Source of the DNA: Deltaproteobacteria bacterium
Lineage (GTDB): Bacteria > Desulfobacterota > Dissulfuribacteria > Dissulfuribacterales > UBA3076
NCBI GenBank assembly: GCA_011042225.1
Contig: DQXT01000139.1
Span: 1-34,057 of the forward strand
Reading direction: 5' to 3'
Length of the DNA stretch: 34,057 nucleotides
The position numbers and the translations under genes are program-made. Each line of letters begins with the position of its first letter. Position 1 is the first letter of the stretch. The notes below the pieces were generated by a model. That model made no database searches and was not told the DNA's origin. It worked only from the letters and a program-made list of their open reading frames with translations. Below are positions 1-34,057 of this stretch, piece by piece.

Positions 1-1
1 C

Positions 2-796
2 CGCTATGCGTACAGATGCACGTTAGGCGCACATCGTGGCGTATCTGTAGAACACAGGGAGAACACCATTGCCGCCCTGAAAGCTGCAGAGAAAAACAGA
101 AAATATGCATTCATTGAGTTTGATGTCCAATATTCAAAAGATAAAAGAATAGTTGTCTATCATGACAAAAGGATGCTCAGATTGTTTGGCGACATGAGAG
201 CAATAGGCAATACGACATTTGCCGAAATATCTGAAATAACAGGCGGAGAAATCGCTTCCTATGATAAAGTTATAGGCGTTTTGAGCAAGAAACTTAACAT
301 TGAAATAAAGTCACATGGGAACAATCAAGAAGATGAGTGCCTAGTGGATGAGATCATGGCAGATATTAAGACCCGCCAACGCGATAACGACGTGTTGATA
401 AGCTCCATTTCCAGCCATGTCATAAAGTATATAAACCGAAAATATCCTGACATACCAACCGGTCAGGTATTCTGGCTGGTACCATCAACATATCTGCTCG
501 ACGGCCTTACAAAGAATCTGTATGAGGATATAAATGCTACCGAGGCAGTCTATCTCATGCTGCATGTTGCCAACCTGCGCAATATAGATGACCTGCTAAA
601 GTTTAAACCCGCTGGGAAAACTATTGTTTTCTGGGATTTCGACGACACCATATATATCATACATAAAGACCTTTCTGACCGGCTCTGGGGCAATTCAGGT
701 ATCAGAACATTTTATCAATTGGTTCAATATAAACTTTCATCGTCATTTCAGGGACTGATCTCGAAAGGTAATCTGGCTATGGGGTCAATGATATAA
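2..796 (+). CDS. Glycerophosphodiester phosphodiesterase family protein, 5' end cut by window
   Basis: The frame is open from the first bases, so the gene starts upstream of the window. The family hydrolyses glycerophosphodiesters to glycerol-3-phosphate and an alcohol. Visible family marks: the catalytic AHRG motif about nine residues in, followed by ENT, then an E-x-D pair (FIEFDV), S-x-D and VVYHD, the usual N-terminal layout of the GDPD TIM barrel. The later stretch LNIEIKSHG matches the conserved metal-ligand strand. The C-terminus is unusual: where the family normally has a 'GVDGIITD' type ending, this protein has FWDFDDTIYIIHKDLSDRLWG and then an unrecognised tail. The gene converges on the dehydrogenase gene with about 55 bases between them. 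Family assignment is firm; substrate and any N-terminal signal peptide cannot be seen. Confidence 0.85.
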   Translation, partial: RYAYRCTLGAHRGVSVEHRENTIAALKAAEKNRKYAFIEFDVQYSKDKRIVVYHDKRMLRLFGDMRAIGNTTFAEISEITGGEIASYDKVIGVLSKKLNIEIKSHGNNQEDECLVDEIMADIKTRQRDNDVLISSISSHVIKYINRKYPDIPTGQVFWLVPSTYLLDGLTKNLYEDINATEAVYLMLHVANLRNIDDLLKFKPAGKTIVFWDFDDTIYIIHKDLSDRLWGNSGIRTFYQLVQYKLSSSFQGLISKGNLAMGSMI

Positions 797-851
797 GTGG
801 TTTGGATAATTCAGTTCAATTCAGAAATGGACTTTGAGACTCTTTACGGGT

Positions 852-1877
852 TTAACTATAAGGCGTTTTTGAGACTAAATTTTGTGGACTGCCGCTAAAA
901 TAGGCCTTGACGTTTTCAGCGCTTGTGATGAGGATTCGCTCCAATGCCTCGCTGGTATTGAATGCATTGTGCGGGGTCAGGATTGCATGTTCCGAATGCA
1001 GGATTGAAAAACTTTCCATGGCCTCCTTTAATGTAATGGCCGCCAGGTCGTCTCTTTTGAGAAATTCTTCTTCAATCCAGACCTCTTCACCCTCAAAGGT
1101 ATCAAGGGCTACTCCTCCCAATCGTCCTTCGCGTAGAGCCGCAGCAACGGCTTTGGTGTCAATGATCTTCCCGCGTGCAGTGTTTATAAGCAGGGCTGTG
1201 GGCTTTATAAGCCGCAATCTATCCGCATTAATCAGGTGATGGGTAGACGGGAGATATGGCACATGCAGGCTGATAACATCAGCTTGCTGTAGCACCTCCT
1301 CAAGGTCCAGAAACGTCACCTTGAATTTTTCGGCAAGTGCTGAATTCGGCTCCACATCATAGGCAATTACTTTCATTCCAAAGGCCCAACCAAGCCTGGC
1401 CATCTGAGAGCCGATTCTACCTGTTCCTATCAGGCCGAGGGTCTTTCCATTAAGATCCATGCCCCTGAGGCCGGCACGGCTGAAAAATCCCCGCTCAACC
1501 CGCTCAAATGTCGGTTTCAATTTACGGGCCAAGGCTATAATAAGACCAAACGTATATTCGGCTACCGTATTGTCGCCGTAAGCAGGGACATTGCATATGG
1601 TGATATTCCGAGACCTGCAGGCATCTAAATCAATATGATCGAAACCGGTGGACATGGTCGCAATTATCTCCAGTTGAGGCAGAAGATCTAGCACATCCTG
1701 TGTAATCTGAGACTGGATGAATATTCCTATGCCAGCCGCATCTTTTGCGATATCTGCAGTATGTATATCAATAGGCTCTTGACGGAAACTCAATTCAAAT
1801 GTCTTTTCTTTCTCAAGCGTCCTTGATAATACGGCCTGTTCTTTCTCGTCTACATTAAAGAAAGCCAGTTTAATCAT
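852..1877 (-). CDS. D-isomer-specific 2-hydroxyacid dehydrogenase (D-lactate dehydrogenase-like)
   Basis: A 341-residue NAD-dependent 2-hydroxyacid dehydrogenase, of normal length. It shows the family's Rossmann nucleotide-binding motif (GLIGTGRIG, about residues 148-156) followed by an acidic residue after the second strand (IAYDVEP), which favours NAD over NADP. The catalytic Arg lies in NTARG, the Glu in the DTFEGEE region and the catalytic His in LTPHNAF. The region between EGEE and the His carries extra residues (EEFLKRDDLAAITLKEAMES), as in the LdhA/D-lactate dehydrogenase branch, so pyruvate/D-lactate is the likeliest substrate pair; another 2-oxoacid is possible. The ATG at 1877 is preceded by GGAG in a good position on the minus strand. 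It is transcribed divergently from rplU, with 289 bases between the two start codons. Confidence 0.88.
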   Translation of the reverse strand: MIKLAFFNVDEKEQAVLSRTLEKEKTFELSFRQEPIDIHTADIAKDAAGIGIFIQSQITQDVLDLLPQLEIIATMSTGFDHIDLDACRSRNITICNVPAYGDNTVAEYTFGLIIALARKLKPTFERVERGFFSRAGLRGMDLNGKTLGLIGTGRIGSQMARLGWAFGMKVIAYDVEPNSALAEKFKVTFLDLEEVLQQADVISLHVPYLPSTHHLINADRLRLIKPTALLINTARGKIIDTKAVAAALREGRLGGVALDTFEGEEVWIEEEFLKRDDLAAITLKEAMESFSILHSEHAILTPHNAFNTSEALERILITSAENVKAYFSGSPQNLVSKTPYS

Positions 1878-2104
1878 TGTAATAGGATCTCCTTATCTGC
1901 TACTGTATTTCGATTCTCCGGTCGTGTTACGTCTGCCGGGTAGTAGGCTTAATATATTATATGTGGTATATATGTTACTATAAAATAGTCAAATTTCATA
2001 TGTGATAGATCGGATATACTTCATTCCTGGAAAATTTTGCATCTTGCTTTCAGGACTTTTTGCGGTGTAATCAATGATGAGTTTTGGGTAAGATTTAAAT
2101 ATCC

Positions 2105-2132
2105 TTGACAGCTATTGATTTCATGTTAATTT
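2105..2132 (+). promoter_or_regulatory. Sigma70-type promoter of the rplU operon
   Basis: A perfect -35 box TTGACA (2105-2110) is followed after 16 bases by TAATTT (2127-2132). The expected start, near 2139, leaves a leader of about 28 bases before the rplU ATG at 2167. No ribosomal-protein binding structure is evident in such a short leader. Confidence 0.6.
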
Positions 2133-2166
2133 CTGATCTCGTTTTATTTAATTTTTGGAGGAAGTT

Positions 2167-2478
2167 ATGTACGCTGTTATTAAGACAGGCGGAAAACAAC
2201 ATAAGGTATGTCCGGGGGAGGTCCTCAGGGTAGAAAAACTCAATGCCGAAGCAGGCTCAGAGATTGAGATACCTGAAGTGCTGATGGTGGTAGATAATAG
2301 CCAGACCAGAATCGGCAGGCCTATAGTGGAAGCCGCCACGGTGCGGGCTCAAATTTTGGAGCACGGCCGTGGTAAAAAGATTGTTGTTATGAAGAAGAAA
2401 AGGCGCAAGGGTTATAAGGTCAAGCGCGGGCACAGGCAACCTTTCACTACTCTTGAGATCAAAGAAATCGTTGTCTAG
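2167..2478 (+). CDS. rplU: 50S ribosomal protein L21
   Basis: Structural protein of the large ribosomal subunit. The start MYAVIKTGGKQHKV and the C-terminal KKKRRKGYKVKRGHRQ with FTTLEIKEI are diagnostic of bL21; 103 residues is the normal length. The frame is also open from a TTG at 2155, but that codon lies against the Shine-Dalgarno GGAGG (2157-2161), so the ATG at 2167 is the start. rpmA follows after 12 bases and the rplU-rpmA-obg order is the classic one. Confidence 0.97.
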   Translation: MYAVIKTGGKQHKVCPGEVLRVEKLNAEAGSEIEIPEVLMVVDNSQTRIGRPIVEAATVRAQILEHGRGKKIVVMKKKRRKGYKVKRGHRQPFTTLEIKEIVV

Positions 2479-2490
2479 GGAGATTTAATC

Positions 2491-2757
2491 ATGGCACATA
2501 AAAAGGCTGGCGGCAGTTCACGAAATGGCCGAGACAGCAAAGGCCAGCGCAGAGGCGTAAAACGTTTCGGCGGTCAGATCGTAAGGGCTGGAAATATCTT
2601 GGTCCGTCAGTTGGGAACTAAGTTTCATCCGGGACGAAACGTGGGCATAGGTAAGGATTATACCCTGTTTGCAAAAGCAGATGGGGTCGTGAAGTTCGAG
2701 ATAGTGCAAAATAGGAAGCGAGTCAGCGTTTACCCTATGCAGGGCGTTGCTTCCTGA
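2491..2757 (+). CDS. rpmA: 50S ribosomal protein L27
   Basis: An 88-residue bL27, full length. The N-terminus [16 protein letters not shown] is the conserved segment that reaches towards the peptidyl-transferase centre and shows no Firmicutes-type cleavable extension. [22 protein letters not shown] and [11 protein letters not shown] are all conserved. It is co-transcribed with rplU 12 bases upstream. A 460-base stretch without a clear gene follows before obg, longer than is usual for this operon. Confidence 0.97.
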
Positions 2758-3217
2758 TCCCTCCATCCATAGCAAATCTTCTCTCAACAACCTGAAGTGC
2801 CTGGCGGGAAAGCTCTGCTGTTGGCGATTTTACTGATATCGACTTCCCGGTCATTTTTGAATTCAGGTTCGCAGATTGCCCGGATTGCGGACTGTTTGAT
2901 TGCACAAATCTAAGCAAAACGGTCGGCATATGAATAAGATTCGGGCTTTGATTACCTGGCCTTAGAGGCTAAAGTATTGCGGTGCGGGCAGGATATTGAA
3001 GCCCAAGCGGTAAGTCCTGCCTAATATTTCAGGTTTTCTATTTTCACCAAACTGTCTATTGATAATATATATGATTTTAACAAGAGCAATCACATAAATA
3101 AAAGGGCTCAAAGGTTCGATGTGCGGTGTTACTGAAGATTCACAAAGGAGAAGTACTCTTGAACAGTCAATTCTGTGCACCTGAACCTCTATTGCAGATA
3201 TAGATTATTGATAATTT
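2758..3217. other. 460-base stretch between rpmA and obg without a convincing gene
   Basis: No ORF here looks coding. A 64-codon minus-strand frame (2735-2929) has no start-site support and no recognisable motif. The second half (from about 3050) is AT-rich and could hold a separate obg promoter, but no clear -35/-10 pair stands out. No terminator hairpin follows rpmA, so read-through into obg is possible. The stretch might be the remains of a decayed gene; nothing proves it. Confidence 0.4.
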
Positions 3218-4225
3218 ATGGATTTTGTTGATCAGGCCAAAATATACGTCAAGGCTGGAGACGGAGGGGCCGGGTGTGTAAGCTTCCGCCGGGAGCGTTT
3301 CGTCCCCAGGGGGGGGCCTGACGGCGGGGACGGAGGCCGCGGAGGAGATGTCATCTTCCGTGTGAATACCGGACTCAATACACTGCTTTCTTTTCGCAGG
3401 AAGCGTCACTTTAAGGCAGAAAATGGTCAGGCGGGAAGAGGAAAAAATCAGCAAGGCAAGAGCGGTAGGGATATTGAAATACAAGTACCTCCAGGCACTG
3501 TAGTAAAGGATTCTGAGGACGTATTTGTACTGGCGGACCTTACAGATCCGAATACCAGCTGGGTTGCCGCCAAGGGAGGGCTGGGCGGTAAAGGAAACGC
3601 CCATTTTGTGTCATCAACACGTCAGGCGCCTCGTATTGCTCAGCCCGGCCTGCCCGGTGATGAGCAATGGCTGACTCTAAAGCTAAAGCTTATTGGTGAC
3701 GTGGGTCTAATAGGCATTCCCAATTCAGGGAAGTCAACTCTGCTCGCAAGGATATCGGCGGCGAGGCCCAAGATAGCGGATTATCCCTTTACCACCCTTG
3801 TACCGAATCTGGGTGTGGTAGAGCTCTCGGATGACAGGACCATGGTAGTAGCTGACATACCGGGTCTTATTGAGGGAGCCCATAAGGGTGTAGGCATGGG
3901 TCTTGATTTTTTAAGGCATATCGAGAGGACCAAGGTCCTGCTGTATGTTCTGGATGCCTCTCAAGGGAAAGAGTCTGTCCTGCACAGCTACCGGACCATC
4001 AGGGAGGAAATAAAAAAATACCATGTACCCCTTATTGAAAAGCCCCAGGCGGTAGCCTTAAATAAGATAGATATTACAGACAAGGTCATTATAGAGAGGG
4101 CCAAAGATGCTCTGGCGGAAGAAGGACACAGGATTTATATTATTTCAGCCCTTACTGGATTTGGAGTATCTTTGCTTATAGAGGATTTATATAAGATAGT
4201 GAATTTAGGAATTGATGATTTGTGA
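3218..4225 (+). CDS. obg: Obg family GTPase
   Basis: Essential GTPase linked to 50S subunit maturation and stringent control. The N-terminal glycine-rich Obg fold (about residues 1-158: AGDGGAGC, PRGGPDGGDGGRGGD) is followed by a GTPase domain with G1 GIPNSGKST, switch I (FTTLVPNLG), G3 DIPGLIEGA, G4 NKID and G5 ISA. The protein stops at 335 residues, so the variable C-terminal OCT domain of some homologues is absent, as in many proteobacteria. The start ATG (3218) gives the canonical MDFVDQAKIYVKAGDGG but has no recognisable Shine-Dalgarno; the sequence before it is AT-rich (ATTGATAATTT). It is co-oriented with rpmA and proB. Confidence 0.96.
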   Translation: MDFVDQAKIYVKAGDGGAGCVSFRRERFVPRGGPDGGDGGRGGDVIFRVNTGLNTLLSFRRKRHFKAENGQAGRGKNQQGKSGRDIEIQVPPGTVVKDSEDVFVLADLTDPNTSWVAAKGGLGGKGNAHFVSSTRQAPRIAQPGLPGDEQWLTLKLKLIGDVGLIGIPNSGKSTLLARISAARPKIADYPFTTLVPNLGVVELSDDRTMVVADIPGLIEGAHKGVGMGLDFLRHIERTKVLLYVLDASQGKESVLHSYRTIREEIKKYHVPLIEKPQAVALNKIDITDKVIIERAKDALAEEGHRIYIISALTGFGVSLLIEDLYKIVNLGIDDL

Positions 4226-4398
4226 TTTAATAATTCACAGTTCCCTGATTATAGGTATGTAGATAGCGCCTCTGGGCGAGTTAGAGCATCTTTGACACGT
4301 ATTGCCCTGACTAATCAGCGGCTATTTGTTAAATTTAAATCCAAAAAAGAAAAATCCTATACTATTAAATATGCAGAGACTGGAGAACAACTTAACAA

Positions 4399-5541
4399 AT
4401 GGAAAATATGTCACGGATAGAGGGTCGTAAATTTTTAAAATCCGTACGCAAGGTTGTAATAAAGGTGGGAAGCGCTGTTCTCACTGACGAAAATGGCCTT
4501 AATGATCAGGTAATAGCCGACCTTTGCTCCCAAGTTGCCTTACTTCGCAAGGAAGGCCTGGAGATTACCATTGTCTCCTCCGGGGCCATAGCCGCCGGCA
4601 TGGGGAAAATGCTCGGGCTTCAAGTACCTAAAACCGTTCCGGAAAAACAGGCAATGGCCGCACTTGGACAAGGGCGTCTAATTCAGGCCTATGAGGATGC
4701 CTTCAGAAATCATAACATTCAAGTAGCACAGATTTTGCTCACCAGGGAAGGATTGGTTTCAAGGTATCGTTACCTTAATGCAAAAAATACATTAAAGACT
4801 TTGTTGCAGTGGCGTATTATCCCAATTATCAATGAGAATGATACCGTGGCTACAGAAGAGCTTCAGTTTACTGATAATGACGCCTTGGCCGCGCTGATTG
4901 TGAATTTGGTGGAGGCAGAGGTCCTTATCTGCCTGAGTGATGTAGAAGGGCTTTACGACGGGGACCCCAGAGAGAAGCCTGATGCAAAGCGTATCCCTGA
5001 GGTGTCAAGAGTAGACAAATCAATAACTGATTTTGCCAGTGATTGTCTGGGAAGGGCCGGCCGGGGAGGCATGAAGTCCAAATTGGAGGCAGCCCAAATG
5101 GTGACGGCTTGCGGTGTTCCTATGCTGGTTGCCAAGGGCAGGACCGACCGGATATTGACTCGGCTCTTCGCCGGAGAAGACTTGGGCACCTTATTTTGCG
5201 CTAGCAAGAGAAGGATACACGGGCGAAAGCCATGGATTGTATTCACTCTTGCTCGGGAAGGCGTCCTTGAAATCGATCATGGGGCAGTAAAGGCAATGGT
5301 GGATAATGGTAAGAGCCTTTTGCCGGTCGGGATCAGGGCGGTTCAGGAGGATTTTGAAGCCGGTGCATGTGTTGTGTGCCGTGATAGTTCAGGGAAAGAG
5401 GTCGCCGTAGGGCTCAGCAATTACAATTCCCAAGACATCCGCAAAATTTGTGGTTGTCAGACAGGTGAAATATATGACATAATCGGTCATCAAGGAACGA
5501 GCGAGGTTATACACAGGGATAATATGGTGATTTTATTATGA
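4399..5541 (+). CDS. proB: Glutamate 5-kinase
   Basis: First step of proline synthesis: ATP-dependent phosphorylation of glutamate to gamma-glutamyl phosphate. The amino-acid-kinase domain covers about residues 15-270 ([21 protein letters not shown], the family segment [28 protein letters not shown] and [12 protein letters not shown]). A C-terminal PUA domain follows at about 290-375, as in E. coli ProB. 380 residues is typical. Two starts are possible, the ATG at 4399 (GGAG at 4382-4385, rather distant) and the ATG at 4408; the choice changes three residues. The last bases overlap proA as ATGA, so the two are translationally coupled. The pathway would be controlled by proline feedback on this enzyme. 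Confidence 0.96.
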
Positions 5542-6797
5542 ATGAAATACAGAATTTAATAGCAAAAATGGCCAAAGAGGCCAAAAAGGCGGCAAGAGAG
5601 GTCGCCAAACTCTCGACCACGGTGAAAAACGATGTCCTCCTGGGGACTGCGGCACGGATATTAAAGGACCGGGAAAGGCTGCACAAGGAGAACGAAAGAG
5701 ATCTTAAAAAGGCAAAAGAGAAAGGTGCTAGTACTGCCTTCATAGATCGTCTGAGGCTGTCTGACAAAGTCATTGATTCCATGGCTGAAGGCCTCAAAGA
5801 CGTGGCGGCCATTCCGGATCCTGTGGGCGAGATTACGAAGATGTGGAAGAGACCCAACGGCCTTACCGTGGGCAAAGTTCGAATACCCCTGGGTGTAATC
5901 GGAATGATTTACGAGTCCAGACCGAATGTAACCATAGATGCGGCGGGCCTTTGTCTCAAGGCCGGAAACGCCGTAATACTTAAAGGCGGATCAGATGCCC
6001 TCTATTCCAATCTGGCCCTGGCCTCCATACTGCAAGAGGTGCTGGCAGAGTTTTCTGTGCCTGTAGAGGCGGTGCAGGTAGTTTCAACCATAGATAGGGC
6101 GGCGGTCACAGAGCTTCTGAAAAGGGAAGAAGAAATAGATGTCATAATCCCAAGGGGGGGTGAAGGCCTTATACGTTTCGTGGCCGAGCACTCCCGCATG
6201 CCTGTGCTGAAGCACTATAAAGGCGTGTGCCATGTATATGTAGATAAGTGGGCCGATTTGAAGGTAGCCAAAGAGGTCTGTTTTAATTCCAAAGTGCAGA
6301 GGCCAGGGGTCTGTAATGCCATGGAAGGCATGCTTGTACACAGGGAGATCGCAGATGAGTTTCTGCCCTTAATCGCCGAGTCATTTAAGGATGCCGATGT
6401 AGAACTCAGGGGGTGTGAGCGCACTTGCGGATTGGTACCTTTTGCCAAAGCGGCTACTGTTGAGGACTGGGGAACGGAGTTTTTGGACCTGGTCCTGGCT
6501 GTAAAGGTGGTTGACAGCATGGATGAGGCCATGGACTATATTGCCCGCTACGGTTCAAATCATACCGATGCAATAGTCACGAGGGATTACTCAAAGGCGA
6601 GGAGGTTTCTGTCAGAAGTGGATGCGTCTCTGGTTTTGGTAAATGCTTCAACCCGGTTCAATGACGGGGGGCAGTTGGGCCTTGGAGCAGAGATAGGAAT
6701 CAGTACCTCCAAGCTGCATGCCTATGGTCCAATGGGGCTTGAGGAGCTCACTGCCACGAAATTCATAGCCTTTGGTGACGGCCAGATAAGGAGCTAG
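5538..6797 (+). CDS. proA: Gamma-glutamyl phosphate reductase
   Basis: Second step of proline synthesis: NADPH-dependent reduction of gamma-glutamyl phosphate to glutamate-5-semialdehyde. 419 residues, normal length. Family marks include [46 protein letters not shown] and the catalytic Cys at about residue 259 ([10 protein letters not shown]), followed by [10 protein letters not shown] and [21 protein letters not shown]. The start ATG overlaps the proB stop (ATGA at 5538-5541). The next gene begins one base after its stop. ProC is not in the window. Confidence 0.97.
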
Positions 6798-6798
6798 T

Positions 6799-7827
6799 GT
6801 GCGCATAGGTCTGTTGGGAGGTACGCTGGATCCTGTCCACTTTGGCCATCTCAGGTCGGCTGAGGAAATCAGAGAGGTCATGGAGCTGGATGAAATCTGG
6901 TTTATGCCTGCCGCCCTGCCGCCACATAAGGAACCATCAAAACTTACTTCCTTCGCCCACCGTCTTGCAATGGCGGAGCTGGCAGTAAATTCTATCGACT
7001 TTTTTAAGGCTACAGCCATTGAAGGCGAACGTATAGGTCCGTCATACTCCATTGATACCTTAAAGGAACTCAGGAAAAGGTATAAAAACAGGGCTGAATT
7101 TTTCTTTATTCTGGGCAGTGACGCATTTCTTGACATTGAGACATGGAAGGACCATGGCAGACTTACGGACTATGGTTCTCTGGTAGTAATGAGACGGGGT
7201 GCTGAAGACTCGTCAGGACTGAAACAGGTCATATCGCGGGCATTTCCAAATCATCGTATACAGGGGGAAAAAGACCTTTTTGTTGCCCATGGTAAAGGTT
7301 CTATATACCTTTATTCAGTGACTCACCTTGCCATTTCGGGTACTGATATACGTCGTAGGGCAAGAGCAGGTCTTTCTGTGCGTTTTCTTGTCCCTGAAAA
7401 AGTCAGGATATATATGGAAAAAAATAGCTTGTATGCAGAGCCGGGAGGCGACCTCTTACCATCTTTAGCGGATAAAGAGTCTAAGATTTCGTCTTTAGCA
7501 GAACCAGTTCAACAGATAGTTGCCGGAATCCTGGAAAACAAAGGAGAACAGTTGATAATTCTGGACATGAGAGGTCTTTCTCCTCTTGCTGATTTTTTTA
7601 TAATTTCCCAAGGACGATCAACAAGACATGTCCAGGGTATTGCGAACAGGTTGCGCAAGGACCTTCGCAAAAAGGGAATCAGGTGCAGAGGAGTTGAAGG
7701 GGAACAGGAAGGCAAGTGGGTATTAATGGACTATGGCGATGTTATTGTACACCTGTTTTACGGGCCCACAAGGGATTTTTATGACCTTGAAGGCCTCTGG
7801 AGCGAGGTCCCGAGAATCATATTTTAG
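6799..7827 (+). CDS. NadD-RsfS fusion: nicotinate-nucleotide adenylyltransferase joined to ribosomal silencing factor
   Basis: A 342-residue protein made of two genes' worth of sequence. Residues 1 to about 212 are NadD, which makes deamido-NAD from nicotinate mononucleotide and ATP: GGTLDPVHFGH nucleotide-binding motif, MPAALPPHK, ILGSDAFLDIETW and the C-terminal SGTDIRRR. Residues about 228-342 are RsfS (Iojap), which binds L14 and blocks subunit joining: IILDMRGLSPLADFFIISQG, STRHVQGIA, GVEGEQEGKWVLMDYGDVIVHLF and RDFYDLEGLW. A short Ser/Leu-rich linker separates them. No stop, start or Shine-Dalgarno lies at the junction. The start is GTG at 6799, one base after the proA stop, with AAGGAG at 6788-6793. 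Adjacent nadD and rsfS genes are common; the single frame is the oddity. Confidence 0.93.
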   Translation: MRIGLLGGTLDPVHFGHLRSAEEIREVMELDEIWFMPAALPPHKEPSKLTSFAHRLAMAELAVNSIDFFKATAIEGERIGPSYSIDTLKELRKRYKNRAEFFFILGSDAFLDIETWKDHGRLTDYGSLVVMRRGAEDSSGLKQVISRAFPNHRIQGEKDLFVAHGKGSIYLYSVTHLAISGTDIRRRARAGLSVRFLVPEKVRIYMEKNSLYAEPGGDLLPSLADKESKISSLAEPVQQIVAGILENKGEQLIILDMRGLSPLADFFIISQGRSTRHVQGIANRLRKDLRKKGIRCRGVEGEQEGKWVLMDYGDVIVHLFYGPTRDFYDLEGLWSEVPRIIF

Positions 7828-7836
7828 TGTCTGCGC

Positions 7837-7842
7837 TATAAT
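7837..7842 (+). promoter_or_regulatory. Perfect -10 box directly before an ATG; possible leaderless start
   Basis: TATAAT at 7837-7842 ends eight bases before the ATG at 7851. Initiation would then fall at or next to the start codon. No Shine-Dalgarno precedes that ATG and the -35 region (near 7814) is poor. The position supports a leaderless transcript but does not prove one. Confidence 0.35.
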
Positions 7843-7850
7843 CGTCCTAT

Positions 7851-8858
7851 ATGAAAGATTCGATCTGTGAGTTCAAGGCAGTCAGCAAGGACTATTCCAA
7901 TCCACATGGTTTTTTTGCCACAGATTCTTACAAAATTAAGGCATTGGACAGGATTAATCTGTCTGTTGAACAAGATGAGATCTTGGGACTCGTTGGAGAA
8001 AGTGGCTGCGGCAAATCCACGCTGGCCAAAATAGCATTGGGGCTTGAATCTCCTACAAGTGGACAGGTTTTTTTTTCCGGACATGACATTGCCGGTTTTG
8101 ATAAAACCAGGATGAAAATTTTTCGGCGTCAGGCACAGATGGTTTTCCAAGACCCCTTTTCCTCGCTAAATCCTAAAAAGACGGTCTTGAAGATCCTGAG
8201 CGAACCATTAAAGATACACAGGCTGTGTTCAAAGGACCATTATGAAGAGCGTGTCTCGGAACTTTTACAGGAAGTCGGCCTGAGCGAACGGATCCTGAAC
8301 CGTTATCCACATGAATTCAGCGGAGGCCAGCGTCAGCGTATCGGTTTGGCCAGGGCACTTGCCACAATGCCAAGAATGATAATTGCAGATGAGCCTACAT
8401 CTGCTCTGGATGTCTCTATACAGGCCCAGATAATAAATCTGCTTCTTGACCTTCAGGAAAGGCATAAGCTCTCTTTCCTTTTTATCTCACATGACCTTCC
8501 TGTTATACAGTTTGTAAGCCATCGTGTAGCTGTTTTATATAATGGCCAGCTTATGGAATTGATGCCTCGAAGTGCATTTTTGCAATCACAGAATCACCCA
8601 ATGACCAAATCATCAAATTACCATCATCCTTATACATCGCTTCTTCTGAATTCTGTTCCTGTTCCGGATCCAAAGGCGAGGGCGGAGGCGAAGAAAGGAG
8701 ATCATGGAGCCGCCTTTAATTATAGAAGTGATAGATATCAGGATGGATGCGCCTTTTGTCCCCGGTGCGATCTGGCTGTAGACAGATGCGGCATAGAACG
8801 ACCTTTATTGAAGGAAATTGAAAAAGATCACTTTATTGCATGTCATGTTATAACTTGA
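7851..8858 (+). CDS. Oligopeptide/dipeptide-type ABC transporter ATP-binding protein (OppF/DppF family), orphan
   Basis: Cytoplasmic ATPase subunit of a peptide (or nickel) importer. It has Walker A GESGCGKST, Q-loop VFQDPFSSLNP, signature FSGGQRQRIGLARAL, Walker B MIIADEPTSALD and an H-loop LFISHDLP, then the C-terminal oligo_HPY region with HPYT, VPVPDP and a Cys cluster C-x2-C-x2-C-x6-C ending in ACH. The Cys pattern is conserved in this subfamily and has been linked to an iron-sulfur cluster in some members. No permease, binding protein or partner ATPase gene is nearby. Just before HPYT the protein carries about ten extra residues (NHPMTKSSNY) encoded by a period-8 DNA repeat (8592-8623). 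Its stop codon lies inside the repeat element at 8855-9038. It lies 23 bases after the nadD-rsfS gene. Confidence 0.88.
   Translation: MKDSICEFKAVSKDYSNPHGFFATDSYKIKALDRINLSVEQDEILGLVGESGCGKSTLAKIALGLESPTSGQVFFSGHDIAGFDKTRMKIFRRQAQMVFQDPFSSLNPKKTVLKILSEPLKIHRLCSKDHYEERVSELLQEVGLSERILNRYPHEFSGGQRQRIGLARALATMPRMIIADEPTSALDVSIQAQIINLLLDLQERHKLSFLFISHDLPVIQFVSHRVAVLYNGQLMELMPRSAFLQSQNHPMTKSSNYHHPYTSLLLNSVPVPDPKARAEAKKGDHGAAFNYRSDRYQDGCAFCPRCDLAVDRCGIERPLLKEIEKDHFIACHVIT
8592..8623 (+). repeat. Four degenerate tandem octamers inside the ABC ATPase gene
   Basis: AATCACCC, AATGACCA, AATCATCA and AATTACCA stand in a row (consensus AATNACCA). They encode extra residues in front of the conserved HPYT motif. 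The reading frame is preserved across the array. Confidence 0.65.
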
Positions 8859-9038
8859 ATTGAGAGTTCATCTGTTAGACATTAGTATTCAATTGTCAAA
8901 AATCAGGGTATTACATTAATCAAAAATAACACCTGACAGGTAAAAATTTATGATACAAGAAATTCTGCTTGTCAGGACGGCGGTCCGATCATTATTAAAC
9001 CAATAGCTGACTGCCAGGCGGTCGATCGCTCAATTTAG
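8855..9038 (+). repeat. MITE-like intergenic element, copy A
   Basis: Related to 14728-14890 in the opposite orientation. Its first 79 bases (8855-8933) align without gaps to the reverse complement of 14812-14890 with 60 identities by hand count; the second half aligns with gaps. The ends resemble each other in inverted orientation (TTGAATTGAG at the left, CTCAATTTAG at the right). It begins at the stop codon of the ABC ATPase gene and ends 31 bases before the lon ATG, so it fills the whole gap and may carry the lon promoter. It has no coding capacity. Confidence 0.7.
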
Positions 9039-9069
9039 TTATAAATTAAACGGGAGTAAGTAAGTCAAA

Positions 9070-11469
9070 ATGGATATAGAAGATACTATTACAGATCTGC
9101 TTGAGACAGATGACCAGGGAGAGCCTATAGAAATACCTGAAGAGCTTCCTCTTTTGCCAGTAAGGGACGTGATTGTCTTTCCCTCAATGATTATTCCGCT
9201 TTTCATTGGAAGAGAGGCCTCTGTAGCCGCGATAAACGATGCCATGGCCTCTGACAGGATGGTTTTTCTTGTCACACAAAAGGACGCCTCGGAAGAGACC
9301 CCGTCCAAGGATGGATTGTACAAGACCGGTGTCGTGGCCATGATAATGAGGACGCTACAGCTTCCTGACGGGCGTCTCAAGGTCCTGGGCCAGGCCCTTG
9401 TAAAGGGTATGATTCAGGAATTCCTGCAAGAAAAGCCTTGCTTTAGGGTCCGCGTGAAGACGGTCAAAGAGGAAGAATCATCTGAGATATCCGTAGAGGT
9501 AGAGGCCCTTGTCCGAAATATAAGAGATCAGGCAGAAAAACTGTTTAATCTTAAGGGCGTCTTTACTCCTGAGATGGGGGCTATCTTAAGTGGTGTTGAG
9601 GAACCGGGCAGGCTGGCGGATATCGTTGCATCTAATCTTAACTTAAAATCCGCCGAGGCACAGCGTTTGTTGGAAATGACAGATCCCCTGGCGCGTTTAA
9701 GGGAAGTAAATAACCTGCTCACAAGGGAACTCGAGGTCTCTACTGTGCAGGCCAAAATCCAGTCTGACGCCAAAGAGGAAATGACCAAGACCCAGAGAGA
9801 ATATTTTCTCCGCGAACAGTTGATGGCCATAAGAAGGGAGTTGGGGGAAATCGACGAAAAGTCTGAAGAATTGGCAGAGCTTAGGGAGAAGGTCCGTAAG
9901 GCCAAGATGCCCAAGGAGGCGGAGAAGGAAACCCTGAAACAGATCCAGAGGCTTGAGTCCATGCATCCTGAGGCCTCTGAGGCATCTATGGTAAGGACGT
10001 ATATCGATTGGCTGATCGCTGTTCCATGGTCAAAGAGCACAAAGGATAAGCTGGATGTGCGCAGGGCACAGAAGATTCTGGATGAGGATCACTATGACCT
10101 GGAAAAGGTTAAGGACCGCATAGTTGAATATATTGCTGTCAGAAAACTCAACCCTTCTGTAAAAGGACCGATTTTGTGCTTTATAGGTCCACCAGGGGTC
10201 GGGAAGACATCCCTGGGCCGTTCTATAGCCAGAACCATCGGGAAAAAGTTTATCAGGATATCTCTCGGAGGCGTCAGGGATGAGGCAGAGATTCGAGGTC
10301 ATCGCAGGACCTATATTGGTGCCCTTCCAGGAAGAATCATACAAGGACTTAAAAGGGCCGGGAGCAACAATCCTGTTTTCATGATGGATGAGGTGGATAA
10401 GATAGGGGCTGACTTTCGAGGCGATCCGGCTGCCGCCCTTTTGGAGGTTCTTGATCCTGAACAGAACAACTCATTTACAGATCATTACCTGGATCTGCCT
10501 TTTGATCTTTCAAAGGTATTGTTTCTGCTTACGGCCAATGTATCTGATACTATTCCATCCGCCCTTTTTGATCGACTGGAGGTAATTCATCTGTCCAGCT
10601 ATACCAGTGAAGAGAAAAAGGCCATTGCCAAGAAATATCTGATCCCCAGACAGCTCAAAGAACACGGGCTTTCAGAGAAGGTCCTGAAGATTTCAGATGC
10701 CACGCTCATCAGGATAATTTCAGACTATACTCAGGAGGCGGGACTTCGAGAACTGGAGAGACAGATAGGCGCAATTTGCAGAAAGGTGGCAAGGCGTATC
10801 GCCGAGAGCGGAGATGCGACCTTTAAAATTACCAGCGCCAACATTAAACATTATCTTGGTATCCCGAAGTATGAGACAGATCTGGAACAGGAAGAGAGCC
10901 AGGTAGGGGTTGCAACAGGACTTGCGTGGACTCCGTTCGGGGGTCAGATCCTGCGGGTTGAGGCCAGCGTAATGAAGGGTAAAGGGAAACTGACCCTTAC
11001 CGGACTGATGGGCGAGGTAATGAAGGAGTCGGCTCAGGCTGCCTTAAGTTATGCGAGATCAAGGGCCGAAGAGCTTGGTATCGACCCTGAGGTCTTTGAG
11101 GAAAAGGACATACACATCCATGTGCCGGCCGGGGCCATACCAAAGGACGGTCCTTCTGCAGGCATAACCCTTACCACGGCTCTTGTCTCTGTCCTGGTTC
11201 ATCGGCCGGTCAGTAAGGATGTGGTCATGACCGGGGAAATAACCTTGCGCGGCAGGATACTTTCTGTCGGAGGGATAAAGGAAAAGGCCCTGGCGGCATT
11301 GAGGGCCGGCATTTATACTGTTATAATTCCAGAGCAAAACCTGATAGACTTGGAAGAGATACCGGCAAATATCCGCAGAAAACTTGATTTTAAGCCGGTT
11401 AGGCATATGGACGAGGTGCTGGATATTACTATTGGACCTCGGCCCTGGGTAAATATAAATGGCGAATGA
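9070..11469 (+). CDS. lon: ATP-dependent Lon protease
   Basis: Cytosolic AAA+ serine protease that degrades misfolded and regulatory proteins. 799 residues, standard for LonA. The N-terminal substrate-binding domain (LPLLPVRDVIVFPSMIIPLFIGR from about residue 25) and a coiled-coil stretch (about 190-290) lead to the AAA+ module with Walker A GPPGVGKTS near residue 373 and Walker B FMMDEVDKIG. The proteolytic domain has the catalytic Ser at about residue 696 (KDGPSAG) and the Lys at about 739 (GGIKEKALAALRAG). The ATG at 9070 is preceded by GGGAG at a long spacing (about 13 bases). No heat-shock (sigma32) promoter is recognisable in the gap upstream, which is taken up by a repeat element. Confidence 0.97.
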   Translation: MDIEDTITDLLETDDQGEPIEIPEELPLLPVRDVIVFPSMIIPLFIGREASVAAINDAMASDRMVFLVTQKDASEETPSKDGLYKTGVVAMIMRTLQLPDGRLKVLGQALVKGMIQEFLQEKPCFRVRVKTVKEEESSEISVEVEALVRNIRDQAEKLFNLKGVFTPEMGAILSGVEEPGRLADIVASNLNLKSAEAQRLLEMTDPLARLREVNNLLTRELEVSTVQAKIQSDAKEEMTKTQREYFLREQLMAIRRELGEIDEKSEELAELREKVRKAKMPKEAEKETLKQIQRLESMHPEASEASMVRTYIDWLIAVPWSKSTKDKLDVRRAQKILDEDHYDLEKVKDRIVEYIAVRKLNPSVKGPILCFIGPPGVGKTSLGRSIARTIGKKFIRISLGGVRDEAEIRGHRRTYIGALPGRIIQGLKRAGSNNPVFMMDEVDKIGADFRGDPAAALLEVLDPEQNNSFTDHYLDLPFDLSKVLFLLTANVSDTIPSALFDRLEVIHLSSYTSEEKKAIAKKYLIPRQLKEHGLSEKVLKISDATLIRIISDYTQEAGLRELERQIGAICRKVARRIAESGDATFKITSANIKHYLGIPKYETDLEQEESQVGVATGLAWTPFGGQILRVEASVMKGKGKLTLTGLMGEVMKESAQAALSYARSRAEELGIDPEVFEEKDIHIHVPAGAIPKDGPSAGITLTTALVSVLVHRPVSKDVVMTGEITLRGRILSVGGIKEKALAALRAGIYTVIIPEQNLIDLEEIPANIRRKLDFKPVRHMDEVLDITIGPRPWVNINGE

Positions 11470-11517
11470 GACCACTGTTTACATTTCCATGCATTGAAAT
11501 TATTCAATGGAGTCCTT

Positions 11518-12690
11518 ATGCACATGAGGATTGATCGCGATCGCCTGGCCGATACATTCAGGCAACTTGTTTCGATAGACAGCCCTTCAAGAGAAGAAAA
11601 GGGTGTGGCAGACTGTATCAGGAAAATCCTGAAGGAGGAAACAGGGGCGGAGGTTATAGAAGATCGATCACATAGTCAGACAGGCTCTGAAAGCGGCAAC
11701 ATCATTGCACGCATTCCAGGCACAGAGAAGGTGGCACCGCTCTTTTTCAATGCCCACATGGACACTGTGGAACCTGGAAGAGGAATCAAGGCAATCTTAA
11801 AGGACGGGATTTTCCATAGTGACGGGTCCACAGTCCTTGGTGCAGATGACAAGGCGGCTGTAGCCATACTCATTGAGGCGGCAAGGCTGCTAAAAGAGCA
11901 CAGGGTCTCTCATGGTCCTATTGAGTTTCTATTTACCGTATGCGAGGAAATCGGACTGCTGGGGGCCAAATCGCTGGATCCTGCTTTGCTTGAGGCCAAG
12001 GCCGGGTATGCTCTTGATTCGGATGATCCGGAAGTCTTAATAAATCAAGCACCTTGTGCCGTTCGTTTCAGGGTCAGGGTCCTTGGCAAGGCCGCTCACG
12101 CTGGTCTTAATCCTGAACTGGGAATAAATGCCATACAGGTTGCAGCCAGGGCCTTGGGAGAAGTACCTATAGGCCGCATTGATGAGTATACTACTGCCAA
12201 TATCGGGTTGATACGCGGTGGCAAGGCGACCAACATAGTACCTGAAGAAGTGGAGATGGAGGGAGAGATCCGTAGCCACAATCCTAAAAAATTAAACGAA
12301 GTCTGGGATCAGATCCTTGGGGCTTTTCACAGAATCGCTTTGGATTTTAAGCCGGAGGCAAACCACAGCAAAGAAAATCCCGGATTTCCCTTGATTACCA
12401 CAGAGTTGATTGATGACTATCCTCTGATGTCGGTCTTTGAAGAGCATCCCCTGATTACCACTGCCGTGAAAGCGTCAAAGGGGCTCGGGAGGGAACTCAG
12501 ATTAAACATGACCGGAGGGGGAAGCGATGCCAATATCTTAAACTCTAAGGGCCTTACTACAGTGATCATGGGAGTTGGTATGCAAAACGTTCACTCCACA
12601 TCAGAGTATATAAGCCTGGATGATATGACAGCTGCAGCGGAGTTGGTCCTGGAGATAATAAAAAACTGGGAGGCGACCGAGGGGCCTTGA
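11518..12690 (+). CDS. M20 family metallopeptidase, PepT-like
   Basis: Dinuclear zinc peptidase of the M20 family, probably an aminotripeptidase-like or related exopeptidase. The metal-binding signature FNAHMDTVEPG is followed by GADDKAAVAI with the bridging Asp, then the catalytic pair FTVCEEIGLLGA. The dimerisation domain is in the middle (VRFRVRVLGKAAHAG) and the final metal ligand is in the NVHSTSEYI region. GGGSDANILNSKG and 390 residues fit the PepT-like branch. The frame is open from a TTG at 11494, but GGAG at 11509-11512 points to the ATG at 11518. It lies 48 bases after lon and is probably co-transcribed with it; joint action, with Lon making peptides and this enzyme trimming them, is an inference. 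It converges on the YHS-domain gene with three bases between. Confidence 0.88.
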   Translation: MHMRIDRDRLADTFRQLVSIDSPSREEKGVADCIRKILKEETGAEVIEDRSHSQTGSESGNIIARIPGTEKVAPLFFNAHMDTVEPGRGIKAILKDGIFHSDGSTVLGADDKAAVAILIEAARLLKEHRVSHGPIEFLFTVCEEIGLLGAKSLDPALLEAKAGYALDSDDPEVLINQAPCAVRFRVRVLGKAAHAGLNPELGINAIQVAARALGEVPIGRIDEYTTANIGLIRGGKATNIVPEEVEMEGEIRSHNPKKLNEVWDQILGAFHRIALDFKPEANHSKENPGFPLITTELIDDYPLMSVFEEHPLITTAVKASKGLGRELRLNMTGGGSDANILNSKGLTTVIMGVGMQNVHSTSEYISLDDMTAAAELVLEIIKNWEATEGP

Positions 12691-12693
12691 GGC

Positions 12694-12966
12694 TCAGGAT
12701 TTCTTTTTTTGCTCTCTAAACTTGTTTCTGCACTTGTCGCTGCAGAAGTAATATGTCTTTCCTTGCCAATTAAGGGATAAGGCATCCCTTTTAGCGCAAT
12801 AGACGCCGCATACAGGGTCCTGTACAAGTATATCCGTTACGGGTGTTTTACCATCATGTTTTGAACCGGTTTTCAAAACCTTTTGCGATTTAAGGCCTTT
12901 TAAAAGGCCTTTTATGATATAAAAAACCAACAGGAACAAGATAGAAAGCAAAATAAAGCGCAACAT
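12694..12966 (-). CDS. Small membrane-anchored YHS/TRASH-type metal-binding protein
   Basis: A 90-residue protein. Residues 1-23 form one hydrophobic segment (LRFILLSILFLLVFYIIKGLL), most likely a membrane anchor. The rest holds a YHS-like motif: DPVCGVYCAKRDAL, then GKTYYFCSDKCRNKFRE, with Cys residues placed as in TRASH/YHS domains, which bind metal ions. It starts three bases after the folK stop and so is the last gene of the dap-folK run. The function is unknown; metal sensing or delivery is an inference from the domain. Confidence 0.8.
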   Translation of the reverse strand: MLRFILLSILFLLVFYIIKGLLKGLKSQKVLKTGSKHDGKTPVTDILVQDPVCGVYCAKRDALSLNWQGKTYYFCSDKCRNKFREQKKKS

Positions 12967-12969
12967 GGG

Positions 12970-13509
12970 CTACCTGTCCCCCTGTGTTTCTTTTTGATTC
13001 AATTTACGGATTTCCGGTCTGTCTTGTGGGAGTTCAGCCAGGAGTTCCGAAACCGTTTTGTTCCATGGGATAAGCAAGAGATTTGGAGCAAGCTCAGCCC
13101 ACGGAGCCAGTACGAAACGCCTAGTGGAAAGGCGGGGATGGGGCACATAAATCTGTTGATTGCTTGTCCGTATCAGCACCCCTTCCATAAAGAGTAAATC
13201 CAGATCAATGGGCCGGTCTTCTTTTTCCTTGCGGTCTCGACCCATGGCATTTTCAATTTTCAGCAGGTTGGAAAGTAGATTCTGAGGACCAAGGGCTGTA
13301 ATTATTTCCGCCACGGCATTTATGAACCATTTGGATGTATTTATATCCACTGGTTCGGTCTCATACCATTGGGAACAGCGCAAAAAATCTATTTCAGGCT
13401 GGGCGGACAAAAGGCCAAGGGCCTTAAGGCAGTTTTCAATCCTATTTCCAAGATTGGCCCCCAGACCAATATATGCCTTTTTCCAGCCGTGCGTTCTATC
13501 AGACACCAA
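12970..13509 (-). CDS. folK: 2-amino-4-hydroxy-6-hydroxymethyldihydropteridine pyrophosphokinase
   Basis: Transfers pyrophosphate from ATP to 6-hydroxymethyl-dihydropterin in folate synthesis. The motifs AYIGLGANLGNR, SQWYETEPV, WFINAV, the signature ENAMGRDRKEKEDRPIDLDLLF and VPHPRLSTRRFVLAPWAELAP are all in place; 179 residues is normal for the single-domain form. The start lies 23 bases after the stop of the aminotransferase gene, implying one transcript. No other folate gene is in the window. Confidence 0.95.
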   Translation of the reverse strand: MVSDRTHGWKKAYIGLGANLGNRIENCLKALGLLSAQPEIDFLRCSQWYETEPVDINTSKWFINAVAEIITALGPQNLLSNLLKIENAMGRDRKEKEDRPIDLDLLFMEGVLIRTSNQQIYVPHPRLSTRRFVLAPWAELAPNLLLIPWNKTVSELLAELPQDRPEIRKLNQKETQGDR

Positions 13510-13532
13510 ATTTTATCTTATTCCCAATTCCA

Positions 13533-14696
13533 TTAAAATATTTGTCTAAATCTCTCGACAGCTTCTGCAAGACGTTCCTTTGACACGGTTAACGCCATAC
13601 GTACATAACCCTCGCCGGATTGGCCAAAACCGTTTCCAGGCGTACATACGATCCCTGTCTTTTCAAGTAGCAGGGAACTGAAATCCTTAGATGTATAACC
13701 TTTAGGAACCGGGGTCCAGACATAAAAGGTGGCCTTGGGGAAAGGGGTGTCAAGGCCCAGGTCCCGAAGGCCTGAAACCAGAATATCCCTGCGCTCGCGA
13801 TATATCTCCTGCATTTTACGGATACAGGATTGATCACTTTCCAGTGCTGCAATGCCGGCCTCCTGAACGGCCTCAAATTGTCCGGAATCTATATTGGATT
13901 TCACCTGGGCAAGCGAACCGATCAGTTCAGGATTCCCTACTGCAAATCCTATGCGCCAACCGGTCATGTTGTAAGTCTTTGACAGTGAATGAAATTCCAG
14001 GCCTACTTCCTTGGCACCCGGGGTCTCAAGGAAGCTTGGAGCGATATATTCATCATAGGTCATTTCGCTGTAGGCATTGTCGTGGCAAACGATAATATTG
14101 TTTTCCTTTGCGAAGTCAACGACCCTGGCAAAGAACTCAGGCGGGGCTACTGCGGCAGTGGGATTATTCGGATAATTTATCCACAGGATTTTTGCCCTTT
14201 TCAGGATATCTGCCGGTATAGAGTCAAGGTCCGGCAGAAAATCGTTTTCAGCGATTAACGGCAGATAGTAGGTCTCGCCGCCGCTAAATAATGTTCCAAT
14301 ATTATAAACAGGATATCCCGGCGTAGTTACCAGCACCACATCGCCCGGATCTACAAAGGCGATAGGGAAATGCGCTATCCCCTCCTTTGATCCTATAAGG
14401 ACAACGACCTCGCTCGCAGGATCGAATGACAGGTCAAACCTCTTTTTATACCATTCGGCTGCCGCTTTACGGAAAGAAAGCATGCCGCGGGATGATGGGT
14501 ATCGGTGATACCGTGCCTCCTTAACAGAGGCTATCATGCGCTCCACAATAAACTCGGGTGTGGGGAGATCCGGATCACCAATACCTAAATCAATAATATC
14601 TACACCCTTTTCCCGGACCTCGGCCTTCATTCGGTCGAGCTCCAGAAAAAGATATGGTGGCAACTGTTGTAACCGCACCGATTTTGTGAAAATCAT
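13533..14696 (-). CDS. dapL: LL-diaminopimelate aminotransferase-type class I aminotransferase
   Basis: PLP-dependent aminotransferase. DapL makes LL-diaminopimelate directly from tetrahydrodipicolinate and glutamate, bypassing the succinyl or acetyl steps. 387 residues. The N-terminus has the DapL-type LQQLPPYLFLELDRMK, followed by IDLGIGDPDLPTP; other marks are NYPNNPT, CHDNAYSEMTYD, the PLP-binding Lys at about residue 240 (SLSKTYNMTGWRIGF) and GFGQSGEGYVRMALT. The context is decisive: dapB and dapA stand directly upstream in the same orientation. Some relatives annotated as general aminotransferases look similar, so the exact activity is an inference supported by its neighbours. The gap to dapB contains repeat element copy B. 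Confidence 0.86.
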   Translation of the reverse strand: MIFTKSVRLQQLPPYLFLELDRMKAEVREKGVDIIDLGIGDPDLPTPEFIVERMIASVKEARYHRYPSSRGMLSFRKAAAEWYKKRFDLSFDPASEVVVLIGSKEGIAHFPIAFVDPGDVVLVTTPGYPVYNIGTLFSGGETYYLPLIAENDFLPDLDSIPADILKRAKILWINYPNNPTAAVAPPEFFARVVDFAKENNIIVCHDNAYSEMTYDEYIAPSFLETPGAKEVGLEFHSLSKTYNMTGWRIGFAVGNPELIGSLAQVKSNIDSGQFEAVQEAGIAALESDQSCIRKMQEIYRERRDILVSGLRDLGLDTPFPKATFYVWTPVPKGYTSKDFSSLLLEKTGIVCTPGNGFGQSGEGYVRMALTVSKERLAEAVERFRQIF

Positions 14697-14727
14697 TGAT
14701 AAGACCTCAAATTTGTCATTCTTTAAT

Positions 14728-14890
14728 CTAAATTAAGCTGTTAGCCTATAGCGGTTAGCTATTAGTTTAATGATTACAGGAAGTTCTGCTATTACAAACT
14801 TTCATCCATTGGGTGTTATTTCTAATTAACCCAATACCTTGATTTTTCAAAGCTAAACGCTAATGGCTAACAGCTAATCGCTCAATTCAG
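14728..14890 (-). repeat. MITE-like intergenic element, copy B
   Basis: Related to 8855-9038 but reversed. Its ends form imperfect terminal inverted repeats: CTAAATTAAGC then TGTTAGCC from the left, and on the other strand CTGAATTGAGC, a 7-base insert, then TGTTAGCC. It lies between the dapB stop and the dapL start inside the operon, so it would be transcribed as a long hairpin. An inner ATTGGGT/ACCCAAT pair lies at about 14809-14837. There is no ORF. Confidence 0.7.
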
Positions 14891-14912
14891 GTTTAAGGAA
14901 AGAAAAAAATAA

Positions 14913-15716
14913 TTACTTGAGCCCCAACACATCCTGCATATCATAAAATCCTGCTGGCTGTTCAGCGATCCAGAGGGCCGCCCTTACTGCTCCTTTTGCA
15001 AAGGTGTCCCGGTTTGAGGCCTTATGCACGACCTCAATACGTTCACCTATGCCGCCGAAAAGCACTGTATGTTCGCCGACTATATCTCCGGCTCGAAGGG
15101 TCTGGATACCAATTTCCTTTTTACTTCTTTCACCAATAAACCCATGTCTTTCAAATAAACCTACCTCTTCAAAATCCCTGCCGAGGGAGGCGGCAATTAC
15201 CCTGCCCAATTGAAGGGCCGTGCCGCTAGGGGCATCTTTTTTCATTCTGTGGTGTGCCTCTACGATTTCAACATCATAGTCATCACCAAGGACCCTGGCT
15301 GCAATGTCAACAAGCCTGTAAAGCAGATTAACCCCTACACTCATATTGGGCGCGAGTACGCAGGGGAAATCCTTTGCGAGCTGTCTGATTTCGACAAGTT
15401 CTTCACTTGCCAGTCCCGTTGTTCCTATAACCATCGATTTTTTATGTAGGGCTGCGATACGGGAGTGTTTCAGGCTGGCTTCGCTGATAGTGAAATCGAT
15501 GACTACATCTCCCTGATCTATCACGGAATCGAGGCTGTCTGCTACTGTAACTCCCAAGGATCTGGTCCCCGCAACAACTCCGGCATCCTGGCCGACAGCC
15601 GGGCTGTCCGGGTGTTCGAATGCCGCCTTCAGAGTGATACCCTCAGTATTATTAATCATGTTTATAATGCGACCGCCCATACGACCACCCGCACCGGCTA
15701 CTATAGCTCGGACCAT
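14913..15716 (-). CDS. dapB: 4-hydroxy-tetrahydrodipicolinate reductase
   Basis: Reduces the DapA product to tetrahydrodipicolinate with NAD(P)H. 267 residues, normal. The nucleotide-binding motif AGAGGRMGGRI is at the N-terminus, VVIDFT and IGTTG in the middle, APNMSVGVN follows, and the catalytic/substrate motif EAHHRMKKDAPSGTA is intact. GERSKKEIGIQTLRAGDIVGEHTV is typical of the C-terminal half. The start ATG at 15716 has a GGAGGAG-type Shine-Dalgarno just upstream on the minus strand. It lies between dapA (228 bases upstream) and dapL. Confidence 0.96.
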   Translation of the reverse strand: MVRAIVAGAGGRMGGRIINMINNTEGITLKAAFEHPDSPAVGQDAGVVAGTRSLGVTVADSLDSVIDQGDVVIDFTISEASLKHSRIAALHKKSMVIGTTGLASEELVEIRQLAKDFPCVLAPNMSVGVNLLYRLVDIAARVLGDDYDVEIVEAHHRMKKDAPSGTALQLGRVIAASLGRDFEEVGLFERHGFIGERSKKEIGIQTLRAGDIVGEHTVLFGGIGERIEVVHKASNRDTFAKGAVRAALWIAEQPAGFYDMQDVLGLK

Positions 15717-15944
15717 AATATCTCCTCCTAAAAATCAGCACTCAGGCAATCCGGTCTTTTACGACCGCCGTTTTATCAAATATTCAAGCCTTATTATACT
15801 GTAAAAACAGTAAAACATTAGTACGCTTAACAAGCCATATATGCACGGCGTGAAATTTTTCCGGAATGATAAGTAGTTATCGTAAGTCTCAGTGACGGAA
15901 AATTGAGGCAACGCCGCAGATCAGGTCTTTAAGCGGAATCGGTT

Positions 15945-16883
15945 CTACTTGACCAGCTTGAGTTCTTGCAGAACCCCTCTCAGTCTCTTGATATTGGCCT
16001 CACTCATCGGGGCCAAGGGTAGACGGACTTCATCCGTGGGTATTTTGCCCATCATTGCGAGAGCGGTCTTGGCCGGAACTGGATTGGTCTCATAAAAAAG
16101 GGCGTTAAACAGCGGAAATAATTTTAAATGCAACTGGCGTGCCTTTATAAAATTCCCCTTTTTAAATGAGTTTACCATAGCAGCCATTTCTCTCGGCACT
16201 ATGTTTGATGCAACGGAGATGACACCCCTGCCTCCAATGGTCATGATGGGGAAGGCGGTAAAGTCGTCGCCTGATAGCACTATAAAGTTTTTAGGACACA
16301 ACCGGATTACCTCTGTTACCTGCTTCAGACTGCCCGTTGCCTCCTTTATCCCGATAATGTATCTGTTTTTGGCGCAGCGCGCTACGGTTTCGGGAAGCAT
16401 GTTTACACTTGTACGTCCGGGTACATTATAAAGGACCATGGGAAACTTGCATTCATCAGCTACGGTCATAAAGTGCCGATATAATCCTTCCTGGCTGGGT
16501 TTGTTATAGTATGGTGTAATCACCAGTGCTGCGTTCGCACCGGCATTCTTCGCGTGATTTGTGAGCATGATAGTCTCTGCAGTGGAGTTGGAGCCTGTTC
16601 CGGCGATCACCGGTACGCGTCCTTTAACGGTATCTATGGTGATCTCCACCACCCTCATGTGCTCTTCGTGGCTCAGGGTGGCTGACTCACCGGTAGTACC
16701 GCAAGGTACTATGCAATGGGTCCCTGACTTTATATTCCATTCTATAAGGTTCTTGAGGGCTTCCTCATCCAGTTTTCCGTCCTTAAAGGGGGTTACTATG
16801 GCAACAATGGCCCCGCCGATCTGCTCTTTTTTTCCCTTGCCCGCTGTTTTCCTTCTTTTACTTGCTCCGATTTCTTTCGCCAT
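15945..16883 (-). CDS. dapA: 4-hydroxy-tetrahydrodipicolinate synthase
   Basis: Condenses pyruvate with aspartate semialdehyde, the committed step to diaminopimelate and lysine. The fold is shown by GAIVAIVTPFKDG, PCGTTGESATLSHEEH, NVPGRTSVNM with the catalytic Tyr just before it, and the Schiff-base Lys in GIKEATGS. The frame is open from 16940, but a GGAGGG Shine-Dalgarno about 11 bases before the ATG at 16883 makes that the better start (312 residues). Even so, about 20 extra residues, rich in Lys and Arg (KEIGASKRRKTAGKGKKEQ), precede the usual start of the family. It is the first gene of the dapA-dapB-dapL-folK-YHS run. Confidence 0.95.
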   Translation of the reverse strand: MAKEIGASKRRKTAGKGKKEQIGGAIVAIVTPFKDGKLDEEALKNLIEWNIKSGTHCIVPCGTTGESATLSHEEHMRVVEITIDTVKGRVPVIAGTGSNSTAETIMLTNHAKNAGANAALVITPYYNKPSQEGLYRHFMTVADECKFPMVLYNVPGRTSVNMLPETVARCAKNRYIIGIKEATGSLKQVTEVIRLCPKNFIVLSGDDFTAFPIMTIGGRGVISVASNIVPREMAAMVNSFKKGNFIKARQLHLKLFPLFNALFYETNPVPAKTALAMMGKIPTDEVRLPLAPMSEANIKRLRGVLQELKLVK

Positions 16884-16955
16884 AATGTGTTTACCCTCCA
16901 CTAATACGACTTTTTGGAAATTTTTTTGAAAAGCATGCATTGTTTGATATATAGA

Positions 16956-16984
16956 TTATTAAAGGTTTTATGTCCTCAGGGCAA
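16956..16984 (-). promoter_or_regulatory. Possible sigma70 promoter of the dapA operon
   Basis: On the minus strand TTGCCC (16984-16979) is followed after 17 bases by TAATAA (16961-16956). Spacing is ideal, box quality moderate. It lies about 75 bases upstream of the dapA ATG chosen here. Confidence 0.35.
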
Positions 16985-17110
16985 GTACCGTTAAGAATAA
17001 TTAAGGGATTGAAAGATTCAGTAATTCGACAATTGGGGACCGGAGGTATCTACCGGACAGTCTTAAATTCCTTTAATAGTTTGAAATTATAAGAAAAGAG
17101 GAACTATCTG

Positions 17111-17162
17111 CGTCATTCCGATGAAAGTCGTAATCCAATATCTTAAAATGACCTGAATGACG
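17111..17162. repeat. Short dispersed-repeat-like palindrome with CGTCATTC / GAATGACG ends
   Basis: CGTCATTC (17111-17118) and its exact reverse complement GAATGACG (17155-17162) bound 52 bases that include GATGAAAGTCGTAATCCA, similar to the 'GTCATTCC...GGAATCC' dispersed repeats of many bacteria. The right end contains the first ATG of the response-regulator frame. Confidence 0.5.
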
Positions 17163-18554
17163 AATGAAAAGAGAAATTTGGACTCTCGAGTGAACAAAAA
17201 AAGACTTTTAGTCATTGAAGACGAGATTTCCGTGGCCAAGCAGCTTCAGTGGGGTCTTGGAAAGGAATATGAAATAACCATTGTCTCTGAAGCTGAAGAG
17301 GCCAGACCACTGCTGGCCTCCGACGCCTTTCCGTTAGTGACCCTGGACCTTGGCCTGCCACCTTACCCTGACACCCCTCAGCAGGGTTTTAAGCTCCTGG
17401 AAGAGATATCTTCTCTTGCCCCTTATACAAAGGTGATTGTCATCACGGGCAATGCCGAAGAGGAAAATGCAGTCCAGGCCATTGCCCTTGGTGCGGCCGA
17501 TTTCTGTACTAAACCCATCGATTTGAATATATTAAAGATTATTCTTTCCCGCACTTTCAGAATATATGAGCTGGAAGAGGCCAACCGCCGGCTGCAACAG
17601 CAAACCAGTCAAGGCGGTTCTTTCTGCGGCATGCTCGCTGTTTCCCCTGGCATGGGCAAATTGTTTGAGCGCATCAGGCAGGTAAGTGAAACCGATTACC
17701 CGGTCCTCATAGCCGGAGATAGCGGTACCGGCAAGGAGATGGCAGCCCGGGCAATCCATAGCCTGAGCCAAAGGGCCCAGAGGCCTTTGGTGATCATTAA
17801 CTGTGGGGCGATCCCTGAAAACCTTCTTGAAAGTGAGCTTTTCGGCCACGAAAAGGGTGCATTTACCGGGGCGGCAGGTCGCAAAATCGGCAAATTTGAG
17901 CAGGCTGACCATGGGACTATATTTCTCGACGAAATTGGTGAACTGCCCCTTGCCCTCCAAGTTAAAATATTGCGGTTTCTCCAGGAGCATACTGTCGAAC
18001 GGCTGGGCGGGACAAAGATAATTACATTGGATGCCCGCATCATTGCAGCCACCAATACCAATCTGAAGGATGCAGTCAAGCAGGGCAGGTTTCGTGAAGA
18101 CCTTTTTCACCGCCTAAATGTCGTACCGTTAAAGATCCCCAGTCTAAAAGAGCGATCTGAAGATATCTTGCTGCTGGCCCATCATTTTCTTCAGGAAGAG
18201 ACCCATAAGCTGCAGCGGGGGCAGGTGATACTTTCGCCAGCAGCTATTGCCGCCCTTACTGCATATACCTGGCCCGGCAATGTCAGAGAGCTTCAAAACC
18301 GCATCTGCAGGGCACTGAGCACTAATACAGGCCGGGTCATTGATCCCACAGACCTGGGGCTGGAAGACGCTACTTTAGAGTATGAGGAACAAAAACTGCC
18401 CACCCTGAAAGCATCCCGGGAGACCGCGGAGATAAATACCATACGCCGGGCTCTGGCAATCACCGGCAACAACATCAGCCAGGCAGCCAGGCTCCTTGAT
18501 ACCAGCCGGCCCACTTTGCATGACCTGGTTAAAAAACACGGAATAGGTGTATAA
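17157..18554 (+). CDS. prsR: PEP-CTERM-system sigma54-dependent response regulator (PrsR-like)
   Basis: NtrC-type activator. A receiver domain (phosphoacceptor Asp at about residue 64, in TLDLGLPP; Lys in CTKPIDLNILK) is joined to a AAA+ domain with Walker A GDSGTGKE (187-194), the sigma54-contact motif GAFTGA (234-239), Walker B IFLDEIGELP, and a C-terminal Fis-type helix-turn-helix (about 430-463). DLGLPP, ITGN, KPIDLNILK and RIYELEEANRRLQ are the pattern I know from the PEP-CTERM regulator PrsR, distinct from ordinary NtrC. The start is uncertain: the ATG at 17157 lies in a repeat and has no Shine-Dalgarno; the GTG at 17190 (VNKKRLLVIEDE) fits the domain boundary better. No PrsK kinase gene is adjacent. 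It converges on a PEP-CTERM gene across a shared terminator. Confidence 0.88.
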   Translation: MTNEKRNLDSRVNKKRLLVIEDEISVAKQLQWGLGKEYEITIVSEAEEARPLLASDAFPLVTLDLGLPPYPDTPQQGFKLLEEISSLAPYTKVIVITGNAEEENAVQAIALGAADFCTKPIDLNILKIILSRTFRIYELEEANRRLQQQTSQGGSFCGMLAVSPGMGKLFERIRQVSETDYPVLIAGDSGTGKEMAARAIHSLSQRAQRPLVIINCGAIPENLLESELFGHEKGAFTGAAGRKIGKFEQADHGTIFLDEIGELPLALQVKILRFLQEHTVERLGGTKIITLDARIIAATNTNLKDAVKQGRFREDLFHRLNVVPLKIPSLKERSEDILLLAHHFLQEETHKLQRGQVILSPAAIAALTAYTWPGNVRELQNRICRALSTNTGRVIDPTDLGLEDATLEYEEQKLPTLKASRETAEINTIRRALAITGNNISQAARLLDTSRPTLHDLVKKHGIGV

Positions 18555-18643
18555 ATACAGGCATTTCTATTTTGGACACGGATGACACGGATGGATAAGG
18601 ATCTGGCACTGGGATCAGGTGCTGGTGAAAGAGTAAAGAGGGC

Positions 18644-18678
18644 AAAAAAGGCCCCCGTCGTGGACAGGGGCCTTTTTT
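18644..18678. terminator. Strong bidirectional rho-independent terminator
   Basis: A 12-base-pair stem AAAAAAGGCCCC / GGGGCCTTTTTT with an 11-base loop. T-runs on both strands let it serve both the regulator gene (+) and the converging PEP-CTERM gene (-). Confidence 0.92.
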
Positions 18679-18709
18679 ATCAGGTGAATTAGTACAGCGG
18701 TTATGTTTA

Positions 18710-19315
18710 TTAGGCCTTTTTGTTCAGTCTTTTGCGGCCAAAGACGATCATCCCTAATAGACCTGTACCTACGAGCAATACAGTACCAGGTTCGGGGACA
18801 GGGGCAGCAGCAGTAACAGTAGCTGAAACAGTAGTTCTGTCACCAACACCTATTAATGATAAGTCTTCAAAATCTACATAGAAATAGTTACCGTCGGATA
18901 AAGACATTGTCTGAGGCATATCTCCCCAAGTTAAACAGCCCCCTGAAATAACGCCAAAGATGGTAAACCAATTTCCATTACCTGTACCAGTTATTTCCGA
19001 TCCAGCGGGTTGGTCAAATGCTAATGTTGCTTCAATGTTCGCTGTACCCCAGCCAAGGAATCCATCCACTATGATGTCAAAAAAATCAAATGTGTAGCTT
19101 TCGCCATAATCTAGAGAGAATTCTACGTCCTCCAAATTCTCTGAGAGAATGGCTGATATCCCAGTACATCCTGTCGTGCTTATGTTATCCAGTTCTACTG
19201 AAGAATAGGGTTCTCCGGCTAGGTTAAAATCGATCGGGATAGCTCCTGCAGTCGCAACCAACGTAAAAACTAGCGCACTTGCAAATAAAAACACCCTGAG
19301 CTTTTTCATTCTCAT
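18710..19315 (-). CDS. PEP-CTERM sorting domain-containing secreted protein
   Basis: A 201-residue exported protein. A signal peptide is clear (MKKLRVFLFASALVFTLVATAGA), and the C-terminus has the full exosortase sorting signal: VPEPG, a hydrophobic stretch (TVLLVGTGLLGMIVFG), then RKRLNKK. In PEP-CTERM systems such proteins are cut by exosortase and delivered to the surface or matrix, often with exopolysaccharide. The mature part (about 150 residues) is acidic and Gly/Ser/Thr-rich, with two Cys residues (in TTGCTG and SGGCLTW) that could pair; I do not recognise the fold. Two starts are possible, 19315 or 19309. A sigma54 promoter and repeated motifs lie upstream and the likely activator gene lies downstream. 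No exosortase gene is in the window. Confidence 0.92.
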   Translation of the reverse strand: MRMKKLRVFLFASALVFTLVATAGAIPIDFNLAGEPYSSVELDNISTTGCTGISAILSENLEDVEFSLDYGESYTFDFFDIIVDGFLGWGTANIEATLAFDQPAGSEITGTGNGNWFTIFGVISGGCLTWGDMPQTMSLSDGNYFYVDFEDLSLIGVGDRTTVSATVTAAAPVPEPGTVLLVGTGLLGMIVFGRKRLNKKA

Positions 19316-19371
19316 TCGATAACCCCCATTTTACATCGATATCCGAATTTCAATTTTATACAATTATAGAC

Positions 19372-19387
19372 AGCAATAATAATGCCA
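19372..19387 (-). promoter_or_regulatory. Sigma54 (-24/-12) promoter of the PEP-CTERM gene
   Basis: On the minus strand: TGGCATTATTATTGCT, with GG and GC exactly ten bases apart as sigma54 requires. Transcription would start near 19361, about 45 bases before the start codon. Confidence 0.8.
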
Positions 19388-19450
19388 TATCTCTAACTAC
19401 TTGATTTATAAAGTATTTATGGATATTACGACTTTTATAGATTCAAGCAG

Positions 19451-19467
19451 TGTAAAGAAATCCGACA
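19451..19467 (+). promoter_or_regulatory. Putative activator-binding motif, copy 1
   Basis: TGTAAAGAAATCCGACA. About 90 bases upstream of the predicted sigma54 start site of the PEP-CTERM gene, the usual place for an enhancer site of an NtrC-type activator. Confidence 0.6.
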
Positions 19468-19475
19468 GTATTTTA

Positions 19476-19493
19476 TGATAAGAAATCCGATAG
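19476..19493 (+). promoter_or_regulatory. Putative activator-binding motif, copy 2
   Basis: TGATAAGAAATCCGATAG, same orientation as copy 1 and 25 bases further on. It shares the AAGAAATCCGA core. Confidence 0.55.
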
Positions 19494-19594
19494 CTTTAGC
19501 CCATCAGACCATCTAATATATTGTAAATATAAATAAAAAAGGAAAAATTTCGAAAAGAGACTTAAAATATTATTTAAAATTTTGCTAAAAATGG

Positions 19595-19611
19595 TGTCGG
19601 AATTCTTTACA
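19595..19611 (-). promoter_or_regulatory. Putative activator-binding motif, copy 3 (inverted)
   Basis: Read on the minus strand: TGTAAAGAATTCCGACA, differing from copy 1 at one of 17 positions. It lies about 235-250 bases upstream of the predicted start site. Confidence 0.6.
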
Positions 19612-19834
19612 ATTTTTTAAAAATCAGCCGTTAATGATTGGCTTCAGGGCACAAAGCAGCAGAAAAAGTTGAATTTTTATTATAATGAAATCAGAAGGTT
19701 AGCGCTACACGATCATTGGGTGTTAAAATTTTCGACACCGGTCCGATATGCCTTCGGCGGGCATGGTACGCGGTTTCTGACCGTGTTTTTTTGAAAAAAT
19801 GAAAAGACCGCGGACGAATTTAAAGGATCTCTAC

Positions 19835-19875
19835 ACGGATTTCACGGATCAGACAGTGCAACAAGTGAAATCCGT
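19835..19875. repeat. 11-base-pair perfect hairpin downstream of the porin gene
   Basis: ACGGATTTCAC (19835-19845) and GTGAAATCCGT (19865-19875) with a 19-base loop. It is preceded by CACGGAT repeats like those at 18578-18594. No T-run follows on either strand, so it is not a standard terminator; it could protect the 3' end of the porin mRNA or be a dispersed repeat. Confidence 0.55.
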
Positions 19876-19996
19876 ATCCCCAAAAATCTCCGGACTATTC
19901 AAGCCCGAGGCAACTGCAATCTCGTAACTGCAATAAGTAAGGTACCGAGACCAACTTCGCCGGGCCTGTATTGTTCACCAGGCATTTTATTTGTTG

Positions 19997-21313
19997 CTAG
20001 AACAGGACCTGGAAATGCGTAACAAGGATATCATTGTCAACGTCCTTGCCGTGTATCTCTTCTCTGAATGAGTAGTTGAGCTGCCACTTGATATCCTGAC
20101 CGTGAATGAACCAGTTGTATCCAATGGTATACCAGCGGCTGTCCAAGGTATTATCAACATCCACATTCGGATCAAACTCATCATATCGCGCAGTGAGCTG
20201 GAAATTGTCCGTGAGGTCTACCTGTGCCTGTATGCCGTATCCGTATTGCCGTTTGGATTTGTTGCCGTCTTGCGTTATATATTCAAACTGCAGGTGCACA
20301 GGCTTCCAGTCGAATGCGCAGTTAAAATCCCAGAGCTGCAAATTATTGGCAACCTTGTGGTGAGCTATGGGATATGCATAGTAGCCGTCAATCTCTTCCG
20401 CTCGGCCAAGTACCGTGGTTTCATAATCATAGCCGGTCTGATCGTAGGCATAGCTTGTGCCTAAAATAAAATGTGGTGACGGCCGCCAGAGGAACATGCC
20501 GGAAACCATGAAATTTTCGTTGTCGTTACGCATACGATTGAAGGAGTTGCCGTTGTATAGACCGACTGCGTAAAAGAACGGCGCGTCATGGATTTTTGCC
20601 CCCTGTGTTCGTCCGTCCCATTCACCCCTTCTGGGTGACTCCAGGCTGATCCCGATTTCACGCTTTCGGGCGAGCTTGTCGATCACAAGAGGGCGTTCAC
20701 ATAGCGGAAGTTTCGGTCCGGCCGTAGTATATGACGGTGAGAAACGCGACTTAAACTGCCCAACCCTTACGTTGATAAAAGGATGCGCCTTATAGACAAA
20801 ATATGCGTCCTGGAGTTTTACGCCAATATCCTGTTTTTTGAGTTCATAATCCGGCGTTGCAGGATCCAGCCTGTCTTCATTGTGATCGCCGTCCACGCTG
20901 AGCTGTACATGGTATTTCCACCGATCATAAACGTCGCCGTACCAGCGGAGACGAACACGGCGCATAGAAAACCCGTCGAATTCAGAGTCATCAAATGCAT
21001 TTTGATGGATTACTTTATCTAAATCGCCATTTTCAATATGTGTGTATCGTGCCTGTACACGTCCCTTAAAGTTCGAAGTCATGGGTTTACGGACGCTTTT
21101 TACCGCAAATTCTTTTTCGTCCGCAGGCGGCGCTTGCTCTTTCTCGATTTCCTTAATGCGTCCCTGTCTTATTTTAATAATATCATCCTCAGTAACTATC
21201 CCTTTTTCAATAAGCACTTGAAGCAACTCCTCGGCCGTCAATTCGGCAAGGCAGTTACCAACAGTGCCGAACAAAAAAGACACCAAAAAAACAGCACAAT
21301 ACAATTTTTTCAT
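19997..21313 (-). CDS. Phosphate-selective porin O/P family outer-membrane protein
   Basis: A 438-residue beta-barrel porin. The signal peptide is MKKLYCAVFLVSFLFGTVGNCLA. A short mature N-terminal segment (LTAEELLQVLIEKGIVTEDD, then a charged, coiled-coil-like stretch) precedes the barrel from about residue 75, with typical alternating strands (GRVQARYTHI, RMRRVRLRWYGD-like girdles, QLQDAY-type turns) and a C-terminus ending in an aromatic residue (FQVLF), the outer-membrane assembly signal. The overall pattern is that of OprO/OprP-like proteins of Gram-negative anaerobes; phosphate selectivity cannot be read from the sequence. The ATG overlaps the stop of the upstream Cys-rich gene (ATGA at 21313-21310), so the two are coupled. 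Confidence 0.87.
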   Translation of the reverse strand: MKKLYCAVFLVSFLFGTVGNCLAELTAEELLQVLIEKGIVTEDDIIKIRQGRIKEIEKEQAPPADEKEFAVKSVRKPMTSNFKGRVQARYTHIENGDLDKVIHQNAFDDSEFDGFSMRRVRLRWYGDVYDRWKYHVQLSVDGDHNEDRLDPATPDYELKKQDIGVKLQDAYFVYKAHPFINVRVGQFKSRFSPSYTTAGPKLPLCERPLVIDKLARKREIGISLESPRRGEWDGRTQGAKIHDAPFFYAVGLYNGNSFNRMRNDNENFMVSGMFLWRPSPHFILGTSYAYDQTGYDYETTVLGRAEEIDGYYAYPIAHHKVANNLQLWDFNCAFDWKPVHLQFEYITQDGNKSKRQYGYGIQAQVDLTDNFQLTARYDEFDPNVDVDNTLDSRWYTIGYNWFIHGQDIKWQLNYSFREEIHGKDVDNDILVTHFQVLF

Positions 21314-21738
21314 GCGATTATTCTCTCTTTGTTTTCAGGCCCCCGTAGTCCGTTATATGAGGTCAGACATGGCGGGAAGGGATAAATCCGGTCCGGGGGA
21401 TTCATCAAGTCCCTCTTGACTGATTTTGCAGAGCACAGGATGTCCTGTTTGTCATCTTTTGCCGAGGAATGACTCGGTTTGGTGTGAAAACTGTTTTGCG
21501 AGGTATCCAGTATAGGTTGGACATTTTTTCTCTTGAATTGTTTACATATACTGCCAGGTAAAAGGAATAAATCATGATAGCTACATATACCTGCATCACC
21601 TCTGGATGATGAATAGAAAGAAGATAGTATAAGAATGCCTGGGAATAATGATTCCAGTTTTTTTGGATCATTATTGAAAAACTCGCAATCATTACAAGTT
21701 ATTGTCTTGTTAGACCTTTTCTTTGATAATTTAAACAT
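21310..21738 (-). CDS. Small Cys-rich protein of unknown function, coupled to the porin gene
   Basis: A 142-residue soluble protein with no signal peptide. The first half has a four-Cys pattern: TCNDCEFF near the N-terminus, then GICSYHDLFLLPGSICKQF around residues 51-69, suitable for a zinc or iron-sulfur site. The second half is basic, Ser- and Pro-rich and looks disordered; it may be a recent extension. Evidence that it is real: its TGA overlaps the porin ATG in an ATGA, it has the porin's orientation, and its Cys motifs are well ordered. It is divergent from the radical SAM gene with about 100 bases between their starts. I do not recognise a named family. Confidence 0.6.
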   Translation of the reverse strand: MFKLSKKRSNKTITCNDCEFFNNDPKKLESLFPGILILSSFYSSSRGDAGICSYHDLFLLPGSICKQFKRKNVQPILDTSQNSFHTKPSHSSAKDDKQDILCSAKSVKRDLMNPPDRIYPFPPCLTSYNGLRGPENKERIIA

Positions 21739-21767
21739 ATTTAACTTATTATCAATTAATGTATTAA

Positions 21768-21795
21768 TTTTGCAAGAAAAATATATTATTTTAGA
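21768..21795 (+). promoter_or_regulatory. Possible sigma70 promoter of the radical SAM gene
   Basis: TTGCAA is followed after about 16 bases by TAGATA, about 55 bases before the preferred start codon, in a very AT-rich divergent gap. Weak evidence. Confidence 0.3.
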
Positions 21796-21846
21796 TAAAA
21801 GTCAATATATTGTGTGATATTATTACGATTTCGGAGGCAAAACGCT

Positions 21847-22983
21847 TTGATCAAATCGGCCCGAAAATATATAGAAGATTTTAAACAGATAAAAAGGCCC
21901 TTTTGGGCCTTTCAGATTGAGCCTACATCACGATGTCGGCTACGATGTATCATGTGTCCCAGGACGTGCTTTTCAAAAGAGTGGAAATCGAGAGATATGT
22001 CCATTTCAAGTTACATGAAAATCAGCAGGCACTTTCAAAAAGTAAGGCATATACACCTCCAGGGCTGGGGCGAACCACTTCTTCACCCTAAATTGTTTGA
22101 AATGGTGAAGATTGCCAAGTCTTCCGGTTGCAAAGTGAGCATTACAACAAGCGGGCAGACCTTTAACAGCGATAACTTAGAGAGACTTGTCGCAGAACGA
22201 GTTGATATTATAACTATTTCTATTGCAGGTGCGTCGCAGGAAACTCATGAATCTATCAGGACCGGATCAGATTTAGATGCCATATTTAAAAATGTAAAGT
22301 GGTTAGGTAATTACAAAAAGAAAATAAGGTCTGAAATTCCCAGGATACATTTTTCATACTTAATGACAAAGACTAATCTTGGTGAATTGCCTGAATTCCT
22401 TGGTATCGCAAAGGGCATTGGTGTACAGGAGGTAGCGGCCACAAATCTGGATTATACCCCTGCCCTGCTTCAAGATGAATTGAAAATATTTTTCGACAAG
22501 AAGATCAGTACACTTCAAAGGTATATAAAAAAGATAGAGAAAACCGCAGCCGGGCTTAAACTTCCCCTACGCATATATCCTCTGGTTATGGAGGAAGAGG
22601 TTGTCTGTGAACTGGATCCGCTTCACATCCTTTTTATTGCGAGCGATGGTAAGGTATCACCCTGTGTTTATCTTAAATTGCCCATTGATGGTATGATCCC
22701 AAGAATCTTTTGCGGCAGCGTGATTAAAGTGCCTCAATTATCTTTCGGGGACATCAACAGCCAGGACCTTATTGAAATATGGGATAAGAGAGAATATAGA
22801 GAATTCAGGGAAAATTATGTCAGGAGGACTGAAGCACTTTCAGAGGCGTATAAAGATATAGATTTGAATCTCTTCGGCACTATGGGTAAAATGAAAAAGG
22901 CCGAGAGAGAAATGCAAAAGGCCTTGAAGGTCTTTCCTCTCCCTTCTTTTTGCAGGACATGTTATAAGGCATATGGTATTTAA
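21847..22983 (+). CDS. Radical SAM protein with SPASM-like C-terminus
   Basis: Iron-sulfur enzyme that cleaves S-adenosylmethionine to start radical chemistry. The N-terminal motif IEPTSRCRLRCIMCPR has the C-x3-C-x2-C cluster ligands, followed by HLQGWGEPLLHP (the GGE-like strand), a TTSGQ strand and SIAGASQETHESIR. The C-terminal region has further Cys residues (VVCELD, GKVSPCVYLK, FCGSV and the end FCRTCYKAYG) in a SPASM-like arrangement that would bind auxiliary clusters. The frame is open from a GTG at 21814; GGAGG at 21833-21837 fits the TTG at 21847, giving 378 residues. The substrate is unknown. A secreted subtilase gene follows 120 bases downstream; no precursor peptide is visible. 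Confidence 0.85.
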   Translation: MIKSARKYIEDFKQIKRPFWAFQIEPTSRCRLRCIMCPRTCFSKEWKSRDMSISSYMKISRHFQKVRHIHLQGWGEPLLHPKLFEMVKIAKSSGCKVSITTSGQTFNSDNLERLVAERVDIITISIAGASQETHESIRTGSDLDAIFKNVKWLGNYKKKIRSEIPRIHFSYLMTKTNLGELPEFLGIAKGIGVQEVAATNLDYTPALLQDELKIFFDKKISTLQRYIKKIEKTAAGLKLPLRIYPLVMEEEVVCELDPLHILFIASDGKVSPCVYLKLPIDGMIPRIFCGSVIKVPQLSFGDINSQDLIEIWDKREYREFRENYVRRTEALSEAYKDIDLNLFGTMGKMKKAEREMQKALKVFPLPSFCRTCYKAYGI

Positions 22984-23106
22984 CCCGCACCTTAGTAGAA
23001 ATTTCTATGTATATAATACAGCATGAGATGCACAATATTTTTGCTTTAGAGTAAGCAGGGATTGCTTGGGGTTAAGATTTAAACCTTTTTAGAGATAGGA
23101 TGAAAG

Positions 23107-24963
23107 ATGATATTTGCTTCGAATTTTCTTAAAAAATGTTTTATTTTTTTTGTTATATCATGTTTGACTGTAACGTCCGAGTTGTCTGCAGGTGAAGGTA
23201 AATCATATATAGAGGGAGAAGTGCTGATCCAGCTGAGACAACAGGATTATGCAGTAACAGACAGGCGAACCCGTATTCTTAAGGCATTGGATGTCGATGT
23301 CATCAAGAATTTGAGAGACAACGTTTACTTAGTCAGGCCGGCAAAAGATGAATCGGCAGTCAGTGCAGCAAGGCGGCTTGGTAAATATCCGGATATAGAG
23401 TTCGCTGAGCCGAACTACAAACGGTATATTAAGTCAGTGACTCCGAATGACCCTCTTTTCTATTCACAGTGGGCCCTTGAGAACATCCAAAGTGGAGATG
23501 CATGGGAAATACAAAAGGGTGATGCGGGAATTATAGTTGCTCTTCCCGATACAGGGATTGATTATACACATAAGGATCTCAAAAATAATCTCTGGAAAAA
23601 CGGCGGGGAAGACTGGAGTGCCTCTGGTCCAGGATATAACGGCATAGACGATGATGGGGATGGATATATAGACAACTATTTTGGAATCAACAGCATCACA
23701 GGTAGTGGAGATCCCATGGACGATGAAGGCCATGGGACTCATATCGCCGGGATCATCGGCGGTGAAGGCGATAATTCCATAGGAATAAGCGGTGTTAACT
23801 GGCGCGTGTCATTAATGGGCGTCAAGTTTATCAGGGCTGTTGATGGAAGTGGAAGCATAGCCGACGAGATCGAGGCTATTCAGTTTGCAACAAGCAACGG
23901 GGCAAAGGTGGTTAATATGAGTTTTTCTGGAAATTATTTTTCAGAAATTGAAAGATATGCCATTGAGAACGCAAGAAATGTGCTATTTATTGCGGCGGCA
24001 GGCAACGAAATAATGAATAACGATTATATGCCCAATTATCCTGCCGACTATAAACTTCCTAATATTATATCCGTTGCCGCATCGAACCAGTCTGACGAGC
24101 TGGCTTTTTTTTCAAATCAAGGCAGCAATACTATCAGTGTGGCGGCACCCGGTGTCAATATCCTTAGTACGGTTCCAGGTGATGACTATTGCTCTCTTAG
24201 TGGAACTTCCATGGCCACTGGCTATGTGACCGGCTTGGCAGCCCTTGTATTGGCAAAAAGTCCATATAGCTCTGTGGCGGACTTGAAGGATAGAATTCTG
24301 AGGACAGTCGATACCAACGCCGATCTACAGGATAAAATTTTGACAGGCGGCCGTATAAACGCCTACAGGGCACTTACAGAATCAATAACAGGACCGTATA
24401 TATACAATATCTCTCCCGACAGGGGCCCGACAGGTTCTGAGGTCTCCATTCAAGGAACATGCTTTGGAGGAACTGCCGGGCATGTCATTTTTGAGGCTGA
24501 TCTTGAAGCCGCTATAATTTCCTGGACGAATGAGAAGATTGTATGCCTTGTTCCGGAAGGGGCCGCAACAGGGTCCATTTATGTTGAGACCTCAGGCGGT
24601 TTAACAAGCAATGGGCTGAATTTTGAGGTAACCTTCTATCCCGCAATGGGAAGGATCGCCTTTCCTTACATAAATGTCGAATCAGGCCGGAGTTCATTTA
24701 TCTTTCTCTCTAATCCCCTGGATTATTCTATAACTGTAGAGGCCTTTGCAGTGGGATCAAGTGGTGACAATACCTTAAAGTTTATGAGTATTGATCCCTT
24801 TGGAAAAATTATAATGGATATTAAGGGGTTCGGTATTTTAAATGAGCCTTTCTCCCTGGATTGCAGCTCAGAGGAATTGTTTGGGGCAGCTATTTTAACT
24901 ATCAAAGAAGATGTGGGCGAGGTAATGTTTTTGCCTCACTTGATTTTTAGGGGAATCCGCTGA
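23107..24963 (+). CDS. Secreted subtilisin-like serine protease (S8) with IPT/TIG domain
   Basis: A 618-residue exported protease. Signal peptide: residues 1 to about 28. A propeptide of about 80 residues follows (IEGEVLIQLRQQDY ... YPDIEFAEPNY), a typical S8 intramolecular chaperone. The catalytic triad is Asp148 (LPDTGID), His209 (EGHGTH) and Ser368 (GTSMATGYV), with the oxyanion Asn in AAAGNE; all are present, so the enzyme should be active. A calcium-type loop (DDDGDGYIDNY) lies between Asp and His. Residues about 429-510 form an IPT/TIG Ig-like domain (ISPDRGPTGSEVSIQG). The last 105 residues resemble the secreted protein encoded at 25521-25988. The lipoprotein gene follows after one base. 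Targets are unknown. Confidence 0.92.
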   Translation: MIFASNFLKKCFIFFVISCLTVTSELSAGEGKSYIEGEVLIQLRQQDYAVTDRRTRILKALDVDVIKNLRDNVYLVRPAKDESAVSAARRLGKYPDIEFAEPNYKRYIKSVTPNDPLFYSQWALENIQSGDAWEIQKGDAGIIVALPDTGIDYTHKDLKNNLWKNGGEDWSASGPGYNGIDDDGDGYIDNYFGINSITGSGDPMDDEGHGTHIAGIIGGEGDNSIGISGVNWRVSLMGVKFIRAVDGSGSIADEIEAIQFATSNGAKVVNMSFSGNYFSEIERYAIENARNVLFIAAAGNEIMNNDYMPNYPADYKLPNIISVAASNQSDELAFFSNQGSNTISVAAPGVNILSTVPGDDYCSLSGTSMATGYVTGLAALVLAKSPYSSVADLKDRILRTVDTNADLQDKILTGGRINAYRALTESITGPYIYNISPDRGPTGSEVSIQGTCFGGTAGHVIFEADLEAAIISWTNEKIVCLVPEGAATGSIYVETSGGLTSNGLNFEVTFYPAMGRIAFPYINVESGRSSFIFLSNPLDYSITVEAFAVGSSGDNTLKFMSIDPFGKIIMDIKGFGILNEPFSLDCSSEELFGAAILTIKEDVGEVMFLPHLIFRGIR

Positions 24964-24964
24964 T

Positions 24965-25441
24965 ATGAAAAGGGTTGTTGATTTTATAATAATAGCTATG
25001 ATAACTTCATTTGTAGCATTCGGTTGTGCTGCTAATTCTCCCATTGGATCCGTCAGGGATGAAGAGAGCATACTTAGAGAAAGGGTTAATCTCTTTTGGA
25101 AGGCAAAGACTGCCGGGGACTGGGATGAAGCAAAAACCTTTGTTGACCCTGATCTCAGGCGGGAACTTACTCCGTATTTCGAGCGTTTAAAGTCAAAACG
25201 TTCAAATGCCGAATATAAATCAGTCAATGTGGGAGAGATCGCTATAGAAGGTGAGACCGCCGTTGTACTGGTCGATGTGGCTGTCAAATTGATTCACCCC
25301 ATGTTGTTATCCCTGCCGGTACAGCAGAGGCAGATAGAAGAGTATTGGACAAGAAAGAAAGACACATGGTATGTGGTAATAAGAAAGCCGGATGTCTCTG
25401 AATTTTTTGAGAGATTCGGCCTGGAAGAAGAAAGGAGGTGA
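24965..25441 (+). CDS. Predicted lipoprotein, NTF2-like
   Basis: A 158-residue protein with an N-terminal hydrophobic segment ending in VAFGCAANS; the Cys is a plausible lipidation site although the lipobox is not classical. The mature part begins with an Arg/Glu-rich helix (ILRERVNLFWKAKTAGDWDEAKTFVDPDLR), then beta strands (VNVGEIAIEGETAVVLVDVAVKL, EYWTRKKDTWYVVIRK), the layout of NTF2-like/SnoaL-type small domains found in many lipoproteins of this group. Function unknown. It starts one base after the subtilase stop, so it is in the same operon. Confidence 0.75.
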   Translation: MKRVVDFIIIAMITSFVAFGCAANSPIGSVRDEESILRERVNLFWKAKTAGDWDEAKTFVDPDLRRELTPYFERLKSKRSNAEYKSVNVGEIAIEGETAVVLVDVAVKLIHPMLLSLPVQQRQIEEYWTRKKDTWYVVIRKPDVSEFFERFGLEEERR

Positions 25442-25520
25442 GGTCGTTTTTTCAGCAAACAGATTGACAAGGGAACGTTATACTAGACCGGAATCATCTA
25501 TAGGAAAAAGGAGAGGTAAA

Positions 25521-25988
25521 ATGAAAAAGAAGATCTTGGGGATTTTGCTCGTTATATGTGTAATATTTTCATCTGGACTAGCGGGGGCCGCCACTATATC
25601 ACAGGCTGATCTCCCCAAGCATTTGGAGTCCGCTGTGCCAGGTTCCTATGCGCTTTGGTTTCCTGCGGTACCTGACATTCCGGGTCCTCCTTTTTATTGG
25701 AAAAGTTATATCATAATAGCCAACTGGTATGGTGTTAATGTTACTGTTTCGGTTACGGCCACGGCATTCAGTGATGATCCCAACAACCAGCCTACAACCA
25801 AATCATATACACTTGGCCCATTTCAGAAGATAGTCAGGCAGCTTAGCGACTTCGGCTTCAGTAATACCATAGCAGATATCTGGATTACTTCAGATTCCCC
25901 TATTTTCGGTGCCACCGTGCTTCTGATGGATTCAGACACATATGAAGTACTGACTGCAATCCCGCATATTGATATACAGGTGAATTAA
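25521..25988 (+). CDS. Secreted protein homologous to the subtilase C-terminal domain
   Basis: 155 residues from the ATG at 25521, which has AGGAGAGG at 25509-25516; the upstream extension of the frame to 25392 overlaps the lipoprotein gene and is not used. Signal peptide: MKKKILGILLVICVIFSSGLAGA. The mature part is predicted all-beta. Its pattern SYIIIANW ... TVSVTATAFS ... LGPFQKIVRQLSDFG ... SDSPIFGATVLL ... IPHI matches in order the last 105 residues of the subtilase (SFIFLSNP ... TVEAFAV ... IDPFGKIIMDIKGFG ... SSEELFGAAILT ... LPHL). The shared domain looks like an adhesive or surface beta-sandwich; function unknown. Third gene of the subtilase operon, with 79 bases after the lipoprotein gene. 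Confidence 0.78.
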   Translation: MKKKILGILLVICVIFSSGLAGAATISQADLPKHLESAVPGSYALWFPAVPDIPGPPFYWKSYIIIANWYGVNVTVSVTATAFSDDPNNQPTTKSYTLGPFQKIVRQLSDFGFSNTIADIWITSDSPIFGATVLLMDSDTYEVLTAIPHIDIQVN

Positions 25989-25996
25989 AAAACCCA

Positions 25997-26026
25997 GGGC
26001 AATACGGAGGAATATGCGTATTGCCC
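25997..26026. terminator. 10-base-pair hairpin terminator between convergent operons
   Basis: GGGCAATACG (25997-26006) pairs perfectly with CGTATTGCCC (26017-26026) over a 10-base loop. On the minus strand it is followed by TGGGTTTTTT, a good terminator for the ATPase transcript; on the plus strand the tail is only moderately T-rich. Confidence 0.8.
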
Positions 26027-26169
26027 CCTTGCCTTTGTTTCATGTAATGCCGGGTAAATATAATTTTCAGCCGGCATGGAAGGCCAGCCAGGCTTGATAT
26101 TTAAACAGATAGCCTCGTCGCCTCCGGCAAAATAAATTGTCAGCATTTTTGAATGGGGAGGAATTTTCT

Positions 26170-28899
26170 TTAAAAGCTTTTGGATCCTGTTTTCCGCCAC
26201 CTGCGACGGGCGAGCTTCTCCATGCCGGTGATCCAACTGATCAGGGCGCTATATCCCAGCACCATTGTCCAGTGAGCAATTCCCATGGGCCGGGTTTGAA
26301 AGATGGTATTGAAAACAGGCGAATAGGTAAACAGTGCCTGAAGGCCGGTCATGGCCGCTACTCCACCCAACAGCCAGACATTGGAAAAAACCCCTAATTG
26401 CCAGAATGACCGGGTTAGGGAGCGGCAGTTGAAAAGATAGAACATCTCGCCGAAGACAAAGGTGTTGACCGCCATGGTCCGTGCCAGGTCTTCGTTGCCG
26501 GAAGAGCGTAACTCCATTTCAAAAAGCCCGAATGCCCCGATCAGTAATAGCAGGCTTACCAGCACCACCCTGAAAATGAGGGCACGGTTCAGGATCGGTT
26601 CCCTCGGGTTCCGGGGCTGACGGATCATGATGCCCGGCTCGTTGGGCTCGAAAGCCAGCGTAAGCCCTAAGAGCAGGGCCGTGGTCATGTTGATCCAGAG
26701 AATCTGCAGGGGCAGAATGGGAAGGGCCACGCCCAGGAAAATGGCCAACATGATTACCAGGGCCTCACCGCCGTTAGTCGGGAGGGTCCAGGTAATGAAC
26801 TTTGTGAGGTTATCAAAGACCCCCCGTCCTTCCTCCACTGCAGCCTTTATGGTGGAGAAGTTGTCATCGGTAAGCACCATGTCGGCTGCCTCTTTCGAGA
26901 CATCGGTGCCGGTTATGCCCATGGCAACCCCGATATTGGCCTGTTTGAGAGCAGGGGCGTCGTTTACTCCGTCCCCGGTCATGGCCACCACATAATCCCG
27001 TTCTTGAAGGGCCTCCACCAGCCGCAGCTTCTGTTCCGGCGACATCCGGGCAAAAACAGCGGTTTTTTCAGCTACATCCACCAATGTCTTGCCCCCAAGC
27101 TGCGAGAGATCCTGTCCTGTGAGCACCTCTCGTGTGTGAACGGAACAGGTTTCGCCGCACAGCCCTAACTGCCGGGAAATAGCCGCAGCAGTACCCGCGT
27201 GATCGCCAGTGATCATCTTGACCAGAATGCCTGCCTTCTGGCAGACCCCTATAGCCTCCAAGGCCTCCGGCCTGGGCGGATCGATCATGCCCTGAATACC
27301 AAGAAAGGTGAGCCCTTCATGAAGGTCCTCATGGGTAATGCGTGTTGTTCCGGCCGGCACCTCCTTGCGGGCAAAGGCCAGGACCCTGAGACCATCGTTG
27401 GCCATGGCTTCCACCCGGCCGTTGATTTCTCCCGCATCCGCAGTGTCCACCTGCCCGGCGGCATTAAAAAGGGAACTGCACTCTATGCGAAGGCTTTCTA
27501 TGGAGCCCTTTACATAAACGATTCTGGGCTTTCCCTGCCCTGGGTCATGGAGGGTCGCCATATACTGGCGGGCGGATTCAAATGGTATGCTGTCTATGCG
27601 CGGCAGCTCGCGGTGCAGAGTTTTCGGAACGATTCCGGCCTTGACCGCGCAAGCGATGAGTGCCCCTTCTGTAGGATCTCCCTCTACGGTAAAGGTCTCT
27701 CCGGTCTGCTTAAGTACTGAATCATTACATAGGACCCCTGCCTTTAGAATCTCGATCAAGGCCCAGTTGTCAAACGCGTCCGGTCCGCCTTCCCTGGGGC
27801 TGACATGGCCCTTCGGGGCATAGCCGACCCCTGAGGCGGCGTAGAGAAAGCCTCCCGCATACAGTTCGGTTACGGTCATCTGGTTCTGCGTGAGGGTCCC
27901 GGTCTTGTCCGAGCAGATCACGGTGGTGCTTCCCAGTGTCTCGACTGCCGGCAGCTTGCGAATAATGGCGTTCCGTTTGGCCATGCGTGAGACCCCGATG
28001 GCCAGGGTGATGGTCACGGCCGCAGGGAGCCCCTCGGGTATAGCCCCCACGGCAAGGGCCACTGAGGCCATGAACATTTCAATCCAGTCCTGGCCCCGCA
28101 AATATCCCGTCAGGAAGGTAAGGCCGGCCAGGGCAATGATCACATACAGAAGAACTTTACTGAAGTGTTCGATCTTTCGGGTCAGGGGGGTGGCCAGGAC
28201 CTCGGCCGAGGAAATCATCTCGTTGATACGCCCGATTTCGGTGTGGTCGCTTGTGGCAATCACCAGGCCCTTGCATGCCCCATGGGCCACCAAGGTGGAA
28301 GAGTAGGCCATGTTCCGGCGGTCAGAGAGGACGGTTTCCTCAGGGAGCCTTACATCCTCCTTTTGGACCGGAAGGCTCTCCCCGGTAAGTGTGCTCTCAT
28401 CGATTCGGAGTTCCCTGATCTCAAAGAGACGCACATCGGCCGGTACCTTGTCGCCTGATTGCAGAAAGATGACATCTCCAGGTACAAGTTCTCGGGCCGG
28501 GACCTTTTGACGTCTGCCTGCCCTTTGAACCATGGCGTTACTAACCATGGCCCGAGCCAGGGCATCGATGGCCTTAAGGGCCTTGGATTCCTGCACGAAG
28601 CCGATTACAGCATTGATAAGTATGACCCCGAAGATGACCCCGGCCTCAACCCATTCCTGAAGAAACAGGGTGACCAAAGTCGCCATCAGGAGAATGATCA
28701 CCAGGGGCTGATTGAATTGAATAATAAAGCGGGTGACAGGTCCCTGCCTCATTTTTTGAGTCAAGGTGTTTTCTCCAAAGGCCTTGCGCCGTGAAAAGAT
28801 CTCCTCTTCAGTCAGGCCTTCAGCAGGGTCGGTTTCAAGAGTACCTGTGATCTCCTCCATCTCCAGGCTGTGCCACGATTCCGTTGTTAATGCCTGCAT
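26170..28899 (-). CDS. P-type cation-transporting ATPase (P2 / SERCA-like)
   Basis: Membrane ion pump driven by ATP, 909 residues from the ATG at 28899, which has an AAAGGAGT Shine-Dalgarno; the frame is open to 28953. N-terminal cation-ATPase domain (ESWHSLEMEEITGTL ... AEGLTEEEIFSRR ... FGENTL), actuator TGES motif near residue 170, M4 motif IPEGLPA, phosphorylation site DKTGTLT near residue 330, nucleotide-binding KGSIES, and the hinge GDGVNDAPALKQANIGVAMG near residue 640. Six hydrophobic segments follow or flank these. In M6, WINMTTALLLGL retains the Asn and a Thr but has Ala where the SERCA calcium site has Asp800, so calcium is doubtful. It lies downstream of the GspE-like gene with about 150 bases between. 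Confidence 0.9.
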   Translation of the reverse strand: MQALTTESWHSLEMEEITGTLETDPAEGLTEEEIFSRRKAFGENTLTQKMRQGPVTRFIIQFNQPLVIILLMATLVTLFLQEWVEAGVIFGVILINAVIGFVQESKALKAIDALARAMVSNAMVQRAGRRQKVPARELVPGDVIFLQSGDKVPADVRLFEIRELRIDESTLTGESLPVQKEDVRLPEETVLSDRRNMAYSSTLVAHGACKGLVIATSDHTEIGRINEMISSAEVLATPLTRKIEHFSKVLLYVIIALAGLTFLTGYLRGQDWIEMFMASVALAVGAIPEGLPAAVTITLAIGVSRMAKRNAIIRKLPAVETLGSTTVICSDKTGTLTQNQMTVTELYAGGFLYAASGVGYAPKGHVSPREGGPDAFDNWALIEILKAGVLCNDSVLKQTGETFTVEGDPTEGALIACAVKAGIVPKTLHRELPRIDSIPFESARQYMATLHDPGQGKPRIVYVKGSIESLRIECSSLFNAAGQVDTADAGEINGRVEAMANDGLRVLAFARKEVPAGTTRITHEDLHEGLTFLGIQGMIDPPRPEALEAIGVCQKAGILVKMITGDHAGTAAAISRQLGLCGETCSVHTREVLTGQDLSQLGGKTLVDVAEKTAVFARMSPEQKLRLVEALQERDYVVAMTGDGVNDAPALKQANIGVAMGITGTDVSKEAADMVLTDDNFSTIKAAVEEGRGVFDNLTKFITWTLPTNGGEALVIMLAIFLGVALPILPLQILWINMTTALLLGLTLAFEPNEPGIMIRQPRNPREPILNRALIFRVVLVSLLLLIGAFGLFEMELRSSGNEDLARTMAVNTFVFGEMFYLFNCRSLTRSFWQLGVFSNVWLLGGVAAMTGLQALFTYSPVFNTIFQTRPMGIAHWTMVLGYSALISWITGMEKLARRRWRKTGSKSF

Positions 28900-29050
28900 G
28901 TCTGGCAACTCCTTTATGCACAGGTGAAAAGGGTCAACAAAAACTTGATCCATGAATGATGGATGCTATGGGGATGGGACTGAGATCCCCGCTTTGCGGG
29001 TACGAGCTGACACGCCGCAATCTAATAAATATTTCTGTACAATCGAGGTG

Positions 29051-31435
29051 TTATATGCCTTGACCTGTAACACTTTTTAACGCCCTTGTAGGAGACGTAT
29101 TGAAATCCCTCGACTTGAACTCTTTTATCATTTGGTGGGGCATTAATCTTATAATCTCTGATAATGTTGTCTGATTCAATTTTAGAATACAATCGTCAAG
29201 CATTGTCTTCATTCCATTCTCTGTGGCCATCCTCCTGATTTCGTTTTCTTTGGCCCCTCTAATGAGGGCCAGGGCGATATCCTTGTTCATTACAAAAAAT
29301 TCCGAAACCAGAGTACGCCCGCTATATCCCGTATAATCACATAATTCACAACCTTCTGCTCGATAGAAAGTAAGGTCGTCAGGATAGTCTTTAAACAATA
29401 AGCTCCATTCGCTTTCTGTGGGGATGTATTCCGAGCTGCATGAAGGGCAGATTTTTCTTACAAGCCTCTGGGCAAGGACTCCCATTAGGCCTGAAGCGAT
29501 CTGGGTGCGATCAACGTTAAGGCCTTGCAGCCTGGAGATAACATTTGTAGAATCCGTTGTATGTAGTGTACTTAAAAGGAGATGCCCTGTCTGTACAGCG
29601 TCGAATCCTATGTTTGCCGTTTCACTATCCCTCATTTCGCCTATCAGTATGATATCCGGATCAAGTCTCAAAAATGATCGGAGCAGTCTTGAAAATGTAA
29701 GATTAATTTTGGTATTGACCTGTGTCTGCATAATTCCCGGTATGCTGTATTCGATCGGATCTTCTGCAGTAATGATTTTGAGCCCTGGATCGTATACAAA
29801 CTGCAGTGCGCCATAAAGCGTTGAAGTCTTTCCGCTCCCTGTAGGGCCTGTCAAGAGGATCATTCCTGCGGGGCTTTTAAGTAACTCCTTAAGTGGTTTC
29901 AGGATATGTTGAGAATGCCCGAGGTTGTCGAGGCCTTTATTCGCTTTTCGGGGATCGAGTATCCTAATCGTTATGTTTTCTCCAACTATAGCCGGGCACA
30001 CTGCAACCCTGAAGTCAACGGAGACTTTAGTGGATTGTGTCTTGTCAGAATAGTTTATTCTGAAAGCCCCATCCTGCGGTATGCGTTTTTCAGCTATGTC
30101 AAGGTTGGACATTATCTTGATCCTGGAAATGATTTCTCCTATCGATTCACGTAGCTTTGTATCAAGCCATGGTTGTGTTAAAGTCTGAAGCACACCGTCG
30201 ATTCTATAGCGGACCTTTATGTCTTTACGGTCCTGCTCTATATGGATATCACTGGCATTCTTCATCAGGCCGTACTTGATTATGTGGTTAACCAGCTCTT
30301 GTACCTGCATGTTTGAGATACCGTAGATGTCTGACCGTGTCTTCTTGTGTTCGGTTTTTTCTAGATCTATTACTACATCTTCAAGGTTTTCGACCTCTTC
30401 TGGTTCTTTGACTTGCTTTACTTCATCCGCTGTTTCGTCATCTATTAAGGCCTCGCCGTAAAGAGTCCTGAAAATTGCTTTAAATTTTTCATGAGTGATC
30501 AAGACACACTCAATCTTATATAGTGAATACATAGAACTAAGGTCATGGACGATCTGAAGGCTATCTACATCTGATACCGCCAGCGTAAGCAGGTTTTTTT
30601 CGCAGGACAGAGGCAAAATACGATTTTTTGCCGCGTAATTTTTACCAATAATTGCGCACAGCGTGTCTATCTGGCTTTGAGTTAAATTGAAACCATCCAG
30701 TCTTCTAAACTCGATATTATGCTGCTTCGATAAAGTGACATATAGTTGTTCATTAGTAATAAAATTCTTTTCTATCAATATTTTGCCCAAGTACTCAGTC
30801 CTATGTTTCTGCTCGTAAAGGGCCTCTTTAAGCTGCTGCTCACTAATTATTCCCTGTTTTACTAAAAAATCTCCAAGTTTCTGATGTTTATTATATTTTT
30901 TGAGAACACGATTGAGATCTATAGGTGTAATTATATTCAAGTCACATAATATTTCGCCCAGGGTCCTTTGATATCTTTTCCGATCTAGAATGTTATTTAG
31001 ATCTTCTTCACTTATAATATTGGATTTTAGCGCCAGCTGACCCAGTTTCGTCCCGCCGACCTGTTGAATCAGTAAATCTTTTACATCCTTAGCCGTCGCA
31101 AGACCCTGTCTTATCAAGGCATCGCCGACCAGCTCATTCGGCTCCTTGTTTTTTAGACACTCCTCCATCTGATTTTCATCAGCTAATCCCTTTTGAATCG
31201 CCAACTTCCCTATGCGTTTTCGCAGATAGGGATGATTCAGGAGATTTTGGAGTTGGTCTTCTGAAATCAGCCCGTTCTTAACAAGGAGTGTACCCAGGGG
31301 TTGACTTGCCTCTTCAATCTCTCTTTTTTGGATTTCAAGGGCCTTTTCAATGTCCTTTTCCTTTACAATTCCTTCTCTGACCAACAGTTCCCCGATTCTA
31401 GGGAACGTCTGATTTTCAGTTAAGTTTTTACCCAT
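29051..31435 (-). CDS. GspE/PilB-family secretion ATPase with eight N-terminal helical modules
   Basis: A 794-residue hexameric motor ATPase of the type II secretion/type IV pilus family. Residues about 11-240 hold eight consecutive modules of about 26-33 residues, each of the form LG-x-L-(L/A)-x2-(G/N)-(I/L)-(I/A)-x-E-x2-L, the motif that usually occurs once or twice in GspE N-terminal domains. An MshEN-like domain (to about 330), an acidic linker (EEPEEVENLED type) and the ATPase domain follow: Walker A GPTGSGKTS near 530, Walker B IILIGEMRD near 595, His box TLHTTD, and two CxxC pairs (CPSC, CELC) forming the zinc site. The ATG at 31435 begins MGKNLTENQ. No pilin, GspF/PilC or other secretion gene is nearby. 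The order and spacing with the P-type ATPase gene leave open whether they share a transcript. Confidence 0.9.
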   Translation of the reverse strand: MGKNLTENQTFPRIGELLVREGIVKEKDIEKALEIQKREIEEASQPLGTLLVKNGLISEDQLQNLLNHPYLRKRIGKLAIQKGLADENQMEECLKNKEPNELVGDALIRQGLATAKDVKDLLIQQVGGTKLGQLALKSNIISEEDLNNILDRKRYQRTLGEILCDLNIITPIDLNRVLKKYNKHQKLGDFLVKQGIISEQQLKEALYEQKHRTEYLGKILIEKNFITNEQLYVTLSKQHNIEFRRLDGFNLTQSQIDTLCAIIGKNYAAKNRILPLSCEKNLLTLAVSDVDSLQIVHDLSSMYSLYKIECVLITHEKFKAIFRTLYGEALIDDETADEVKQVKEPEEVENLEDVVIDLEKTEHKKTRSDIYGISNMQVQELVNHIIKYGLMKNASDIHIEQDRKDIKVRYRIDGVLQTLTQPWLDTKLRESIGEIISRIKIMSNLDIAEKRIPQDGAFRINYSDKTQSTKVSVDFRVAVCPAIVGENITIRILDPRKANKGLDNLGHSQHILKPLKELLKSPAGMILLTGPTGSGKTSTLYGALQFVYDPGLKIITAEDPIEYSIPGIMQTQVNTKINLTFSRLLRSFLRLDPDIILIGEMRDSETANIGFDAVQTGHLLLSTLHTTDSTNVISRLQGLNVDRTQIASGLMGVLAQRLVRKICPSCSSEYIPTESEWSLLFKDYPDDLTFYRAEGCELCDYTGYSGRTLVSEFFVMNKDIALALIRGAKENEIRRMATENGMKTMLDDCILKLNQTTLSEIIRLMPHQMIKEFKSRDFNTSPTRALKSVTGQGI

Positions 31436-31838
31436 GTCTTTACCCCGTTAATCGAACAGAATCCCTTTTCTCTTTTCCGATGCTGACTATCTTCTCTATA
31501 TAACGACAATTTCCTGTATTCACTCTTATTTTCTAATCGGTTCCCTGTATAATTGATTTACTGATATAATATCGTCTTTTGGTCAGTTTAAAAAGAGTGA
31601 CGGAAAAGAGTGATAGGTAATCGCTTCTTGGGCGATTTATAAAGTTTAGAGAATAAGGTATTGTATTTGAAGGGAAAAGTTACTTTATAAGAGCTATGAT
31701 GTCAAAATTTTTGGGGATAGACTTTTCAAGTCTTTTTGAATGGTCACAAGGCAAAATTCAGCTTAAACCGCGGACCTCAAATCTGTAATTGGAAGAAAAT
31801 ACATATCTTTAGTTGTGCTATCCGATTTAATCTGCACT
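31436..31838. other. 403-base stretch between the GspE-like gene and the PEP-CTERM-like gene; no gene seen
   Basis: AT-rich, with no frame that looks coding. A small hairpin AGACTTTTCAAGTCT followed by TTTT (about 31719-31736) could act as a weak plus-strand terminator, but no plus-strand gene ends here. No sigma54 (GG-N10-GC) promoter for the GspE-like gene is visible. Confidence 0.45.
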
Positions 31839-32318
31839 TTAATGCAATTCCCTAATTTTTTGTAATCTACGGGCCAATCCTCCCAAGGTGAACAGCCCAA
31901 AACCCATAAACATTATAGTGACCGCCTCTGAGGTAGAAGCAGACCGGCTGGTTATTGCCGGCATTACACTGAGTTCGATAATATCTCCGACAAACAGGCA
32001 GCTAGCTGAATCCTTTGCCAGCGTGCTATTATAGGAAACAAACATTCCGGCTTCAGAATATAATTTTGATGAATAGACATATGTTGGTGTTGCGATCTTT
32101 TGATCGTTATTATAATGGCCTAAATCAGGTTTTTCCCCAATCCGCAAATAATCCACCGGCATCATCTGGTAATTAACAGACTTGGGAATTAATGATGTGT
32201 AATCAAAATAATTTTGAAGTAAATTGTCTGATATAAAAGTAACCATAGGAACGGCTGATGCACCTCCAGCGAACAAAAAAGATGTAAGTACTGACAAAAT
32301 AAAGGTCTTCACGGCCAT
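31839..32318 (-). CDS. Exported protein with a variant PEP-CTERM-like C-terminal anchor
   Basis: A 159-residue protein with a clear signal peptide (MAVKTFILSVLTSFLFAGGASA). The mature region (VPMVTFISDNLLQNYFDYTSL ... GDIIELSVMPA) is unrecognised. It ends like a sorting-signal protein: Ser/Thr-rich stalk, hydrophobic segment (VTIMFMGFGLFTLGGLA), then RRLQK. The three residues before the hydrophobic segment are SEA instead of PEP. This may be a divergent substrate of the exosortase system or a simple tail anchor. A sigma54 promoter with perfect spacing upstream (32495-32510) supports regulation like that of the PEP-CTERM gene at 18710. The gene is real: signal peptide, anchor and promoter agree. 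Confidence 0.72.
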   Translation of the reverse strand: MAVKTFILSVLTSFLFAGGASAVPMVTFISDNLLQNYFDYTSLIPKSVNYQMMPVDYLRIGEKPDLGHYNNDQKIATPTYVYSSKLYSEAGMFVSYNSTLAKDSASCLFVGDIIELSVMPAITSRSASTSEAVTIMFMGFGLFTLGGLARRLQKIRELH

Positions 32319-32690
32319 TTCTGTTTTATGCTCCTTTGCCCTATAACTATTTAATTTTATATTATGTTTTGTAGAGTGCCTTGTTTCTGATATTACTACA
32401 ATTTTTTTATCATATCTGGCTTTTTTGCTTTGTCCTGATTTTGAGAGCCACTTTAACTCAGGTCATTTTTGACAGGTGACTTGGAATGGTAGACTGCAAG
32501 AGAAATGCCATTTTTTTATCTTTTTTTTCTTGTTTTTTCTGCATTTGAGGCACTATTTTGCAAAAAAAGATAGATAAGAGTATTTTTTTCCCACTAATAG
32601 AAAAAAAGTTCCTGGGGAAAATTTATTTCGATATCATTTTTCTCTTCCTCAGATTAATAAGCTTTAAGCAGGAGCAGGAAGTAATCTCAA
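32319..32690. other. 372-base divergent control region, PEP-CTERM-like gene / ZIP gene
   Basis: Very AT-rich, with long T and A runs. It contains the sigma54 promoter for the leftward gene. No copy of the TGTAAAGAA-type motif found at 19451-19611 was seen here. No clear sigma70 promoter for the rightward gene was found. Confidence 0.5.
32495..32510 (-). promoter_or_regulatory. Sigma54 (-24/-12) promoter of the PEP-CTERM-like gene
   Basis: On the minus strand: TGGCATTTCTCTTGCA, with GG and GC ten bases apart. Transcription would start near 32484, leaving a leader of about 165 bases. Confidence 0.75.
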
Positions 32691-33565
32691 ATGAATGAAG
32701 TCTGGATTGCTATGGGGTTAACGGTGTTTGCCGGAATGGCCACTGGGATTGGCAGTATCATCGCGTTTACGGCCAAGAGAACCAATTATCGTTTTCTGTC
32801 AGTGGCAACGGGCTTTTCGGCAGGTGTAATGCTCTATGTTTCGTTCGTGGAGATCTTTTATAAAGGCGTTGATTCTCTAACCGCTCAATATGGCGATTAT
32901 TGGGGGCATTGGATTAACGCGGCGTCCTTCTTCGGCGGAATGTTTCTGATTGGCATGATAGATCAACTGATCCCCATATCGAAGAATCCGCACGAGACCC
33001 GCACGGAAGAAGAGACAAAGCTGCTTCACATACCATCAGTAACCATGCTGGATTTCGAGTCAACGGTCACACAGAATGAAGAAGAATGGGGAGAAAATAT
33101 TTATAATATTGCTATCCCTCATGAGAAACTCATGCGAATGGGCCTTTTTACAGCCTTGGCAATAGGAATACACAACTTTCCTGAGGGTTTGGCAACATTT
33201 CTCGCCGCCCTTCAGGATCTAAGCCTCGGCGTTGCCATTGCTGCAGCTATTGCTCTACACGATATACCTGAAGGCATCAGCGTTTCAGTCCCAATCTTTT
33301 ATGCCACTGGAGATCGCAAGAAGGCATTCATGTATTCCCTTGTCAGCGGATTGGCCGAACCTGTTGGGTTCTGTACGGCGAGACCGGATTAATTCCATCT
33401 CATGTGATGGGTATACTCTTTGGCGGCATATCAGGCATCATGGTTTACATAAGCCTTGATCAACTTTTACCCACAAGCAGGGCCTATGGAAGGGGACACG
33501 ATAGCATTTTGGGGTTAGTCGCAGGGATGCTGATAATGGCCTTTAGTCTGCTGCTGATGAAATAG
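32691..33565 (+). pseudogene. ZIP family metal transporter (ZupT-like), interrupted by a frameshift
   Basis: Inner-membrane zinc/divalent metal importer. The first frame (32691-33392) encodes 233 residues with the two signature helices: HNFPEG at residues 161-166 and HDIPEG at 190-195, plus an acidic cytoplasmic loop (ETRTEEET ... EEEWGEN). After SGLAEPVG (near 33366) it falls into FCTARPD and a stop. Reading on in another frame from the GTTCTG at about 33368 gives VLYGETGL ... [22 protein letters not shown] ... [18 protein letters not shown] and a stop at 33563-33565, exactly the missing last two helices. One base lost from a run of G (GGG where GGGG would restore the frame) explains it. It could be a true inactivation or an assembly error. 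GGAG precedes the ATG at 32691. Confidence 0.85.
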
Positions 33566-33659
33566 TATGGTTGATTATTTCTGACATGTCGGATACAGGC
33601 GCCATTTCAGGTGGATTTAACCGTCAATCTCACAGATCAGGGTTTTTTAAAGTTTCTTC

Positions 33660-33687
33660 TTGACAGCAAAATTTCTTATTTTAAAAT
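33660..33687 (+). promoter_or_regulatory. Sigma70 promoter of the TetR gene
   Basis: A perfect TTGACA (33660-33665), 16 bases, then TAAAAT (33682-33687). The start site would be near 33694, inside the inverted repeat at 33688-33731. Confidence 0.6.
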
Positions 33688-33731
33688 CATGAATTTCGTG
33701 TCATTTTATTTAATATGACGTCATGTTCATG
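33688..33731. promoter_or_regulatory. Inverted repeat, candidate TetR operator
   Basis: Arms of 17 bases (33688-33704 and 33715-33731) match at 12 of 17 positions, CATGAA...GTCAT against ATGAC...TTCATG, separated by ten bases. The right arm contains the exact palindrome ATGACGTCAT (33715-33724). Its position over the transcription start suits autorepression. Confidence 0.5.
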
Positions 33732-33763
33732 TAATTTGCAACACCTGTTTATGCGGAGGCCGA

Positions 33764-34057
33764 ATGATGCAAAAAGTGAAACTCTCACGTCGAGAAAGGG
33801 AGAAACTCAGGCAACGTCGCCAGATGCTTGCCGCTGCGCTCGAACTTTTTTCAGAGAAGGGATTTCACAACGTTACAATGCACGAAATTGCAAAAAGGGC
33901 CGAGTTTGCTATTGGTACTCTATACAAGTTCTTCAAAAACAAGGAGGACCTCTATAAGTCCCTTATCGTTGAGCAGGCCGACAGGTTCCATGAGGCCCTC
34001 ACGAAGGCCATAGGAGAGACGGATGACGAAATTGAAAAACTGCGAAATTATGTGAAG
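33764..34057 (+). CDS. TetR/AcrR family transcriptional regulator, 3' end cut by window
   Basis: The first 98 codons are visible. The N-terminal helix-turn-helix is clear: RRQMLAAALELFSEKGFHNVTMHEIAKRAEFAIGTLYKFFKNKEDLY, the TetR pattern, with the recognition helix in the GTLYKFF region. The ligand-binding domain begins but is cut off, so the inducer cannot be guessed. Two ATGs (33764 and 33767) follow the GGAGG at 33755-33759; the second is better spaced. The gene has its own promoter and a candidate operator. Local repressors of this type often control efflux or lipid genes, here presumably downstream of the window. Confidence 0.9.
   Translation, partial: MMQKVKLSRREREKLRQRRQMLAAALELFSEKGFHNVTMHEIAKRAEFAIGTLYKFFKNKEDLYKSLIVEQADRFHEALTKAIGETDDEIEKLRNYVK

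Follow-up and report, generated by a model that had tools for sequence, protein, structure and literature searches.

The C-terminal tail of a secreted subtilase and a small, free secreted protein encoded nearby are, judged from their sequences, two copies of one extracellular ASRAH-like domain. Both are encoded in the window, by which we mean the whole 34,057-nucleotide stretch of DNA that was analysed. We give about even odds (roughly 50%) to a small extracellular three-gene set in which the tail and the free protein dock on the same surface structure, with a lipoprotein as their partner. The gene coordinates confirm an earlier note on this DNA in placing the lipoprotein gene between the protease and the free protein, and all three genes lie on the + strand. 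The genes and their domains are as follows.

23107-24963, + strand: secreted subtilase, 618 aa (Pfam domains; signal peptide by eye)
23179-23415, + strand: Fervidolysin-type prodomain of the subtilase (PF22148, 1.5e-7)
23524-24324, + strand: S8 catalytic domain of the subtilase (PF00082, 2.5e-55)
24394-24627, + strand: IPT/TIG domain of the subtilase (PF01833, 4.4e-10)
24637-24960, + strand: predicted ASRAH-like domain at the C-terminus of the subtilase (residues 511-618; homology, profiles)
24965-25441, + strand: small lipoprotein, perhaps NTF2-like (lipobox-like Cys 21 by eye; family homology)
25521-25988, + strand: free secreted protein, predicted to be ASRAH-like, 155 aa (signal peptide by eye; homology, profiles)
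about 25590-25985, + strand: mature domain of the free protein, probably ASRAH-like

The protease is assigned to the S8 family by its PF00082 match (2.5e-55) and by a catalytic triad of D148, H209 and S368. A single base separates its stop codon from the lipoprotein gene, and a AGGAGAGG site, recognized by eye, precedes the gene of the free protein. The extracellular setting that had been proposed for these genes is backed by the signal peptides and the lipobox-like cysteine, all read by eye, and by their relatives.

That the tail and the free protein share one domain had been proposed from an ordered series of motifs; BLASTP, a search of the own genome and a profile–profile match all bear this out. 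BLASTP of the last 108 residues of the protease against the free protein gave 38.1 bits (E 2e-9), with 31% identity over 74 residues. Used as a query in its own genome at E<=10, the tail matched only itself and the free protein (2.9e-6). Comparison of the tail and free-protein profiles, for which the earlier note had asked, yielded a probability of 88% (E 3e-6); the lack of a significant match that the note had named as a refutation was thus not observed. Most of the proposed motifs stand, in order (S-[FY]-I, [DG]PF.KI[IV], FG, FGA and PH), while TV-x-A is looser (TVEAF versus TATAF). An alignment of four rows, comprising tail and free protein from two genomes, has 28 invariant columns; the free protein of the second genome carries PYQKM in place of PFQKI.

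The set of subtilase, lipoprotein and free protein recurs in the same order in one other genome of the genus (JAGYNZ010000017.1), where the free protein is 94% and the tail 93% identical to its window counterpart. A search of genome contigs with the window domains returned this second genome only. The subtilase was found at E<=1e-5 in 2 of 8 genomes of the genus, and the free protein in 2 of 60 relatives, the own genome counted. Both domain copies are under purifying selection. In this one genome pair they are conserved at least as well as the catalytic domain, by a small gap, with dN/dS values of 0.074 (tail), 0.087 (free protein) and 0.095 (catalytic domain). In the same single pair, the values are 0.195 for the prodomain, 0.219 for the TIG domain and 0.252 for the lipoprotein; flanking genes compared between the window and the second genome gave 0.076 and 0.150. 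A radical SAM gene at 21814-22983 was considered as a member of the set. At the syntenic place of the second genome, only 464 bases lie between the upstream frame and the subtilase, and there is no such gene; we therefore place it outside the set.

Direct searches with the window domains returned no named family from Pfam or NCBIfam. The tail had no Pfam family at E<=10, and the window domains matched neither PF07100 nor DUF5719 (PF18986) in Pfam. When the four domain rows were searched against Pfam, the matches outside the window tail were at chance level (HAP2-GCS1 at 0.12 in 2 of 4 rows; HPS6 at 0.33). Against PDB sequences, one search with the window domains gave no match and another gave four matches at E>=1; plasmids and viral contigs searched with the same domains yielded nothing. 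Across 395 phylum genomes, a profile of the four rows matched the own genome alone; in the window's order it gave one weak match (E 0.097), to a protein that we take to be a glutamate synthase.

ASRAH is an all-beta domain of ~100 residues with a hallmark Asn after strand 2; it occurs in solo and fused forms, the secreted ones fused to an amidase or in surface lipoproteins, and sugar binding has been proposed for it from context and structure (PMC2739507; de Souza, Iyer and Aravind 2009). Its eight-stranded sandwich consists of two four-strand repeats, with a Trp at the start of strand 1. The earlier note knew no name for the domain of the tail and the free protein; profile comparison now places it as ASRAH/DUF5719-like. 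PF07100, searched against 395 phylum genomes, matched ASRT proteins in one of them and, at borderline strength (E 7.6e-4), a secreted protein in a second; the domain of this secreted protein, used as a query, was found in 12 of the 395. Iteration produced a 76-row domain profile that excludes the window's genus; two of its rows are ASRT rows, and some are repeated where loci overlap. Scored against this profile with hhalign, the tail reached 25.4, the free protein 27.2 and both together 29.3; in each case 0 of 200 shuffles reached the score, and nine control pairs stayed at or below 18.2. Further controls for the tail and the free protein agreed (0 of 40 rotated-reversed; reversed alignment lower).

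E-values for ASRT obtained with a profile that holds ASRT rows are circular, as is the match to 2II7, and stricter profiles were used instead. One of these, devoid of window and ASRT rows, was run against 965 open frames. It recovered two ASRT proteins (E 2e-4 and 4e-3) and the free protein, at E 0.0024 for the second genome and 0.032 for the window. The tails matched weakly, at E 1.1 (window) and 0.65 (second genome) in full frames and down to E 0.13 in frames cut by locus ends. Just two other frames fell between E 0.001 and 10. Searched against the PDB, a 30-row profile, likewise without window or ASRT rows, matched ASRT 2II7 at rank 2 of 8 (E 0.0098), behind an unrelated IgA Fc receptor (E 0.0092); TM1070 was absent among these 8 matches. 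Among the 30 profile members, Pfam at E<=0.1 recognized DUF5719 in 5, ASRT in 2 and Slr4 in 2, and one of ten full relatives exceeded the DUF5719 cut-off (38.9 versus 26.2 bits).

Both window copies have the hallmark Asn that follows strand 2, N68 in the free protein and residue 26 in the tail domain; its column is nearly invariant in a 41-row profile, where at least 90% of the rows retain it. The free protein has W46 and W60 and the tail has no Trp; in extracellular relatives, the Trp lies nearer strand 2. The ASRT signature SHEshChhN is not present in the window strand, which reads WKSYIIIAN or GRSSFIFLSN. From these profile comparisons and residues, we conclude that both window copies are probably divergent extracellular ASRAH/DUF5719-like domains; they appear to be neither ASRT family proper nor direct DUF5719 matches. 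Of the two, the free protein seems the more firmly placed; the placement of the tail leans also on its likeness to the free protein.

Structure predictions for both copies came from two-row alignments made before the relatives turned up. They are mostly beta, with a mean pLDDT of 55 for the free protein and 40 for the tail; the tail model was judged unusable and the fold search from it was disregarded. For the free-protein model (mean pLDDT 55), Foldseek gave no match at E<=0.001; TM1070 (1NC7, rank 15) had the top probability, 0.85, among the 50 matches listed. VIA realignment of this poor model to 996 chains ranked 1NC7 (TM1070) first at Z 4.0 and 2II7 (ASRT) second at Z 3.1, a range shared by unrelated folds (a designed protein; cysteine dioxygenase, Z 3.1) and in which rows within 1 Z are tied. 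The likeness of the model to TM1070 and ASRT serves as a lead, not as proof; it was what first pointed to the ASRAH superfamily.

The earlier note had suggested a search for other carriers of the domain and their neighbours. A 41-row profile that includes the window rows matched in 33 of 390 phylum genomes, the own genome among them, and the lipoprotein family recurs alongside. Sequence stretches were examined for part of these matches, among the matches listed, and many of the genomes searched consist of hundreds of contigs each. At least 36 distinct open frames hold four ASRAH-like copies, a count based on groups picked with a profile containing the window rows and made without use of scores. 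Among the fusion partners is a subtilase of 1567 residues that has PA and PKD domains and four ASRAH-like copies; transglutaminase-elicitor enzymes are also among them, along with rhodanese, FG-GAP, beta-helix and PKD domains.

The lipoprotein was traced independently of these domains. In round two, an iterated profile seeded by the window lipoprotein alone reached six lipoproteins encoded beside ASRAH genes (E 4.3e-7 to 3.7e-4); round three added two more ASRAH-adjacent lipoproteins. In hhalign, the window lipoprotein pair and the lipoproteins of transglutaminase loci aligned over 131 columns (E 1.1e-11); 0 of 100 shuffles did as well. By these profile matches, the window lipoprotein is a member of the family of transglutaminase-locus lipoproteins, a relation that the earlier note had missed. 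Weak matches to DUF4440, presumably an NTF2-like fold, occur in 3 of 20 family members (best E 0.01) and not in the window member; the best PDB match of the family, at E 0.038, is unconvincing.

We surveyed the family in 34 genomes, namely the 33 with ASRAH matches and the second member of the genus, and located it at 25 places in 20 of them. An ASRAH gene lies <=1.2 kb from the lipoprotein at 17 of the 25 places, mostly with a transglutaminase-like enzyme, and none does at 8, a biased rate in that the genomes were picked for ASRAH matches and the alignment held known neighbour lipoproteins. Two of the 17 are less secure: a lipoprotein piece at a contig end that was assigned by coordinates (G182) and a locus with a weaker ASRAH match (G311, 4.7e-4). 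The lipoprotein accompanies a transglutaminase-like enzyme at 15 loci from six families, ten of them from one family; these are 14 loci of the lipoprotein tree plus G182, with G008, a genome from the same family as the window, included. Pfam confirmed PF16683 in all four enzymes scanned (L107, L116, L118 and L208), and the transglutaminase-like call at the remaining loci comes from a home-made profile. At 8 of the 15 loci, ASRAH genes flank the lipoprotein as they do in the window, all on one strand; one of these 8 has upstream only an 80-residue ASRAH piece at a contig end. The enzyme is convergent at 2 of the 15.

A less biased view was obtained with the window lipoprotein as query in 60 relatives of the window's order, which gave 18 places. 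Of the 14 inspected, 4 have an ASRAH neighbour (those of the window, of its sister and of G008, plus one weak case) and 10 lack one. Where such a neighbour is lacking, the lipoprotein often lies between a secreted or CAP-like protein and a secreted beta-rich protein. Secreted proteins of ~300 residues encoded 3' of the lipoprotein in this order look ASRAH-like by eye and were rejected as such by a profile test, in which 2 of 60 and 8 of 60 shuffles equalled the score; their better HMM scores are partly circular, one of them having joined the profile.

The lipoprotein tree puts all 14 transglutaminase-linked rows on one side of a branch with modest support (83/78). The two subtilase-linked rows fall among the others, outside the transglutaminase-linked group. 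The tree does not support the window set as a derivative of a transglutaminase operon with a swapped enzyme; the set appears to be a distinct lineage that shares the gene syntax of the transglutaminase loci.

If the tail and the free protein dock on one surface structure, the subtilase and the free protein would be exported and the lipoprotein membrane-anchored, as their N-termini suggest. The free protein would dock on a surface glycan or surface layer, possibly as a homo- or hetero-oligomer like other ASRAH domains, and the subtilase would dock on the same structure through its own domain copy, confining proteolysis to that site. To judge by the recurring gene order, the lipoprotein may work with such proteins as a dedicated partner, in the periplasm or at the surface. 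Related bacteria have a transglutaminase-like protein as the enzyme in sets of this kind.

The main rival is a direct pairing of the tail and the free protein as an ASRAH dimer or tetramer, in which the free protein would be a subunit or an anchor of the protease; we think this rather unlikely, and the ASRAH paper, with its oligomers and proposed sugar binding, supports pairing and docking alike. The idea of the earlier note that protease and free protein share a binding partner or bind one another fits the superfamily. Solo TM1070 and ASRT form tetramers with a cleft partly at the dimer interface, and multi-domain forms make dyads or tetrads (PMC2739507). The open frames with four copies, at least 36 of them distinct, fit such pairing, as does the presence in the window of two single, well-conserved copies, carried by separate proteins of one operon. 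However, the copies are just about 30% identical, and the transglutaminase loci also mix single-copy with multi-copy proteins, hence pairing is not singled out.

We consider it improbable that the free protein acts as a regulator or as a decoy, competing with the tail for a docking site, being cleaved by the subtilase or inhibiting it. It shares operon and domain with the subtilase, and it is general knowledge that protease operons can encode inhibitors, but the free protein has no inhibitor-family match in Pfam or NCBIfam. ASRAH domains also occur elsewhere on non-protease enzymes (transglutaminase-like, rhodanese), and docking is therefore favoured over protease control. It seems most improbable that the copies arose by tandem duplication without any shared role and that the lipoprotein neighbourhood is incidental: the copies are each other's sole match in the genome, the gene set is found in just two genomes of the genus and most inspected lipoprotein loci of the order have no ASRAH neighbour, yet both copies are conserved at least as well as the catalytic domain and in other families, too, ASRAH genes are found flanking the lipoprotein.

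Beyond docking in the window itself, the loci may, at somewhat less than even odds, represent a modular cell-surface cassette, in which a dedicated lipoprotein flanked by secreted ASRAH-type proteins is combined with an exchangeable enzyme and builds, cross-links or processes a surface layer. The enzyme of such a cassette would be transglutaminase-like in six families, the window's own included, and a subtilase in the window's genus, and the window would be its most compact form, with one domain carried by the protease and the other made as a free protein. No description of such a modular cassette was found in the literature, among the matches listed. The analysis assigns a place to a domain of these two proteins that goes undetected by standard libraries. 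It probably brings the tails of secreted subtilases into the ASRAH superfamily, along with those of transglutaminase-like enzymes and rhodanese proteins, and it draws attention to a lipoprotein, so far uncharacterised, that recurs as a neighbour. If docking is true, the set offers a testable case for how environmental bacteria keep exo-enzymes at the surface.

Several known systems invite comparison. Proteases are among the carriers of type IX secretion C-terminal domains. With these the window tail would share the character of a conserved C-terminal beta-sandwich on a secreted protein, whereas the type IX domain is reported to be a cleaved outer-membrane export signal of Bacteroidetes (PMC4804311). 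Compared with ASRAH domains, the window domains lack the H/C ligand signature of the ASRT family, and one is fused to a subtilase. The main text of the ASRAH paper showed no subtilase or transglutaminase fusion (PMC2739507), and no literature on ASRAH-tailed subtilases or transglutaminases was found beyond that paper, among the matches listed. DUF5719 (PF18986), for which we found no paper, is matched by relatives, one of them over the cut-off, but not by the window domains.

Slr4 is an S-layer protein (PMC7821379). At one locus, in a genome other than that of the window, the C-terminal ASRAH domain of the protein encoded upstream of the lipoprotein matches the C-terminal part of Slr4 (PF19526; 4.2e-5, 23.3 bits versus a cut-off of 25). 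Among isolated ASRAH-like domains, 2 of 30 match Slr4 (best 2.8e-6), whereas no protein of the window set does. The match at this one locus hints at a possible surface-layer link. Literature on PF16683, among the matches listed, is on oomycetes. The PF16683 transglutaminase-elicitor loci resemble the window in having a lipoprotein from the window's lipoprotein family close to ASRAH genes; by contrast, their enzyme is transglutaminase-like with 2-4 ASRAH matches, and their lipoproteins sit on another branch.

The second genome that carries the trio of subtilase, lipoprotein and free secreted protein genes (JAGYNZ010000017.1, L009) was compared with the surroundings of the trio in the window, where the following features lie:

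18710-19315, minus strand: protein that ends in a PEP-CTERM-like sorting tail, assigned by eye
19997-21313: porin-like gene, labelled by eye
21814-22983, plus strand: radical SAM/SPASM protein, NCBIfam match below cut-off
25997-26026: inverted repeat GGGCAATACG...CGTATTGCCC, found by eye only

The PEP-CTERM-like and porin-like genes adjoin one another in the window, and the second genome holds counterparts of both. The radical SAM/SPASM gene, whose best NCBIfam neighbour is a tungsten-cofactor maturase (below cut-off), is missing from the syntenic spot of that genome. The record's taxonomy label reads Myxococcota, whereas its own name gives Deltaproteobacteria. The inverted repeat is placed 3' of the free protein gene, where two genes converge. 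Its loop, at 10 bases, is not within the range that the terminator scan covers.

ASRAH domains also occur in fusions at loci from other genomes. Proteins at L097, L036 and L043 carry a rhodanese domain and, C-terminal to it, four ASRAH domains. A further subtilase-ASRAH fusion is encoded at another locus:

L101 6931-11631, minus strand: subtilase of 1567 residues with PA, Fn3-like, PKD and four ASRAH domains

Within the taxonomic order to which the window belongs (loci L202-L207, L167 and L210), lipoprotein family members are often flanked on one side by secreted or CAP-like genes and on the other by secreted beta-rich proteins of ~300-460 residues, two of which were scanned against Pfam, with no family in either. 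Elsewhere, the protein encoded upstream of the lipoprotein has a C-terminal domain resembling the C-terminal region of Slr4, an S-layer protein:

L128 3-1325, plus strand: protein with the Slr4-like C-terminal domain (4.2e-5, below cut-off)
L133 8390-8908, minus strand: protein with the Slr4-like C-terminal domain (0.016, below cut-off)
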